From Bryobacterales bacterium (lineage in GTDB: Bacteria > Acidobacteriota > Terriglobia > Bryobacterales > Bryobacteraceae), in the NCBI GenBank assembly GCA_003167255.1, contig PMTR01000148.1, positions 62,001 to 126,000 of the forward strand: a DNA stretch of 64,000 nucleotides, in the 5' to 3' direction. Below, one piece after another: positions 1 through 64,000 of the stretch (its first letter is position 1; each line of letters begins with the position of its first letter). Below the pieces are notes generated by a model. That model was not told the origin of the DNA. It worked only from the letters and a program-made list of their open reading frames with translations, and made no database searches. A program made the translations under genes and the position numbers.

Positions 1-44
1 TACCGGCGGCTGTAGCGGTGCGCGGTGCTGTGCCCCTACAGCCC

Positions 45-782
45 CTACAGCCGCTTTAGCATTTCCTTGGCTTCCTTCCACTTCGGAAACTTCTTCTCCG
101 CTTCCCTGAACTCTTTCGTGTGTACCCTCCGCCGCGCTCCACTGTGCTCTACCGGATAACGCAGGTGCAGCATCTCGTGGAACATCACGTACTCCAGCGC
201 CAGCTCCGGCACTCCCTCGCGATCTAGAATCCGGCTGATGATGATGGCGTTGTGGGATGGGTCGAAGTGGCCCAGCATGCTCCGCGACACCCCGCGGCTC
301 CAGCCCAGACGTGGCATCCCCATGAGCCCGTCGAAATGCTCGCGGTTGAGGCGCTCGAAAACCTCTTCCAGGTTGTGGCCGTCCCCTTGCGGTCCCGAGA
401 CGAATTTCCGCCCGCGAATCTGCCGTATCAGGTGTGCCTGCCGCCGCACGTCCCGGCGGTTGAGGTACAGCCGGTAACGGTGGGAGTGCACGCGCGCCAC
501 CGGCTTGCGGTAGAGCTTGCCCAGCAGGATGTACGCCAGCGCTTCGGTTACAGGCGCCGGTGCTCCCGCCAGGATGTCGGAAATGCGCACCAGCAGGCGC
601 CCGTCTTCCAGCCGGATGAAGCTGTCGGCATTCGCGAAGCGGCAGAACTCGACGCGCATCGCCGGCACCACCGTGCGCGGCTTCAGTTCGCGGAACACGC
701 GGGTATAAATCTCCTCCGGCGTCTCGAAAAACAAGGAGCTCTGGAGTCCCTCGAGTCCCGGCCCCGCTACTGGTTCTCCCAT
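45..782 (-). CDS. SprT-like zinc metallopeptidase
   Basis: Predicted 245-residue cytoplasmic metalloprotease of the SprT/WSS1-like class. The zinc-binding HEMLH motif is at residues 202-206, preceded by a hydrophobic helix (ALEYVMF) and followed by a basic stretch with His213 and His221, either of which could be the third zinc ligand. The N-terminal 130 residues carry no motif I recognise. There is no signal peptide, so it acts in the cytoplasm. The ATG at 782 has a GGAAG sequence directly before it, so initiation is not strongly marked. It is transcribed away from fabH, with a repeat-filled gap between. SprT-domain proteins in other organisms act on DNA-protein crosslinks, but the substrate here is unknown. 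Confidence 0.85.
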   Translation of the reverse strand: MGEPVAGPGLEGLQSSLFFETPEEIYTRVFRELKPRTVVPAMRVEFCRFANADSFIRLEDGRLLVRISDILAGAPAPVTEALAYILLGKLYRKPVARVHSHRYRLYLNRRDVRRQAHLIRQIRGRKFVSGPQGDGHNLEEVFERLNREHFDGLMGMPRLGWSRGVSRSMLGHFDPSHNAIIISRILDREGVPELALEYVMFHEMLHLRYPVEHSGARRRVHTKEFREAEKKFPKWKEAKEMLKRL

Positions 783-805
783 CTTCCACTAGAGTACCGC
801 GCCGG

Positions 806-1075
806 CAGGCTATGGGTTCACCGCGGAGACGCGGAGACGCGGAGAAAACAAGAGAAACGAATATCTCGATTGAGCCCGTGTCTCCCTCGCAGCGCGTCGA
901 TCACGCGTCCATGCAAGGCTATGCGTTAACCGCGGAGACGCAGAGACGCGGAGAAAACAAGAGAAAGGAGCATTTCGATTGAGTCCGTGTTTTCCTTCCC
1001 GGCCGGCAGCCGGTATCTGCATGAACTCCCCGATTCCTCAGTTTTCTCCGCGCCTCCGCGTCTCCGCGGTGAAGA
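806..1075. repeat. GAGACGC intergenic repeat: tandem copies plus inverted copy
   Basis: The 373-bp gap 783-1155 holds no gene. Two direct copies of an ~85-bp unit start near 806 and 915. Each contains the core CCGCGGAGACGC-GGAGACGCGGAG followed by AAAACAAGAGAAA. The core appears inverted at about 1042-1073. A further inverted pair lies at 4193-4281, so this is a dispersed family in this genome. Its function is not evident. Confidence 0.85.
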
Positions 1076-1155
1076 AGACGTTATCCGTTCGGCAAGAGCC
1101 AACTTGCAATCCCTACGCCCGGATGAGTTACCCTGAATCCTTAAGGACAATCAAC

Positions 1156-2151
1156 TTGCTCAAGGCGAAAATCAGCGCGCTGGGGTGTTTCACGCCTCCC
1201 GGCCTGCTCACCAATCAAGATCTCGAAAAACTCGTAGAGACCAACGACCAGTGGATTCTCGATCGAACCGGAATCCGCGAGCGGCACATTGCGGATCCGG
1301 GAATGGCGACTTCGGATATGGCTATCGCCGCTGCCAAATGCGCGTTGGCCCAGCGCGGCATTGACGCCTCGGAAATCGACGCCATCATCGTCTGCACCGT
1401 CACGCCGGACTACATGTTCCCGTCCACCGCCTGTCTGGTGCAGCACGCCCTCGGATCGAAACATGCCTGGGGATTCGACCTGATCGCCGCCTGCTCCAGC
1501 TTTGTCTACGGTTCCACGGTGGGCGCGCACCTGGTGGGCGCCGGGACCCACAAGAAGGTTCTCGTAATCGGCGCCGATACCATGAGCCGCATTATCGATT
1601 ACACCGACCGCGCCACCTGCGTGCTGTTCGGCGACGGCGCCGGCGCCGTATTGATCGAGCCCGTCACCGCCGGCGAGGAAAACCTGGGCTTCATCGACTT
1701 TCTGGGCGAGATCGATGGCTCCGGCGGTGACTTCCTCAAAATGCCGGCCGGCGGCAGCCGCTTGCCCGCCTCGCACGAGACCGTGGACAAGCGCCAACAC
1801 TACGTTCACCAGGAAGGCGGCCAGGTTTTCAAATATGCCGTCCGCAAGATGTTCGAAACCTGCCGCGACGTGCTGCAGCGCAACGGTCTCACCGGCGACG
1901 ACGTAGCCGTGATGATTCCGCACCAGGCCAACAAACGCATCATCACGGCCGCCGGCGATCGCCTGGGCATCGCCCCGGAAAAGGTGATGATCAATATCGA
2001 ACGGTACGGCAACACCACCGCCGGCACCATTCCTCTGGCTACGCGCGACGCCATCCAGGAAGGCCGCCTCAAGAAGGGCGACCTGGCATTGCTCGCCGCG
2101 GTGGGCGCCGGCTACACCGTCGGCGCCAGCCTCTGGCGCTGGGCGTATTAG
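1156..2151 (+). CDS. fabH: beta-ketoacyl-ACP synthase III
   Basis: Condenses acetyl-CoA with malonyl-ACP to start type II fatty acid synthesis in the cytoplasm. The 331-residue protein has the thiolase-fold catalytic triad: Cys113 in AACSSFVYG, His256 in PHQANKRI and Asn286 in YGNTTAG, all in the usual FabH context. The frame is open further upstream, but I chose TTG at 1156 because AAGGA lies 8 bases before it and the product then begins MLKAKISALG, as in other FabH proteins. ATG at 1123 would add 11 residues and lies before that site. It stands alone, not in a fab operon; repeats flank both sides. Confidence 0.93.
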   Translation: MLKAKISALGCFTPPGLLTNQDLEKLVETNDQWILDRTGIRERHIADPGMATSDMAIAAAKCALAQRGIDASEIDAIIVCTVTPDYMFPSTACLVQHALGSKHAWGFDLIAACSSFVYGSTVGAHLVGAGTHKKVLVIGADTMSRIIDYTDRATCVLFGDGAGAVLIEPVTAGEENLGFIDFLGEIDGSGGDFLKMPAGGSRLPASHETVDKRQHYVHQEGGQVFKYAVRKMFETCRDVLQRNGLTGDDVAVMIPHQANKRIITAAGDRLGIAPEKVMINIERYGNTTAGTIPLATRDAIQEGRLKKGDLALLAAVGAGYTVGASLWRWAY

Positions 2152-2190
2152 GCGCCTGCGGCGCCAACATCGACAAGAGCGGTCGATGTT

Positions 2191-2332
2191 GAGAAGTCAG
2201 AAGACAGGAGTCAGAAGACAGAATAACCCCGCACGAAGCGCATTCCGACTCCTGTGTGGCCCCGCAGGGGCCATTCTGACTCCTGACTCCTGACTTCCAA
2301 ATCCCGAAGGGATTTCAAGGGCGCAGCCCTTG
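2191..2332. repeat. Inverted repeat with GTCAGAAGACAGGAGTCAG arms and two small hairpins
   Basis: Arms at about 2191-2223 and 2273-2298 are near-perfect inverted copies built from GAAGTCAG/CAGGAGTCAG units. Within the loop is a GGCCCC-GCAGG-GGCC dyad. Immediately after come two perfect hairpins: AAATCCC-GAA-GGGATTT (2299-2315) and AAGGGC-GCA-GCCCTT (2318-2332). The last one encodes the final residues of the next gene on the minus strand. It could terminate transcription from both sides, but no clear T-run follows. Confidence 0.75.
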
Positions 2333-3670
2333 CTCCCTAATTCTCAGGCCCACTTCTCTTCCGGCCGGCACTTCCACCGCCAGGATGCCCGCGCGATCCG
2401 AATCCGCCTCGTACATTTCTTCATCGTCGACTTCCACTTGATACGTGTGGCCGGGATCGAGGCCCACCAGGTAGACGGCGCCGCCCGGGTCCACCGTCAC
2501 GCGGAACTTCCGCGAGGTGCGGGCAAAGCACACCGCTGCCGGTCCGAGCAGCACTGGCGCGGGCGAGCGAGCCCCGTCGACGGCCCTCACGTGCCCGTCT
2601 TCGAAGACCTGCATCACGCCCCGGAAAAAGCCGAACCAGGTCGCGGAATCTTCCCAACTCGACCGCGCGAATAGTTCGCTGGAGCCGGCGCCGTGCCAGG
2701 CCACCGGCGCGTGGTAGTAGCTTAGACCGGGCTGATAGGGATTGGCCCACAGGAACTCGTACGGCGTGGCGAACGTGCTGCGCATCAGAAAGCGGTCGTG
2801 CATCAGCCAACCCTGCAACATCTGGCTCTCCAGGGCGTTGGTGTCGAAGGCCACCATGGCCATGTCGGCGGCGCGCGAAACCGCCGCCAGGCGCAAGTCG
2901 GGCTCGTCGATCCGCGGCTCCGCTCCGATGTAGTAATCGTTCTCCGGCGCCGGGAACACCGCCGGGTAGTAGCTGAGCAGGTGCGCGAGGGGATAATCTT
3001 TGAAAAACGCCCGCGCCGATTCGCGCAGATCGAGGTTGGTGTTGTCGCGAATCACGTGGAGCAGTTCGTAAAGATCGTAGGCGTCGTCGCGCGGCACCAT
3101 TTCGCGGCCTGCCGTGAGCGCCGGCGCCATCCGGCCTTCCCACCAGCCGTGAACCGCGCGTTCCAGTTCGCGCCGCGGCGCGTCCGGCACGTGATCGAAG
3201 AGAGCCACCGCCGCCAGCACGCGCGACCGCACCGCCGGCACGCTCTCATCGGAAGCCGTCTGGGTCATTCCCTTGACCATCCGCGCGGTGAGGTCGCGCT
3301 TCTGCGCTTCGCTGAGCAGATCCTGGCACCAGTCGAATACCAGGGCTTGCTGGCGCAGATCGGCGCCCGCGCCAAGAGCCCAGGCGATGGCCGCGCGGCC
3401 CGCATCGGCGTCCTCCGCCACCTGGTAGTAGAGGGCTTGTGCCAGGCCCGGCTCCGGCATGGGCGCGTGGCCCGCCATCAGCGTGAAGAACTGCTGCCAC
3501 CGCATCGAAGTCCGCTCGCGTTCGCGCCGCAGGAGCCGTAGCCGCGCCGGGCGCAGCAACAGGCGGGGATGAACGGTCGAGACCACCACGGGCTCGCTCG
3601 AGACGGGCGTCTGGGCCGCTGCCATCGCCGCGCACCACAGCGCAACACCGATGCCCAGTCTTGTTTTCAT
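2315..3670 (-). CDS. secreted protein, HPRL-type N-terminus (heparinase/alginate-lyase-like?)
   Basis: Predicted 451-residue exported protein. I placed the start at ATG 3670 because it gives a standard signal peptide (MKTRLGIGVALWCAAMAAAQ, cut after AQ) with AGGA upstream. Longer in-frame starts exist. After the signal, HPRLLLRPARLRLLR resembles the opening of heparinase II/III and alginate-lyase-like proteins. The middle is helix-rich and Trp/Tyr-rich, and the C-terminal ~100 residues look like a beta-sandwich. I see no secure catalytic motif, so a polysaccharide lyase role is only suggested. The last six residues are encoded by a small hairpin repeat. Confidence 0.6.
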   Translation of the reverse strand: MKTRLGIGVALWCAAMAAAQTPVSSEPVVVSTVHPRLLLRPARLRLLRRERERTSMRWQQFFTLMAGHAPMPEPGLAQALYYQVAEDADAGRAAIAWALGAGADLRQQALVFDWCQDLLSEAQKRDLTARMVKGMTQTASDESVPAVRSRVLAAVALFDHVPDAPRRELERAVHGWWEGRMAPALTAGREMVPRDDAYDLYELLHVIRDNTNLDLRESARAFFKDYPLAHLLSYYPAVFPAPENDYYIGAEPRIDEPDLRLAAVSRAADMAMVAFDTNALESQMLQGWLMHDRFLMRSTFATPYEFLWANPYQPGLSYYHAPVAWHGAGSSELFARSSWEDSATWFGFFRGVMQVFEDGHVRAVDGARSPAPVLLGPAAVCFARTSRKFRVTVDPGGAVYLVGLDPGHTYQVEVDDEEMYEADSDRAGILAVEVPAGREVGLRIREQGLRP

Positions 3671-3772
3671 CTGTCCTGATTGTGTCATAGCGACACACGG
3701 GCCGCCCAACCTTCCCCGCACCGGCGCCCCGCCTCTTCTGCAAAATACTGAAATTAAATCGTTCTAAAAAGA

Positions 3773-3801
3773 TTGACACATGGAGGTCTGATTGCTATTC
3801 A
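3773..3801 (+). promoter_or_regulatory. sigma-70-type promoter of the candidate small RNA
   Basis: TTGACA at 3773-3778 matches the -35 consensus exactly. A 17-base spacer leads to TATTCA at 3796-3801 as a weak -10. Transcription would start near 3808. No plausible coding sequence follows, only the structured region ending at 3964. Confidence 0.5.
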
Positions 3802-3807
3802 TAGAGC

Positions 3808-3964
3808 TGAATTGGCGAAGTAACCTCTCAAAACCTGCCCTCTGCTGCAACCGGCAGGCGGACGAAGAGTGGGCCGAAGAAGACAGCGTGCTTGCGGGAG
3901 CCGATGTTTGCGGTAGTTTTAGCTCACGATTCTCCCCGTGTTAGTTGCTGCAGAGGGGTTTTTT
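3808..3964 (+). ncRNA. candidate structured small RNA (6S-like architecture)
   Basis: This intergenic stretch has promoter-to-terminator layout. Bases 3838-3851 pair with 3944-3957 in a 14-position stem with one mismatch, directly followed by six T residues at 3959-3964. An inner stem (CGGGAG near 3895-3900 with CTCCCCG near 3932-3938) closes an apical loop. The 5' strand can also fold locally (CTGCC 3836-3840 region with GGCAG 3853-3857), which would compete with the closing stem. A ~157-nt RNA with closing stem, open bubble and inner stem resembles 6S RNA, but I recognise no diagnostic sequence. It could instead be an unrelated small RNA or a spurious fold. Confidence 0.4.
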
Positions 3965-4324
3965 GCCGAACGGTTTCGATCTCTCCGGGGGATCACGGGT
4001 AGCGGAGTGTGTCTGGTGTTTTCTGGTGTGGGAAAGAGGACGCGGACCTGGCCAGGAATCAACCGATTTTAGTTTCGATCAGATAGCCCGACGCCGGATC
4101 CCAGCCCAAACCTGGGCGAGCCGCATCGGATTGAGTCCCGAAGGTCTTGGGGCCGGTCCGGTGCGGTTTTTCTTTGTCGCCGGCCGTTATTTTTACCGCA
4201 GAGACGGGGAGAAAACAGAGGAATGAATGAGCCCTTCGTTTCTCCTGGTCTTCTCCGCGCCTCAGCGTCTCCGCGGTGAACTCAGATGTACGAATGGAGA
4301 CGCGACCGTCGGAAGTCGGGAGAC
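3965..4324. other. gene-free stretch with repeat copies
   Basis: No credible gene. One weak + strand open frame (3945-4226) lacks a ribosome binding site and runs into a repeat. A GCCCA-AACC-TGGGC hairpin lies near 4108-4122. Bases 4193-4281 carry an inverted pair of the GAGACGC repeat also found at 806-1075. Confidence 0.6.
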
Positions 4325-4618
4325 CTAATAGCTAAGGGTCCCGGTGCGCGGCGCTTCGTCCCGATTGGGCAGGTACAGAGTCTTGCAGTGCTCGCAACGG
4401 TAAATCTCAGCGTCCTTCCCGTATTTTTGTTTGACCTCGTCGCCGAAGAAAAACCAGCGCTTCAAATGGCCGGCGCAGAGTTTTCCCTTGGCGTCTTTTT
4501 CGCTGCAAGCGCGCATCCGCGGCGCCCGCCGCTTCACCTTGGTGCCGTCGCTGAGTGTGTCGACCAGTTCGGCCACCGGCATGGGTTGGTCCGACACCGC
4601 GTATTTCGGGTTCGCCAT
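4325..4618 (-). CDS. small zinc-ribbon-like protein
   Basis: A 97-residue cytoplasmic protein with Cys38 and Cys48 in the middle and a CEHC pair at residues 74-77, an arrangement typical of a single structural zinc site. It ends in a short acidic/proline tail. I do not know its function. It may bind nucleic acid or a protein partner, as many stand-alone zinc ribbons do. The ATG at 4618 is preceded 12 bases upstream by TATACT, so the transcript could have a very short leader. It is divergent from mdh and shares an 90-bp intergenic region with it. Confidence 0.6.
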   Translation of the reverse strand: MANPKYAVSDQPMPVAELVDTLSDGTKVKRRAPRMRACSEKDAKGKLCAGHLKRWFFFGDEVKQKYGKDAEIYRCEHCKTLYLPNRDEAPRTGTLSY

Positions 4619-4645
4619 ATCAGAAAGACGAGTATATCAGGTGGC

Positions 4646-4673
4646 TTGTTTCCCCGGTGCGCCAAGCTATAAT
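4646..4673 (+). promoter_or_regulatory. promoter of mdh
   Basis: A perfect TATAAT -10 at 4668-4673 is preceded by TTGTTT (4646-4651) at a 16-base spacing. The start codon of mdh lies 35 bases downstream with AAGGAG between. Confidence 0.6.
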
Positions 4674-4708
4674 CGGGTTTCCTATTTCCCTAATAAGGAG
4701 TCTCTGCC

Positions 4709-5638
4709 TTGCGAAAAAAAGTCACGGTCGTTGGCGCCGGAAACGTCGGCGCCAATTGTGCATTGCGAATTGCCGATAAGGAACTCGCCGATGTAGTCCT
4801 GGTGGACGTAGTCGAAGGCGTCCCCCAGGGTAAGGGGCTCGATCTGCTCCAATCCGGTCCGGTCCAAGGGTACGATGTCACCTTGGTGGGCTCCAACACC
4901 TATGAGCTCACGGCGGACTCCGATCTTGCCATCATCACGGCGGGCTTCCCGCGCAAGCCCGGAATGAGCCGCGACGATCTGCTGGCCGCCAACTACGACA
5001 TTATCCGCGATGCCACCGAAAACGTGGTCAAGCATTCGCCCAACTGCATCATCATCGTGGTCACCAATCCGCTAGACGCCATGACCCAGGCGGCCTTCTG
5101 GGTCTCGAAGTTTCCCAAGCAGCGCGTGGTCGGCATGGCCGGCGTGCTGGACTGCGCCCGCTTCCGCACCTTCATCGCGCAGGCGCTCAACGTCTCGGTG
5201 GAGAACGTCACCGCCGTAGTGCTGGGCGGCCACGGCGATACCATGGTGCCGCTGGTGCGTTTGAGCAGCGTCTCCGGAATCCCGCTCACCGAGTTGATGG
5301 ACCAGGCGACCATCGACGCGATCGTCACCCGCACCCGCAACGGTGGCGCCGAAATCGTCAAGTATCTGAAGACCGGCAGCGCCTACTACGCCCCCTCGGC
5401 CGCGGCCGTCGAGATGGCTGAGTCGATCCTCAAGGACAAGAACAAGGTGCTGCCCTGCGCCGCCTATCTGGAAGGCGAGTACGGCATCAACGGGCTATAC
5501 GTGGGAGTTCCGGTCAAGCTAGGGGCAGCGGGCATCGAGAAGATTTACGAGATCAAGCTGACTGCTGAAGAGCAGGCCATGTTGAACAAGAGCGCCGCCG
5601 CCGTTCAGGAATTGATCGACGTTCTCAAGAAGAAGTAG
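4709..5638 (+). CDS. mdh: malate dehydrogenase
   Basis: NAD-dependent oxidation of malate to oxaloacetate in the TCA cycle. The 309-residue protein belongs to the LDH-like MDH group: nucleotide-binding GAGNVG at residues 9-14, substrate arginines Arg82 and Arg88 in PRKPGMSR (Arg82 marks MDH rather than LDH specificity), Asp148 in LDCARFR and the catalytic His175 in [12 protein letters not shown] at 4709 is the start, with AAGGAG 8 bases upstream. It is a single-gene unit with its own promoter. A REP hairpin begins 16 bases after the stop and may act as its transcription end. Confidence 0.95.
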
Positions 5639-5653
5639 CGCCGCAAAGACCAC

Positions 5654-5838
5654 CTGGTACCGCCGGCGGTCTCTGCCGCCGGTGCCCTTGTGAACGATTG
5701 AAATGCCGGTTTTCAGACGGTGGCGCAGGCGGTGCCGCCCGCGTTCGACCGGCCATGAGGCTGGTCCAACACCGGCGGCAAGACCGCCGGCGCTACCAGT
5801 TGGTCTTTACGTCGGGCTACGATTCCACCGGCCCGCCT
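5654..5838. repeat. REP-like hairpins a and b, left border of the STAND/RAYT unit
   Basis: Two oppositely oriented copies of a GGCGGCAAGACCGCCGGCG hairpin lie at 5654-5687 and 5770-5799. The second extends through a shared tail (TCGGGCTACGATTCCACCGG part) to 5838. The extended copy recurs in the same direction at 8844-8907, so the two form ~65-bp direct repeats around a 3.1-kb segment. Confidence 0.85.
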
Positions 5839-8184
5839 TCACTTGCCCCGCGAGCGCAACCGCTTCAGGTTCTCGCGAACCAGCTTGGTGTGGGGATGGT
5901 CTTTGCCTAACACTCGTTCCGTTCCGTCGAGGGCCCGCTGGTACAACGGCTCGGCCTCCGCGTGCCGCCCTTGCCTCTCATACCAGAATGCCAGATTGTT
6001 CACCGAGGCGAGCGTGTTGGGGTGCTCCGCGCCCAGCACCCGCTCGGAGGCGGCGAGGGCCCGCTGGTACAACGGCTCGGCCTCCGCGTACCGCCCCTGA
6101 CCCCGATATAGCGCCGCCAGATTGTTCACCGAAGTGAGCGTGTCGGGATGTTCCGCGCCCAGTACCCGCTCGCGAACTTGCATCGCTCGCACCGCCAATG
6201 GCTCCCCTTCCCGCCACCGGCCGCGATGCAAGAAGTGATAAACGTACCAACCTGCCAGGACGACCGCGTCTGCGATTGCCGGGTGCTTCTCATCCATGCG
6301 CACAAACAGAGCCGCGAACGCCGGCAATCCGCGCGAGTAGGGAACACTCTCCTGGTGCGCTGCGCCTTTCGGCAGGAACTGGTCGAAGACCCGGACCCAG
6401 CGCACCGTCCATTCGGACCGCTCGGCCTCTGGCTGGTCCGCGCGAACCACCTCCTGCAACAGCCTGTGCAGCGAGAACGTCCGCGCATCCCGGTCCGTCT
6501 GCACCAGCGAGTATTCCTGGAGGCTTCCCAACAGCGCCGCCAGAGGGTCGGCTTCGGTCTGGTCCGTCAGCGCGGCTGCGAGCACTGGCCCCAGGGCATC
6601 CGGAGCGCACGTGACCAGGTCATACGGGTTGGCGTTGGGGGCCAGGTGACTGACGGCCGCCAGAAGCTCGCGCGCCGCCGCCGGCACGCGTTTCATGCTG
6701 GCTTGCCAGGTAGTGGCGACGGAGAGCCGGTAAACCCCCGCTTGCGGCCCGTATTTCTCGAGCAGCTTGAGATGTTCCCGCTGGTAGGTGCGAAGATACG
6801 CAGCAAAGCTCACTTCGTCTTTGGCGATGTAGACGCCGGCCTGTTCCAGCGCCAGCGGCAGGTAACCCGTTTCTTCGGCGAGCTTCTCCGCCGCCGTCCG
6901 CTCCGCTTCGTCCAACCCGGACCGGCCCGTCCGCCGCATCAGAAAATCGAGCGCTTCCGCCGGTTCCCACACGCCCAGCCCCAAAGGCTCCATCCGCTCC
7001 AGCTCGCTCACATCGCGCTTCTGGCTGGTGGCCAGCAGGAACGGCTTCGAGTCGCCGACGGGCCAGTAGTCTTTGGCGAGAGCCGGGTCGTCCAGGTTGT
7101 CAAACACCACCAGCACGCCCGGCTGACCGGCAAGCCAGATCTTGACCGCCCGCTGGACCTCGGCCTCCGTGGGTTCCTTTTGCATCGGCAGCCCCAGACC
7201 GGCGGCGATGGCGCGATAACTCTCAAACAGCGACTGCCCATCGGCGGCGCGCACCCACACCACGTCCTCATAGTAGCCGCCGAAACGCAGCACGTATGCC
7301 AGCGCGGCCTGGGTTTTTCCGAATCCTCCCGAAGCATGGATAAGGACTTTGCGTTTCGTTTGTAGTTTCTCGTGCAGGTTTTCAAGGAACCGGTCTCTTC
7401 CTACGAAATAGTCGGTCGGGATCGGCAGGCTCCAGGTGCGAACTTTGCCGGGGTCGAGCGGGCGCGGCTGAATCAGCTCCCGTATTTCGTCCAGCTTCTG
7501 GTGGGTTATTTCAGTCCCAGCGCGGTTTTCGGTGCGGATCTGGTTGAGGCTCTTCGTCGTAAATGCCCGGAACAGGAACCCGCTCGAATCGCCCGCGAGG
7601 TCGTCGGCGAATGCCTGCCGGTAATACGACAGCGCCTTCCTGGCGAAGTCCAGGGCCTCTCCTTCGCTCCAGCGCTTGTACGTCGCACCGGCCAACCATT
7701 GTCGCAAGAGCGTCGCCAGGTCGCGCGCATCCTCATCCACGTTCGGGCTGTAGGGATTAGTCGCCTCCCACTGCGATTCCGCAAACTGCTCCGCCGGGAA
7801 AAGTCGTTCCAAGGCGTCTCCGCCCGCCTCGGCTTGTTGCAGCAGGAGGTCCCAACTCCGGAACAGCGCGTCATACGGGTCGGCGGGCAGCCCAAGGATT
7901 TTCGGCCGCGCCTGCTTCAATCCGCGCCGCAGCGCCGCGGCCATCCCCTGCCTGAGGTGCTGGTTGCGCGCCGCCAACTCGCGGAATTCCGCGGTTTCAA
8001 GCTGCTTTCCGCGCTGTGCGGCGGCCCGGTTAATCAGAAAGTCGCCCGCGACTTCGGCGGCCACTGCCGCGGCGGCTGCTGCCAGGGATTCCAAACCGCC
8101 GCCAACGCCCGCGGCCTCGGCATACTTCTTCGCGGCGAAGAATATCCCGCCCATCGCGAGCGTGCGCCATGCGTTGCTTTTCAC
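5839..8184 (-). CDS. STAND/NB-ARC ATPase with C-terminal TPRs
   Basis: Large signal-transduction ATPase, 781 residues from GTG 8184. Walker A is HASGGFGKT near 283-291 and Walker B VLVVFDNLD near 357-365, followed by the winged-helix region usual for NB-ARC proteins. The last ~95 residues are kinesin-light-chain-type TPRs (repeated SVNNLA...YAEAEPLYQRAL...LG.EHP). The N-terminal ~240 residues are helical, with an Ala-rich segment near 20-50 that might enter a membrane, and match no effector I know. The frame stays open to 8439, but that would overlap the transposase; GTG 8184 or ATG 8154 are the likely starts, with TATACT 9 bases before the GTG. STAND proteins often act in defence or cell death; that role here is inference. 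Confidence 0.85.
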   Translation of the reverse strand: MKSNAWRTLAMGGIFFAAKKYAEAAGVGGGLESLAAAAAAVAAEVAGDFLINRAAAQRGKQLETAEFRELAARNQHLRQGMAAALRRGLKQARPKILGLPADPYDALFRSWDLLLQQAEAGGDALERLFPAEQFAESQWEATNPYSPNVDEDARDLATLLRQWLAGATYKRWSEGEALDFARKALSYYRQAFADDLAGDSSGFLFRAFTTKSLNQIRTENRAGTEITHQKLDEIRELIQPRPLDPGKVRTWSLPIPTDYFVGRDRFLENLHEKLQTKRKVLIHASGGFGKTQAALAYVLRFGGYYEDVVWVRAADGQSLFESYRAIAAGLGLPMQKEPTEAEVQRAVKIWLAGQPGVLVVFDNLDDPALAKDYWPVGDSKPFLLATSQKRDVSELERMEPLGLGVWEPAEALDFLMRRTGRSGLDEAERTAAEKLAEETGYLPLALEQAGVYIAKDEVSFAAYLRTYQREHLKLLEKYGPQAGVYRLSVATTWQASMKRVPAAARELLAAVSHLAPNANPYDLVTCAPDALGPVLAAALTDQTEADPLAALLGSLQEYSLVQTDRDARTFSLHRLLQEVVRADQPEAERSEWTVRWVRVFDQFLPKGAAHQESVPYSRGLPAFAALFVRMDEKHPAIADAVVLAGWYVYHFLHRGRWREGEPLAVRAMQVRERVLGAEHPDTLTSVNNLAALYRGQGRYAEAEPLYQRALAASERVLGAEHPNTLASVNNLAFWYERQGRHAEAEPLYQRALDGTERVLGKDHPHTKLVRENLKRLRSRGK

Positions 8185-8260
8185 GGAGTAAAGAGTATAG
8201 CCCACAGCGCTGCTAACATTTCTGGAGAAGATTCCAGGGTTGAACGCACTACTTGATTTG

Positions 8261-8286
8261 TACCGCCGGCGGTCTTTGCCGCCGGT
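8261..8286. repeat. REP-like hairpin c
   Basis: A copy of the CGCCGGCGGTC-TTT-GCCGCCGG hairpin sits between the divergent STAND and transposase genes, 14 bases before the transposase ATG. With copy d it gives the transposase inverted flanking REPs. Confidence 0.8.
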
Positions 8287-8299
8287 TCTCTCCTTGAAT

Positions 8300-8818
8300 A
8301 TGTACTGGTATAGAAGACTGCCCCATTGGGTTCCGGAGAACTCCAACGTCTTCGTCACCTGGCGGTTAGCCGGCTGGAAGCCTCCGCCTGCTCCTGCCAC
8401 GGGCCCGCGCTGGTTAAGCCAGCCAAGGATTGCGGCCATCTTCGTCGAAGCCCTGCTGCATGGAGAAAGAGTTCGCCGTTCCTATGATCTTCTCGCCTGG
8501 GTAGTGATGCCGAATCACGTTCATGTGGTCGTGCTGCCGATCCGTCCGCTTCCGGAGATCATGCGATGGCTGAAAGCCGCAACCGCGAACCGTGCCAATG
8601 CCCTGCTTGGAAGGACAGGAGAGCCGTTCTGGCAGAGGGAGTATTTCGATCGGTGGATCCGTAGCGAAAAGCAACTCGGCTCAGTGATCGCATATGTAGA
8701 GGAGAATCCGGTGAGAAGCGGCCTGGCAGCGTGTCCCGAAGAGTGGCGATGGTCAAGCGCATACAAGGCACCGGCGGCAAGACCGCCGGCGCTACCAGGA
8801 CAAGGCACCTGCACCTAG
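8300..8818 (+). CDS. REP-associated tyrosine transposase (RAYT, Y1 family)
   Basis: A 172-residue single-strand transposase of the IS200/RAYT type. The metal-binding HUH motif is His73-Val-His75 in PNHVHVV, and the likely nucleophile is Tyr115 in QREYFDRW, followed by the conserved YVEENPVRSGLA. ATG at 8300 gives the normal family N-terminus (MYWYRRLPHW); an upstream in-frame start at 8240 would add REP-encoded residues. Its final ~17 residues (KAPAARPPALPG) are encoded by REP copy d, so the gene end is fused to the repeat. Known RAYTs bind and move REP hairpins, and REPs of one sequence family surround this gene. Confidence 0.88.
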   Translation: MYWYRRLPHWVPENSNVFVTWRLAGWKPPPAPATGPRWLSQPRIAAIFVEALLHGERVRRSYDLLAWVVMPNHVHVVVLPIRPLPEIMRWLKAATANRANALLGRTGEPFWQREYFDRWIRSEKQLGSVIAYVEENPVRSGLAACPEEWRWSSAYKAPAARPPALPGQGTCT

Positions 8819-8907
8819 GCCGCCGTCGCTGCCAGCACAAGGGCACCGGCGGCAAGACCGCCGGCGCTACCAGTTCTTGACGTCCGGCTATGATTCCACC
8901 GGCCCGC
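8769..8907. repeat. REP-like hairpins d and e, right border
   Basis: Copies at 8769-8798 and 8844-8873 have the same orientation. Copy e continues through the ~34-bp tail to 8907. That tail contains the stop codon and last few codons (GGPVES) of the ABC permease gene, so the permease C-terminus is repeat-encoded. Confidence 0.85.
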
Positions 8908-10501
8908 CGTCGCGGCAGAGCTCCTGCAAGATGTTCTGCCGCTGCGCCGCGGCCGTCCGCACTGCCGATTCCATCCCCAGCCAGTACAGCACGCCGCCGA
9001 TCGCCGCGGCTATCCCCAGCACCGCGAGGAAAGCCGTCTCGCTGCCGAATACCCAGCGCGCCACGTAAGCCAGGATCACCGGCAGCAACAACAGCGGGTA
9101 CAGCAGCATCACCAGCACCTGGCCCCGGTTGCCGCCGCCACCGCGCCCCACGCGCTCAGGACTCAGTGCCCGCGGATACCGTACCGAACTGATGTTGCCT
9201 ACCGCCATCAGGTACATCGCGCAGATGGTCACCACCACCAGCGTCTCCGCCAACTGCCCCGGCGCGAAGCTCATTCGCAATGCTAGCGTGATGCCGCTCA
9301 GCACCAGGGTTTCCAGATACACGAAAAACAAACACGCGATGTTTTTTCCCAGCAGCACTCGCGAGAGCGGCTGCGGCGCCGCGAAGTAGAACAGGGCCGC
9401 CGAGCGATCCAGTCCGAAACAGTTCCAGTAAGTCACCTGGCCGATCAGCGTCATGGCGTACACGCACACCAGCGTCAGAAAATTTCGCGAGAAGCCGCCT
9501 CCGGGCGCCGAGCCGCGCGTCGGAAGCCACACCATCAACCCAAACGAAAAACCCATCACGAAGACCATGCGGAAACGCGCCGACCGCGCCAGCGTCCGCA
9601 ACTCTTTTTCGACGATGGCCGCCAGCGGGTCGCGCCACAGCAGCGCCGGAATGCGATACAGCGCACCCTTCCAGAACTGTGCGCGCCCCGACACCGGCTT
9701 GAGCGAGGTGGCTTGCGCGGCCAGCGCGTCGTAGCGCAAGTTGCGCTCGAATTGACCGCGGCCGAACCACCCGGCCAGTAGCGTCCAGGCGCACAGCGAA
9801 ACCCACGCCAGCCACAGGGAGCCGGCTTCGTGCTGCGCCGGAAGAAGCGCCCGCGCCGCGGCGCTCCAGGGCGATCCGAAAGCGCCCATGCCGGCGCCGG
9901 CCGCGTGCAACCATTTGGGCCTGAACCCCGACCGGATCAACAGCCGCGGCCCCATCCACAGCATGGCCATCAGCAGGGCCACCAGTTCCCGCACTTTCCT
10001 TTTCGATAGCAGCCGCTCCAGCAGGCTCCGCGTGCCCGAAGCCAGCAAGAGGTTGAACGCCACAAACAACAGCGTCGCGCCGGCCAGCCTCGGCAGCGCC
10101 GTGAAGCCGCCCGCGGCCCGGTTGGCAAGCAACCCCAGCGTTCCGCCCGCCAGCACCATCACCATCTCCAGTCCGGTCATGAGCCGTAGCAACACCTCCA
10201 CCAGGAACAGCTCCTGGTGTGGAATCGGATACAGCAGCAGCTTGCGCAGGTCCAGCGCGGAGCCCATGCTGGCGGAAAGAACCGGCATCGCCTGCCAATA
10301 AAAGCAGATGGCCGCGAGGCCAATCGGCAGCGCGTACCGCAGCGTGGCTTCATCCGCGTACGCGGCGTAGAAACCCGCCCAGCAAGCCACGAAGCACCAG
10401 AAGCCGTACCAAACCACCGCCGTCAGGATGCTCACGCCCAGGTTGCGCCGCGAGCCGGGCCGCATGCTGAGCAGTTGCGCCCGCAGGATGGGGACAATCA
10501 T
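8888..10501 (-). CDS. ABC-2 type exporter permease
   Basis: A 537-residue integral membrane protein with roughly 12 hydrophobic segments in two groups (about 25-190 and 320-520), separated by a basic cytoplasmic region. It lacks a signal peptide and substrate-binding motifs, as expected of an ABC-2 exporter membrane subunit. Its start overlaps the stop of the ATPase gene by 4 bases (ATGA at 10498-10501), so the two are translated together and form one transporter. The substrate is unknown. The last residues are encoded by a REP-like tail, which suggests the original 3' end was replaced by a repeat. Confidence 0.85.
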   Translation of the reverse strand: MIVPILRAQLLSMRPGSRRNLGVSILTAVVWYGFWCFVACWAGFYAAYADEATLRYALPIGLAAICFYWQAMPVLSASMGSALDLRKLLLYPIPHQELFLVEVLLRLMTGLEMVMVLAGGTLGLLANRAAGGFTALPRLAGATLLFVAFNLLLASGTRSLLERLLSKRKVRELVALLMAMLWMGPRLLIRSGFRPKWLHAAGAGMGAFGSPWSAAARALLPAQHEAGSLWLAWVSLCAWTLLAGWFGRGQFERNLRYDALAAQATSLKPVSGRAQFWKGALYRIPALLWRDPLAAIVEKELRTLARSARFRMVFVMGFSFGLMVWLPTRGSAPGGGFSRNFLTLVCVYAMTLIGQVTYWNCFGLDRSAALFYFAAPQPLSRVLLGKNIACLFFVYLETLVLSGITLALRMSFAPGQLAETLVVVTICAMYLMAVGNISSVRYPRALSPERVGRGGGGNRGQVLVMLLYPLLLLPVILAYVARWVFGSETAFLAVLGIAAAIGGVLYWLGMESAVRTAAAQRQNILQELCRDGGPVES

Positions 10502-11247
10502 AACCAGTCCAGCCGCTCCACCGGGCCCTTCGCGCCCACCAGCCGCACGAAAACGTCCTCCAGCGATTCTCCGCCTCGCCGCAGCTCGTCCAGCGTGCCG
10601 CTCGAGACGATCTTCCCATCATTGATGATGGCGATGTGGTCGCACAACCGCTCCACCACTTCCAGCACGTGCGAGGTCAGAAAAATCGTGGCGCCGCGCT
10701 TCACCTGGTCGAGCAGAATGTCCTTCATCAGCCGCGCGCCCACCGCGTCGACCCCTTCGAACGGCTCATCCATGAGGAACAGCTCGGGATGGTGAATCAG
10801 CGACGCCGCCATGGCCACGCGTTTGCGCATGCCCTTGGAATATTCGCCGATGATTTTGCGATCCGCCTGGAGTTGGAAGAGCTCCATCAGGTCGCGCGCC
10901 CGATCCACCGCCACCGGCCGGCTCAAATCGTACATGCGCCCCACGAATTCCAGAAACTCCGCGCCGGTGAGCCGGTCGAACAGCAGCGATTCGTCCGGCA
11001 CCAGCCCGATGCGCCGCTTGATTTCCAGTTCCTGCCCGGGCAAGCGGAAGCCCAGAATCTCCACCGTGCCGCCGTCCGATGGAATCAATCCGGTCAGTAT
11101 GCGAATGGTGGTCGATTTTCCGGCCCCGTTCGGCCCCAGGAAGCCGAAGAAAGAGCCGCGCGGCACTTCCAGATCGACGCCGTCGACCGCCGCTTTATAC
11201 CCGTAGTATTTTTTGAGGTCGCGAACCAGGATCGCAGGCGACGACAT
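10498..11247 (-). CDS. ABC exporter ATP-binding protein
   Basis: A 249-residue ATPase that powers the adjacent ABC-2 permease. Walker A is GPNGAGKST (38-46), the signature is a variant SKGMRKR (137-143) instead of LSGGQ, Walker B is LFLMDEP (156-162) and the switch His is in LTSHVLE. SKGM-type signatures are common in ABC-2 drug and antibiotic exporters. No usable Shine-Dalgarno spacing exists: AGG touches the ATG, while TATACT ends 6 bases before it, so the mRNA is probably leaderless. MerR lies 65 bp upstream in the same direction and may control it. Confidence 0.9.
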   Translation of the reverse strand: MSSPAILVRDLKKYYGYKAAVDGVDLEVPRGSFFGFLGPNGAGKSTTIRILTGLIPSDGGTVEILGFRLPGQELEIKRRIGLVPDESLLFDRLTGAEFLEFVGRMYDLSRPVAVDRARDLMELFQLQADRKIIGEYSKGMRKRVAMAASLIHHPELFLMDEPFEGVDAVGARLMKDILLDQVKRGATIFLTSHVLEVVERLCDHIAIINDGKIVSSGTLDELRRGGESLEDVFVRLVGAKGPVERLDWL

Positions 11248-11284
11248 CCTACGAGTATAGCTTCCGGCTCACAGCGCCTCGCCG

Positions 11285-11311
11285 GCTCCGCTCCCTGACG
11301 GTCGCGGCTCG
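11285..11311. repeat. short copy of the CGCTCCCTGACGGTCGCGG repeat
   Basis: A 27-bp fragment of the family seen in full at 32015-32096 and 62926-63006. It lies between the MerR and ABC ATPase genes. Confidence 0.7.
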
Positions 11312-11312
11312 G

Positions 11313-11840
11313 TTATAGCTTCCGGCTCCATTCCCGAATCTTGTTCAGCTCCCCCGCCGGAATGTGCAGGAATTCCAGGAATTCCTGGTGCTCCTCCGGC
11401 GCGGACTTTTCGAACTCGGCGTGCCAGCGGTGCATATCGTCATCGCTGAAGCCGGCGGCCTTCATGATGGCCACCCATCTCTCTTTCGTAACCATAGGGA
11501 GTCTCCTTAGTTGTTTCGTGCTTTCGAGCAATTTCGCAATCAGGCGCTGCTGCTCGCGCAGTCTTTCGATGCCGGCGCTCAGTTCCAACAGGCGCCGCCG
11601 CAGCACCGCCGAAGCGTCGTCTCGCGGGCCGTCGAGAATCGAGCGAATGTCCTTCAGCGGTACCCCGGCATCGCGGTACACGCAAATCTGCCGCAGCCGT
11701 TCCAGGTCTTTGTCGGTGTACGCGCGGTAGTTGCCGGCCGTGCGGCGCGGGCGCGGCAGCAACCCGATCGACTCGTAGTAGAGCAGCGTGCTCCGCGAGA
11801 GCTTGCACGCGCGCGCCAGTTTGGTGACCGTCAGCGGCAT
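11313..11840 (-). CDS. MerR-family transcriptional regulator
   Basis: A 175-residue DNA-binding regulator. Residues 3-70 form the MerR winged helix (VTKLARACKLSRSTLLYYESIGLL... YRAYTDKDLERLRQI), followed by a long dimerisation helix (about 75-115) and a C-terminal ~60-residue domain with no cysteine pair, so a metal ligand is unlikely. The effector is unknown. AGGAC precedes the ATG. A CTAA-N4-TTAG palindrome lies 23 bp upstream and may be its own operator. Gene order suggests it regulates the ABC exporter downstream. Confidence 0.88.
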   Translation of the reverse strand: MPLTVTKLARACKLSRSTLLYYESIGLLPRPRRTAGNYRAYTDKDLERLRQICVYRDAGVPLKDIRSILDGPRDDASAVLRRRLLELSAGIERLREQQRLIAKLLESTKQLRRLPMVTKERWVAIMKAAGFSDDDMHRWHAEFEKSAPEEHQEFLEFLHIPAGELNKIREWSRKL

Positions 11841-11862
11841 CGTCCTGATTCCAGTGTCAACC

Positions 11863-11883
11863 CTAAAGGATTAGACAGGTCAA
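11863..11883 (-). promoter_or_regulatory. possible MerR operator/promoter
   Basis: A perfect CTAA-AGGA-TTAG palindrome (11863-11874) lies next to TTGACC (-35-like, 11883-11878 on the minus strand), just upstream of the MerR gene. I see no convincing -10, so the promoter part is uncertain. Confidence 0.35.
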
Positions 11884-11955
11884 GAAAAAAACTCAATCGG
11901 TTTTGCTCGGCTCAGACAGGCTTTTGAGCACTTTCTTGACCGTGCGAAAATCGCA

Positions 11956-12891
11956 CTACCTCCGGGCGGGTGGCTGGCTGGCGAGGAGCGCGAGGACTTC
12001 GAGAATTTCCGCGCGTTTGGACGGGTCCAGACGGAGATACTGCCGATCGCCCTTGCCGGGGGTGAAGCGCGTGGAACCGTTCGATTCCACGAGCACCGTG
12101 CCCGGTTCGGAGCGGCCGAAGTAGCCATGCGCCGGCCGCACGGCCTCGAGAGCGGCGGTGAGATCCCACGTGGGCCGGTCGTAGGGCATCTTGTCATAAG
12201 CGCGGTAGGATTCCGCGATGGGGTGCGTACGCGCATACGCGAAATCGTGTTCGATGCTGCCGGAGGGATAGAGGAGATCGCGCCCGATTTCGAAGCCGCT
12301 GAATACGATGGGAGTTGGCCAATGCTCGAAGACGGCCTTGGCGGAGGCAACGTCGATGCGGACGTTGTACTCTGGCTCCCTCCCGGTGAAGTTGCCGGCC
12401 ATGGCGACCACCAGCGCAACCTTCTCTTTGGCGAGCGCAATCCCCTCGGGGGAATCCAGCAACGCGGCGAGGTTGGTGCTAAAGCCGGTCTGCACGATCA
12501 CCACCTTTTCGCGCACGTTCAACAAGAGGCGGCGCAGGAGCGCGGGCGCTGGTTCGGCGGCCTTGGCGCTCTCAGCGGGCGCGGTGCGTAAAGCGGCTGT
12601 CATGTAGCCATCACCGGCACCGCCCTTAAGCTCTTTGATCGCGCTGCCTACGGGCAAATCGCCGCGGCCGTAGAAGCGATTGATCATCCGAATGTACGGG
12701 ACAGCCGCTGGATTCGCGTTGGTGAGAGTGACACCGATCAGTTCGCACTCACCGCGATCGCTCAGCGCGTGCAGCATGGCGAGCGCCAGGGCGTCATCGA
12801 TGTCGTTGCCCATGTCGGTATCGAAGATCACCGGACGGGCGGCCAAGCAGACCTTCGCAATCAGGCAAGCCGCGATGAGAATCCGCCGCAT
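11956..12891 (-). CDS. exported inosine/uridine-preferring nucleoside hydrolase family protein
   Basis: A 311-residue protein of the nucleoside N-ribohydrolase family, which cleaves the glycosidic bond of nucleosides. The N-terminal calcium and ribose-binding motif is clear: DTDMGNDIDDALAL near residues 24-37. Residues 1-17 form a signal peptide, so it works outside the cytoplasm, probably scavenging nucleosides. The central Asn of the family is probably in AGNFTGREPEYN (about 166-177), and a further Asp in the PTWDLTAAL segment. It is a single gene. Confidence 0.88.
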   Translation of the reverse strand: MRRILIAACLIAKVCLAARPVIFDTDMGNDIDDALALAMLHALSDRGECELIGVTLTNANPAAVPYIRMINRFYGRGDLPVGSAIKELKGGAGDGYMTAALRTAPAESAKAAEPAPALLRRLLLNVREKVVIVQTGFSTNLAALLDSPEGIALAKEKVALVVAMAGNFTGREPEYNVRIDVASAKAVFEHWPTPIVFSGFEIGRDLLYPSGSIEHDFAYARTHPIAESYRAYDKMPYDRPTWDLTAALEAVRPAHGYFGRSEPGTVLVESNGSTRFTPGKGDRQYLRLDPSKRAEILEVLALLASQPPARR

Positions 12892-13000
12892 ATCACACAG
12901 GATTTCCGTTTTGCCATCCTGGCCGAAGTTGATTATACATCCAGTGGGTCACAGCACCCCCTGCGAATGATCGCAGCGCCCACAAGCGCCAGCATGGGCC

Positions 13001-14782
13001 TCATTTCCCGTGTCCTCGAATCGAAATTCCCAACTCCCTCAACTGCCTTTCCGGCACCTCCGAAGGCGCATCGCACATCAGATCGGTGCCGCGCGCGGTC
13101 TTGGGGAAGGGAATCACGTCGCGGATCGAAGTCTCCCCTGCCAGAATCATCACCAGCCGGTCCAGGCCCAGCGCGATTCCGCCATGCGGCGGCGCGCCAT
13201 ACTCCAGCGCCTCAAGCAGGAATCCAAAACGCCGCCGCGCTTCCTCCTCGGTGAACCCGAGCGCCGCGAACACCTGCGTCTGCACGTCGCGCCGGTGAAT
13301 ACGAATCGATCCCGAGCCCATCTCCGAGCCGTTCAATACCAGGTCGTAGGATTTCGCACGGCACCGCGCCGGGTCGGCCGTGAGCTTTTCCAGGTCTTCG
13401 TCGTGAACCGAGGTGAACGGGTGATGCGCCGCGTTCCAGCGGCTCTCTTCCTCGTCCCACTCGAACATCGGGAAGTCCACCACCCAGAGAAATTGCAGGT
13501 TCTTCGGGTCGAGCAGCTTGTGCCGGTCGTTGAACTTCTGCGCGCAGTGCAGGCGCAACTGGCCGCACGCCTGGTAAACCGTCTCTTCCGGACGATGTCC
13601 CTTCGGCTCGCCCGCCCAGGTGGCCAGCACCACCAGATCGTTCTCGCCCGCTCCGCAACGCGCGCGCACGCTAGCCATCGGCTCCGCGTGGTCGCGCTCC
13701 AACCGCTTCACGTCGTCGTACACCCGCAGCCCGCGCTCCTGGCCGAAAGCCTTCAGCTCGTCGCGCTCCTTCCGGCTGGGTGCGCCCGTGGCCGGAACGT
13801 GAATGGCCACCAGCGGCAGGTTGTTGTTCGCCAGTTCCGGCAGCAGGTCTTCCACCGGATGCATGGGCGGGATGCGGCAGTCGGGCTTGTCGCTGCCGTA
13901 ACTGCGCATGGCCTGCGCGTAGGTCAGTCGCGGAAACGGCGCCGCCACTTGGAAGCCCGCCACTTCGCATACCCGCTGCATCAGCGGCTCGATCGTCTCA
14001 AACACCCGTTCCTGTTGCGGAAACGACATCTCCAGATCGATCTGCGTGAACTCCGCCTGCCGGTCGGCGCGGAAATCTTCGTCGCGGAAGCAGCGCACAA
14101 TCTGGAAGTACTTATCAAAGCCGCTCACCATCAGGATCTGCTTGAAGATCTGCGGCGATTGCGGCAGCGCATAAAACGTCCCCGGCTGCACGCGGCACGG
14201 CACCAGGTAATCGCGCGCGCCCTCCGGCGTGGAGCGCGTCATGAAAGGCGTCTCGATTTCGAGGTACCCCTGCCCGTGCAAACATTCCCGCACCGCAAAG
14301 GCAATCTTCGAGCGCAGCATGATGTTGCGCTGCATGCGCGGCCGGCGCAAATCCACGTAGCGGTATTTCAGCCGCAGGTCTTCGCTCACGCTCACTTCGT
14401 CTTCCACCGGAAACGGCGGTGTGCGCGATTCGTTGAGTATCCAGATCGCCGAAGCCACCACTTCCACTTCGCCCGTCGCGAGGTTCGGATTGTTCGCTCC
14501 GGCGCCGCGCAGCGCCACTTTGCCTTCCACCGCGATCACGTATTCCGGCCGCACCAGTTCGGCGCGGGTGTGCGCGGCCTTGCCCATGTCCTCGTGGAAC
14601 ACCACTTGCGTGAGTCCCTCGCGGTCGCGCAGATCCACGAAGACCACGCCGCCATGGTCGCGGCGCCGGTGCACCCAGCCCATCAGCAGGACGTTCTTGC
14701 CTTCGTCCGCCGCGCGCAGCGCGCCGCAACTATGGGTGCGGCGCAGGTCGCCCAGGAAATCCAACGCAATTGCAGTTTCCAT
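13001..14782 (-). CDS. aspS: aspartyl-tRNA synthetase
   Basis: Charges tRNA-Asp (possibly also tRNA-Asn). The 593-residue enzyme is the bacterial long form: N-terminal OB-fold anticodon domain (to ~115), class II catalytic core with [11 protein letters not shown] in motif 2, the bacteria-specific GAD insertion, and motif 3 [11 protein letters not shown] near the C-terminus. I cannot tell discriminating from non-discriminating type. It begins 9 bp after the stop of hisS, so the two synthetases form an operon. Confidence 0.96.
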
Positions 14783-14791
14783 AAAATTGTC

Positions 14792-16036
14792 TTAGCTTCT
14801 GGCGGCAGCCAGCCTGGCGGCGATTTCGTCGCGCGTCAAGCTCTGCTGATCGCCGGTGGTCATGTCCTTCAACGCATAGCGGCCCGCGGCCATTTCGTTA
14901 TCGCCGATGATCAAGGTGAACCGCGCACCCAGTTTGTTGGCCAATTCCATGACCCGCTTCAGTTTGCCCTCCACCAGTTCCACCGAAACGCCCGCCCGCC
15001 GGAAATCGCGCGCCATCACCGCCCCGTGGCGGACCGCCGCTTCGCCCAGCGGCGCCACGCACAGGTCGAGCGGTGTGGCCCGCTGTTCGCCTTCCACGCT
15101 CATCACCAGCCGGTCTTCGCCAATCGAAAAGCCGATGCCCGGCGAGTGCACCTTGGAACCTAGCGATTCCGCCAGGCCATCGTACCGCCCGCCGCCCAGC
15201 ACAGAATTCTGCGCCCCCAGCGCGCCGTGTACCACTTCGAACGTGGTGCGCATGTAGTAATCCAGGCCGCGCACCATGCGCGGGCGCACTTCGTACTCTA
15301 TGCCGCGGTCGCCCAGATACTGCTTCACCGCTTCAAAATGCGCGCGGCACGGGTCGCACAGATAGTCGATGATAGTCGGCAGTTTCTCGATAATCGGCTG
15401 GTCGGCTTCCACCTTGCAATCCAGCACCCGCAGCGGATTGGTTTCCGCGCGCCGTTGGCAGTCCCCGCACATTTGCGGAGCCGCGTCCTTCAATTCCTCC
15501 CGCAGCTTCTCCACGTATTGCGGCCGGCAGTTGTGGTCGCCCACCGAGTTGATCAGCAGCTTCGCCCCGCCGAGGCCCGCGCGCTCCAGGACCTCCATCA
15601 CCATTTCGATGACTTCCGCGTCCACCACCGGCGATTCCGACCCGATAGCCTCCGCGCCAATCTGGAAAAACTGCCGGTAGCGCCCTTTCTGCGGCCGCTC
15701 CCGCCGGAACATCGGCCCCATGTAGTAAAGCTTCTGCACGCCCGGCCGCTGGTCCAGCCGGTGCTCGATGTACGCGCGAATCACCGATGCCGTATTCTCC
15801 GGCCGCAGCGTGACCGAAGTCTCATCGCGGTCCGTGAACGTGTACATTTCCTTGGTGACGATGTCGGTATCCGCGCCCACGCCGCGTGCGAACAACTGCG
15901 TCTCCTCCAGAATCGGCGTGCGGATTTCGTGGTAGTTGTAAGTCCGAAAGACCTCGCGCGCCACCGCTTCTACCTTGTTCCACACTTCCGTGGATGGAGG
16001 TAGTAAGTCTCTGGTTCCTTTGACGGCTTTAATCAA
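14792..16036 (-). CDS. hisS: histidyl-tRNA synthetase
   Basis: Charges tRNA-His. The 414-residue class II synthetase has the HisS-specific motif 2 (FRRERPQKGRYRQF), the histidine-binding segment near LDYYMRTTFEV, and a C-terminal anticodon-binding domain of about 95 residues. The start is TTG at 16036 (product MIKAVKGTRDLLPP), with no clear Shine-Dalgarno; a CATAAT box lies about 13 bases upstream. First gene of the hisS-aspS pair. Confidence 0.96.
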   Translation of the reverse strand: MIKAVKGTRDLLPPSTEVWNKVEAVAREVFRTYNYHEIRTPILEETQLFARGVGADTDIVTKEMYTFTDRDETSVTLRPENTASVIRAYIEHRLDQRPGVQKLYYMGPMFRRERPQKGRYRQFFQIGAEAIGSESPVVDAEVIEMVMEVLERAGLGGAKLLINSVGDHNCRPQYVEKLREELKDAAPQMCGDCQRRAETNPLRVLDCKVEADQPIIEKLPTIIDYLCDPCRAHFEAVKQYLGDRGIEYEVRPRMVRGLDYYMRTTFEVVHGALGAQNSVLGGGRYDGLAESLGSKVHSPGIGFSIGEDRLVMSVEGEQRATPLDLCVAPLGEAAVRHGAVMARDFRRAGVSVELVEGKLKRVMELANKLGARFTLIIGDNEMAAGRYALKDMTTGDQQSLTRDEIAARLAAARS

Positions 16037-16168
16037 GGTGGTTGGAAATATTATGCTAGCATGTCGCCGTGGTGGGGCATGCTCTGCCTTGCCCTGAACC
16101 CCGCATCAAGCAGGCCAACGCTCATTTTATTTGCGCACTCTGCCATACCACCGCGCCATCGGCCGGCC

Positions 16169-16552
16169 TTACCGCCGCAATAATTGGGGGATCTTTTCAA
16201 AATGCCGGTCTCGCGTGATCAGCGCGAGATCGTGTTCCAGGGCCAGCGCAGCAATCCAAAGGTCTGCATCGGGGATGGGCGTGCCGGCGCGTCTGAGTTG
16301 GACGAACAGCCGTGCCCATTGTTCTGCTGTCTCGCGGCCGGGGAGCAGGACGTCGACTGTTTTCTTGGCCAGGAATCTCTGCAGGGCAATTTCGTTTCCG
16401 TGCCGTTGGTTCCCGCCGTGAAACCCAGTCTTGATCTCCGCCAGTACGAAGAGCGGAATCCAAACCTCTTCGCATGTCCCCAGGAAATCGGCCAGCTCGG
16501 TATCGCCCCGCAGGAGGTCGGTCAACCGGTTGGTATCCAGCGCGACTCTCAC
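16169..16552 (-). CDS. VapC-type PIN-domain toxin
   Basis: A 127-residue PIN ribonuclease toxin. The acidic active-site residues are Asp6 (ALDTN), Glu39 (VLAEIK), Asp96 and Asp98 (IPDADLWIAA) and Asp115 (TRDRHF), an intact set. I chose GTG 16552, which overlaps the antitoxin stop by four bases (GTGA). TTG 16567 would add five residues. VapC toxins cleave RNA, often tRNA or rRNA, until bound by the antitoxin; the target here is unknown. Confidence 0.88.
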   Translation of the reverse strand: MRVALDTNRLTDLLRGDTELADFLGTCEEVWIPLFVLAEIKTGFHGGNQRHGNEIALQRFLAKKTVDVLLPGRETAEQWARLFVQLRRAGTPIPDADLWIAALALEHDLALITRDRHFEKIPQLLRR

Positions 16553-16800
16553 TTCCACTTTTCCCAATCGATCTGGCGCTGCGCGGCCACGACCCGGTCG
16601 AAAGCGGCGTCACGGGTCCATTGGCCTACCAGGTCCGAGAAGTCTTCGTGGCGCTGCGTGCCGGTGGTAGCTTCGGCGAGCTCATCGAGAATCAACCGAT
16701 TCAGGCTCTGTTTTCGCAGCTTCGCCTTGCGGCGAAGCGCCTGGTCAACCTCACTGGGCACCCCGCGAATTGTGTATTGAACGCCCGCCTGCTTCTTCAT
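16549..16800 (-). CDS. VapB-type ribbon-helix-helix antitoxin
   Basis: An 83-residue antitoxin for the overlapping PIN toxin. Residues 7-40 (VQYTIRGVPSEVDQALRRKAKLRKQSLNRLILDEL in outline) form a strand-helix-helix DNA-binding fold. The Trp-rich, charged C-terminus (FSDLVGQW... IDWEKWK) likely wraps around the toxin. I used ATG 16800, which gives a compact N-terminus. The pair probably represses its own promoter. Confidence 0.82.
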   Translation of the reverse strand: MKKQAGVQYTIRGVPSEVDQALRRKAKLRKQSLNRLILDELAEATTGTQRHEDFSDLVGQWTRDAAFDRVVAAQRQIDWEKWK

Positions 16801-17131
16801 GCCTGCATGATAGCAAATCATGTAGGCAAGTGTCCCCAGATTGTCTCCCCATTGATCGGCCATAAGCTCAATTCATATACACGTTCTCTTGCGCGGTCTC
16901 GTCTTCCCTTAAGGATCGCGCAAGAATAAATATACAGAGCCGAACTGTGGCGCAAGCACTCCTGCGTGCCGTGTCGCGACTCATCGCGACGCGCGTCGAC
17001 CACCCCAGCGTGTCGGCAGGAGTGCCGACACGGCACGCACGAGTGCGTGCGCCACATGGTCGCACTCAGGAAATGGGAAGTTATTTTTGCGCAGTTCCTA
17101 AGGACCTTCAGTTTCGCAGAGAGGAGTAGTC
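16801..17131. repeat. gene-free stretch holding a 109-bp palindromic element (16947-17055)
   Basis: No gene is visible. Arms 16947-16976 and 17026-17055 are 30-bp inverted repeats matching at 28 positions. The core contains a further perfect hairpin, TGTCGGCA-GGAG-TGCCGACA (17011-17030). A separate perfect dyad CTTGCGCG/CGCGCAAG lies upstream near 16889-16924. The element looks like a small non-coding palindrome unit. Confidence 0.85.
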
Positions 17132-18046
17132 ATGATGCTTCGCAGAACGAGTCTGTTAGTGGCGACATGCGCGGCGGCCCTATTGGCGCCCACGCTGGCG
17201 CGCGCACAGGTGTTTGCGCTGTCCAAGGACCAGTTGATCGAACTCACCAAGGCCAACCCCTTCGAACGCTTCCCCGATGGCCGCCCGAAGGTGCCCGATG
17301 CCATGATCGACCGCGCCCGCGGCCTGGCATCGGAAGAAGTCTTCGGCGTTCTCAGCGGCGGCCGCGGCGGCTTCCACAATCAGTACGCCGACGGCTTTCA
17401 GGTGCTGCATCCCGGCAAAAAGCTGGTCGGCCGCGCCTTCACCGTCCAGTTCATGCCCCAGCGCCAGGATCTCGAAGAGGTGGCCCAAGCCCATGCCCAG
17501 GCTGCCGGCCTTGGCCGCCTGAACAACCAGACCGCCATCGACATGCTGCAACCGGGGGACGTGTTGGTGGCCGACCTGTTCGGGAAGAATGAAGACGGCA
17601 CGATTGTCGGCGACAACCTGTTCTACTACGTCATGCGGACCACTAAGACCGGCGGGATCGTTGTCGATGGGAGCATCCGCGACCTCGAAGGCATTTCGGA
17701 AATGGACATGCCCCTGTATTACCGTCACGCGCACCCCAGTTATCTGACCAACGTCACGCTCACCGGCATCAACATTCCGATCCGCATCGGCAATGCCACG
17801 GTGATGCCCGGCGATCTGGTGGTGGGCGACCCCGAGGGGGTATATTTCATTCCTCCCCAGATGGTGCAGCAGGTTCTCGACAGCGCCGACCGCGTCCATA
17901 TTCACGACGAGTGGACGCGCATGAAGTTCGCCGAGGGCAAATACAAGTCCAGCGAGATTTATGGCAGCCCGCGCGACCCCGCGCTGCGCAAGGAATACGA
18001 CGACTATCTGAAGAAACGGTTGGACGAGATCAATAAGAAGAAGTAG
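17132..18046 (+). CDS. exported RraA/HMG-aldolase-like protein
   Basis: A 304-residue member of the RraA-like family, whose known members are RNase E regulators or aldolases for 4-hydroxy-4-methyl-2-oxoglutarate. Residues 1-26 form a signal peptide ending ARAQ, so it is exported. That makes RNase E regulation impossible and an aldolase or lyase role more likely. The diagnostic VDGSIRD motif (Arg and Asp) and the later VMPGDLVVGD are present. GAGAGGAG precedes a double ATG at 17132/17135. A second exported paralogue lies at 21547-22278. Confidence 0.8.
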   Translation: MMLRRTSLLVATCAAALLAPTLARAQVFALSKDQLIELTKANPFERFPDGRPKVPDAMIDRARGLASEEVFGVLSGGRGGFHNQYADGFQVLHPGKKLVGRAFTVQFMPQRQDLEEVAQAHAQAAGLGRLNNQTAIDMLQPGDVLVADLFGKNEDGTIVGDNLFYYVMRTTKTGGIVVDGSIRDLEGISEMDMPLYYRHAHPSYLTNVTLTGINIPIRIGNATVMPGDLVVGDPEGVYFIPPQMVQQVLDSADRVHIHDEWTRMKFAEGKYKSSEIYGSPRDPALRKEYDDYLKKRLDEINKKK

Positions 18047-18232
18047 GCAAGCCCGCCCGCAAGAAGGGGACCGGAAACCGGGACGGCTTGGATTTCAAGG
18101 GCGCGGCAGGTTCGGGAAAGCCTGTTTCTGCCTGAACCACTGAGATTCCTGCTTGCCTGCTGCCGTGAGGGGCGTTTCAGGACAGCGATGCCGGCGCCGC
18201 GAGGGGACGCGAAATGTATCAGAATAGGAGGG

Positions 18233-18463
18233 ATGCAGCCCTTTGATCGCATAACCTGGAACCCCAACCAGATGAACGGCCAGCCGTGCATCCGTGGCAT
18301 GAGGCTGACGGTTCGTCGAGTGGTGGAGGCCGTGGCGCAATATCCTAACCGGGACGACCTCTTCCGGAACTATCCCGAACTGGAGCCGGACGACGTTCAG
18401 CAGGCGCTCGAGTTCGCGGCCGCCAACCTTGAGGACAGCGCGGCGGAAAGTAACGCCGCTTGA
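18233..18463 (+). CDS. DUF433 antitoxin-like protein
   Basis: A 76-residue protein beginning MQPFDRITWNPNQMNGQPC, the DUF433 signature, with a winged-helix body (LTVRRVVEAVAQYP... YPELEPDDVQQALEFAA). DUF433 proteins usually pair with a DUF5615 PIN-like toxin and are presumed antitoxins. Here the overlapping downstream gene is such a toxin, but frameshifted. AGGAGGG abuts the ATG directly, which is too close for normal ribosome binding, so the real start may differ or the mRNA may be short-leadered. Confidence 0.82.
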   Translation: MQPFDRITWNPNQMNGQPCIRGMRLTVRRVVEAVAQYPNRDDLFRNYPELEPDDVQQALEFAAANLEDSAAESNAA

Positions 18464-18848
18464 CTGACATCGCGGCCCTACGCCTGGTCCTGGATCAGGG
18501 GATTCCGCGAGACGCCGCAGCTCGTCTGCGCGCCCTCGGATCTGAGTGCATGCCGGGGAAATCGGGATGGGTAAGTCCGCCGGCGATGCGATACTTGCCT
18601 GGTCTTTGGGAAAGAACGCGATCGTGGTGACTCTGGACGCGGACTTTCACTCGATCCTGGCCGTCTCCGGGGCGAGTGGACCTTCCGTGACTCGACTGCG
18701 CATACGGGGTTTGGGTGCTGAGGAGATTGTCGAGCTGGTTCGGAAGGTACTCATTGGGTTCGGCGCTGATTTGGAGCGCGGATCTTTAGTCACAGTAAAG
18801 GCGCACAAGACAACGTGTCACCGGCTGCCCATCGGCAGTTCCGATTGA
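18460..18848 (+). pseudogene. DUF5615 PIN-like toxin, frameshifted
   Basis: The gene starts at TTG 18460, overlapping the DUF433 stop, and reads TDIAALRLVLDQGIPRD... in one frame up to about 18546. The family sequence then continues in the -1 frame from 18546 (VHAGEIGMGKSAGDAILAW... TLDADFHSILAVSG... LVTVKAHK). The first frame reaches a stop soon after the shift. The two halves together make a complete DUF5615 protein, so a single base has been lost, or the sequence has an error there. The shift separates the Asp of LDQG from TLDADFH. Confidence 0.8.
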
Positions 18849-19044
18849 CATTAGCAACTCAAGGTACGGATCAGGCTGTCCCTGTTTCCGCCGAAGTTCC
18901 TTTGCCCCTACCACGCCTTCAATAAACGGCCAACCCACCGCAACCGTGGCTTCCCACAAAATACCCGGCGAAATATGCTAACATTTTTCGCCGGGACCGT
19001 TTTGCTCACGGTCCCATCCATCCCAAGTCGGGGAAGAGGGCACA
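18849..19044. other. AT-richer gene-free leader of the unknown-gene island
   Basis: No gene or recognisable repeat. Base composition shifts to lower GC from here to about 21350. GGGGAAGAGGG before 19045 is a plausible ribosome binding region for the next gene. Confidence 0.4.
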
Positions 19045-19581
19045 ATGAAGAAGGTCGCCGCCGTCATTCTACTGCTGGTGGGTCTTGCTGGTGTATTGAT
19101 CGGAAAACCTAAAGATCAGGCACCCTGCAAAGTGTTCTTTGTGATGGTTGAGCAGGATGAACTTACTGTCAACTTGAAAATGGTTGGGTTAAACAAACAG
19201 CAGAGCAATTGGTATAAAAAGGATGGCAATCAGAAAGAGTACGCTGGCGTTTGCATAGTGCACGCCAACGAATCAGGTGCGCAGGTTGCCTTGGAATCCG
19301 GCTCTGAAGAGTACATCAACCGTACTGTTGGCGATTCTCCCCTTTACCTAGTCGCTTGGGAAGAGCATAAGGTCTTCGTCCCAGACACAAGAGGTGGGCA
19401 CTACGCTTATTCGGCAAGCGGAACTTTATCCAAATGGCGGTCTGATAATATCAAACCAGACGGAGGAAACTTCGTGCCCCTTGGTCCGGTCCATCAGACC
19501 AACCGGACCATCCTTTCTTCTTCTTCGGTTTCTTTGCTGAAGTATGCCATAAAAGAGATTCGCCGCAGAGAAGGGTTCTAG
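19045..19581 (+). CDS. exported protein of unknown function
   Basis: A 178-residue protein that I do not recognise. Residues 1-20 are a signal or anchor segment (MKKVAAVILLLVGLAGVLIG). The rest is mixed alpha/beta with two cysteines (Cys28 and Cys70) that could form a disulfide. Codon use is less GC-biased than in neighbours, consistent with recent acquisition together with the next three genes. GGAAGAGG upstream supports ATG 19045. Confidence 0.6.
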   Translation: MKKVAAVILLLVGLAGVLIGKPKDQAPCKVFFVMVEQDELTVNLKMVGLNKQQSNWYKKDGNQKEYAGVCIVHANESGAQVALESGSEEYINRTVGDSPLYLVAWEEHKVFVPDTRGGHYAYSASGTLSKWRSDNIKPDGGNFVPLGPVHQTNRTILSSSSVSLLKYAIKEIRRREGF

Positions 19582-19608
19582 TTGGCATGTCTAGTACCGG
19601 CTCCGTGT

Positions 19609-20121
19609 CTACGAGGCTGATTTGTCCTCCTGGTGTTGCCACTCTTTCCATAGGGCTTCCCATCGCTCTAGCGTCTCCGGGTCCGATGTCGCTAACAGTC
19701 GCTGAAAGTCAGCCTTCGTTGTTGTTCTTCGTGCTTCCAACAGATTCACGATCTTTTGGCTCACAGGGGTCAGGTTATAACAAAGTCGGATTAGCTTGAA
19801 CTTGATGCGATCATAGCAGTCCAATGCTTCCGCTTCGGAGAGAGTCTTGTGCTGCTTCTTCCGAAGACTCTCCATCGCTTCGACTGGATTTCTACCACCC
19901 CGTTCAACCTGCATGACTGCCTCGAAATCAGCAATTTCCCGTTCTACTTCGGATCTTTTGGCGACGACATCTTCTTCGTGAGCGTCCAACCACGCCCCTG
20001 ATTCTTCCGGCGATAAGTTTTTGATCCATCCCGCTAGCAGTTCTTGCTCTGCTCTAAAGATTTCGGCTTGTTCGGCCTCTGTCAGCAGTTCCGAATTCTC
20101 CTTTTTCGTTGGCCCGTCCAT
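19609..20121 (-). CDS. unknown helical cytoplasmic protein
   Basis: A 170-residue, highly charged, predicted all-helical protein without signal peptide or known motif. Residues 10-75 and 85-125 look like amphipathic helices rich in Glu, Lys and Arg, which may form coiled coils. Its 3' end faces the gene at 19045-19581, leaving only 27 bp. AAGGGCGGA lies ahead of ATG 20121. Lower GC than the surrounding chromosome. Confidence 0.55.
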   Translation of the reverse strand: MDGPTKKENSELLTEAEQAEIFRAEQELLAGWIKNLSPEESGAWLDAHEEDVVAKRSEVEREIADFEAVMQVERGGRNPVEAMESLRKKQHKTLSEAEALDCYDRIKFKLIRLCYNLTPVSQKIVNLLEARRTTTKADFQRLLATSDPETLERWEALWKEWQHQEDKSAS

Positions 20122-20170
20122 TTCATCCGCCCTTCACATTATCAACACATGTCATAGCAGATATCCAACT

Positions 20171-20632
20171 TTAATTTCGTGGCGTCAGAGTCACTTTACC
20201 GTCGTAGCCACTTGCGATCACCCCATCCACATCAATCGTTACGAAGTTCGCAAACACATTTGCACAATGTTTAACTTCGGGAATGGTTGCAACCAAAACT
20301 TTGCACGCTTTAGCTATGTCGTCCGCAAAGACTCTTTTCAAAAGGTCATCAGGCGAAGCGATGTAGCTTTTCTTGTTTACAAGAAACGTCATCCCAACAA
20401 GTCTTTCCTTAGCCGTATACAGGACTACTGAATCAACAAGATCGTAGTCATCCCACCGCTTAGATTGAGACAATGATGACTCTACCTGAATCTTCAACAA
20501 CAGCCAATCTAGTTTTGTGATTCCCGCTGGCTGAAGGTACTTGCGAAGACTTGGAGACTCAGTAGACTGGGCACGCAGCAGCAGTGGGAGGAACAGCAAC
20601 AGAATTCCAAATGTGGTTCGTCTTGATGGCAT
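20171..20632 (-). CDS. exported protein of unknown function
   Basis: A 153-residue exported protein. ATG 20632 is well supported by AAGGAGG 7-8 bases upstream and gives a signal peptide MPSRRTTFGILLLFLPLLLRAQ. The mature part has an alternating hydrophobic pattern and two cysteines in KACKVLVATIPEVKHC. I do not recognise the family. It follows the 95-residue gene in the same direction at a 43-bp spacing, so they may be cotranscribed. Confidence 0.6.
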   Translation of the reverse strand: MPSRRTTFGILLLFLPLLLRAQSTESPSLRKYLQPAGITKLDWLLLKIQVESSLSQSKRWDDYDLVDSVVLYTAKERLVGMTFLVNKKSYIASPDDLLKRVFADDIAKACKVLVATIPEVKHCANVFANFVTIDVDGVIASGYDGKVTLTPRN

Positions 20633-20675
20633 GATTTGACCTCCTTCAGCCGTCCATTTGGCTTTCAATAGCGGT

Positions 20676-20963
20676 CTATGGACGGTAGTTCTCGTCCATG
20701 TGAACGCCTTCGATGATATCGGCATTCTTTCCCATAGCCCGAATTTCTGCTTCAATTCCGGCGATGATGTTCTGGGTTTCGGCAATCTCCGACTCAACCT
20801 GTTGGCGCTCTTCGGCCATCCACGGCCATGAACGAAAACTGAATTCTTTCAACCAATCCAAACGCCGCTCAAGAGGAGCGATCAGATGCTCCCGATGGTA
20901 GTTTCGACGGGCCATCAACGATTCGCAACGGATATCGTCAGGGGAGAGGGAGAATGCTGGCAT
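20676..20963 (-). CDS. small coiled-coil protein of unknown function
   Basis: A 95-residue protein. The central part (ERRLDWLKEF... EERQQVESEIAETQNIIAGIEAEIRAM) is heptad-like and probably a coiled coil. AAAGGAG 9 bases before ATG 20963 supports the start. No known domain is visible. It appears to head a two-gene unit with the exported protein downstream. Confidence 0.5.
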   Translation of the reverse strand: MPAFSLSPDDIRCESLMARRNYHREHLIAPLERRLDWLKEFSFRSWPWMAEERQQVESEIAETQNIIAGIEAEIRAMGKNADIIEGVHMDENYRP

Positions 20964-21359
20964 TTTTTACAACTCCTTTGATCGGTAAGTTTACCGCACT
21001 TCAGCGAAGATCAGGCAGGGTGGAGAAGGTGAGTAGGGGCGCTGTGTGCGTTGCCGTTTCGGGGATGCTGCGAGTCCACCGGGCTGGTGATGATCGAACT
21101 GAGAGGCGCTATGTGCGTGCAGCGGCCACTTTGGAAGGGACTGGCGTGGTGATGACGGTGATTACGACGCTTACAGCGATTACGTCTGCGGAGCGATTCT
21201 GCGGCTGATACGAAAATGGCAGGGCCGAAACCCCGACCCTGCCAGAGAACTGCGCCCAAAACACTGCCTCATTCCACGGAGGCAAATCCGACGAGCCAAA
21301 AGTTTTGGAATGAAATGGAATGAAACTGCGTTTTGAAGGTCTGTAAACTACTGAAAAGA
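20964..21359. other. gene-free stretch between the unknown-gene island and the tRNA fragment
   Basis: No convincing gene: short open frames on both strands lack ribosome sites and family resemblance. A perfect 7-bp stem hairpin GGCAGGG/CCCTGCC lies at 21218-21243. Bases 21300-21359 are AT-rich and lead directly into the tRNA-Phe fragment. Confidence 0.45.
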
Positions 21360-21409
21360 TGGTGGCCAGGGACGGACTTGAACCGCCGCCGCCAGCCTTT
21401 TCAGGGCTG
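21360..21409 (-). pseudogene. tRNA-Phe 3' half (attachment-site scar)
   Basis: Read on the minus strand, this is the 3' part of a tRNA. It has an anticodon stem-loop CAGCC-CTGAAAA-GGCTG (anticodon GAA, Phe), a variable region, a T stem-loop GGCGG-TTCAAGT-CCGTC, the acceptor strand CCTGGCC, discriminator A and an encoded CCA ending at 21360. The sequence upstream (21410-21440) does not form a D arm or a matching acceptor strand, so the gene is incomplete. Integrating elements often leave such copies. Confidence 0.75.
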
Positions 21410-21546
21410 TATTCTACGATGAATTCTGATATGCCCCGTCACGCCAGGAGCGCGCCAACTGACCGTAAAATCGTAGATCCCAACCGTAGATGTGGTCCCT
21501 GCCAGCCCTTGCCAGCGAAGCCCAAAGTCTGTTCAACTGCCCGGTT

Positions 21547-22278
21547 CTATATCCTCCCGAACTTAGCCACCGCCTCTTTGATCGACTTGTACTTCTCGAT
21601 GAATGGCAGCATGCTGTGTTCGGTATCGTCAAGAGCCTGGGCCTTCTTCAGAACTTCTTCGGCCTTCGCGCGCGGCACCACCGCCACTCCATCTTCGTCG
21701 GCCGTGATAATATCGCCGGCATTCACCCGCACTCCCGCGCACATCACCGGGATGTTCACGCCGGCGAAACGGTAGTGATTGATGGTCGTCGAAGGCACTA
21801 CGCCCCGGCTGTATACCGGGAACTGCAGCCTGCGGATCTGCGGAGTGTCGCGCACGCTCCCGTCGATCACCGCACCCGCCAGCCCGCGGACCTTCATGGC
21901 GGTCGCCATCAGAGCACCGATGCCCGCGTAATCGCCGCCGTCTTCCAGCACCATTACGTAGACCGACCCCGGCCTGGCGTTGTCGATCGCGTCCAGCATG
22001 CCTTCCGACGCCTTGGACCCTTCCTGGTGCTCTTCCTTCTTCAGCAGGACCGTCACCGCCGGCCCGGCGAACTTAGCGGTGGAAAGCGCCCGCATCTCAT
22101 GCGACATATAGGCGCGTTGTTTATACAGTTGCTCCATGGCGTCCGAAACCGAGGCCACCTCCACCAGACGGAACCCCTCGATCAGCGAATCGGCCACCGG
22201 CTGGGCCCGCAACCTCACCATCAGAAAAATTGAAAACAGAATCGCCGCCACGGCGGTTACGAACCATGTCCGTTTCAT
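21547..22278 (-). CDS. exported RraA-like protein
   Basis: A 243-residue RraA/HMG-aldolase-like protein, paralogous in family to 17132-18046 but shorter. Residues 1-25 form a signal peptide (ending LRAQ). The family core includes GIGALMATAMKVRG, the Arg-Asp motif DGSVRD and ITADEDGVAVVP. As it is exported, an aldolase or carboxy-lyase activity is more plausible than RNase E control; the substrate is unknown. It lies just beyond the tRNA-Phe scar. Confidence 0.8.
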   Translation of the reverse strand: MKRTWFVTAVAAILFSIFLMVRLRAQPVADSLIEGFRLVEVASVSDAMEQLYKQRAYMSHEMRALSTAKFAGPAVTVLLKKEEHQEGSKASEGMLDAIDNARPGSVYVMVLEDGGDYAGIGALMATAMKVRGLAGAVIDGSVRDTPQIRRLQFPVYSRGVVPSTTINHYRFAGVNIPVMCAGVRVNAGDIITADEDGVAVVPRAKAEEVLKKAQALDDTEHSMLPFIEKYKSIKEAVAKFGRI

Positions 22279-22618
22279 AAGACACTCCCTTCTTACGCTT
22301 CACCAGCAGCGGCTTGCGGAATCTACGCCGCCAGGCTGCCCAGTGCCAGACCAAGGGTCAGGCAAACGCTCCCACGCGAATTCTTCACGCTAGAGCAGCG
22401 TCCAAGAAATAGATGGACAGTCATACGGCAGGCGAGAGCCGCCTGAAAGGCGGCTGCGGCCAGGATTGGCCGCCCCACAGTGACCAGTCATTTCAAACAG
22501 GAGTCTAGCACACGCCAATCGACAATGATCCCCAATTCTCGCCCGCCGGGCGATTCGAGCGAGATGTACTGGCGCAGCCCGGGTGCAGTTTGTTATCGTC
22601 CTCAACGGAGGTAGTGGA
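22279..22618. repeat. gene-free stretch with a GGCCGCAGCCG-type hairpin repeat (22435-22482)
   Basis: No gene is seen. At 22435-22482 lies a repeat with GAGCCGCC-TGAAA-GGCGGCT followed by GCGGCCAGGATTGGCCGCCCC. The reverse-oriented counterpart is at 55998-56040. Confidence 0.7.
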
Positions 22619-23719
22619 ATGAAGGCTCTCTTGAATACGATGGCGTTGCTGGTTGCGGCCGGTTCCGCGTGGGCGCAGACTTCTCCGCCGGCGCAGACGG
22701 CGCCGGAGCGGACCCATCGCTGGTGGGCCGATCGGCCCCCGGGCGGGCGGGGCTATGCGGTCAACGCGAAAAACATGCCGCTGATTTCGGTCAAGGGGAA
22801 CAAGTTTGTCGATCCCCAGGGCAATACGGTGCTGTTCCGCGGGTTGGCGATCTCCGATCCGGACAAGCTGCAAATGCAGGGCCACTGGAGCAAGGACCAC
22901 TTCGTCAAGGTAAAGGAGATGGGCGCCAAGGTGGTGCGCATTCCGGTCCATCCGGTAGCATGGCGCGAGCGGACGCCGGCAGAATACCTGAAGCTGCTCG
23001 ATCAGGCTGTGGAGTGGTGCACCGACCTCGATATGTATATCGACATCGACTGGCATTCCATCGGGAACCTGACCACGGGGCTGTTCCAGGATCCGATGTA
23101 CGACACCTCGCAGCAGGGGACCTACAACTTCTGGCGCACTGTGGCGCGGCATTTCCCGGGGCACAACACGGTAGCGTTCTTCGAGCTGTTCAATGAGCCG
23201 ACCACGTTCAACAATCAGCTCGGGCCTCTCAACTGGGCGGAGTGGAAGAGAATGCAGGAGGACCAGATCTCGGTGATCCGGGCCTACAACCAGCAGGTGA
23301 TACCGCTGGTTGCGGGGTTCGATTGGGCATATGACTTAACGCCGCTGCGGTTAGCGCCAATCGCGGCGGAGGGGATCGGCTACGTCACGCATCCTTATTC
23401 CAATAAACGGCCGCAGCCGTGGGAGCCCAAGTGGGAGGAAGATTTCGGATTCGCGGCGGCAAAGTATCCGGTGGTGGCCACCGAGTTCGGCGGATTCGGA
23501 CCGCCCGGCGGCAGGGGCGGCAATGCGGGCGTGGGGGCAGCCAATGGGGCGGCGCCGTATGGGCCCTCGATCATCAAGTATCTCGAAGGGAAAGGGATCA
23601 GTTGGATGGTGTGGTGCTTCGATCCGGAGTGGGGGCCGACGTTGATCAGCGACTGGCAGTACACGTTGACGCCCTCGGGAGAGTTTGCCAAACAGGCGAT
23701 GCAGGGCGGCGTGAAGTAG
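22619..23719 (+). CDS. glycoside hydrolase family 5 (cellulase/mannanase-like)
   Basis: A 366-residue exported retaining beta-glycanase. ATG 22619 follows GGAGG and opens a signal peptide (to about residue 20, ending AWAQ). The clan GH-A catalytic pair is visible: acid/base Glu193 in ELFNEP and nucleophile Glu289 in ATEFGG, with a conserved Arg in RIPVHP and a HPYSNK segment. Endoglucanase or mannanase specificity cannot be decided. It sits in a region with GH26 and two GH2 enzymes, consistent with attack on mannan- or glucan-type plant polymers. Confidence 0.88.
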   Translation: MKALLNTMALLVAAGSAWAQTSPPAQTAPERTHRWWADRPPGGRGYAVNAKNMPLISVKGNKFVDPQGNTVLFRGLAISDPDKLQMQGHWSKDHFVKVKEMGAKVVRIPVHPVAWRERTPAEYLKLLDQAVEWCTDLDMYIDIDWHSIGNLTTGLFQDPMYDTSQQGTYNFWRTVARHFPGHNTVAFFELFNEPTTFNNQLGPLNWAEWKRMQEDQISVIRAYNQQVIPLVAGFDWAYDLTPLRLAPIAAEGIGYVTHPYSNKRPQPWEPKWEEDFGFAAAKYPVVATEFGGFGPPGGRGGNAGVGAANGAAPYGPSIIKYLEGKGISWMVWCFDPEWGPTLISDWQYTLTPSGEFAKQAMQGGVK

Positions 23720-23788
23720 GCCGGAACCTGGAATCGGGCGCGGAGGCACTGAGCGAAATGCAGGTCGGGCACACGCTACTGCACCTGC

Positions 23789-24625
23789 CTACCGGGCCTG
23801 TATGCGCGCGGCTAGAGTTGTGGCCAGGGCTGCGGCGTCCTGGCCGCCGGCGACGGATGCGTACCCGGAGATGTAGCGCCCTTTTCGGTATATGCAGAGG
23901 CGGCCGAGGTATGGGTCGGTGGCCTGGAAGGCTTCATCCCCGATCTTGGCGGGGATGGCGGACGCGAATCTGGCGCGCAGCTTATCCATGACGGCGGCGG
24001 CGGTGGCGGCGGATTCTTCGACTACTACGAAGGCCTTGCCAAAATCGTATTGGGCGACGTAGCCGCGCTTCAACAGGCCGATGCCGAGGACGCTTTCCGG
24101 AATCAGGCGCACAGACTGCTGCCGTTCCGCGGGGAACCAGGCCAGGGCGGCGGGCGGGGTGGAGGAGCCTTCGACCGTCTTCTCCAGCGCAGCAGTCCAT
24201 TGCCGCAGCGCGGCGGTGTGGTCCCCTTCGGGGTTGGCGGCGATTTCCACGTAGTAGCGGCCCTTGGCGAAAGCGGCGTGGCGGGGCACGATCTGGCCGC
24301 CCATGCCGAGATTGGCGGAGGGCTTGTCGGGATCGCGGTTGGCGGAGAACATGCCGAAGGCGGAATCGGAATCGCCGAACTCCGAGATGTCGATGACCAG
24401 CGTGACGCCGCCGCTTTCGCAATTGACGCCTTGCATCCCCACGAAGCCGTAGAGCAGGTAGGCCTCGGCGTTGCCGTCCATGTAGTTGAACAGGTTCTCG
24501 GGCGCGTAGGAGCGCGCGTTGCCGTGCTGCGTCCAGCCCGGAACCAGGTTGCAGGTTGGCGCGGCGGCGGTGGCGGGAATCGCAAACCAAGCCATGCCAA
24601 TTAAGACCGCCGCGCCCAGGCGCAC
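23789..24625 (-). CDS. exported DUF6599-like protein
   Basis: A 278-residue exported protein. The segment YAPENLFNYMDGNAEAYLLYGF and the following FGDSDSAFGMFSANRDP fit the family of unknown function DUF6599. I placed the start at GTG 24625, which gives a full signal peptide (RLGAAVLIGMAWFAIPATAA). The frame is open further upstream, but there it runs through a repeat. Function unknown. It lies tail to tail with the GH5 gene. Confidence 0.65.
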   Translation of the reverse strand: MRLGAAVLIGMAWFAIPATAAAPTCNLVPGWTQHGNARSYAPENLFNYMDGNAEAYLLYGFVGMQGVNCESGGVTLVIDISEFGDSDSAFGMFSANRDPDKPSANLGMGGQIVPRHAAFAKGRYYVEIAANPEGDHTAALRQWTAALEKTVEGSSTPPAALAWFPAERQQSVRLIPESVLGIGLLKRGYVAQYDFGKAFVVVEESAATAAAVMDKLRARFASAIPAKIGDEAFQATDPYLGRLCIYRKGRYISGYASVAGGQDAAALATTLAARIQAR

Positions 24626-24650
24626 TAGTCCAGTGTCTCTGAAGCGCCCG

Positions 24651-24730
24651 GTTGACAGACGAAAGCGTCTGTCCCACTTTGGTGCGCAAGGACTTCCGTC
24701 CTTGTGGGACAGGCGCTTTCGCCTGTCAAC
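24651..24730. repeat. GACAGACGAAAGCGTCTGTCCC repeat, copy 1
   Basis: An 80-bp unit with two hairpins: GACAGACG-AAAG-CGTCTGTC at its start and GACAGGCG-CTTT-CGCCTGTC at its end. A near copy is at 56876-56952 and a degenerate one at about 53613-53699. Confidence 0.85.
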
Positions 24731-24783
24731 TGACTCTCTCATGGCTTCTGAGGGAGCGGTACAGAAACTCCGGAAGCGGGCAG

Positions 24784-25971
24784 CTAGCATGCGAACAACG
24801 CTTGGGCGCGGGCCATCTGGGCCGCCACTTGCACGCCGTAGGGGCATTGGACCGTGCATCCAGGGCAATTCTCGCAGCGCGCGGAGACGTGCGAGGGATG
24901 GAGTTGCAGATAGCGTTCGCGACCCAGAGAAAACTGGCCGTAGCCATCGGCGTAGGTGACGAAGCGGAGCACGTCCTCCACCGGCAGCCCCTGCCGGCAC
25001 TGGCCGGCGCATTCGCCGCACATGCGGCAGTAGAACGGGGTGATCTCGCGCAGGTGGACGGCCAGGATCTTTTCGTCGGCTGCGCCGAAGGGAATCGACA
25101 TTTGCATGAGATTGGCGTCCAACTGGTCCATGTCGGTCATGCTGGGCACGGTGGTGCCAAGACTGGGATTGCGCAGCACCCACTTGAGCGCGGAGGTGAG
25201 AGCCCCTTCGCGGCGCAGCTTTTCGATGCCGGGATCGCCGGCGCGGCCCCGGCGCGTGCCGCCGGCCATGACCTTCATGGCGACGATGCCCTTGCCGGCC
25301 TTACCGGCTTCGGCGATGACCGAGTCCATGAAGGGCGGCATGGTGAAGTTGTAGCTGGTGAGGATGACGTCAATGTTGGGGTTCTTGGCGAGCCAGGGCA
25401 TCAGATCCTGCTGGCCGCCGTGAGTGCTGACGCCTGCGAAGCGGGTCTTGCCGGCTTTCTTGGCGGCCTGGAGCGCTTCGACCAGGTCGTCGGTGACGGC
25501 GCCAATCGTGGTCTTGCCGTGGAGGTACCAGATATCGACATAATCGGTGGCCAGTTCCTGGAGGCTCTTGTCCAGTTGGGCGAGGGCTTCCTGTTTGGAA
25601 TTGCCCTCGGTCTTGGTGGAAAGCACAACGTCCTTGCGCTTTCGCTTGAGGGCCGCGCCGACCATGCGCTCGTTATTGCCGCCCATGTAACTGCGGGCGG
25701 TGTCGAAGTAGGTGATGCCGAGATCGGCGGCACGCTCGACCACACTGCCGTCGGAAGTGATCATGCAGCCGAACCCGAGGGAAGTGACCCTGAGCCCGGT
25801 CTTGCCGAGGGTCCGGTACTGGAAGGCGGGCCCACCGGATGGCTTGGAAGTTTGCCCGGGGCGCGGCGGCGCCGCCGGAGCAGACTGTTGGGTGGAACGG
25901 GACGCGGAGGCGGCGGCGGGCAAAACAAGCCCGGCAGCCAGGAAGCTGCGGCGAGAAGACTTTTGACTCAT
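24784..25971 (-). CDS. Tat-exported aldo/keto reductase with C-terminal ferredoxin-like domain
   Basis: A 395-residue oxidoreductase. The Tat signal SRRSFLAAG is at residues 6-14, so it is exported folded with cofactors. Residues ~50-300 are the aldo/keto reductase barrel (FDTARSYMGGNNE with the catalytic Tyr, and a Lys in STKTEGN). The C-terminus has two four-Cys clusters, CRMCGECAGQC and CENCPGCTVQC, for two [4Fe-4S] centres. Such fusions probably pass electrons between Fe-S centres and the barrel; the partner is unknown. TGAGGT upstream supports ATG 25971. It diverges from the Tat-exported DUF362 gene. Confidence 0.85.
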   Translation of the reverse strand: MSQKSSRRSFLAAGLVLPAAASASRSTQQSAPAAPPRPGQTSKPSGGPAFQYRTLGKTGLRVTSLGFGCMITSDGSVVERAADLGITYFDTARSYMGGNNERMVGAALKRKRKDVVLSTKTEGNSKQEALAQLDKSLQELATDYVDIWYLHGKTTIGAVTDDLVEALQAAKKAGKTRFAGVSTHGGQQDLMPWLAKNPNIDVILTSYNFTMPPFMDSVIAEAGKAGKGIVAMKVMAGGTRRGRAGDPGIEKLRREGALTSALKWVLRNPSLGTTVPSMTDMDQLDANLMQMSIPFGAADEKILAVHLREITPFYCRMCGECAGQCRQGLPVEDVLRFVTYADGYGQFSLGRERYLQLHPSHVSARCENCPGCTVQCPYGVQVAAQMARAQALFAC

Positions 25972-26057
25972 GAGGTTTACCTCACTTGGTTTCTTAATTT
26001 CGGAATCTGACAAGACTTATAGGTGCTAAAATCCCATTGTAGCCAGGGAGACGGCCT

Positions 26058-27104
26058 ATGCCAACACAATTCTCTCGTCGATCCGTGTTGCAGTTGACGG
26101 CGTTGACACCGATGCTGCGGCCGCTGCTGGCGCAGATCCGGAGCGCCAACGCGGCTCCTTCGGTGGTGTCGCTGACCAGGGGTGAGAGCCGCAGAACGAA
26201 CGTTTTTGAGGCGCTCACGGCCATCGATCAGCAGATTCAACCAGTCTTGAACACCAAGAAAAGCGTGGCCATCAAGGTCAACAACGTCTCCACGGTGAAC
26301 CAACTGGCGGCTACCCACGCCGACAGCATCCACGGCATCCTGGACTACCTGGCGCCGCGGTTCCAGGGGCCGGTGTACATAGTCGAGTCGGCGGCGGACG
26401 ACACCCTGGAGGGGTTCGATAACTTCAAGTACGCTCAGCTTGTGGCCGACCGGAAGCCTCAAGAGGTGGATCTGATCGATTTGAACCGCGAGGCGAAGTT
26501 CAAAGTCGTGGCCATGCTCGATTACGACCTGCACGCCAAGCCGGCGCGCATGGCGGCACGGCTGTTCGACCCGGAAACCTACATCTTTTGCGCGTCGATG
26601 CTCAAGACGCACAACGTCGTGGTGGCGTCGCTCGGAGTGAAGAACATGGCGCTGGGTGCGCCGCTCCATAGCCTGCGGGGTGAGCCGCAGTGGAACGACA
26701 AGCGGGTGGTGCACAACGGTCTGCGGCAGACGAACTACAACATCTTTTTGGCGGCGGAGGCGCTCAAGCCGTTCTGGGGCACCTCGGTGATCGACGGGTA
26801 CGAAGGGATGGAAGGCAACGGGCCGTCCATGGGGACGCCGGTGGCCTCCCGGCTGGCGATTGCGTCGACCGATTTTGTGGCGGCCGACAGGGTGGCGGTG
26901 GAGACTATGGGGATCAACCCCGAGTGGCTCGGCTATCTGCGCTTCTGCTCGGATTTCGGCGTCGGACAGTACGACATGGCGAAGATCGAAGTGCGCGGGG
27001 AGAAGATCGCCGCCGTGCAGAAGAAGTACCGCCTGCATCCCGACATCGAGCGGGAACTGCAGTGGATGGGACCGATGACGGAGCTGCCGCGGCTGGTGGG
27101 ATAG
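26058..27104 (+). CDS. Tat-exported DUF362 protein
   Basis: A 348-residue protein of the DUF362 family. It has a Tat-type signal (FSRRSVLQLTALTP at residues 5-18) and conserved KTHNVVVASLGVKNMALG and DGYEGMEGNGP segments. No Fe-S cysteine clusters are present, unlike many DUF362 members. GGGAGACGG precedes ATG 26058. It is divergent from the Tat-exported Fe-S aldo/keto reductase, sharing an 86-bp region, so the two may act together in a periplasmic redox step. This pairing is inference. Confidence 0.8.
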   Translation: MPTQFSRRSVLQLTALTPMLRPLLAQIRSANAAPSVVSLTRGESRRTNVFEALTAIDQQIQPVLNTKKSVAIKVNNVSTVNQLAATHADSIHGILDYLAPRFQGPVYIVESAADDTLEGFDNFKYAQLVADRKPQEVDLIDLNREAKFKVVAMLDYDLHAKPARMAARLFDPETYIFCASMLKTHNVVVASLGVKNMALGAPLHSLRGEPQWNDKRVVHNGLRQTNYNIFLAAEALKPFWGTSVIDGYEGMEGNGPSMGTPVASRLAIASTDFVAADRVAVETMGINPEWLGYLRFCSDFGVGQYDMAKIEVRGEKIAAVQKKYRLHPDIERELQWMGPMTELPRLVG

Positions 27105-27267
27105 CGGGCCACTCCACCCCTTCCCCCAACGATGTATCGTCGTGGCGGTCCTAGAGAGGGAAATGCTCCGTGCGATCGCCGGGCTGGCGGACTTTGGAAG
27201 CTTCATTGCGCAGGCCGCGGTTTGCGTGGTGGTCCCGTGCAAGGACACGAAGCACCACTCATACCAC

Positions 27268-28746
27268 TCACGGTGCGAGTTGGTAGCTCACGAACGCCAG
27301 TCTCAATCCATCGGGCGACCACGAGGGCACGTTGATCGTCCCCTGGCCGCCAAAGAGCTTCGTCAACACGGTGATTCTACGGTTCGCCAGGGTCATGATG
27401 CGCAGCGTCACGTCTTTGTTTTCGGGGTGCCCGCTCACGCCTCTTTCATAGGTGAGGAAGACCATCCGCTGGCCGTCCGGCGAGATGTGCGGGAACCAGT
27501 TGTTGAACACATCGTCGGGAGTCACCTGCTCCTGCTGGCTGCCGTCGGGCTTCATCCGCCAGATCTGCATCAGCCCGCTGCGGACCGAGTTGAAGTAGAT
27601 GTACTTCCCGTCGGGCGAATATTCCGGCCCGTCGTCCAGCCCCTCCGCCGTGGTCAGGCGCGTTTCCTCGCCCCCGGCTGCCGGGATGGTGTAGATATCG
27701 AAGTTGCCATTGCGCTCTCCACAGAATGCCAGCGTCTTCCCATCGGGCGACCAACCATGAAGGTAGGATGGCGACTTCTCCGTGACCTTGCGAGGGGTCC
27801 CGCCGCCCATCGGCACCACATAAATCAACGACTGCCGCGGTTCCTGGGATTGATCGCTGATCGCCAACATCGTGCCGTCGGGCGAGATCGCGTGGTCGTT
27901 GTTCAGCCGGGTGGCGAATCCCGTATCGATCGTCTCGGGCTTCCCACCATCGACGGGGATGCGATGCAACCGCCCGTCGCCGTTGAACAGCAGCAGGTTG
28001 TCCTTCGACCAGTTAGGCGCTTCGAACCGCCCCGGTGCTACGTATACCGCGCGCCGGTCGGTGGACGCCACCGTGATGGTTTCCAGCGTGCTATAGAGCT
28101 TCGCCTGCCCCGAGGCCGCCGGCGCGGGCGCCACCTCCACGTTGCGGAAGATCGCCGTCTCGATGGCGTCCTTGTTATGCGCACTTACCCCGATCCCAAC
28201 ATAAAAAGGATCCTGCAGCGCCACCCTCATCGATCCGCCGGCCAGGTGCAGTTCCTCTCCTTCCCCGGTCACGGACATATATAAATAGGCTCCCGCCCTG
28301 GTAATCTTCACGCGCTTCGGCGAGGACACGTTGGCTTGCACCTCGTGTGTGGCCGCGGCCTTTTCTTCGCGCGATTGCAGCGAAGTCAGTCCGCTGGAGT
28401 GCACCGCCGCGTCGCCGTACGCCGCATCGGCGTCCAGGCTTTGCCGCACCATGAGCACCGCCTTCTTGTGCGGATCTCCGGTGGTGGTGACGAACGATAT
28501 CTCGGCGGTCACCGAGACATCGCCTGAAACCTTTTTCCAAACGAAGTGAAACGCGTCCGCGGTCCCCCAGATATTCTCGCCGCTCGCGGTGATGCGATAG
28601 GTTTTTTGGGCGGCCTCATACTCCACCGACCCCGGATGCAGCACCGTGCCGACGTCCCCGTGGCCTTCGAAGATTCCCGGTTGGGCAATCATCGCCGGCG
28701 CTACCAGCACGGCCGCCGTCATCCAACGCGCACACCTGATTCGCAT
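27268..28746 (-). CDS. exported PD40/TolB-like beta-propeller with N-terminal lectin-like domain
   Basis: A 492-residue exported protein. The signal peptide ends near residue 20 (APAMIAQ). Residues ~25-190 resemble a DUF1349/concanavalin-like jelly roll ([29 protein letters not shown]). Residues ~210-490 contain five or more PD40 repeats with SPDG signatures ([48 protein letters not shown]). It probably binds carbohydrate or protein rather than catalysing. ATG 28746 lies 2 bp after the isomerase stop, so it is the last gene of a three-gene operon. Confidence 0.85.
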
Positions 28747-28748
28747 TC

Positions 28749-29600
28749 TCACCCTTTCATTGCCTTCCACGCCGCCAGGCACCTTTCCGCTGTTTCCAAC
28801 TCCCCAAACCGGCTGCCTTCCTGTTCGATCAGATAATACTCTATCCCGCCCGCGTCCTCGGCAGCCTGGAAAATCTTGTCCCACGGCGCATCGCCTTCCC
28901 CGAACAAAACTCGATACCCTTTGCCTTCGCCCGGCGCCCAGTCCTTGCAATGGATACAGTTGATCCGCCCTGGATTCGCGTTGATCCACGCCACCGGATC
29001 GGATCCCGCTTCCACGCACGTCCCCACGTCGAGTTGCAGCATAAACTCCTTCGGGGTGTTGGCCGCCAGAACCTCGATGGGCCGCTTCCCGTCAACCGGT
29101 TGGAATTCGAACTGGTGATTGTGATATCCGCCGCGCAACTCCGCGGCCTTTAGCGTCTCCACCGCCTGGCTCAGTTGATCCGCCAGCTTCTTCCAACCAT
29201 CCAGCCCAGTCACGGGAGGCGGACTGGCCATCACCACGAACCTCGTTCCCAGAATCCTGTTCAAATCGATGGCCTTTTGTATGCCGCCCGCCGTGAAGCT
29301 GTCGGCCCCGTTGTGCGTTGAGTTGCATTTGATCCCCAGATCGTCCAGCAGCCCGCGCACCTGCTTGGCGTAATCTTCCGTCCAGCTATAGTAGGGCGAG
29401 AAGAATTCCACCACCTGGTATCCCATCTTGGCCACCGCGCGCACCGTCCCCGTCAGATCCTTGGCCAGTTCCCCGCGCACGGAGTAAAGTTCGAGCCCGA
29501 CTACGATCTTCTGGCTACCAGAAGCGGAGAGTGCCACTCCCGCCAGGCCACTTGCGGCCAGAAACGATCTTCGAGTCATGCATCTTGGAGATGTCATCAT
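28749..29600 (-). CDS. exported sugar-phosphate isomerase/epimerase-like TIM barrel
   Basis: A 283-residue xylose-isomerase-like barrel. [21 protein letters not shown] is a Tat-like or Sec signal. Likely metal-binding residues lie in [27 protein letters not shown] and the C-terminal LIEQEGS. The family isomerises or epimerises sugars, or acts on keto-sugars and inositols; the substrate is unknown. A tandem ATG at 29600/29597 follows AGAGG; the true start could also be at 29579. It is the middle gene of the GH26 - isomerase - PD40 operon. Confidence 0.82.
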
Positions 29601-29612
29601 TTGCACCTCTTA

Positions 29613-30743
29613 TTACTTGGGTGGGTCTTTCGGCAGTGGATCGCCCCGGCTGATCACCCAAGGGTTGCTGTACGCCGTCTTCAGTTGCTCGGTCCGCCGG
29701 TCGACGCCACCCGCCCAGTCCATGAACCAGACCCACTTAGGCTGGGCCTTGAGAACATCGGCGGGAGGCGGAGTCCCCACCTCGCCGAGCGAAATCGGCT
29801 TCCCGTTGGCCAGATCCAAAATCTCCCAGTAATACCGCTCGTCCAGCGTACGGTAGTTATCGTAACTCACCACATCGCAGAATGCCTGCCCAGGGAAGAA
29901 CTGGTGGAACTCACCGAACGGGGCGGGGCCGTTCTGGTTCCATACCCAAAGCAGATTATCCAGATGGTGCACGTTGACCATGCGGTAGTAGACCTCACGA
30001 AAAAGTTGCGCCGTGCCGTACTGGCCCGGCCGCCCGCCCCACCAGAAGAAGTTACCGTTGTTCTCGTGCATCGGTCGCCACAGCACCGGAATATGGGCGT
30101 CCTGAAGTTGCTTAAGAAACTCCGCCGCCGTGTCCATATACTTTTCCCAGCGCTGGTGTAGCGGCGTGTCGGGCGTGATCAGTTCCTGCCACTGTTCATC
30201 GGTGAGGTGGGCCTGGACACTGCCGCGCCAGCTTTCGCTGGTCCCGCCGTTATCGCCCGCCTTGCCGGGTTCATCCTCAGTCGGCCGCAACATATGCCAG
30301 CACAGATAGACGATCGATCCGGCGGCCGCCTGCTTCTTGGCCTCCTCGATCATCAGGTCGCGGTGGATGATGGAGTCCTTGTCTTCGCCGTCCAGAAATC
30401 CGAAATCCGATCCCCAGATGGCCGGAGACTTCCCCGTGGCCGCGAAAACCCGGTCGGTATCCTGCGAGCGCTGGTTCGGATAATTGTGCTGCCCGGACAG
30501 GATGCCCTTGCCCGATATCGCGCACAGAGTCTTCAGAAGCGCGCGCGCCTCCGGCGTGGCGTTGGGGTTGACCGGGTCACAGGTGTAAGGCGGCGGTGCC
30601 GGAGGCCTCTGCTGCCCTCCTGCCAGAGGTGTCTGCCGGACTGGTGGTGTTTGCGGCGCCGCAGCCGGCGGCGCGGCTTGAGAAAACGCCGTCAGAGCTG
30701 TCCCCATCCCGGCGGCCAGAGCGATGAGTATGGACTTCCGCAT
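29613..30743 (-). CDS. glycoside hydrolase family 26 (beta-mannanase-like)
   Basis: A 376-residue exported retaining glycanase. It has a signal peptide (residues 1-22, ending FSQ), then a Pro/Gln-rich linker to about 52. The GH26 domain has acid/base Glu227 in WRPMHENNGNFFWWGG and nucleophile Glu321 in ISLGEVG, plus the family GQHNYPN near 84. GH26 enzymes mostly hydrolyse beta-1,4-mannan. It is the first gene of an operon with the TIM-barrel isomerase (12 bp) and PD40 protein (2 bp after that), pointing to mannan-type oligosaccharide processing. Confidence 0.9.
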   Translation of the reverse strand: MRKSILIALAAGMGTALTAFSQAAPPAAAPQTPPVRQTPLAGGQQRPPAPPPYTCDPVNPNATPEARALLKTLCAISGKGILSGQHNYPNQRSQDTDRVFAATGKSPAIWGSDFGFLDGEDKDSIIHRDLMIEEAKKQAAAGSIVYLCWHMLRPTEDEPGKAGDNGGTSESWRGSVQAHLTDEQWQELITPDTPLHQRWEKYMDTAAEFLKQLQDAHIPVLWRPMHENNGNFFWWGGRPGQYGTAQLFREVYYRMVNVHHLDNLLWVWNQNGPAPFGEFHQFFPGQAFCDVVSYDNYRTLDERYYWEILDLANGKPISLGEVGTPPPADVLKAQPKWVWFMDWAGGVDRRTEQLKTAYSNPWVISRGDPLPKDPPK

Positions 30744-30931
30744 GTGTTTACCTGATTCTCAAGGAATATCACAACCCACTACGCGCTGCGCGCGAACTGG
30801 ACGGCAGGGAGTCCGGGAGAAGGCGGGGAGACGGATGTGCCGCTCTACCCAAGGACCGGAGCGAGGCCTCACATCAGCACCAGGGGCTTGACAGGGAGAA
30901 GGCAGTTGCTGCTGGCCGAAGTCCGCGGCCG

Positions 30932-31918
30932 CTATCGATCGATGAACACCTTTAGCCGGTCGTTGTATCGGGGGCCCGCGACGGCATCGGGCGCGAGCGA
31001 CGCATCCAGGCGCTCCATCTCCGTGGAACTCAGTGTCACATCCGCCGCACGCACGTTCTCCTCGAGATAACTCCTCCGCTTGGTGCCTGGGATGGGTACG
31101 ATGTCTTCGCCTTTGTGCAGCAGCCAGGCCAGCGCGATCTGGGCGGCGGTCGCACCCTTTTGCGCGGCCAGCTCCCGGACGACGGAAGCGGCCCGCATAT
31201 TGGTATCAAAGTTCTCGCCCTGAAAGCGCGGATCGCCCCAGCGCCAGTCGGTCGGAGGGTACTCTTCCGCCCGTTTGGCGCTTCCCGCCAGGAAGCCGCG
31301 GCCCAGCGGGCAGTAGGGCACCAGACCAATACCCAGCTCCCGAATCAGCGGAATGATTTCCGGTTCCAGATTCCGCTCCCAGAGAGAGTACTCGCTTTGC
31401 AGCGCTGTGATGGGATGCGTGGCGTGTGCCCGGCGGATATTGGCGACGCCGGCTTCCGAGAGCCCCAGGAAACGCACCTTGCCTTGTTCGACCAGGTCGC
31501 CCATCGCGCCGACGGTCTCTTCGATCGGCACCTGGGGATCGACCCGGTGCTGGTAGAACAGATCGATGCGGTCCGTCCCGAGGCGGCGAAGCGACCGCTC
31601 GGCGACCTCTTTGACGTGCTCCGGCCGGCTGTCCCTTCCCGCCATTTGGCCATCCTGAAAACGCCAGCCGAACTTGGTGGCGATTACCACCTGGTCGCGT
31701 TTGCCTTTCAGCGCGCGTCCCAGCAACTCCTCATTCTTGAATGGGCCGTAGGCTTCGGCGGTATCAAACAGAGTGACACCGAGCGAGACCGCGCGGTGGA
31801 TCGTCGCGATCGACTCCTGGTCGTCCGGTGTTCCATACGACTGGCTCATTCCGAGGCAGCCGAGACCTATGGCCGAAACCTCAAGTCCCTGCTTACCGAG
31901 CCTGCGCCTCATCAGCAT
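30932..31918 (-). CDS. aldo/keto reductase
   Basis: A 328-residue cytoplasmic NADPH-dependent aldo/keto reductase of the YajO/YhdN-like group. The tetrad is visible: Asp in LFDTAEAYG with catalytic Tyr, Lys in VIATKFGW and His in FYQHRVD. SDR-type motifs are absent. ATG 31918 is chosen because GGGAGGAG lies 4-6 bases upstream; the open frame extends further through a repeat without support. A perfect palindrome at 31967-31979 is a likely operator. No signal peptide, unlike most of its neighbours. Confidence 0.9.
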   Translation of the reverse strand: MLMRRRLGKQGLEVSAIGLGCLGMSQSYGTPDDQESIATIHRAVSLGVTLFDTAEAYGPFKNEELLGRALKGKRDQVVIATKFGWRFQDGQMAGRDSRPEHVKEVAERSLRRLGTDRIDLFYQHRVDPQVPIEETVGAMGDLVEQGKVRFLGLSEAGVANIRRAHATHPITALQSEYSLWERNLEPEIIPLIRELGIGLVPYCPLGRGFLAGSAKRAEEYPPTDWRWGDPRFQGENFDTNMRAASVVRELAAQKGATAAQIALAWLLHKGEDIVPIPGTKRRSYLEENVRAADVTLSSTEMERLDASLAPDAVAGPRYNDRLKVFIDR

Positions 31919-31966
31919 GCTTCTCCTCCCAATACCGGGCAACCCCCAGCTCTGCAAATGAAATGC

Positions 31967-31979
31967 TGTACTAAGTACA
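31967..31979. promoter_or_regulatory. palindromic candidate operator upstream of the aldo/keto reductase
   Basis: TGTACT-A-AGTACA is a perfect 13-bp palindrome, 49 bp before the start codon. Its position suits a repressor site. The spacing and GTAC half-sites resemble sites of redox or quinone-sensing regulators of the HxlR/MarR type, but this link is inference. Confidence 0.45.
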
Positions 31980-32014
31980 CTGTTTCCTAAATACGGTCTC
32001 GTATTCCACGAAGA

Positions 32015-32096
32015 GCGGTCCCTAACGGTCGCGGCTCTGATCGGAGCCGCGCGCATAAGCAAGCGTTCTCGCAATACGTGAACGGACTTCTGAAAC
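32015..32096. repeat. CGGTCGCGGCTC repeat, full copy 1
   Basis: An 82-bp unit: a CCCTAACGGTCGCGGCTC head, a GAGCCGCGCGC middle, then AAGCAAGCGTTCTCG and a GTGAACGGACTTCTGAAAC tail. A full copy is at 62926-63006, and short copies at 11285-11311, 37500-37524 and inside the MNT gene at 37903-37926. Confidence 0.85.
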
Positions 32097-32133
32097 CACA
32101 CACTAAGTTAGAAAGCCTCCAGCACGTGCGTTC

Positions 32134-33939
32134 CTACTCTGTAGCCTTTTTCCGGTAGAACTCCTGCATCACGAAGAAGGCCTTCTTCTTGTCGCCGCGC
32201 AGACTCACCAGCCCTTTGCGGTTGAAGAAGTCCTGAATGTTGGGCAGCGTGCGCCGCGGGCTGCGAAAGTCCATCAGCACCCACGGCGTAGTGCCTCGCA
32301 AGAACGGGATCTTGCTCAGCATGGCCACCTGATGCTGGAACAGGTTCTCCTGATACTCTTCGCTCCACCGCGTGAGCGCGTCGCCATGCAGACCGAAAAG
32401 CGCATCGCCGCCGAACTCGCTCATGATCAGCGGCTTCTCATACGTCGACTTCCACTCCGTGCGATCGGCCTTTTCCGGCAGCCCGTCATACCAGCCGATG
32501 TATTCGTTGCAGCCGAACACGTCCAGGTCGGCTCCCACAAGGTCGTCAATCAGCTCGGTTCCGCTTTGCCCGGCGCCGAAGTCTCCGTGATGTAGCATGG
32601 CCGCCGTCACCAGCCGCGTCGGATCCATGGCGCGAACATGGCGCACCAGTTTCCGCAGGAATTCGTTGCGCGCATCTCCCACCGGTGTCTCATTCGCCAC
32701 CGACCAGAGGATGATCGCCGCGCGGTTCTTGTCCCGCGCAATGCTTTCCGACAACTGGTTGCTGGCGTTGACATAGGTCTCCGCGTTCTCCCACTCGATC
32801 GTCCAATAGACCGGCGTCTCCGACCACACCAGCAGCCCCATCCGTTCGGCTTCGCGGATCATACTCTCACTGTGGGGATAGTGCGCCAGGCGAACGAAGT
32901 TGCACCCCAACTCCTTGGCCCAGCCCAGCGGCGTGCGCGCGTCCGCTTCGCTGAATGCCCGTCCGCCGCGGAACGGCGCTTCTTCATGAATCGACACCCC
33001 ACGCAGGAAGACACTTTTGCCGTTAAGTAAAATGTCCGTACCCTTCACTTCAATGGTGCGGAAACCGATCTGATCTTTCACGGTGTCGGTTTCCGCAGCC
33101 ACTGTCACAGCGTACAATTTGGGATTCTCCGGCGACCATAGCACCGGCCGCGCCGCAACCGCGAATTCCCCGTGGCCCTTGGCATCGGTCGTCACCGCGA
33201 CCGACACGCCCGCTTCCGGAATGCGGATGGCCACCTGCTGGCTCAACCGCGGACCATCGAGCTGCACCCATCCCGCGATCGTGTCCGTGCTCCCTTTCTT
33301 CAATTGAACGAAGTAGTCCGCCACAAAAGTCGCGGGCACCTCCACCAGCAGGACATCGCGCGTCAGCCCGCCGTAATTCCACCAGTCGGTATTCACGGTG
33401 GGCACGCCGTCGCGGTGGCGCTTGTTATCGACCTTCACCACGACGAAGTTGCCCTTCTCCTTCAATTTCCCCGAGACCTCAAACGAGAACGGCGTGAACC
33501 CGCCGGTATGCGTCCCCAGCTTTTCCCCGTTCAAGTAGACGATCGCTTCGTAATTGGCGGCTCCGAAGTAGAGGTAGGCCCGCGTGTTGGCTTTCGGTGC
33601 GTGGTCGAACGTCTGCCGGTACCAGACTGTGCCCTCGTAGAAAAAGAGGCTGTCGCGCTGTGAATTCCAATCGCCCGGGACGTCGAGCTGGCCCGCGGCG
33701 TCGAAATCGTATTCAATCAGCTCGCTCTTGTCCTGCGGTTTGGCGTTGCGGAAGTAGCCGTTCTTGTCCGGCTGCATACGTGCGTCGTAGTATCCGGATT
33801 CGTACGGATCTACGATTGCCTTCCACTTGCCGTTCAGACTCGTAGTATGGCGTGCCGCGACGTTGAAGATCGCTGGCGTCTGTGCACCCAATGGAACGCC
33901 CGACAACGCGAGCGCCATGAGCGAAATATAGATGCGCAT
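32134..33939 (-). CDS. glycoside hydrolase family 2 enzyme
   Basis: A 601-residue exported GH2 enzyme (beta-galactosidase, beta-glucuronidase or beta-mannosidase type). ATG 33939 starts a signal peptide ending PLGAQ. An N-terminal sugar-binding jelly roll (about 35-210), an Ig-like domain (210-300) and a TIM barrel follow. Acid/base Glu417 is in SVANETP and nucleophile Glu508 in MSEFGG. The HYPHSE segment is typical of the barrel. Specificity is not decidable; with GH26 nearby, trimming of beta-linked side chains or mannosides is plausible. Confidence 0.9.
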   Translation of the reverse strand: MRIYISLMALALSGVPLGAQTPAIFNVAARHTTSLNGKWKAIVDPYESGYYDARMQPDKNGYFRNAKPQDKSELIEYDFDAAGQLDVPGDWNSQRDSLFFYEGTVWYRQTFDHAPKANTRAYLYFGAANYEAIVYLNGEKLGTHTGGFTPFSFEVSGKLKEKGNFVVVKVDNKRHRDGVPTVNTDWWNYGGLTRDVLLVEVPATFVADYFVQLKKGSTDTIAGWVQLDGPRLSQQVAIRIPEAGVSVAVTTDAKGHGEFAVAARPVLWSPENPKLYAVTVAAETDTVKDQIGFRTIEVKGTDILLNGKSVFLRGVSIHEEAPFRGGRAFSEADARTPLGWAKELGCNFVRLAHYPHSESMIREAERMGLLVWSETPVYWTIEWENAETYVNASNQLSESIARDKNRAAIILWSVANETPVGDARNEFLRKLVRHVRAMDPTRLVTAAMLHHGDFGAGQSGTELIDDLVGADLDVFGCNEYIGWYDGLPEKADRTEWKSTYEKPLIMSEFGGDALFGLHGDALTRWSEEYQENLFQHQVAMLSKIPFLRGTTPWVLMDFRSPRRTLPNIQDFFNRKGLVSLRGDKKKAFFVMQEFYRKKATE

Positions 33940-34244
33940 GAAGTGTGCCTTTACGGCCTTGCGTGGCAAAAACGAAACAGGAAATCCGTCATCGCCTTCT
34001 CGGAGGCATCATACCACCTCGCTGTAGACCAGAACGTGCCGTAGTGGGGCATGCTTTAGCTTGCCCAACCTGCCGTACAGCCCCACTGTTCAGAAAGCAC
34101 AATCGTTATTCCGCATGCCGCGCTACAACTGGAGTGACTCGGTGCTCGCCGGCCCCGTGGATCCGGACCTCGCAAACCTCCGCCCCAACCGTGGGCATGG
34201 ATTTCCAATCGCTCGGTTCCAGGCCGTGTTGAGTCTTCGTCCCT
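33940..34244. other. gene-free stretch with one hairpin
   Basis: No gene. An inverted pair AGTGGGG/CCCCACT spans about 34041-34088, enclosing a GGCATGCTTTAGCTTGCCC segment. A similar GTGGGGCATGCTCTGCCTTG sequence lies at 16073-16096. No T-run makes it a clear terminator. Confidence 0.5.
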
Positions 34245-37200
34245 CTATTTTCCGCAGGCCGGCCCAGCCGGCGCTGGCGGTGGGACCGCAATCTTGTTCG
34301 CGCCTGGAAGCGCGTTGAGCGCGGCGAGTTCCTTGCTCTTGAGCTCTTCCCACTGGGTGAGCGCCTGCGTGAGTTGCTGGCAAGCGTCGTGATACGTCTC
34401 CTGCATGGCTTGAGTGGGAGCAAAGTCGCCTTGCTCGACGGTGTTCATGAGGGATCCGAACTCGCCGTTCAGGGTCTGGAAGTTGACGGTAGTGCCGCCG
34501 CCACCTCCACGGCCGCCGCCGCCTCCACCGCCGCCGCGTCCTCCACGGCCGGCGGGTGCGCCGCCGAAGGTGGCGGCCTTGGTAGCCAAAGCGCCTGCGG
34601 CATCGGGCGGAGATTGCAATGCGGCCAGCGCGGCACGCAGGTCGGCTACCTGTTGATTGGCGGCGTGGCTTGCGGTCATGCCCTCGGAGACCAGCAAGCC
34701 GAGGTCGCGCTGCTGGGTGATGCCCTGTGGCGGAGTCTTGACGCGCGGCTCCATGATTACATGCAACGGTTGGCGATAAGTGGCGCCGCCCGCCATGAGT
34801 CGGACTTCGTAATCGCCGGGAGCCACCAGCGGGCCGCGGGGTTCGGCGGGAGTGTTGCCATAGAGCGCGGAGATGGGGTACGAATGATTGAACGAGGGCG
34901 GCGGCGTGTAGCGCAAATCCCATACGGCGCGATTCATGCCGGCGGCGGCGGGAAGCGGGTGAGGCCGCTCGATCCAATAGTTGGGAACGGTGAGCTGCGG
35001 CTCGGGCTCGGGAGGCGGCGGTACGCTGGTGAGTTCGCGCACCAGCTTGCCGGCGCCGTCATAGATGCCGAGGGTGAGCGGACCCGCGGGAGCAGACTTC
35101 AGATAATAGTTCAGAATCGCGCCATCGGGCGGATTGGCGCCGGTGGGCAGCTCCGGCGGAAACGGGGTGTCGAAATCGGTGTCGTTGCGGACGCGCGTGG
35201 CGGTCTGCGGGCGGAAGAGGTACGCGTTCGAGGATGAGACCTGCGGCGTGAGCTGGCGGAGCGGGGTGAGGTCGTCGAGGATCCAGAAGGCGCGGCCGTA
35301 AGTGCCGGCCACGAGGTCGTCTCCGTGGATTTCGAGATCGCGCACCGACGCGGTGGGCAGGTTGAGTTGCAGCGACTGCCAGTAATCGCCGTAATCGAAC
35401 GAGACCCAGGCGCCGTGTTCGGTACCGGCGTAAAGCAGGCCGGCGCGGACGGGATCTTCTTTCACCACGCGCGCGATTTCGTTCTCCGGGATGCCGGAGA
35501 CGATGCGCGTCCAGGTTTTGCCGCCATCGCGGGTGCGGAAGATGTAGGGCGCGAAGTCGTTGGAGTTGTGGCGATCCAAGGTAAAGAAGGCCGTGTCGAT
35601 ATTGTGCGGCGAGGCCTCCACCTGTTGGATGGCAGTGTTGGCCGGCACATCGGACGGCGTGACATGGTGCCAGTCGGATCCGTTCGCGGTCATTTGAATG
35701 TGGCCGTTCGAAGTACCCACCCAAACCGCTCCGGCCCGTATGGGCGATGGCGCGATGGCAGAGATGCCCGCGCCACGGCCGCCACGTCCGCCGGCCGCAG
35801 GTGGCTCGGCCGGTGGCGCTACTGGTTCGGCAGGGGGCGCGGTTTCGCCGGGCGCCAGTGTGACGTCGGGGCTCACGGCTTTCCAGGTTTGGCCCAGGTC
35901 GCGAGTCTCCAGCAGGTACTGCGCGCCCAGGTAGAAGATGTGCGGATCCGCGGACGAGAACAGATGCGGCGGCGTGTTGCCGAAACGGTAGCCTCCGCTG
36001 CGTGGCGGCGAGACGTTTTGGATCTGGCGGTTGACCGCGTCATAGCGTTGAACAATAGTGCCTTGACCACTGGCCATGACGATAGTGGGGTCCAGCGGAT
36101 CGGCATGAATGTAGCCGAACTCGTAGGCGCCCGCCGAGGGTATCCATTCCATGAAGGTGATTTGCCCAAACGCGCCGCGGCTGGCGGTTCCGGCGGAGCC
36201 GCTATCCTGCTGCGTGCCGTAGATCCAATAAGGGAACCGGGTGTCGGTGGAGATATGGTAGAACTGGCCGTTGGGAAGGTTGTACCAGTTCAAATCCCAG
36301 GTGTGGCCGCCGTCCACGCTGATCGTCGGGCCCTGGTCCACGCCTGCTAAGATGCGCTTGCCGTTGGTCGGGTCAATCCACAGGACGTGATAGTCGTCGC
36401 CGCCGGGTGCGCCCTTGAAGGACTCGAAGGTCTTGGCGCCGTCGGTGGAGCGGTACATGGAGGTCTGGACGACGTAGACGATGTCGGGGTTATCGGGCGC
36501 CACGTAGACCTGGCTGAAATAGGCGCTGCCGTTGGAGCGCGAGTCGGTGGTGCTGCGATACCAGTTGGCGCCGCCGTCGTCGGAGCGGAACATGCCGCCT
36601 TGCATCACGGCGTAGACACGCTGGCCGCCCGTGCCGGCAGCCACCGCCAGGCCAATGCGTCCCATGCCGGATTCCGGAAGGCCGTGGCCCGTGAGGGCGG
36701 TCCAGGTGAGGCCCTGGTCGGTGGATTTGTAAATGCCGGCGCCGGAAGTGTCCGGCTCGGCGCTTGCTCCGCGGCCACCGCCGCCGCCACCGCGGCCGGC
36801 GTTGGGAAGCGTCAGGTAAACCTGCAGCCCGGCGAAGAGCGTCTGCGGGTCGTCCGGATCGGCCACCATGTTGACCGCGCCGATGTTGTCGCCTTTGTAG
36901 AGCACCTTGTTCCAGGTGCGGCCGCCATCGGTAGTGCGAAAGACGCCGCGGTCTTCGTTGCGGGCATACGTGTGGCCCAGCGCGGCCGCCAGCACGATGT
37001 CGGGATTCTTCGGGTCCACCACCAGCGCCACAATGTGGTGAGTGTCCGGCAAGCCGCTTCGCTGCCAGTGCGCGCCGGCATCCACGGACTTCCACATGCC
37101 GTTGCCCACGTTGACCGATTTCTCGACGCTGCTGACGTCGCCGGTGCCGGCGTAGACGATGTTGGGGTTGGAGCGCGCCACGGCGATGGAGCCGACCGAG

Positions 37201-37454
37201 TCCATGTGCGTGTCGTCGAAGATGGGCTTCCAGGTGACGCCGCCGGAAGTCGTCTTCCAGATTCCGCCACCGGGGGTGCCGAGGTAGTACGTGGCGGGAT
37301 CACCCGGGACGCCAGCTACGGCGGAGATGCGTCCGGCTCGGAAGGGGCCGACCTGGCGCCAGCGCATGCCGTTGTAGAGGCTGGGACTGTATTGCTGGGC
37401 GAGCAGCGCAATGGCAGCGCCGGCGGCAACCACAAATAGGAAACGGGATCTCAT
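34245..37454 (-). CDS. exported Asp-box (BNR/sialidase-like) beta-propeller protein
   Basis: A 1069-residue exported protein. It has a signal peptide (1-19), then about ten Asp-box motifs spread over residues 65-700, such as TTSGGVTW, TTDGGRTW, STDQGLTW, SVDGGHTW and TRDGGKTW, forming one or two beta-propellers like VPS10/sortilin-type and sialidase-like proteins. Two Gly/Arg-rich linkers lie near 222 and 930. The C-terminal part adds an Ig-like domain and a helical tail. No sialidase catalytic Arg triad could be assigned, so catalysis is doubtful. It may bind or scaffold extracellular material. Confidence 0.8.
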   Translation of the reverse strand: MRSRFLFVVAAGAAIALLAQQYSPSLYNGMRWRQVGPFRAGRISAVAGVPGDPATYYLGTPGGGIWKTTSGGVTWKPIFDDTHMDSVGSIAVARSNPNIVYAGTGDVSSVEKSVNVGNGMWKSVDAGAHWQRSGLPDTHHIVALVVDPKNPDIVLAAALGHTYARNEDRGVFRTTDGGRTWNKVLYKGDNIGAVNMVADPDDPQTLFAGLQVYLTLPNAGRGGGGGGRGASAEPDTSGAGIYKSTDQGLTWTALTGHGLPESGMGRIGLAVAAGTGGQRVYAVMQGGMFRSDDGGANWYRSTTDSRSNGSAYFSQVYVAPDNPDIVYVVQTSMYRSTDGAKTFESFKGAPGGDDYHVLWIDPTNGKRILAGVDQGPTISVDGGHTWDLNWYNLPNGQFYHISTDTRFPYWIYGTQQDSGSAGTASRGAFGQITFMEWIPSAGAYEFGYIHADPLDPTIVMASGQGTIVQRYDAVNRQIQNVSPPRSGGYRFGNTPPHLFSSADPHIFYLGAQYLLETRDLGQTWKAVSPDVTLAPGETAPPAEPVAPPAEPPAAGGRGGRGAGISAIAPSPIRAGAVWVGTSNGHIQMTANGSDWHHVTPSDVPANTAIQQVEASPHNIDTAFFTLDRHNSNDFAPYIFRTRDGGKTWTRIVSGIPENEIARVVKEDPVRAGLLYAGTEHGAWVSFDYGDYWQSLQLNLPTASVRDLEIHGDDLVAGTYGRAFWILDDLTPLRQLTPQVSSSNAYLFRPQTATRVRNDTDFDTPFPPELPTGANPPDGAILNYYLKSAPAGPLTLGIYDGAGKLVRELTSVPPPPEPEPQLTVPNYWIERPHPLPAAAGMNRAVWDLRYTPPPSFNHSYPISALYGNTPAEPRGPLVAPGDYEVRLMAGGATYRQPLHVIMEPRVKTPPQGITQQRDLGLLVSEGMTASHAANQQVADLRAALAALQSPPDAAGALATKAATFGGAPAGRGGRGGGGGGGGRGGGGGTTVNFQTLNGEFGSLMNTVEQGDFAPTQAMQETYHDACQQLTQALTQWEELKSKELAALNALPGANKIAVPPPAPAGPACGK

Positions 37455-37499
37455 TATCTATGGAGCATACACCAGCCGCGGGGCCGAGTGTACCGCGAT

Positions 37500-37524
37500 G
37501 CGAGCCGCGACCGTGAGGGAGCGG
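37500..37524. repeat. short copy of the GAGCCGCGACCGTGAGGGAG repeat
   Basis: A 25-bp copy of the family at 32015 and 62926, 150 bp ahead of the MNT gene that holds another copy. Confidence 0.7.
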
Positions 37525-37674
37525 TGTCCGTCCCGCGAATGTTTCCTCGCAATCCGCAAAACGGGGACTGCTACCAATTCCCGCCGTTGGAATTGGATGG
37601 CTGTCCCCGCTTTGCCCGCGATTCCGCGATTCCGCCGCGGGCGGCATGCCTGTTTGGTAGACTCGTGGTGGAAG

Positions 37675-38027
37675 ATGACCGCGGCCCTTAGCGACGTTCT
37701 GCAAACTCTCCGCACTCACCAGAACGAGTTGCGGCGGCTCGGCGTGTCTCACGCCGCGGTGTTCGGCTCGGTCGCCCGGGGAGAAGCCAGCGCGGACAGC
37801 GATATCGACGTGCTGGTGGAACTCGATGAGGATCGGTCCATGGGGATCTTCGAGTACGCCAGGCTGAAGCTCTACATCAACCAGCTCCTCGATGGCGCGG
37901 ATCCGAGCCGCGAACGTAAGAGAGCGTTGCCCGCCAACGGAACGACTTCTTGTGACGTGGTGAATCGCAGGACTCTGAAGCCCTGCTCCGCGATAACATT
38001 CTGCGCGACGCGACCCATGCCTTCTAA
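37675..38027 (+). pseudogene. MNT-type nucleotidyltransferase, interrupted and frameshifted
   Basis: The N-terminus is a minimal nucleotidyltransferase of the HEPN-MNT toxin-antitoxin class (GSVARGEASADSDIDVLVE, with both catalytic Asp). After DGAD, 54 in-frame bases (37903-37956) encode PSRERKRALPANGTTSCD. Their first part matches the GAGCCGCG repeat family, and the normal VVNRRTLKP follows. The expected ending LLRDNILRDATHAF then stop (38025-38027) is read only after a -1 shift at about 37983. As written, the frame runs on without family resemblance to 38151. No HEPN partner is nearby. Confidence 0.8.
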
Positions 38028-38197
38028 GAACCCGGCTCAACGTCTGCGGGTGGTGACGGACGCATTTCGCCCACCATTTCGCCCCCTGTTCCCCACCTGT
38101 TTTCCCAAGTGTCGGACACCCCTTGCGGAAAGCCTTAAAATGAACCCATGAACCTCCAAAATCGGGGGCGGCGCTATGAACCCTATCCCGGGCAGTT

Positions 38198-38509
38198 GTG
38201 CTGGAAGGCCGAACTTTCGTAAGCGATCTCGCAGCGCTCGGCCCGGAATACGAAATCCAAATCACACTGCAAGAGAGCGAATGGATACCGTATGCGCTGG
38301 AGCACATCAAAGTGTTCATCCAGACCCCGCTCGGAGTTGCCGCGATAGTCGGGCTGTCAAAGCAAATTGTCGATTTGTTCTTGGCATGGGCTAAGGAACA
38401 GCGCTTGAAGCGCCCGGAGCAGGATCAGAAGAAGCTCACAATTTATGGGCCAGACAGAAAGCCCATAAGAATCGTCACTGTCAAAGGGGACCGCTTCGAG
38501 GAGGAATGA
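38198..38509 (+). CDS. small protein of unknown function, first gene of a pair
   Basis: A 103-residue protein starting at GTG 38198 with no strong ribosome site. It has a beta strand (YEIQITLQE), a hydrophobic stretch (TPLGVAAIVGLSKQIVDLFLAWA, about 44-66) that could be a membrane helix, then a basic segment and a beta hairpin (LTIYGPDRKPIRIVTVK). The layout recalls the small effector-associated EACC1-type components of predicted immune systems, but the resemblance is weak. Its stop touches the next start (TGA-ATG), so the two are cotranslated. Confidence 0.5.
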   Translation: MLEGRTFVSDLAALGPEYEIQITLQESEWIPYALEHIKVFIQTPLGVAAIVGLSKQIVDLFLAWAKEQRLKRPEQDQKKLTIYGPDRKPIRIVTVKGDRFEEE

Positions 38510-39073
38510 ATGAGAAGGCTTCGCGAACCGGGCTACCTCTTGACCACGGTCGCCGTCTTCATATTCGGCATCCTGTCAGCATGTTCAATGACCACCACTG
38601 ACAATGCGGCAAACGATGCCGCCGCCGTGGACGCTCTTAACGCGTGGTGGAAAGAGGCCACCCACATGACGCCGCCAGTTAAAGCCGGCACTGTGGCGCC
38701 ACCGCACACCATCACTTCAACGAATGGCCGCGTCTATGCGATACCGAAGCATGTTCAAACGAGGCAGGAGGCCGAGAGCGAGATCGAGGATGCACGGTGG
38801 GCGGAGCACGTTCGGGCTATCGTACGGGGCTTCGGTGTCAGGGGCCAGACCGCAACGGTTCTAACGAACCTCACCGGGGCTGAGCCGCTTCATCCTTCTT
38901 TTGATATGCCAGGTGGGGCGCTTGTGAGCGATGCGCAAGACCTTTGCCAAATACTCGGGGGCTTCGTGTGGCGTTCGGACAATCGGCCTTTCGGTCTCGA
39001 AAACATCGAGGTCAGGGGAGCCAACAGGGAGTTGCTTTCGTACCGGATCGGGTTGAGCGGGAAAGTTCACTAG
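38510..39073 (+). CDS. predicted lipoprotein of unknown function
   Basis: A 187-residue protein with a lipoprotein signal: hydrophobic segment 9-24, then the lipobox LSAC at about 22-25. The mature part is mixed alpha/beta; I recognise no family. ATG 38510 follows the previous stop directly, and GGAGG within the end of that gene serves as its ribosome site. The pair forms a compact operon without relatives in this window. Confidence 0.6.
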   Translation: MRRLREPGYLLTTVAVFIFGILSACSMTTTDNAANDAAAVDALNAWWKEATHMTPPVKAGTVAPPHTITSTNGRVYAIPKHVQTRQEAESEIEDARWAEHVRAIVRGFGVRGQTATVLTNLTGAEPLHPSFDMPGGALVSDAQDLCQILGGFVWRSDNRPFGLENIEVRGANRELLSYRIGLSGKVH

Positions 39074-39206
39074 AGCCGAAGCGGCCCGCCGAGGAACGTC
39101 TCCGCGCTATCAGCGCGGCCCTAATTCATCCCGCACATCCCCGGGGGCGAAAAGGGGACGGCGAAAAGGCGACAGACGCATTTCTTTGAAAAACCCGCCG
39201 GGAGCA

Positions 39207-39668
39207 TTAAGGCTGTTGCGGGCTGAGCTCGATGCTCTGCGGATGCACAGGAATGATTCCTGTATACCGCACAAAATCCCGCGTGTTGAAGGTGAGCAGG
39301 TGCGTGACCCGGTGAACGTGCATGACTGCCACCAGCCGGGCGTCGTGCACTTGCGCACCGGATACAGCATGAGCAAGTACTAATTTCCGCCACTCCAAAT
39401 GCACAGCCTTATTGTCTTCCAGAAAAGAAAGCTGGTCTTCCACGCTTCGGGCGCGGCGATCCGCCTCTGGAATGGAAAGACCGTACCCATTCCGCTCGGC
39501 AGGCCTGGTGCACGTGTTCCAGAACTCCGCCAAATTCTGCGACGTGTAGCAGAGGTCCTCGCCGGCCGTCCAGAGTTGCTGTACAGCCGATCGCACCAGC
39601 GGGTAGTCGCGGTCATCGGGTTTGACAAGCCGCAGCAGAATGTTGGTGTCGACCAGATACGCCGTCAC
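39207..39668 (-). CDS. VapC-type PIN-domain toxin
   Basis: A 153-residue PIN ribonuclease toxin with an intact acidic set: Asp7 (YLVDTN), Glu48 (NLAEFW), Asp109 (QVHDARLVA) and Asp131 (FNTRDF). It starts with GTG at 39668 immediately after the antitoxin stop, so the two are translationally coupled. This is a different PIN subfamily from the toxin at 16169-16552. Confidence 0.87.
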   Translation of the reverse strand: MTAYLVDTNILLRLVKPDDRDYPLVRSAVQQLWTAGEDLCYTSQNLAEFWNTCTRPAERNGYGLSIPEADRRARSVEDQLSFLEDNKAVHLEWRKLVLAHAVSGAQVHDARLVAVMHVHRVTHLLTFNTRDFVRYTGIIPVHPQSIELSPQQP

Positions 39669-39914
39669 TCAGTTCTGGTCCTGATAGAAACTCTCGCGCG
39701 TGAAGCTCTCCGTCGGCAAAAGAGGGAGTTGACGCGATCCCTCCGCCATCGCCTCGAAAAATGCCCCGATCTGCTCCGGCGTCCTGGGCTGATGGGGCGG
39801 AAGTGACTTGCGTCCGGCCTCTTCAACCAGGCTCTGGACATAGATCTCTAAGGAGAGGCCACGCGCCTCTGCCTGAGCCGCAAGTTCGTCGGGGATGGTC
39901 ACTGTAATCTTCAT
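39669..39914 (-). CDS. antitoxin of the VapC pair
   Basis: An 81-residue antitoxin. MKITVTIPDELAAQAEARG begins a ribbon-helix-helix fold (to about residue 38), and the rest (EQIGAFFEAMAEGSRQLPLLP) likely binds the toxin. ATG 39914 gives the compact family N-terminus; a start at 39938 would add eight residues. It probably represses its own promoter together with the toxin. Confidence 0.78.
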   Translation of the reverse strand: MKITVTIPDELAAQAEARGLSLEIYVQSLVEEAGRKSLPPHQPRTPEQIGAFFEAMAEGSRQLPLLPTESFTRESFYQDQN

Positions 39915-39976
39915 GAGATCGCGAGATCCTGGAAACACTCTAGCATTTTATGGCATGACGGGATGCCGCTCGCCCG

Positions 39977-41755
39977 TCATCGTCCCGCCGCTATAATCCG
40001 CCGGTGCCACTCGGCCAGTTTCGCTGCATCATATTTGACCACCTTGCGATCGTACGTCATCAAGCCGTTGACCTCGCCTTCCACGTCGGTGGTCTGCGTA
40101 TAGATCGCGGCGGCCAGTCCCTGCCTGACCAGCGGTTCGAGCTTCTGCATCAAGTCCTCATAGCCGGCCTGTAGTTTGGCAAGGTCCTCGAAGGTTCGAT
40201 AGCCCCAGTTCCGCTTGTTCCACCAGAGATGACCCTCCACCGGCAAGCCCAATCCGCCGAATTCGCCCAGCACCGACGCGCGGCCGGGCGTCACCGGATA
40301 CATGCCCGGCCCGGGATACTCGTGCATGTCTTTCATGTCGCCGTAGCCGCGGTCTTCCCATCCGCTCGGTGCGTTCACCAGGCGTGACCCATCCAGAGAC
40401 TTCACCCATTTCAAAATGTTGTTGGTGTCGTGCTGGCCCCATCCTTCATTGAACGGCACCCAGGCGATGATGCTCGTGACGTTCGCCAGGTTCCGAACCA
40501 GCGCTTCCAACTCCCGCCGGAAGATGGCGTCCTCCGGCGCCGTGAATTCAAGGTCACCGGCGGCGCCGCGCCTCACGGCCGTATGCCCCTTGGGCATGGC
40601 GCTCGGCATATCCTGCCACACCATGAATCCCAGCTTGTCGCACCAGTAGTAATACCGCGCCGGTTCCACCTTCACGTGCTTCCGGCACATGTTGAACCCG
40701 AGCTTCTTGAGCGTTTCGATATCGAAGCGGAGCGCCTCATCGGTGGGCGCCGTGTAAAGGCCATCCGGCCACCAGCCCTGGTCCAGCGGGCCAATCATGA
40801 ACAGTGGCTGTCCGTTCAGGAACAAGCGGGGGATGCCCGCGGCATCCTGGCGAATCTCGATCTTGCGCATGCCGAAATAGCTGGTGACGTGGTCGCCGCT
40901 GCCCAGCGAAATGTCGAGGTCGTATAGCGTGGGAGCATCCGGAGACCAGGGGCTGACGTCCGACAATGGCAGCGCGCATTCCTGGTTGAGCTTTCCGGAA
41001 ACCCTGCCAACGGTCTTCCCGCCCAGCCTGGCGATGGCGGTGAAGTCGCCCGGAGAATCGGAGTGTACCGTCAGGCGGAGCTTCCGCCCGTCCAGGTCGG
41101 GAATCATGGAAAGCTCGGAGATGGATTTCTCGGGGACCGGCTCCAGCCACACGGTCTGCCAGATGCCGGATACCGCCGTGTACCAGATGCTGTTCGGATT
41201 CAGCACCTGTTTGCCGCGAGGCTGCGGACCGCTGTCGCTGGGATCCCATACGGCCACCACAATCTCTTCGGCTCCTTTCCCCCTCAGCGCGGCCGTGATG
41301 TCGAATGTGAAAGGGTCATAGCCGCCTTCGTGCTTCCCGATGGCCTTGCCGTTGACCCACACCTCGGCGCGCCAGTCCACGGCCCCGAAATGCAGAAGTA
41401 GCCGCTTGCCTTTCAGGCTCGGCGCGGTGAACGTGCGGCGATACCACAGCCGCTGCTCGGGGGTGAGCGGCTGCTTGACGCCCGAAAGCGCGGATTCCAC
41501 CGGGAACGGCACCAGAATGCGGCCGTCATATTTCGCCGCCGCGCTATCCTGTTGGGGCCGGATGGCATAGTCCCAGAGTCCGTTCAGATTGATCCAGTCC
41601 TTGCGCGCCATCTGCGGCCGCGGATATTCGGGCAGAGCGTGGCCGGGATTCACTTGCAACGTCCAGGGCGTGGTGAGCGGGCTTTCCGCCGGCTTCCAAT
41701 CCGCTCCGAAGAGCGAGGGCAGGCAGAAGAGTGTCAGGGCAATTATGAGTTTCAT
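39977..41755 (-). CDS. glycoside hydrolase family 2 enzyme (beta-galactosidase-like)
   Basis: A 592-residue exported GH2 enzyme. ATG 41755 opens a signal peptide (MKLIIALTLFCLPSLFGA). Jelly-roll, Ig-like and TIM-barrel domains follow. Acid/base Glu437 is in WVPFNEGWGQ and nucleophile Glu498 in VLGEFGG. The motif GPLDQGWWPDG and the CRKHVKVEP segment distinguish this subgroup from the GH2 at 32134-33939, so the two are not recent duplicates. It closes the exported carbohydrate region. Confidence 0.9.
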   Translation of the reverse strand: MKLIIALTLFCLPSLFGADWKPAESPLTTPWTLQVNPGHALPEYPRPQMARKDWINLNGLWDYAIRPQQDSAAAKYDGRILVPFPVESALSGVKQPLTPEQRLWYRRTFTAPSLKGKRLLLHFGAVDWRAEVWVNGKAIGKHEGGYDPFTFDITAALRGKGAEEIVVAVWDPSDSGPQPRGKQVLNPNSIWYTAVSGIWQTVWLEPVPEKSISELSMIPDLDGRKLRLTVHSDSPGDFTAIARLGGKTVGRVSGKLNQECALPLSDVSPWSPDAPTLYDLDISLGSGDHVTSYFGMRKIEIRQDAAGIPRLFLNGQPLFMIGPLDQGWWPDGLYTAPTDEALRFDIETLKKLGFNMCRKHVKVEPARYYYWCDKLGFMVWQDMPSAMPKGHTAVRRGAAGDLEFTAPEDAIFRRELEALVRNLANVTSIIAWVPFNEGWGQHDTNNILKWVKSLDGSRLVNAPSGWEDRGYGDMKDMHEYPGPGMYPVTPGRASVLGEFGGLGLPVEGHLWWNKRNWGYRTFEDLAKLQAGYEDLMQKLEPLVRQGLAAAIYTQTTDVEGEVNGLMTYDRKVVKYDAAKLAEWHRRIIAAGR

Positions 41756-41844
41756 CGATCTGGTTGTTCCCGCCGCTACCGTATCACGTCTCAGGCCCAA
41801 CCGGAACCGCAGTACGTCGACCCGGCACAACCTCTGCCGGCGCT

Positions 41845-42032
41845 TCAGTTACTGCGAACGCCCAACTTCCGCAGAAAGGTCATCATCGGGCACCAGTTTG
41901 TGAAAGCCGACTGAAACAGGTTGAGTCCGACAAACGCCGTGAACAAATACCAGTACGGGCTCCCCCAATAACCGAGCGCGAGGCTTAATAGCACGAACGC
42001 TCCCGCAATCATACGCAGGTAACGATCTATCG

Positions 42033-42036
<4 letters not shown>
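41845..42036 (-). CDS. DUF2892 small membrane protein
   Basis: A 63-residue inner-membrane protein with two hydrophobic segments (about 8-24 and 29-45) and the family C-terminus [13 protein letters not shown], with one Cys at about 49. DUF2892 domains resemble the membrane part of the rhodanese YgaP. Its start overlaps the RND gene stop by 4 bases, so it is the last gene of the efflux operon. Its role there is unknown. Confidence 0.85.
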
Positions 42037-45202
<3,166 letters not shown>

Positions 45203-45206
<4 letters not shown>

Positions 45207-46351
45207 TGGCGGACCTCCACTCTGGCCCCATCCGCCAGACCCTGCGGAACCGGGAAGATCACCTTTTCGCCGGCGCTGAGGCCAGAGAGCACCTCAACCC
45301 CATCTTTGACCTTTTGCCCCGCCGTGATCAGCCGCATGCGGGCAATGCCGTTATCCGCTACGAAAACCGATTGCAACTGGCCGCGCTCAGTGACGGCCCC
45401 CGCCGGAATCTCGAGCAGCGGCCGGCTTCCAAGTTGGAATTCCGCGCGCCCGAAGACGCCCGAGCGAAGTGCCGGCAGGGCGGGCAGATCGATCTTGACG
45501 GTGTATGCCCGCGAGGCGGCATCCACCGCGGGCACGATCTCCGAGACCCGCGCTTCGATGGCGCGATCGACGCCGTCCAGCGTCACCGACACCGGCTGGC
45601 CAACTCGAATAGCCGCCAAATGGCCCTCCTCCACCGATGCTTCGAGGCGGTACGCACCTTCGCGTTCAATCGTGAACAGAGCTGCGCCGGGCAGAGCCAG
45701 ACTGCCCGGTTCAACCGATTTGGCGATGACCACGCCGGCGAAGGGCGCCAGAACCTCGGCGTAGCTGCGCGCCACCTCGGTGGAGCGCACTTCCTCGTCT
45801 CCTTGCGCCAGCTTGGCGTTCAATTGGGCGCGCCGCGCCCGCGCCATGTCGTAGCCCGCCTGCGCGGCTTTGAGTTTGGCCGAGACCTCATCGAACTCCT
45901 GGTTTGAAATCGACTTCTTTTGAAACAGGTCCTGCATGCGGCCAAACGTCGATTGCGCCAGATCGAGGTTGGCTTTCGCGGCCGCGACGGCGCTGTCGGC
46001 TTCCGGCACGGCCGTGCGAACTTCCTCGCGGGCGGCTTCGGCGCGGCGCGAGTTCACATCCAGATCGCGCGCATCCAGTGTCACCAGCAGTTGGCCTTCG
46101 CGGACGCGATCGCCCGCCTGCACCTTCACCTCGCGCACGTAACCCATCAGTTTCGCTGCGATCACCGCCGAAGTGCGAGCCCGCACCGTTCCCGTCGCCT
46201 CATAGATGGAAGGCCATGTCTCGGTCGCTGCCGTGACCGTCGACACGGCAATAGCAGGCACCGCTGACGCGGCGGCTCTCTCTTTCGGCGCTTCACCGCA
46301 CCCCAAGAGCCAGATCGCCAATGGAATCGGAATGAGTAGGTGCTTCGTCAT
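45203..46351 (-). CDS. RND periplasmic adaptor (HlyD/MFP family lipoprotein)
   Basis: A 382-residue membrane-fusion protein joining the RND pump to TolC. The signal carries a lipobox (LLGCG, about 15-19), so it is lipid-anchored. A lipoyl/barrel-sandwich half ([18 protein letters not shown]), a long coiled-coil hairpin (about 105-180) and the second half ([15 protein letters not shown]) follow. It starts 1 bp after the TolC stop. Confidence 0.93.
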
Positions 46352-47689
46352 CTAGTTCAAAACCTCCGAATCTGCACTCAGCGTTCCTGCCGCCAGTTCC
46401 AGCACGGCGGCCGCGAGGCGTTGATCGTGGATCGCCGCCATGTGCCGGGTGCGCGCTTCCAGCACCGCCGTCTCCGTCCGAAGCAAGTCGGTGACATTGC
46501 TCATTCCGGCCTCGTAACGGTTCTGCGTGATGCGAAGACTCTCTTCCGCCTCGGCGACGGACGCTTTCGCCACCTCGATGCGTTCACCGGCGGCCCGCAG
46601 ATCGGCGTATGCCCGGCGGACCTGAAGCCGGATGGCGGAACCGGCGCGCTCCTGTTCCGCCTCGCTACGGCTCAGCGCGAACCTGCTTTCCTCGATGCGC
46701 GCCTTGTCGCTAAAGCCGTTGAACAGGTTCCAGCGCAGTCCGATCGAGACCAGCCAGTTGGCGCCTCCGCGATCGTAAAAGCGTTGTCGATCGGCCTCGA
46801 AAGCCGCGTGAACGCCCACCTGCGGCAGAAGACTGCTGCGCGCCGTGGCTGCCTGGTTCTCGGCCAGACTGGTCGCCAGCTTCACCTGGCGAGCCTCCGG
46901 TCTCTCGCTCAGTGCGCTCCTTTCATACTCCGCCAACAGGCCCTCCGGCAATTTCAAAGGCATCAACGCGGTAGTCAGAGCGTGCGCCGTATCAAGCGGC
47001 ACGCCGAGCGCATCGTTCAGCGTAGCGCGGGCCACGTCGAGATCGGCCGCGTGCCGGATCTGTTGCTCACGGACACCCGCCAGGTGAACGCGGATCGAGA
47101 GCACATCGACATCAGTGGACATTCCCGCGGACCGGACCGCGAGCGCACGCTCGAGGTCGGCCTCCGCCGAACGCGTGGCTTGGCTGGCCGCATTGAGTTG
47201 CTCCGCGCTCAACAGCGCGTCGTAATAGGACCGGATCACGCTCGCGATCACTTCCATTTGGGTGCGCCGCCCATCCTCTTTAGTGAAGTTCTTCGCCAAC
47301 TCGGCCGCCCGTACGGCGTGCTTCGTCTGGCCTGCGTCATAGAGAGTTTGATCCGCCGTGACTTGCGACTGAAAATTATTGAGGAAATCGGGTCGGTTCA
47401 GCGGCCCAACCTGGAAGTTCTGCTCCCCGAATTGGTGCTGTGTCAGCAAGGAAGAGAATACAAATACCGGATTGTCGCTACGGCCCCACGACTCCGAATA
47501 ATTGACCTTTGGCAGATTGCCGCCCCGTGCCTCCGCGACGCGGCTTTCCGCGGCCTTCTCGGTTGCGGTGGAGGCGGCGACAGACTGATTCTTCTCCAAG
47601 GCTAGGCGAACCGCGTCTTTTAGCGACATGGCGTCTTGCGCCCGGCCCGGCAGCAGCCACCAGACCAGCATGAGCAGTGTTTTCTTCAT
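46352..47689 (-). CDS. TolC-family outer-membrane efflux protein
   Basis: A 445-residue outer-membrane channel. ATG 47689 is supported by AGGAG upstream and a signal peptide (MKKTLLMLVWWLLPGRAQ). Two halves of the TolC repeat are visible, each beginning with a SLKDAVRLALEKN-like helix and carrying long coiled helices. First gene of the tolC - adaptor - RND - DUF2892 operon. Confidence 0.92.
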   Translation of the reverse strand: MKKTLLMLVWWLLPGRAQDAMSLKDAVRLALEKNQSVAASTATEKAAESRVAEARGGNLPKVNYSESWGRSDNPVFVFSSLLTQHQFGEQNFQVGPLNRPDFLNNFQSQVTADQTLYDAGQTKHAVRAAELAKNFTKEDGRRTQMEVIASVIRSYYDALLSAEQLNAASQATRSAEADLERALAVRSAGMSTDVDVLSIRVHLAGVREQQIRHAADLDVARATLNDALGVPLDTAHALTTALMPLKLPEGLLAEYERSALSERPEARQVKLATSLAENQAATARSSLLPQVGVHAAFEADRQRFYDRGGANWLVSIGLRWNLFNGFSDKARIEESRFALSRSEAEQERAGSAIRLQVRRAYADLRAAGERIEVAKASVAEAEESLRITQNRYEAGMSNVTDLLRTETAVLEARTRHMAAIHDQRLAAAVLELAAGTLSADSEVLN

Positions 47690-47779
47690 TGCTTCTCCTG
47701 AGGATGCAGTTGGCGGGCCCAGGTGACACCCTGTCACCTTTCCGCGCCGTTTGCATCTTTGTAAGCGGGAAAGAAAATC

Positions 47780-48187
47780 ATGGAAGTATTGGCTCAATAT
47801 CTCGCGGATTCTAAGTTCGAAGTCGCTGCCCGAGGTCATCGGGTGATTTGCGACCAGCCGGTTGATAACGGTGGCTCCGATGCCGGCATGTCGCCGCCGG
47901 AGTTCCTGCTGGCGTCGCTCGCCACCTGCGCGGCCTATTATGCGGCTCAATATTTGAAAGCGCGAAAACTCCCCGCCCAGGAATTGAAGGTGCGAGTCAG
48001 CGCGGAAAAAGCAACCCAGCCGGCCCGCCTGGCGTCATTCCACATCGAGGTGACGGTCCCCGGCCTGGATGATCGTCACCAGGCCGGTATTCTGCGCGCC
48101 GTAAAATCCTGCTTGATTCACAACACGCTCTTGGGAGGGCCGAGTATCGAAATCACGGTCAATGCTATGGCGCTCGCACAGGTCTAG
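47780..48187 (+). CDS. OsmC-family peroxiredoxin-like protein
   Basis: A 135-residue OsmC/Ohr-type protein. The redox Cys50 lies in SPPEFLLASLATC and Cys111 in KSCLIHNTL, the usual pair. OsmC and Ohr reduce organic hydroperoxides, though many OsmC-like members have unknown substrates. It diverges from the efflux operon across 90 bp, so both may share control. The start is ATG 47780 after GGGAAAGAAA. Confidence 0.87.
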   Translation: MEVLAQYLADSKFEVAARGHRVICDQPVDNGGSDAGMSPPEFLLASLATCAAYYAAQYLKARKLPAQELKVRVSAEKATQPARLASFHIEVTVPGLDDRHQAGILRAVKSCLIHNTLLGGPSIEITVNAMALAQV

Positions 48188-48228
48188 CTCAAGGCCAGGC
48201 CCGCTACAATCAAAAGCGGTACCGGACC

Positions 48229-48849
48229 TTGGAACGTGAAACTGAAGTTGAACTCGCGCGGCGATTGTTGGCTGGAGAACCAGAGGCGTTCGACCGTTTT
48301 GTGGAGCACTTCCGCGCCAAGATCTTCCACTATAGTTGGCTCATGTGCGGCCACCGCGAAGACGCCGAGGAAGTGGCACAGGAGACGTTGCTCAACGTGT
48401 TTCAGAATTTCGACCATCTCCGCGAACCCGAACGGGTCCGTCCCTGGGTCTTTCAAATCGCGAAAAACGCCTGCCTGATGAAACGGCGGAAGAGCGTCTT
48501 CGCACCCTCGCAGGAGCTCTCGCTCGACCACTTTCTCCCGGCGATGGACCACGAGGGCGGCCAGACCAGGCTCCAGATAGCCGATTGGTCCGGACTGCCC
48601 GATCGTCAGATGCTGCAATCGGAAATGAAGCAAGAGCTCGATCGGGCCATCGGCGACCTGCCGGAAAACTACCGGTCCGTGATCGTGTTGCGGGACGTGG
48701 AGGAACTGTCCACGCTGGAGACCGCCAACGTCCTAAATCTGACGGAGGATGTCGTCAAGACCCGCTTGCATCGCGCCCGCTTGGCGGTCCGCCAGAAGTT
48801 GGATGAATACCTGCGCACCGATGGCCGGGCTCTGCCCGGTCACAACTGA
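48229..48849 (+). CDS. ECF-type RNA polymerase sigma factor
   Basis: A 206-residue sigma-70 factor with region 2 (about 12-85, AEEVAQETLLNVFQNF) and region 4 (about 135-190, LPENYRSVIVLRDVEELSTLETANVL), no regions 1.1 or 3. TTG at 48229 is the annotated start; no Shine-Dalgarno is visible, but TACAAT lies at 48205-48210. The anti-sigma gene begins 11 bases after its stop, so it is probably held inactive by it until a signal arrives. Confidence 0.9.
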   Translation: MERETEVELARRLLAGEPEAFDRFVEHFRAKIFHYSWLMCGHREDAEEVAQETLLNVFQNFDHLREPERVRPWVFQIAKNACLMKRRKSVFAPSQELSLDHFLPAMDHEGGQTRLQIADWSGLPDRQMLQSEMKQELDRAIGDLPENYRSVIVLRDVEELSTLETANVLNLTEDVVKTRLHRARLAVRQKLDEYLRTDGRALPGHN

Positions 48850-48859
48850 GGAGATTGAG

Positions 48860-49141
48860 ATGGAGCCGGATCAGCGTACGGAAAAATGCAAGGATATCTT
48901 TTCTCTGCTCTCTGATTATCTGAATCTGGAGTTGCCGCCCGATGCCTGCCAGGAGATCGAAGCTCACCTTGCCGGGTGCCCGCCTTGCATCGAGTTTGCC
49001 GAAAGCCTCCGTCGAACGGTAGAACTCTGCCGCAGCTACCGCCCAACCGAACTTCCCGAGCCCATCGGCCAGCAGGCCCGGGAGCAGCTCCTCGACGCCT
49101 ACCAAAAGATGCTGCGCGCCCGGAAGAGCGCCTCCTCCTGA
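48860..49141 (+). CDS. zinc-finger anti-sigma factor
   Basis: A 93-residue anti-sigma factor with the zf-HC2 signature His36-X3-Cys40-X2-Cys43 (HLAGCPPC) and an additional Cys30. There is no transmembrane segment, so it is a soluble, zinc-dependent and possibly redox-sensing form. GAGGAG precedes ATG 48860. It follows its cognate sigma factor gene. Confidence 0.87.
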   Translation: MEPDQRTEKCKDIFSLLSDYLNLELPPDACQEIEAHLAGCPPCIEFAESLRRTVELCRSYRPTELPEPIGQQAREQLLDAYQKMLRARKSASS

Positions 49142-49218
49142 AGGACGATTCGCCGCGGGGCGAAGACGGGTCATAAATTACCCTTTTATAGGTATTTTAG
49201 TGTATGATATGACTCATT

Positions 49219-49602
49219 ATGTCTCGAAGCGTCCCATCGATCCTGCCCCGGCTGGCTCGCTTGCTGGCCGGTCTTGGCGCAAATACCAGGAAAGCCCGCC
49301 TTCGGCGTGCCTATTCATCTGAGACCGTCGCTCAGCGCGCGGGAATCACCCGCAAGACCCTGTACAGGGTTGAGCGCGGCGATCCGGCAGTGGCCCTAGG
49401 CATCTACGCGCGAGTGCTGCAGGCACTGAGACTGGAGAGTGATCTCGCCTTGATCGCATCGGATGACGCACTAGGCCGAAAATTGCAGGACGCCAGCTTG
49501 GAACCGAAGCGCCGTGCTCCCAGACGGTCGGTGCGCGCCGCGATTCGGCCGGACGACGACAAGTCGACGAACGCCTCAACGGAATCCGAGGATCTGCCAT
49601 GA
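49219..49602 (+). CDS. XRE-family antitoxin-like regulator, orphan
   Basis: A 127-residue DNA-binding protein. The helix-turn-helix at about 30-75 (SSETVAQRAGITRKTLYRVERGDPAVALG) matches HipB-type antitoxins that pair with HipA-family kinases. The basic C-terminus (KRRAPRRS) follows the family. Its stop overlaps (ATGA) a truncated start of such a partner. A TACC-N8-GGTA dyad near 49180-49195 could be its operator. Confidence 0.82.
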   Translation: MSRSVPSILPRLARLLAGLGANTRKARLRRAYSSETVAQRAGITRKTLYRVERGDPAVALGIYARVLQALRLESDLALIASDDALGRKLQDASLEPKRRAPRRSVRAAIRPDDDKSTNASTESEDLP

Positions 49603-49667
49603 TGGCGCGCCAACTCGAGACCGTAGCCGTTTACGCCGACTTCATGGCGGCAGTGTTCGAGCCCTGA
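49599..49667 (+). pseudogene. vestigial start of a HipA-like toxin gene
   Basis: From ATG 49599, overlapping the XRE stop by 4 bases, the frame reads MMARQLETVAVYADFMAAVFEP and then stops. The VAVYADF segment resembles the opening strand of HipA-family proteins, and nothing in frame continues it. It appears to be a remnant left by a deletion. Confidence 0.5.
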
Positions 49668-49729
49668 CCGGCCGAACTCGCGGCTAGCTCCCGGCTCACA
49701 ATCGCTTTTCAAGTCCGCCGCAAGTCCCC

Positions 49730-50257
49730 CTAACGCAGCTTATCCACCGACGCCACTTTTCCGCCCTGGCACTCCACCTGAACCCCGCCGGCTTTACTGG
49801 CGTAGCTCATCGTCTTGGCGTCATCCTCGGTGGCAAACGCCATGGCGGGCGGCCCGAACCGGTGCGTCACTTCCTCGCAGCTCATTCCCTTCTGGATGCC
49901 CATCGCGTCTTCGTAGCTCGGCGGCGGCGCAGCCGGCGCCGCGGGTGCCGCAGCCGGCCCCTCGGCCTCTTTGATCACTCCCGTCTTCGGCTTGGCCGGA
50001 GTCGTGGTTGCAGGACGCGCGGTCGTGGCCGGCTCGGCCTTCGGCGCCGGGTCCTGCGCCGGCTTCAGCGCTTTGCCAACGCTCTCAAACGCCGCGCCGA
50101 TACTCGCGCCCAGTCCCTTCGCGGGCCCCGCACCCGCGGCCGCCGCGCCGGCGCCCGCCCCATACTCCACCACAGTCTGTGCCGCGGCCGAGCCCACGTA
50201 CACCACCAACCCCAGCACGCACCCCGAAAGCAACCAGGCAGTTCGCATCGTCTTCAC
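49730..50257 (-). CDS. exported protein with BamE/SmpA-like C-terminus
   Basis: A 175-residue exported protein. It has a signal peptide (to about 26, ending AAAQ), an Ala/Gly-rich and then Ala/Pro/Thr-rich low-complexity middle (35-112), and a C-terminal ~60 residues (GIQKGMSCEEVTHRFGPP... VECQGGKVASV) that resemble the small SmpA/OmlA fold. Function unknown; it may bind the envelope or outer-membrane proteins. Confidence 0.6.
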   Translation of the reverse strand: MKTMRTAWLLSGCVLGLVVYVGSAAAQTVVEYGAGAGAAAAGAGPAKGLGASIGAAFESVGKALKPAQDPAPKAEPATTARPATTTPAKPKTGVIKEAEGPAAAPAAPAAPPPSYEDAMGIQKGMSCEEVTHRFGPPAMAFATEDDAKTMSYASKAGGVQVECQGGKVASVDKLR

Positions 50258-50362
50258 CTTCCGCAGCTATTGTGGCAGCACGCGGCCGGAAACGGAATGC
50301 TTACCAAAGTCAACAGGGGTCCATAGCCGGCGGCCATCCCCGCCGCGCGCCGCCGGTAGCCG

Positions 50363-50968
50363 CTACTTCAGCTTGCGCGCGCGCTCGAAATCGTCCTTCA
50401 GCTTGCCGGTGATTTTTTCGGCCACATCGGCGCTCGCCCCGTGGAACTTCGCGCCCAGGCTCTCTTGCGTGGTCGCCCAGATTACGTCGCCATCTTTGTT
50501 CACCAGCCGCACCGCGGCGATCGCCTCATGCCGCCGCTCGGTGGAGTGGTCCGATTCGTTCTCGCCCAGCGTCACTCCCGCACTCGAACCCGAACCGCGC
50601 GAGCTCGAGCTGCTCCGGCCGCTGCCCACATTGGCGTGCGCGTTAATGCTGTCGTTTGACGAGTGGACGTCGGTGAACACCAGGTCTTCGGCCGCGCCGT
50701 GCAGCGTGGTGTCGGCCCGCTCCGCATTTTCCGTCAGCACGAACAGCTTCGAACCCTCCAGCGCGCTGATCAGAATGTCGCGCATCTGCGCAGCCGTTTC
50801 CCCGCCCGTCAGCCGGTCCACATAAACGCGCCGCACCGTCAGCAACTGCCGCAGGCCGCCCTCCTCGATCGCCGTAGCCGCGCGCGGCTCCGCCGCCGGC
50901 GCCGGCTGTTGCGACGACTGCTGCGCCGCGGCCAACGCCGCCAATACCAATCCCAATAGCGCCTGCAT
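50363..50968 (-). CDS. exported protein of unknown function
   Basis: A 201-residue exported protein. A signal peptide (1-16) is followed by a Gln/Ala/Pro-rich linker and an alpha/beta domain (VRRVYVDRLTGGETAAQMRDILISALEGSKLF) that resembles the nucleotide-independent Curli/GNA-type secreted fold only loosely. A Ser/Gly-rich loop lies at 119-134. It starts 2 bp after the stop of the next upstream gene, so the two form an operon. Confidence 0.6.
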   Translation of the reverse strand: MQALLGLVLAALAAAQQSSQQPAPAAEPRAATAIEEGGLRQLLTVRRVYVDRLTGGETAAQMRDILISALEGSKLFVLTENAERADTTLHGAAEDLVFTDVHSSNDSINAHANVGSGRSSSSSRGSGSSAGVTLGENESDHSTERRHEAIAAVRLVNKDGDVIWATTQESLGAKFHGASADVAEKITGKLKDDFERARKLK

Positions 50969-50970
50969 GC

Positions 50971-51417
50971 TTATCCTCCCGCCTTGCGCGCTTCGTCGTC
51001 CTGGTATTCCACGCGCCGGCCCGTGCGCGCCTGTAGGCTCGCCAGCACGCTCCGGATGTCGCCTTTCTCCACCCGGAATACCAGCACTTGCTGTTTCCCT
51101 TCGGCATCCACGTAGCCCAGCGTGACGTAGTGCTTGCGCGCCTTGCTCAACAGCAGGATCGGCGAAACCAGAAGCGCCGCCGCGTATCGCCGGCTCACGG
51201 TTTGCCCATATTCCAGCGTGTTGACCTTCTGGTAGGCCACGCGCACTTCTCCGCTCTTCGCCCGGAACACCAAGTCGTCGGCGCCGGTCAGATCGAGCCG
51301 CGCCGTCGCTTTAGGGTCGATGCCCGGCGGCGTTCCGCCCACAAACTGGGTCTTTGCTCCCGGCTGCGCCGCCAGCGCGCCGCACCACAGCATGGATAAA
51401 AAGAGACCTCGAATCAT
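50971..51417 (-). CDS. exported protein of unknown function
   Basis: A 148-residue exported protein with a signal peptide (1-17, ending ALAAQ). It is mostly beta: DDLVFRAKSGEVRVAYQKVNTLEYGQ, then a hydrophobic stretch (AAALLVSPILLLS) and YVTLGYVDAEGKQQVLVFRVEKGD. The pattern fits a small PH-like or YcfL-like domain. It lies in operon with 50363-50968 and diverges from the S41 peptidase gene. Confidence 0.6.
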   Translation of the reverse strand: MIRGLFLSMLWCGALAAQPGAKTQFVGGTPPGIDPKATARLDLTGADDLVFRAKSGEVRVAYQKVNTLEYGQTVSRRYAAALLVSPILLLSKARKHYVTLGYVDAEGKQQVLVFRVEKGDIRSVLASLQARTGRRVEYQDDEARKAGG

Positions 51418-51485
51418 GGTTGTTAACAGAACTAGTGCCGTGAGCGTCCCCGCCCTCTCAGAAAGTTTTCACGAATCTCCTACGC

Positions 51486-51497
51486 TATAGTTGGAGG
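51486..51497 (+). promoter_or_regulatory. -10 element of a likely leaderless S41 peptidase mRNA
   Basis: TATAGT (51486-51491) ends 6 bases before the ATG at 51498. GGAGG between them touches the start codon, too close for normal ribosome binding. The same 6-base spacing occurs at the ABC ATPase gene (TATACT, 11259-11254). Confidence 0.5.
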
Positions 51498-52805
51498 ATG
51501 CAGCTTCGTCTCGCGGCCCTGGCCCTGCTGCTCTCGGGCGCCCTCCCTTCGCCCGCCCAGCCCGCCTTGACCCCCGCGCAGCGCCAGTTGAACATCGATT
51601 CCTTCGAAATGGTCTGGCAGACCGTCCGCGACAAGCACTGGGACCCCAAGCTCGGCGGACTCGATTGGCAGGCCATCCACGACGAACTGCGTCCCAAGGT
51701 CGAGAAGGCCGCCACTCTCGATGAAGCCCGCGCCGTCATGTCCGACATGCTCGACCGCCTCAAGCAGACCCATTTCGGCATCGTGCCCGGCGAGGCTTAT
51801 CGGGAGATGGGCGCCATCACTGCCGATGCCGATTCCGGCCCCCGCGACGGCAGCCCCGGCATCGACGCCCGCGTGATCGATAGCCACGTGCTCGTCACCT
51901 CCGTCGAACCCGATTCGCCCGCCGCCGCCGCCGGCGTCAAACCCGGTTGGGAGATCCTCCGCATCGACGGCAAAGACCTCGCCCCCGGCCTCGCCAAGAT
52001 CCGCGACTCCCTTTCGAGCCAGCCCACTCTCCTCGATCTGCTTCAGGCCCACGCCGTCACCAACCGCCTGTCTGGACAAATCGGCAAGTCCGTCGAACTT
52101 CAGTTCCTCGACGGCCGGGACAAGAAGGTTTCCGTGAAGCTCACCCGCGCCCGCCCGCGCGGTCAGTTGGCCTTGTTCGGCAACCTGCCGCCCGTGCACT
52201 TCTGGGTGGAGTCCCGCACCGTCAAGCCCAACATCGGCTACGTGCGCTTCAACCTCTTCTTCGAGCCCGATTCCCTCATCGCCGCCTTTCAACAGGCCGT
52301 CCAAGCCTGCCAGACTTGTGACGGCTTCATCGTCGATCTGCGCGGCAACCCCGGCGGCATCGGCGGCCTGGCTACCGGCGTGGCCGGCTGGTTCACCGAT
52401 AAGCAAGGCCAGCGCCTCGGCTCCATGTTCCTCCGCGGCGCCACCATCAAGTTTGCCGTCTTCCCCAGGGCCGAACCCTTTCGCGGACCGCTCGCCATCC
52501 TCGTCGACGGTTGCTCCGCTTCCACCTCGGAGGTCTTCGCCGGCGGCTTGAAAGACCTCGGCCGCGCCCGCATCATCGGCACTCGCACCGCCGGCGCCGC
52601 CCTGCCCTCCGTTTTCACCAGGCTTCCCGACGGCGACGGCTTCCAGTACGCCGTCGCTAATTACATTTCCGAAGGCGGCCAGGCGCTGGAAGGCTTCGGC
52701 GTAACCCCCGACCAGGAAGTCAAACTTACCCGCCCTCAGTTGCTCGAAGGCCAGGACCCCGTGCTCGATGCTGCGGTAAGCTGGATTGAGAAACAAAAAA
52801 AGTAA
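51498..52805 (+). CDS. exported S41-family serine peptidase
   Basis: A 435-residue exported protease of the tail-specific/tricorn class. It has a signal peptide (1-21), a helical N-terminal domain, a PDZ domain (about 115-220, with SPAAAAGVKPGWEILRIDG) and the catalytic core. The nucleophilic serine lies in CSASTSE (339-345). The Lys of the CtpA/Prc dyad is missing from the matching GTRTAGAAL segment, so it more likely uses the Ser-His-Glu type tetrad. Substrates unknown. It is followed 18 bp later by the LolA-like gene. Confidence 0.87.
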   Translation: MQLRLAALALLLSGALPSPAQPALTPAQRQLNIDSFEMVWQTVRDKHWDPKLGGLDWQAIHDELRPKVEKAATLDEARAVMSDMLDRLKQTHFGIVPGEAYREMGAITADADSGPRDGSPGIDARVIDSHVLVTSVEPDSPAAAAGVKPGWEILRIDGKDLAPGLAKIRDSLSSQPTLLDLLQAHAVTNRLSGQIGKSVELQFLDGRDKKVSVKLTRARPRGQLALFGNLPPVHFWVESRTVKPNIGYVRFNLFFEPDSLIAAFQQAVQACQTCDGFIVDLRGNPGGIGGLATGVAGWFTDKQGQRLGSMFLRGATIKFAVFPRAEPFRGPLAILVDGCSASTSEVFAGGLKDLGRARIIGTRTAGAALPSVFTRLPDGDGFQYAVANYISEGGQALEGFGVTPDQEVKLTRPQLLEGQDPVLDAAVSWIEKQKK

Positions 52806-52823
52806 CCAAGTGAGGTAATAAAT

Positions 52824-53591
52824 ATGAATCGCTCTCTCTTACGCGCCAACGTCATCATCGCCGCCGCGCTGCTGGCCGGCATCGCCTTGCCGCGCCTTGT
52901 GGCGGCGGATCTGCCCAAGGCCGAAACCATCCTCGACAAATACATCGAGGTCACCGGCGGCAAAGCCGCCTACCAGAAGCTCCATTCCCAAATACTGTCC
53001 GGCATTTTTGAAATGTCCGCCGCGGGGATCAAGGGCTCGGTTACCAGTTACCGCATGGAACCGGACCTCGCCTACACCGAAATCGTGCTCGAAGGCATCG
53101 GCAAAATAACCGACGGCTCCGACGGCAAAGTCGCCTGGGCCAACTCCGCCATGCAGGGCCCGCACGTCAAGGAAGGCGCCGAAAGAGCCCAGGCCATGCA
53201 GACCACGCGCTTCAATGGCGAGCTCCACTGGCGCGAAACCTATAAGACCGCCGAGACCACCGGCGTCGAAGCCGTGGATGGCAAAGACTGCTACAAAGTG
53301 GTGCTCACCCCCGCCGAAGGCCCCGCCGTTACCCACTTCTACGACAAGGATTCCGGCCTGCTGACGAAGATGTCGCTCATCACCCAGACCCCCATGGGCG
53401 AAGTGCCGGCTGATTCTTTCCCCAGCGACTACCGCAAGGAAGGCGATATCCTGCTGCCGCACAAAGTCCGCCAGAGCGTCGCCGGCCAGGAATTCACCAT
53501 CACCATCGACACCGTGAAGTTGAACCCTGAGATCCCCAAGAGCCGCTTCGACCTCCCCGACGAAATCAAAGCGCTGGTCAACAAGAAGTAG
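52824..53591 (+). CDS. exported LolA/LppX-like protein
   Basis: A 255-residue exported protein. The signal peptide ends near residue 28 (LVAA). The mature part (AETILDKYIEVTGGKAAYQKL, then repeated beta hairpins ending FDLPDEI) fits the outer-membrane lipoprotein-sorting-like family with an open beta-barrel half that can hold lipid. It follows the S41 peptidase gene in the same direction with GAGG upstream, and could be cotranscribed. Ligand unknown. Confidence 0.75.
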   Translation: MNRSLLRANVIIAAALLAGIALPRLVAADLPKAETILDKYIEVTGGKAAYQKLHSQILSGIFEMSAAGIKGSVTSYRMEPDLAYTEIVLEGIGKITDGSDGKVAWANSAMQGPHVKEGAERAQAMQTTRFNGELHWRETYKTAETTGVEAVDGKDCYKVVLTPAEGPAVTHFYDKDSGLLTKMSLITQTPMGEVPADSFPSDYRKEGDILLPHKVRQSVAGQEFTITIDTVKLNPEIPKSRFDLPDEIKALVNKK

Positions 53592-53612
53592 CGCCGGTTT
53601 CGTGCTCTTCGT

Positions 53613-53699
53613 GGGACAGGCCATCGCCTTTTGTGGCCTGTCGAGTCCCGGCAAATCGCGGCGGCCTGACAGACGACAAAAACCGATCGTCTGTCCCAC
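53613..53699. repeat. degenerate copy of the GACAGACG/CGTCTGTC repeat
   Basis: Starts GTGGGACAGGC and ends GATCGTCTGTCCCAC, with a diverged middle. The full copies are at 24651-24730 and 56876-56952. Confidence 0.6.
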
Positions 53700-53732
53700 T
53701 CCGACCACGCCTCCGGAACCGGGCGTGGGATC

Positions 53733-53909
53733 TCAGCAGCACTTCGCCCGCGCGTACTTCTCCCGCATCCGCTCTTCCGAAAAGCGCCGCCACTCCGCCC
53801 CCGAATGCGCCCGCCCGTGCGCCTGCAAATGCCGCCGGTAGGCATTCTCATCGGCCAGTTCGCGCAGCAACTCGAGCGCCAGTTGGCCCACACGCCGCAG
53901 CGCCTTCAT
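53733..53909 (-). CDS. YbdD/YjiX-type small protein
   Basis: A 58-residue cytoplasmic protein of the YbdD/YjiX family (LADENAYRRHLQAHGRAH... ERMREKYARAKCC). In other bacteria it is encoded directly after CstA/BtsT transporters, as here; its job is unclear. GGAGGAG precedes ATG 53909, which overlaps the cstA stop by four bases, so expression is coupled. Too short to be noticed beside longer overlapping frames. Confidence 0.87.
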   Translation of the reverse strand: MKALRRVGQLALELLRELADENAYRRHLQAHGRAHSGAEWRRFSEERMREKYARAKCC

Positions 53910-55963
53910 ATCTCCTCCGCTCGCAGTTGCGTCTCGACAAACGGCGTCTCCAAGACCACCGCTTCCCGCGTGCCGCGCAGGATGCCGATCCACACGCGCA
54001 CCGAATCGGCTAGAATCGTTGCCACCATCGCCATCAGAATGCCGCACACCGCCGCATCCAGCCGCGCATTGAAAATCAGCGTGCGCGCGGCCTCCGGGTT
54101 TGCCGCCGTGCCGGCCCGCAGCGCGCCCTCCAGCTTGTTGGCCTGCGCCAGAAAGCCCAGCGCCGGCAGTGGAGAAAAAATCTTCTGCCACCCCGCGGTG
54201 AACGTCACCAGCACCAGCCACCCCAGCGGCGCGCACGTGATCCACAGGTAGCGCGCCCCATGCATCTTCAGCAGAATCGTGGTGGCCACCGAGAAAGCGA
54301 TCGCCGCCAGCAACTGGTTCGAAATGCCGAACAGCGGCCACAGCGAATTGATGCCTCCCAGCGGATCGCGCACGCCCTGGATCAGGAAGTAGCCCCATGC
54401 GCTCACCATCAGCGCGCTCGCCGCGATCACCCCCGGCATCCAACTGGTGCGGCCCAGTCGCGGCGCCACCTGCCCCACCAGGTCCTGCAGCATGAACCGG
54501 CCCACGCGCGTGCCCGCGTCGATGATCGTCAGAATGAACAGCGCCTCGAACATGATGGCGAAGTGGTACCAGAAGCCGATCACCGCCGCGCCGCCCCCGC
54601 TGCGCGCGAAGATGTGCGCCATCCCCAGCGCCAGCGACGGCGCTCCGCCCGTGCGGTTGAACAGCGTTTGCTCCCCCACGCTCCGCGCCAGCGCCGCCAT
54701 CTCCTCCGCGTTCACCGGAAATCCCCAGCCGGAAATCGTCGCCACCGCCGCCGCCGGAGCCGCTCCCACAATCCCCGCCGGCGAATTCACCGCGAAGTAC
54801 ACACCCGGTTGCAGCACGCACGCCGCCACCATCGCCATGATTGCCACGAAGCTCTCCATCAGCATCGAGCCGTACCCCACCGCCACCGCGTGCGATTCGC
54901 GCGCCAGCATCTTCGGCGTCGTGCCCGACGAAATCAGCGAATGAAAGCCCGAAACCGCCCCGCACGCAATCGTGATGAAGCAGAACGGGAAAATCTTGCC
55001 CGCGAAGATCGGGCCCGTGCCGTCCGCAAACCGCGTGAAGGCCGGAAGCTGCAGCTCCGGCCGCACAAACAGAATCCCCACCGCCAGCATCCCCACCACT
55101 CCCAGTTTCACGAACGTGCTGAGGTAATCCCGCGGCGCCAGCAGCAGCCAAACCGGCAGCGCGCTCGCCAGAAATCCGTACACGATGATCGAGATCGCGA
55201 GCGCCATCGCGCTCAGCGTGAACACCGGGCCCAGGCTCGGCGACGCCGCCACCCACCGTCCGGCAAAGATCGACGCCATCACCAGCACGAACCCTAGCCC
55301 CGAACACTCCAGCACTTTGCCCGGCCGCCAGTAGCGCAGATACAGGCCCATCAGGATCGCGATCGGCATGGTCGCGGCGATCGTGAAGGTTCCCCAGGCG
55401 CTGCCTTTGAGCGCATTCACCACCACCAGCGCCACCACCGCCAGCAGGATGATCATGATCAGCAGCACCGTCAGCAGCGCCGTGAACCCTCCCAGCCGGC
55501 CAATCTCCTCGCGCGCCATTCGGCCCAGCGATTTGCCGTCCCGCCGCATCGACGCGAACAGAATCACGAAATCCTGTACCGCCCCGCCCAGCACCGCTCC
55601 AATCACGATCCACAGCGTCCCCGGCAGATAACCAAACTGCGCCGCCAGCACCGGCCCCACCAGCGGCCCCGGCCCCGCGATCGCCGCGAAATGATGGCCC
55701 ATCACGATCCAGCGGTTGGTCGGTTCGAAATCGTGGCCGTTGCGCAGCCGCTCGGCCGGCGTCGCCCGCCGGTCGTCCAGCGCCATCACCCGCGCCGCAA
55801 TGAACCGCGCGTAAAATCGATAAGCCGAAATATAAGAGCAGGCCGCCGCCGCCACCAGCCACAGGCTGTTGATGTGTTCGCCGCGGTAGAGCGCAATTCC
55901 GCCTAAACCGATCGCCGCTGCCGCCGCAATCGCGCCCCACATCAGTTGACGCAGAAATTTCAC
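53906..55963 (-). CDS. cstA: carbon starvation protein A (CstA/BtsT-type transporter)
   Basis: A 685-residue inner-membrane transporter of the CstA family, known in Escherichia coli for peptide and pyruvate uptake. It has about 16-18 hydrophobic segments. Family motifs include AIAGPGPLVGPVLAAQFGYLPG near 94-115, FASMRRDGKSLG, and SSGTTPKMLARES near 350. It starts at GTG 55963; AGGA lies immediately before it, and TAAACT 8 bases upstream, so the transcript may have almost no leader. The YbdD partner follows. Confidence 0.92.
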   Translation of the reverse strand: MKFLRQLMWGAIAAAAAIGLGGIALYRGEHINSLWLVAAAACSYISAYRFYARFIAARVMALDDRRATPAERLRNGHDFEPTNRWIVMGHHFAAIAGPGPLVGPVLAAQFGYLPGTLWIVIGAVLGGAVQDFVILFASMRRDGKSLGRMAREEIGRLGGFTALLTVLLIMIILLAVVALVVVNALKGSAWGTFTIAATMPIAILMGLYLRYWRPGKVLECSGLGFVLVMASIFAGRWVAASPSLGPVFTLSAMALAISIIVYGFLASALPVWLLLAPRDYLSTFVKLGVVGMLAVGILFVRPELQLPAFTRFADGTGPIFAGKIFPFCFITIACGAVSGFHSLISSGTTPKMLARESHAVAVGYGSMLMESFVAIMAMVAACVLQPGVYFAVNSPAGIVGAAPAAAVATISGWGFPVNAEEMAALARSVGEQTLFNRTGGAPSLALGMAHIFARSGGGAAVIGFWYHFAIMFEALFILTIIDAGTRVGRFMLQDLVGQVAPRLGRTSWMPGVIAASALMVSAWGYFLIQGVRDPLGGINSLWPLFGISNQLLAAIAFSVATTILLKMHGARYLWITCAPLGWLVLVTFTAGWQKIFSPLPALGFLAQANKLEGALRAGTAANPEAARTLIFNARLDAAVCGILMAMVATILADSVRVWIGILRGTREAVVLETPFVETQLRAEEI

Positions 55964-55997
55964 GTCCTACGAGTTTACTAGGTTGTATTGCCGCTCA

Positions 55998-56040
55998 GTG
56001 GGGCGGCCAACTCTGGCCGCAGCCGGCTTTAGCCGGCTCT
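55998..56040. repeat. GGGGCGGCCAA...GGCCGCAGCCG repeat, copy 2
   Basis: Inverted copy of the repeat at 22435-22482: GTGGGGCGGCCAACTCTGG, then CCGCAGCCGGCT and AGCCGGCTCT. It lies just downstream of the 56050-56817 gene stop. Confidence 0.75.
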
Positions 56041-56049
56041 TCCGCGCCG

Positions 56050-56817
56050 CTAAAACGGCTTCAACGTCCGCAGCAGCGACGCCGTGTGTTCGTTGACGAA
56101 ATGGATCGGCCGCCAGTCCTGGTCCACCGTCCCGATATAAACCATGCTGCCCTGGTCGCGGCCCATCAGGATCACCGTGTACTTCCGCTCCGGGTACCCC
56201 AGCGCGCGATACAAGATGGTGCCGGTTTCCTGCGGGTGGTCGGTGGTCGGCTGGCCCAGCTTCTGTGTGACCCCCAGGTAATCGTCGTGGCTACTCAGGT
56301 TATCGAACGACCGGTCGCTGCCCGTGAACGTGGCCCGCTGTCGCACCTCTCGGATCCGCGAGGAATTCAGCACCAGCAACCCGAGCACCAGCCCAGCCAC
56401 CACCACCCCCGCGATCAGCCCCACCACCCGCCGGTCGCTCTTGTCCAGGCGCAGTCCCGAAACCGGCCGCGGTTCCCCCAGGCCCGGCGCCGTCGTGGAT
56501 GTGGCCGCCGTCACTCCCGGCCCGCCCGGCATCGAGATCACCCGCCGCTGGTGGGCCACCACCATTCCACTCTTGAGCTCCAGCTCGCGGTTCAGCCCCA
56601 CAATCAGGATGGGATCGTCCGTGCGCGAAACCTCGCCCACAAATCGCCGCGGAATCCAGATCTCCGAGCCCGTCTGCGTATTCGTGACCAGGATCTCCGA
56701 CCACGTGGCCTTCTCGAAGCGCCATTCGTTGTGCACCACTCCCAATAGGGCCGGATAGAAAGCAAACGTGCGGCCAACCAATTGATCGAGCGACGGTGGA
56801 TTAGGCGCGGACCCCAT
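56050..56817 (-). CDS. single-pass membrane protein of unknown function
   Basis: A 255-residue protein. The N-terminal ~100 residues form a beta-rich cytoplasmic domain (FEKATWSEILVTNTQTGSEIWIPRRFVGEV). A transmembrane helix lies near 132-151 (VVGLIAGVVVAGLVLGLLVL), and an external domain with YLGVTQKLGQPTTD, ILYRALGYPERKYTVILMG follows. I do not recognise the family. Short regions occur upstream and downstream filled by repeats. Confidence 0.6.
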   Translation of the reverse strand: MGSAPNPPSLDQLVGRTFAFYPALLGVVHNEWRFEKATWSEILVTNTQTGSEIWIPRRFVGEVSRTDDPILIVGLNRELELKSGMVVAHQRRVISMPGGPGVTAATSTTAPGLGEPRPVSGLRLDKSDRRVVGLIAGVVVAGLVLGLLVLNSSRIREVRQRATFTGSDRSFDNLSSHDDYLGVTQKLGQPTTDHPQETGTILYRALGYPERKYTVILMGRDQGSMVYIGTVDQDWRPIHFVNEHTASLLRTLKPF

Positions 56818-56875
56818 GAGCTGTCCCTATGGTAGCGCGCACGAGAAGCTATGAAAAACTCGCCGGCATCGCCGA

Positions 56876-56952
56876 GTTGACAGACGAAAGCGTCTGTCCC
56901 ACCTGGTGCACATGGCTGGCGTCTTGTGGGGCAGGCGCTTTCGCCTGCCAAC
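56876..56952. repeat. GACAGACGAAAGCGTCTGTCCC repeat, copy 2
   Basis: A 77-bp near copy of 24651-24730 with the same start hairpin and a GGCAGGCG-CTTT-CGCCTGCC end hairpin, placed directly after the stop of the YSC84-type gene. Confidence 0.85.
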
Positions 56953-56956
56953 CCGG

Positions 56957-57628
56957 TTACTTCCGCATCGAGTACTTGTCCAGGTCGGAGATCAGCTTTC
57001 GCGCGCCGGCCGGCGGCGCGGTGTGGCCGTTCAGCACTTCCTTGTTGTCGATCTTCTGGCCGTATAACTCGGTGTTGGCGTCCGCATCGTTGCGCAGCGT
57101 GGCGCCGGTCAAAGAGATGCCGGCGAAGATCCCCTTGGCGCGCGACCACGCCAGGATCTCGGCCGTCATCTTGACATCCGTATCGGCGTTGACCGTTCTT
57201 CCCACCGGGCCCGCCGCCACCGAGGCGTCCGCCCCCAAAGTGAATTTATCGCCCAGCAGCTTGTTCATGCCTTCGCGGTTCATCACCAGCATGACCACGT
57301 CGGTGGAAGAGCCGCCGATCTGGAAGCCGAGGCTGCCGCCTTCAATTCGCACCGCACCCGGCGCGCCCCATCCCGTGCCGTCCTGGTGGCGGCACTCGGC
57401 GAAACCGCGTCCGAATTCCGCGCCCACCACGAAGGCCGCCTTCTTGAGCCCCGGCACAATCACCACGCATTGTGACTTGGCCAGCAAGTCTTGCGGAATC
57501 CCCTTATCGGGGGTGCTCATAATTTCGGAAAAGACGGTGGCCGTGGCCGCCAGCCGTTCCTGCGCGGTATCGGCCGCAAAAGCCGCCATCGGCAGCAACA
57601 AAGCGGCGCTAATTGCAATGCGTTTCAT
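56957..57628 (-). CDS. YSC84-related exported lipid-binding protein
   Basis: A 223-residue exported protein. ATG 57628 gives a signal peptide (MKRIAISAALLLPMAAFAA). The mature part matches the YSC84/Ysc84-actin-binding family: CVVIVPGLKKAAFVVGAEFGRG, GGSLGFQIGGSSTDVVMLVMN, and AYSKSKG-like AWSRAKGIFAGISLTG. In eukaryotes this domain binds phosphoinositides; bacterial members are presumed lipid-binding. It stands alone. Confidence 0.88.
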   Translation of the reverse strand: MKRIAISAALLLPMAAFAADTAQERLAATATVFSEIMSTPDKGIPQDLLAKSQCVVIVPGLKKAAFVVGAEFGRGFAECRHQDGTGWGAPGAVRIEGGSLGFQIGGSSTDVVMLVMNREGMNKLLGDKFTLGADASVAAGPVGRTVNADTDVKMTAEILAWSRAKGIFAGISLTGATLRNDADANTELYGQKIDNKEVLNGHTAPPAGARKLISDLDKYSMRK

Positions 57629-57713
57629 ACGAGTTTCTCCTGACAATTATTATCGCCAACTCCGTCACCGCGTGAACGCTTGCTTGGTGCGAAAACACAG
57701 TGACAAAACGAAC

Positions 57714-57747
57714 CCGGCCGCGGGCCCCTTGCGAGGCGCGCGGCCGG
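57714..57747 (-). terminator. candidate terminator of the Oar-like receptor gene
   Basis: A perfect 9-bp stem CCGGCCGCG/CGCGGCCGG (57714-57722 with 57739-57747) lies 20 bp downstream of the receptor stop. On the minus strand it is followed by a T-rich but interrupted stretch (GTTCGTTTTG), so it may be intrinsic. Confidence 0.5.
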
Positions 57748-57766
57748 TGGAATACAAAGGGTCGAA

Positions 57767-60700
57767 CTAGAACAGGATCTTAGCCGAGAGCTGGACGATA
57801 CGCACCGAAGAGTCGAAGCCCAGGAAGGCGCCATACGGGCTCGTCGGCGAATTCACCACCCCCCCGAGCGTCCCGAAGGTCGGGTCGCCATAGTTGGCAT
57901 CGGGGTTGGAGAAGTTCGGGTGGTTGAACAGGTTGAATGCCTGCACGCCAATTCCAAGAGTCGCTCTTTCGGTCATATGGAAGTTGCGGAACAGGTTCAT
58001 GTCCAGGTCGAAGTAATGGGGTCCGTGAATCTGGTTGCGCGTCGCCGGCGACCATTCCGTGTAATTGCTAATGATGTTGCTGTTGAGGTAGACACTGGCG
58101 TCGAGGCACGGCACTACGGCGCCGCCCGTATAAGCGTTGGCAGAGCTGCAACTGCTGCCACCCCAGCCTTTGCCAAGCGGCGTGGCGAGAACCGCCCCGC
58201 CGCCGTTACCGATCGCGGAGTTGTTTGTGTCCGTCACCGAGTAAGGCAGCCCGGTGCGCCAGAAGAGCTTACCCGAAAACTGCCAGCCATTCACAATCGC
58301 CTTCAAGGCCGAGCCTCCGGCCTTGATTGTCGGATTGACCAGGAAGTCGCCGCTGAAGTTGTGGCGAATGTCGTAGTCGGAGTTGCCGTAGTTGTTGGCC
58401 CTCAGGCTGAGCGGATTGATCTGCCCGCCGACGGTGACACCGCTTCCGTCGCCGAACAGGCAGCCGTTGGAGCACTCGTCAAGGTTGTGCGACCAGGTGT
58501 AGTTGAAGTGGAACGCCACCGAGTTGGAGAACCGCTTGGTAATTGTGAGGTTCATCCCCTCGTAGTTCGAAACCGCGCCGTTTTGGTACGTCGTCACGAT
58601 TCCATAATTGGCCACCGGTTGGTTCGCCGGGATGCCTTTGACGCCCGGGTACAGGCCATACGCATCGTAGGCATCCGGCCACGCGTTGGAATAGAGCAGG
58701 CGCGTGCCGCTGTTGCCCACGTAGTTCACGGTTAGCAACATGCTGTTATTCAGTTGCCGCTGCACTTGCAGGTTCCACTCGCGCCACATCGGAGCTTGAA
58801 CGGTTCCGATGATGCCGTTAGCTGCCGGGGCCGTGAATACCGAACCCAGCGCCGCCAGTTGCGAGGAGAGTTGGCTGAAGGTCTTGTTGAGGGCGAAGGC
58901 ATTCGCCGAGGCCTGCCAGGTGGCTAGTCCGCCGGCTGGATCGAACCCCAAAGTCCCCGCGGCGGGCCGAACGCGGATGGCCACCGCCGCCGGCGGGTTG
59001 GCCAGCAGATCGTCCACCAGGCCGGCCGGCGGGTTGTCATAGGCCAGCATGAAACCGCCGCTGATCACCGTCTTGTGATCGCTGCCCGGAGAATAGCTGA
59101 AGCCGATACGGGGAGAATATACCAGCGCATCGACACCCTGGTATGCCTGGTGCAGGTTGGCATTGATGTCGCTGCTGTAGGGGACGCTGCCGGGGTTCGA
59201 GCTGGTGAAGCTGGCCAGACTCGACGCCGGCCCGGTGAGGTTCGCGAAACAATTGTACTGGCATACCGGGTTGGAGTTCCGCTCCACGCGCAACGCCAGC
59301 GTGAGCTTCAGGTTCGAAGACACCGCCACCTCATCCTGCGCGTAAACGCCCAATCCCCACATGGCCACCGGAACGTCGGCAAACGCGTTCAGCGTCTTGC
59401 GATATTGGTAGGCTATGCCGTTCACGAAGTTCTGCATGCCGGCCGCAACGTAGCCGAAATAGACCGCCGGATTGTTGAAGAAGAAGTTGTGGTCGCTCAC
59501 GTCGTACCGGCGGAAATTGAAGCCGAACTTGAAGTTGTTCTTCCCGCGCGTCAGCGTCATATCGTCGATGAACTGGTACTGTGTGATGTTCCGGCCCTGC
59601 GGGAATGAGCCCTGCGAGTTGAATCCGGTAAATGGCACCGCTCCCGAGTCCGCAATCTGATAGGGGAACGTGCTCTGCACCAGTTGCGCGTTCTGCTGGA
59701 ACTGGGCCACGTAGTGGCTGAACGACGTGGTGAATTGGTTGGTCGACCTCGGTCCAAAGATGTGCGTCTCCTGGAACTGGAAGTCGTAGGCCGGCTGCTT
59801 GGAGATCGCGTCGAAATTGGGGCTGATCGGACTGAGCGTCGTGGGCTGCGTTCCCTGGTCATCCCTGTAGCGGAGCGAAGCGTTATCGTTGGCGCCGATC
59901 TTCTGATCGATCTTGCCCGCCAGAATCCACTCCGAACCCAGTGCGTTCGGGGTTGACTGGAAGTGTTCGGCGCAGGGCGTCGTCGCCGCAGTGTAACCCG
60001 GCAGGACTACCGAATTGCAGTAGCTGCTATTGGGGATCGTATAAGCGCTGGACGAGCCCGGAGCGTTGTCCCACAGCCCCAGCATCGTCTTGTAGGCGCT
60101 GGCTTCGGCCGGTTGTTTGGCCGTCACATTGGCCAGTACCGCTGCGGCGAACGCCGGGGTGGGAGCCGTTACGGTAAAAACGTTCGGCAGAACGAACCGC
60201 AGACCTTCGAAGTCCACGAAGAAGAACGTCTTGTCCTTGCGAACCGGTCCGCCAATCGATGCCGCCCACTGGTTGGCGTTGGAGAACGCCCTGGGAGTGC
60301 CGGTTGCGTTGTTGAACCAGTTGTTGGAGTTCATCGCGCGCCCGTTCCACAACCACTGCGCGTTGCCGTGGAACTGGTTCGTGCCCGATTTCGTCACGTA
60401 ACTCACCTGCGCGCCGGCAAGCTGCCCGTACTGCCCGCCGTACGGGTTGCCAATCACCGTGGCTTCCTGCAGTTCATTGGCGCCGATGGTCAGGTTCGAG
60501 GCGCCCGAATTGTTGATGTTGAAGTACGGGTCCATGTCGTTCTCCCCGTTCACCGTGAACAGGTTCGACGTCCCCGGCAGCCCGTTGAGATTGAAGTTTC
60601 CGTACCCGCCCGTCACGTTCACCGTTACGCCGGGAACCGTGAAGGCGACGTTTGTGATGTCCCCGCCCGCGGCCGGCAGTTGCGCCAGTTGCTGCGGCGA

Positions 60701-61120
60701 AAATGGCGTATTCATGCTGGGTTCCGGATTCACCAGCGGCGCGTTCGCCGTCACTTCCACGGTCTGCGTGGCTTGCCCCACCGTCAACGTCATGTTGAGC
60801 GTCAACACCGATCCAACCGCTACTTCGGCTTGTTGCTCCAACTTCTGGAAGCCCGCCGGACTCGTGCTGACCATATACGTGCCGGTCTTTAACAACCGGA
60901 ACCGGAACTCACCGCTCGCATCGGTCATGCTGTTCTGCGTGGATCCCGTGTCTAGACTCTTCAGAGTCATCGTGGCGTTTGGTACAACCGCGCCGCTCGG
61001 ATCTTTGAGAGTCCCCGCGATGTCGCCAGTCGTGAGCGACTGGGCAAAAAGTGCCGGCGCAAGCAACAGCAAAATCGTAAGGACGAAGAGGACCGTGCCT
61101 CTCGTAGAATTCCTGAACAT
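57767..61120 (-). CDS. Oar-like TonB-dependent outer-membrane receptor
   Basis: An 1117-residue outer-membrane protein. It has a signal peptide (1-26, ending LFAQ), then a carboxypeptidase-regulatory-like Ig domain (28-115, GDIAGTLKDPSGAVVPNATM), a plug (about 120-240) and a beta-barrel ending in Phe (SAKILF). It resembles Oar of myxobacteria and the many paralogues of acidobacteria. No SusD partner or TonB box motif is apparent. GAGGAGG 8 bases before ATG 61120 gives strong translation. Likely takes up a large ligand or exports proteins; the ligand is unknown. Confidence 0.92.
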   Translation of the reverse strand: MFRNSTRGTVLFVLTILLLLAPALFAQSLTTGDIAGTLKDPSGAVVPNATMTLKSLDTGSTQNSMTDASGEFRFRLLKTGTYMVSTSPAGFQKLEQQAEVAVGSVLTLNMTLTVGQATQTVEVTANAPLVNPEPSMNTPFSPQQLAQLPAAGGDITNVAFTVPGVTVNVTGGYGNFNLNGLPGTSNLFTVNGENDMDPYFNINNSGASNLTIGANELQEATVIGNPYGGQYGQLAGAQVSYVTKSGTNQFHGNAQWLWNGRAMNSNNWFNNATGTPRAFSNANQWAASIGGPVRKDKTFFFVDFEGLRFVLPNVFTVTAPTPAFAAAVLANVTAKQPAEASAYKTMLGLWDNAPGSSSAYTIPNSSYCNSVVLPGYTAATTPCAEHFQSTPNALGSEWILAGKIDQKIGANDNASLRYRDDQGTQPTTLSPISPNFDAISKQPAYDFQFQETHIFGPRSTNQFTTSFSHYVAQFQQNAQLVQSTFPYQIADSGAVPFTGFNSQGSFPQGRNITQYQFIDDMTLTRGKNNFKFGFNFRRYDVSDHNFFFNNPAVYFGYVAAGMQNFVNGIAYQYRKTLNAFADVPVAMWGLGVYAQDEVAVSSNLKLTLALRVERNSNPVCQYNCFANLTGPASSLASFTSSNPGSVPYSSDINANLHQAYQGVDALVYSPRIGFSYSPGSDHKTVISGGFMLAYDNPPAGLVDDLLANPPAAVAIRVRPAAGTLGFDPAGGLATWQASANAFALNKTFSQLSSQLAALGSVFTAPAANGIIGTVQAPMWREWNLQVQRQLNNSMLLTVNYVGNSGTRLLYSNAWPDAYDAYGLYPGVKGIPANQPVANYGIVTTYQNGAVSNYEGMNLTITKRFSNSVAFHFNYTWSHNLDECSNGCLFGDGSGVTVGGQINPLSLRANNYGNSDYDIRHNFSGDFLVNPTIKAGGSALKAIVNGWQFSGKLFWRTGLPYSVTDTNNSAIGNGGGAVLATPLGKGWGGSSCSSANAYTGGAVVPCLDASVYLNSNIISNYTEWSPATRNQIHGPHYFDLDMNLFRNFHMTERATLGIGVQAFNLFNHPNFSNPDANYGDPTFGTLGGVVNSPTSPYGAFLGFDSSVRIVQLSAKILF

Positions 61121-61532
61121 TTAGATTTCCTCCTCAACAAGAATTGGGAAAGTGAGACTTGGGAGCTTTCGGCCCGCCAAACGCCCCGCCCTTTGGCTGG
61201 CGCTGGCCGAACCATTGCGGCTCAGATCTGCAGATGGGTTGCGAAATTTCCGCACGTAGATCCGATGCATAAGTGTCCGCAAGTTGGGAACTTAACAGCA
61301 ACTTGACAGCCATAGTTACCAACAGGTTAATCCTATTGTTAATTAAGGGCTTTGGCAATACCCCCGCGGTGGATTTGTGCTGTTGAGAACCTGTGGAAAA
61401 CAAGGAAACAAGTGTTTCAGGGGTTGAATAGGACCTTAACACCATGCAACGAATATACTTAGTCCGTTATGGCATTTGGTAAGCAGATATACGGTTTAGG
61501 GTAGAAATACCTGAAAAACCGGCGCTCTCGAC
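61121..61532. other. gene-free regulatory stretch upstream of the receptor gene
   Basis: No gene. It contains a promoter candidate (61330-61358), an AAGTT-GGG-AACTT dyad at 61281-61293 and AT-rich sequence. The gap separates the receptor gene start from the amidase stop. Confidence 0.6.
61330..61358 (-). promoter_or_regulatory. candidate promoter of the Oar-like receptor
   Basis: On the minus strand, TTGCCA (61358-61353) is separated by 17 bases from TAGGAT (61335-61330). Transcription would start ~200 bases before the ATG, leaving a long leader that includes the AAGTT-GGG-AACTT dyad. Confidence 0.4.
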
Positions 61533-62918
61533 TCACAATGTGGGACATGGCGGTATCCCCACCCCGCCATCTTCCATCGCCGCACCCACCCGTAAGATCA
61601 GCGCCTCTTCCATCGCCGGCCCCACGATCTGTAACCCCACCGGCAAGCCCGCCGCGCTCAGCCCGCACGGCATCGCGAGCGACGGCAGCCCCAGCACGTT
61701 GAACCCCCGCACCAGCCGCGTCGCGACAATTCGTACATCCTCTTCGCGCCCGCCCAGCCGTACCTTGTTCTCTCCCACCCGCGGAGCCGCCGTCGGTGTC
61801 GCCGGTGCGATCAGGCAGTCCACCTGCCGCCATACCGCCGCGAATTCCCGCTGCATCTTCTTCCGCAGCCGTTGCGCCTGAATGTAGTCGGTGGCCGCCA
61901 GCAGCCGGCCCTGGTCCAGCAGCGCCAAGACGTCCGCCCCGAACTGCCCGCGATTGTGAAGCTGCGGTTCCATCATTGCCGAGGCTTCGCACAGCAGGAT
62001 CACCCGCCCCACCGCCGTCACCGCTTCCATGTCCGGCAGCCGCACCGGAACCGTCACCGCCCCTAACGATTCGGCCCGCGCAAATGCCCCCCGCACCGAA
62101 GATTCCACATCCGCATCCAGCCGCTCGAAGAAAAAGTTCTCCGCAAACCCGATCCGCACCCCGCGAATCGAACAGCCCACCTCCGGCACGGTCTCCACCA
62201 CTGGATGCCTCGATGATGCCGCATCCCGCCGGTCGTATCCCGCGATCGCATCGAACACCACCGCCGCATCGCGCACCGACCGCGCCAGCGGTCCCATATG
62301 GTCCAGCGACCACGCCAGCGGAAACGCGCCGTAGCGGCTCACCCGACCGTAAGTCGGCTTCAGCCCCACCGTCCCGCAAAACGACGCCGGAATGCGGATC
62401 GATCCGCCCGTGTCGCTTCCCATCGCCGCGTACACCATACCCGCCGCCACCGCCGCGCCCGAGCCGCCGCTCGAACCGCCCGGGCTGTGCTCCACATTCC
62501 ACGGATTCCGCACCGCGCCGAAGTGCGGATTCTCCGACGTGATCCCATAGGCCAGCTCGTGCATGTTCAGCTTGCCCATCATCACCGCTCCCGCCCGCTC
62601 CAGCCGCTCCACTACGGCCGCATCGTGATCCGGCACGAAGTCCCGGTAGAGTAGTGAGCCGGCCGTGGTGCGTACCCCGCGCGTGAAGAAGAGGTCCTTC
62701 ACCGCTATGGGAATGCCGTGCAGCGGACCGCGGTCCCGCCCGCCCGCCAGTTCCGAGTCGGCCTGCGCCGCCTTCTCGAGCGCCGCCTCCGCCGTCACCG
62801 TGATGAATGTGCGCAGCGTCGCATTCAGCCGCGCGATCCGCCCGAGCGCCGCCGTGGTCAGATCCACCGAAGAGAATTGCCGCGCCCGCAGCGCCTCAGC
62901 GGCTTCCCGGATGGTCAC
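61533..62918 (-). CDS. amidase-signature enzyme (GatA/AtzF-like)
   Basis: A 461-residue hydrolase of the amidase-signature family. The Ser-cisSer-Lys triad is visible: Lys74 (IAVKDLF), cis-Ser149 in GGSSGGSG and nucleophile Ser173 in SDTGGSIR. It is not in a gatCAB operon, and a small AtzG-like gene lies upstream, so hydrolysis of a small amide (allophanate-type or other) is more plausible than tRNA amidation. ATG 62918 has no strong ribosome site; the leader is occupied by a repeat. Confidence 0.87.
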
Positions 62919-62925
62919 TCGAAGG

Positions 62926-63006
62926 CCGCTCCCTCACGGTCGCGGCTCGCATGCGAGCCGCGCGCGTCAGCAAGCGGTTCTTGATACGTGAGCGAACTTC
63001 TGAAAC
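62926..63006. repeat. CGGTCGCGGCTC repeat, full copy 2
   Basis: An 81-bp copy of the repeat at 32015-32096 with the same head, middle and GTGAGCGAACTTCTGAAAC tail. It separates the AtzG-like gene from the amidase and touches the stop of the former. Confidence 0.85.
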
Positions 63007-63185
63007 TATGTGACACTGTCCTCCTCCGCATGGAACACCGCGGCCGGTTCGAGCGTGACTTCCAGTTCCCCCACCAGCGGCCGGAAGGTTGCTTCCAGCG
63101 CGCCGAGTGTCTGGGCGGCGCGCTCCAGGTCCGCCTGCGGAATCTCCAACCCGCAGGCTTTAGCGATAGATGTCCAGTCCCTCAC
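63006..63185 (-). CDS. AtzG/GatC-like small protein
   Basis: A 59-residue protein starting at GTG 63185, within a longer frame. The pattern ACGLEIPQADLERAAQTLGAL... LEPAAVFHAEED fits the AtzG-like or GatC-like small subunits that bind amidase-signature enzymes. Its neighbour downstream is such an amidase. The GTG lies only 8 bp after the YihY stop, suggesting one transcript through all three genes. Assignment by length and position is moderate. Confidence 0.55.
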   Translation of the reverse strand: MRDWTSIAKACGLEIPQADLERAAQTLGALEATFRPLVGELEVTLEPAAVFHAEEDSVT

Positions 63186-63193
63186 GATGTCTT

Positions 63194-64000
63194 CTACAAT
63201 AGCGGATCTTCCGAACCGTGTCGCGCCGTCCAGTGCGCTCCCGCCAGCACCACCAGGGTCGCGACGAAGCTCCACAGCACAATCGTGACCGAATGCTGGA
63301 AAACGTAATACTCGCGCTCCAGCTTTTTCCCCAGCGCTGCCGCCACCATCAGGTTCACGTATTTCAGCCCCTCCAGCCCCAGTCCCACCCACAACGCCAC
63401 CGGCGCTACCCGCGCCGCCTCAATCTTGCGGTTCGGCAGCAGCCAGTACACCAGGAACAGCGCCAGAACTGAAACCGGCAGCGCCGCGATCTTGAACAGC
63501 GCCAGGTCGATCCACACCAGCAACCCCGAGTGCGCTTCCCATTTCCCCAGCCACTGCCGGTTGAGCGCCGTCAGCACCAGCGACACAATCGCCAGCGCGC
63601 CGCACGCGAACACCAGCCCCAGGCTGATGAGTTGATTCTTCCAATACGGCCGGTTCACCGTGACGCCCCACGCGCGGTTCAGCGCCACCTCCAGCGGTTC
63701 GAAGATCCCGTTGGCCGTGAACAGCAGCAGGAACATGGAAGTAACTCCCACTTTGGCCCACGGCTGGAACCAATAGCTGCGCAGGTTGTGAACCAGAAAA
63801 TCGCCCTGCTCGCCCGCGAAAAAATCGTGCAGCGCCAGGTAAATCGCCTGCTCCCCCGCGCGCCAGTGCAACACGTCCCGGCACAGCGCCACCATCACCA
63901 GGAAGAACGGAAAGAACGACAGCAACACGCTCGCCGCTACCGCCAGCGCATACACGTGCGCCTCGGTTTCCATCAGGTAATGCGCCGTGGGCCGGACGCG
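63194..64000 (-). CDS. YihY/BrkB-family membrane protein, 5' end outside the window
   Basis: An inner-membrane protein of the YihY (BrkB) family. The visible part is 268 residues with about six transmembrane segments, including VYALAVAASVLLSFFPFFLVMVAL and the family stretch NGIFEPLEVALNRAWGV. The frame stays open to the window edge (nine more codons, RVRPTAHYL before the first internal Met), and family members have N-terminal residues there, so the gene starts beyond 64000. Function unknown, despite the old name linking it to RNase BN. Confidence 0.87.
   Translation of the reverse strand, partial: RVRPTAHYLMETEAHVYALAVAASVLLSFFPFFLVMVALCRDVLHWRAGEQAIYLALHDFFAGEQGDFLVHNLRSYWFQPWAKVGVTSMFLLLFTANGIFEPLEVALNRAWGVTVNRPYWKNQLISLGLVFACGALAIVSLVLTALNRQWLGKWEAHSGLLVWIDLALFKIAALPVSVLALFLVYWLLPNRKIEAARVAPVALWVGLGLEGLKYVNLMVAAALGKKLEREYYVFQHSVTIVLWSFVATLVVLAGAHWTARHGSEDPLL

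What the first reader, a model, noticed from the sequence alone, without database searches (positions are those of the whole stretch)
3773..3964. Candidate small RNA with promoter, long closing stem and T-tract
An exact TTGACA promoter box, a 14-position long-range stem (one mismatch) and six T directly after it delimit a ~157-nt transcript with no coding potential. The fold can switch with a local 5' hairpin that hides the closing strand. The architecture resembles 6S RNA, but no family sequence is recognisable, so it may be a diverged 6S or an undescribed RNA.
Basis: partly seen in the sequence, partly recalled or inferred. Interest (0 to 1): 0.6.

Follow-up and report, generated by a model that had tools for sequence, protein, structure and literature searches.

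The report
Sigma-54-controlled small RNA of soil Acidobacteria
The stretch is a real, previously uncatalogued small RNA gene, found next to the same gene in nearly all sampled genomes of one family of soil bacteria (Bryobacteraceae); it folds into one long hairpin and appears to be switched on by a nitrogen/stress-type sigma factor (sigma-54) through a distant enhancer, and it is not 6S RNA.

Summary
In detail: a 17-bp-spaced TTGACA box, a 14-position closing stem and a T-tract delimit a ~158-nt RNA (3807-3964, +). It is far beyond chance. A covariance model finds it in 82 of 88 Bryobacteraceae genomes tested and essentially nowhere else in Acidobacteriota. The rod structure covaries strongly (231 double-changed cells versus 75 +/- 9 shuffled). 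No Rfam 15 family matches.

The 6S reading fails: a separate 6S RNA gene exists in the same genome and in 20 of 41 genomes searched, no 6S score is obtained here, and there is no 6S-type central bubble. The proposed 5' switch hairpin is not clearly supported.

The main new point is the promoter. 87 of 88 carry a 17-bp palindrome, TGTGTC-N5-GACACA, centred near -118 or displaced by about one or two helical turns: an enhancer signature. The gene is divergent to one conserved secreted-protein gene and has no co-directional partner.

Best reading: a stand-alone, sigma-54/enhancer-activated regulatory RNA, organised like glmY, probably acting by base pairing. Targets are unknown.

The parts
3681..3697 (.). 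17-bp palindrome TGTGTCATAGCGACACA, putative enhancer (bEBP binding site) centred at -118
   Evidence: >=10 of 12 arm positions in 87 of 88 homologs, centred near -118 or about -108/-97 (helical steps); best shuffled match 10 of 12 in 1 of 88; one match in the window, 0.07 expected
3773..3778 (+). TTGACA, sigma-70-type -35 box (window's clade only)
   Evidence: TTGAC with correct spacing in 32 of 90 homologs
3781..3797 (+). sigma-54 promoter: -24 TGG (GG 3782-3783), N10, -12 TTGCTA (GC 3794-3795)
   Evidence: GG-N10-GC at this place in 88 of 90 homologs; 5.5 expected by shuffling; other spacings at most 18
3793..3801 (+). extended -10 (TGC) plus TATTCA, overlapping the -12 element, 17 bp from TTGACA
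   Evidence: sequence; conserved in the TTGAC clade
3807..3964 (+). small RNA gene, about 158 nt, transcription start predicted at 3807-3809
   Evidence: both promoters predict the same start; homologs 149-167 nt from the leader; model R1 matches 3831-3965, 117 bits
3808..3821 (+). conserved mostly unpaired 5' leader (GAAUUGRYGAAGU), candidate base-pairing seed
   Evidence: positions 1-6 at 92-98% identity, mean unpaired probability of the first 12 nt 0.69
3833..3837 (+). nearly invariant unpaired ACCUG before the closing stem
   Evidence: listing; mean unpaired probability 0.65
3838..3851 (+). 5' arm of closing stem P1 (CCCUCUG nearly invariant)
3854..3882 (+). 5' strand of the middle helices P2-P3 (covarying)
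   Evidence: inner part of helix 1 and helices 2 and 3, changes on both sides at most pairs
3883..3909 (+). apical hairpin P4, core CGUGCUUGCGGGAGCC (3887-3902) nearly invariant
   Evidence: helix 4; conserved core
3919..3943 (+). 3' strand of the middle helices P3-P2
3944..3957 (+). 3' arm of closing stem P1 (CAGAGGG nearly invariant)
3959..3964 (+). T-tract; with the rod it forms the intrinsic terminator
   Evidence: 5-7 T at this place in homologs
2315..3721 (-). divergent neighbour, ~468-aa secreted-type protein (longest frame; real start probably near 3690 or inside)
   Evidence: homolog in the same place and orientation in 91 of 100 loci; no Pfam or PDB sequence match

Best explanation
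This is a free-standing regulatory small RNA gene of the Bryobacteraceae, not known to Rfam. An enhancer-binding protein (bEBP) on the palindrome near -118 would loop to RNA polymerase holding sigma-54 at -24/-12 and start a ~158-nt transcript; in the window's clade a sigma-70 promoter overlaps the same start and may give basal transcription, as at glmY. The transcript folds into one long rod whose base plus U-tract terminates it. The 5' leader stays mostly single-stranded and most likely pairs with target mRNAs (probably with Hfq, which the genome encodes), while the nearly invariant base and apical hairpin of the rod are probably protein contact sites. Shown by sequence: RNA gene, structure, conservation, sigma-54 element, palindrome. 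Inferred: transcription itself, enhancer function, Hfq use, seed, targets.
For: Family-wide presence (82 of 88) with strong covariation; same neighbour divergent in 91 of 100 loci, and no conserved co-directional gene downstream in the 27 contexts examined; sigma-54 element in 88 of 90 while the bases around it in the non-TTGAC clades are near random; palindrome in 87 of 88 at about -118/-108/-97; rpoN in all 20 family genomes searched (interrupted in the window's own genome at an NN assembly gap); Hfq present; leader conserved and mostly unpaired. glmY is the published precedent for overlapping sigma-54/sigma-70 promoters driven by a bEBP (PMC7073468; QseF site TGTCN10GACA in PMC8745638).
Against: No transcript data exist here. 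No target was found: the 12-mer complementary to the ACCUGCCCUCUG arm occurs outside the RNA gene only at about chance level, and the complement of the leader is also found in genomes that lack the RNA. Near-invariance of two helices hints at protein binding rather than pairing. The palindrome lies at the start of the divergent gene, so it could be that gene's operator.
Confidence: 0.6

Rival explanations
1. Protein-binding or decoy RNA: the rod is recognised by a protein (for example the RapZ homolog encoded just downstream of rpoN and hpf, or another dsRNA-binding regulator) and titrates it, as GlmY titrates RapZ; base pairing is secondary.
For: The outer 7 bp of P1 and the apical P4 core are nearly invariant although they are helices, which structure alone does not demand; promoter layout is glmY-like; a RapZ homolog with both domains lies in the rpoN-hpf-rapZ cluster.
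Against: RapZ is widespread in bacteria without GlmY/GlmZ (own knowledge); no sequence or Rfam similarity to GlmY/GlmZ; no binding data.
Confidence: 0.25
2. 6S-type RNA that binds RNA polymerase (a diverged or second 6S).
For: Long closing stem, size, stand-alone gene.
Against: Separate canonical 6S gene in the genome and in 20 of 41 genomes searched; no 6S score at E <= 10; the middle of the rod is covarying helix rather than a conserved open bubble; sigma-54/enhancer control.
Confidence: 0.03
3. Cis element: leader, attenuator or riboswitch of a downstream gene, or an element of the divergent gene.
For: It ends in a terminator and sits beside a conserved divergent gene.
Against: No conserved co-directional gene downstream; in the window the next + gene (malate dehydrogenase, 4709) is more than 700 nt away behind a gene on the - strand; the neighbour is transcribed away from it.
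Confidence: 0.06
4. The palindrome belongs to the divergent gene (repressor site at its start) and the RNA is sigma-54 controlled through an unseen site. This concerns the enhancer only and is compatible with the sRNA reading.
For: The palindrome overlaps the start region of that gene.
Against: Its distance from the RNA start is about -118 or shifted by about 10-bp steps to -108 and -97, as expected for looping to the RNA promoter.
Confidence: 0.15

Closest known systems
GlmY/GlmZ of Enterobacterales (RF00128, RF00083)
   Same: Stand-alone sRNA; sigma-54 promoter with (in a clade) a sigma-70 promoter overlapping at the same start; upstream bEBP-type palindrome with TGTC...GACA arms; RapZ and Hfq encoded in the genome.
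   Different: No sequence or structure match; palindrome spacing is TGTC-N5-GACA, not TGTC-N10-GACA; single rod instead of several stem-loops; no known glmS link; different phylum.
Qrr and CrcZ sRNAs (sigma-54-dependent)
   Same: sRNA genes activated by a bEBP through sigma-54 (own knowledge).
   Different: No match in the Rfam search; different structure.
6S RNA (RF00013)
   Same: Size class, long closing stem, stand-alone.
   Different: No model match, no central bubble; a true 6S is encoded elsewhere in the genome.
Acido-1, Acido-Lenti-1 and the unlisted Solibacter-1 motif (Weinberg 2010, PMC2864571)
   Same: RNA candidates from Acidobacteria; Solibacter-1 comes from the same family.
   Different: The first two are in Rfam and do not match. 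Solibacter-1 has no Rfam accession in the paper's table and its alignment could not be read here, so identity is not excluded.

Membership tests
6S RNA | Match to RF00013 covariance model | tested here: not met
   No hit at E <= 10 in 3700-4330; none at gathering score in the window
6S RNA | Large conserved central bubble mimicking an open promoter | tested here: not met
   Middle part is covarying helices P2/P3 with modest internal loops
6S RNA | It is the genome's 6S locus (no other 6S) | tested here: not met
   6S candidate at G000:C93:18802-19001, matches in 20 of 41 genomes
6S RNA | RNA polymerase binding and pRNA synthesis | not testable with these tools
   needs biochemistry
sigma-54-dependent gene | -24 GG / -12 GC element with 10 bp between | tested here: met
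   88 of 90 homologs
sigma-54-dependent gene | Upstream activator site, usually about 80-200 bp upstream | tested here: met
   Palindrome near -118 in 87 of 88, with shifts of about 10 bp; binding itself untested
sigma-54-dependent gene | RpoN in the genome | tested here: met
   All 20 family genomes searched; own copy interrupted at an NN gap
GlmY/GlmZ | Match to RF00128/RF00083 | tested here: not met
GlmY/GlmZ | Overlapping sigma-54/sigma-70 promoters | tested here: met
   32 of 90 homologs, including the window
GlmY/GlmZ | QseF/GlrR site TGTC-N10-GACA | tested here: not met
   Arms fit but spacing is 5 (consensus from PMC8745638)
GlmY/GlmZ | RapZ binding and effect on glmS | not testable with these tools
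   RapZ is encoded; glmS was not seen in the DNA held
CsrA-sequestering RNA | Excess of ANGGA motifs | tested here: not met
   0.54 per RNA versus 0.57 in shuffles
Hfq-dependent trans-acting sRNA | Terminator U-tract, exposed conserved seed, Hfq in genome | tested here: inconclusive
   U5-U7 tail, conserved mostly unpaired leader, Hfq present; binding and targets untested
Bacterial SRP RNA | Genome's SRP locus | tested here: not met
   SRP RNA found elsewhere, 75.4 bits

The most novel reading that the evidence does not exclude
Probability: 0.2. Interest if true: 0.75.

Novelty: new member of a known kind. Interest (0 to 1): 0.6.

Why it matters
Regulatory RNAs of Acidobacteriota, among the commonest soil bacteria, are hardly known. 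A family-wide RNA with a consensus structure, a predicted start site, a sigma-54 promoter and a defined candidate enhancer gives a directly testable entry into both sRNA and sigma-54 regulation there, and a covariance model would let it be annotated in soil metatranscriptomes.

Tried and rejected
6S and SRP identity (separate genes found). Rfam at gathering and relaxed thresholds: nothing over the locus. CsrA sponge: no motif excess. Perfect-complement targets of ACCUGCCCUCUG and of the leader: only the RNA gene itself or chance-like hits; the leader complement is also common in genomes without the RNA. Weak model hits outside the family: the one read out, in G581, lies in a coding sequence that reads like mutM; short hits to the apical hairpin alone have E-values expected by chance. 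Other enhancer copies in 2 Mb of G156: one near-match without a convincing promoter. PDB and Pfam for the divergent protein: no match. Paper searches for sRNAs or sigma-54-driven RNAs in Acidobacteria: none describing this RNA. No RNA-seq was available.

Full report
OBSERVATION. Folded alone the RNA is only slightly more stable than shuffles (z -1.70), so the case had to be made by comparison.

CONSERVATION. blastn of the locus hits 32 of 61 genomes. A covariance model (R1, 133 positions, 39 pairs) built from 16 homologs finds the RNA in 62 of 67 members of the window's family in a class-wide sample (a 63rd, G320, matches only 18 positions and is not counted) and in 20 of 21 further members not in that sample, that is 82 of 88. 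One of two tested genomes of a sister family has it (G039). Tested genomes of the other sister family and of other families and classes have none beyond chance. Named records show that the family is Bryobacteraceae (Acidobacteriota). Nearly all genomes have a single copy; G036 clearly has two.

STRUCTURE. Homologs fold into one long rod: closing stem P1, helices P2 and P3, and an apical hairpin P4. On 92 distinct sequences 89.3% of cells pair, 24 of 39 pairs have changes on both sides, and 231 cells are double-changed against 75 +/- 9 after shuffling; slid partners give 42-50% paired. That alignment was fitted to the model, but the smaller unfitted one gives the same answer. Three blocks hardly vary: the leader GAAUUG..., ACCUGCCCUCUG with its partner CAGAGGG, and the apical core CGUGCUUGCGGGAGCC. 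Structure alone does not require invariant helices, so these are probably recognised in sequence (inference).

NOT 6S. The same genome has a separate 6S RNA (39.9 bits, below the curated cut-off of 46.4 but aligned over the whole model; relatives reach 59 and 49 bits) and a separate SRP RNA. The locus has no 6S score at E <= 10 and lacks the open central bubble.

PROMOTER. Aligning upstream sequence showed that TTGAC with correct spacing is present in only 32 of 90 homologs, whereas GG-N10-GC, the sigma-54 -24/-12 signature, is present in 88 of 90, 12-15 bp before the GAAUUG leader; shuffles give 5.5 and other spacings at most 18. In the 56 homologs without TTGAC most bases around GG and GC are near random and the consensus reads TGGC-N8/9-TTGCTA. 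In the window the sigma-70 and sigma-54 elements overlap and predict the same start, 3807-3809. rpoN was found in all 20 family genomes searched; the broken look of the window genome's own copy sits at two N in the assembly.

ENHANCER. Further up, 87 of 88 homologs carry the palindrome TGTGTC-N5-GACACA with at least 10 of 12 arm positions; shuffles reach 10 once. Its centre lies near -118 in most, and at about -108 or -97 in others, i.e. shifted by roughly one or two helical turns; one lies at -134. It occurs once in the 64-kb window (0.07 expected), and in 2 Mb of relative G156 there is one near-match without a convincing promoter. This is what a binding site of a sigma-54 activator looks like, and suggests a small regulon. 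The caveat is that it overlaps the start region of the divergent gene and could serve that gene too.

NEIGHBOURHOOD. A ~470-aa secreted-type protein gene is divergent to the RNA in 91 of 100 loci, while the genes beyond it change. Downstream genes vary and are often convergent. The RNA is therefore most simply a stand-alone transcript, not a leader.

MECHANISM. The best-supported account is a sigma-54/enhancer-activated regulatory sRNA. For base pairing speak the conserved leader at the very 5' end, mostly unpaired (0.69), the U-tail and the presence of Hfq. For protein binding speak the nearly invariant helices; RapZ, encoded with hpf behind rpoN, is a natural candidate because GlmY, which has the same overlapping promoter design (PMC7073468, PMC8745638), acts on RapZ. 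Perfect-complement searches gave no target. CsrA sequestration is not supported although two CsrA genes are present.

NOVELTY. No Rfam family and no paper found describes it; the one unresolved overlap is the 'Solibacter-1' motif listed without Rfam accession in PMC2864571, whose alignment could not be read. It is a new RNA family of a known kind, with an unusually clear regulatory region.

Noticed in passing
window 2315-3721 (-): Conserved ~470-aa secreted-type protein divergent to the RNA in nearly all loci; no Pfam or PDB sequence match, though the C-terminal 'LFVRSSWDDDA.WFG' pattern recalls heparinase II/III-like folds (from memory).
   Followed up: partly
L210 (G000:C55:29000-33500), around contig positions 30915-30916: rpoN of the window's genome lacks part of its DNA-binding domain at an NN gap; the other family genomes searched are intact, so probably an assembly gap.
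   Followed up: yes
L031 / L053 / L054 / L055: Bryobacteraceae 6S RNAs score mostly below the RF00013 cut-off and would be missed by routine annotation.
   Followed up: partly
G038, G040 (genus g38, sister family): No RpoN DNA-binding domain found in these two genomes, while other genera of the same sister family have it.
   Followed up: no
window 21371-21425 (-): Partial tRNA-like Rfam match (31.5 bits, model 9-63) not called by ARAGORN; perhaps a tRNA remnant.
   Followed up: no
L111: A record labelled Planctomycetota (Centralia_MAG_388) carries this Bryobacteraceae RNA; probably a mis-binned or mislabelled contig.
   Followed up: no
G036:C78:3669-3812: Second, diverged copy of the RNA (72 bits) in one genome; possible paralog.
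   Followed up: no
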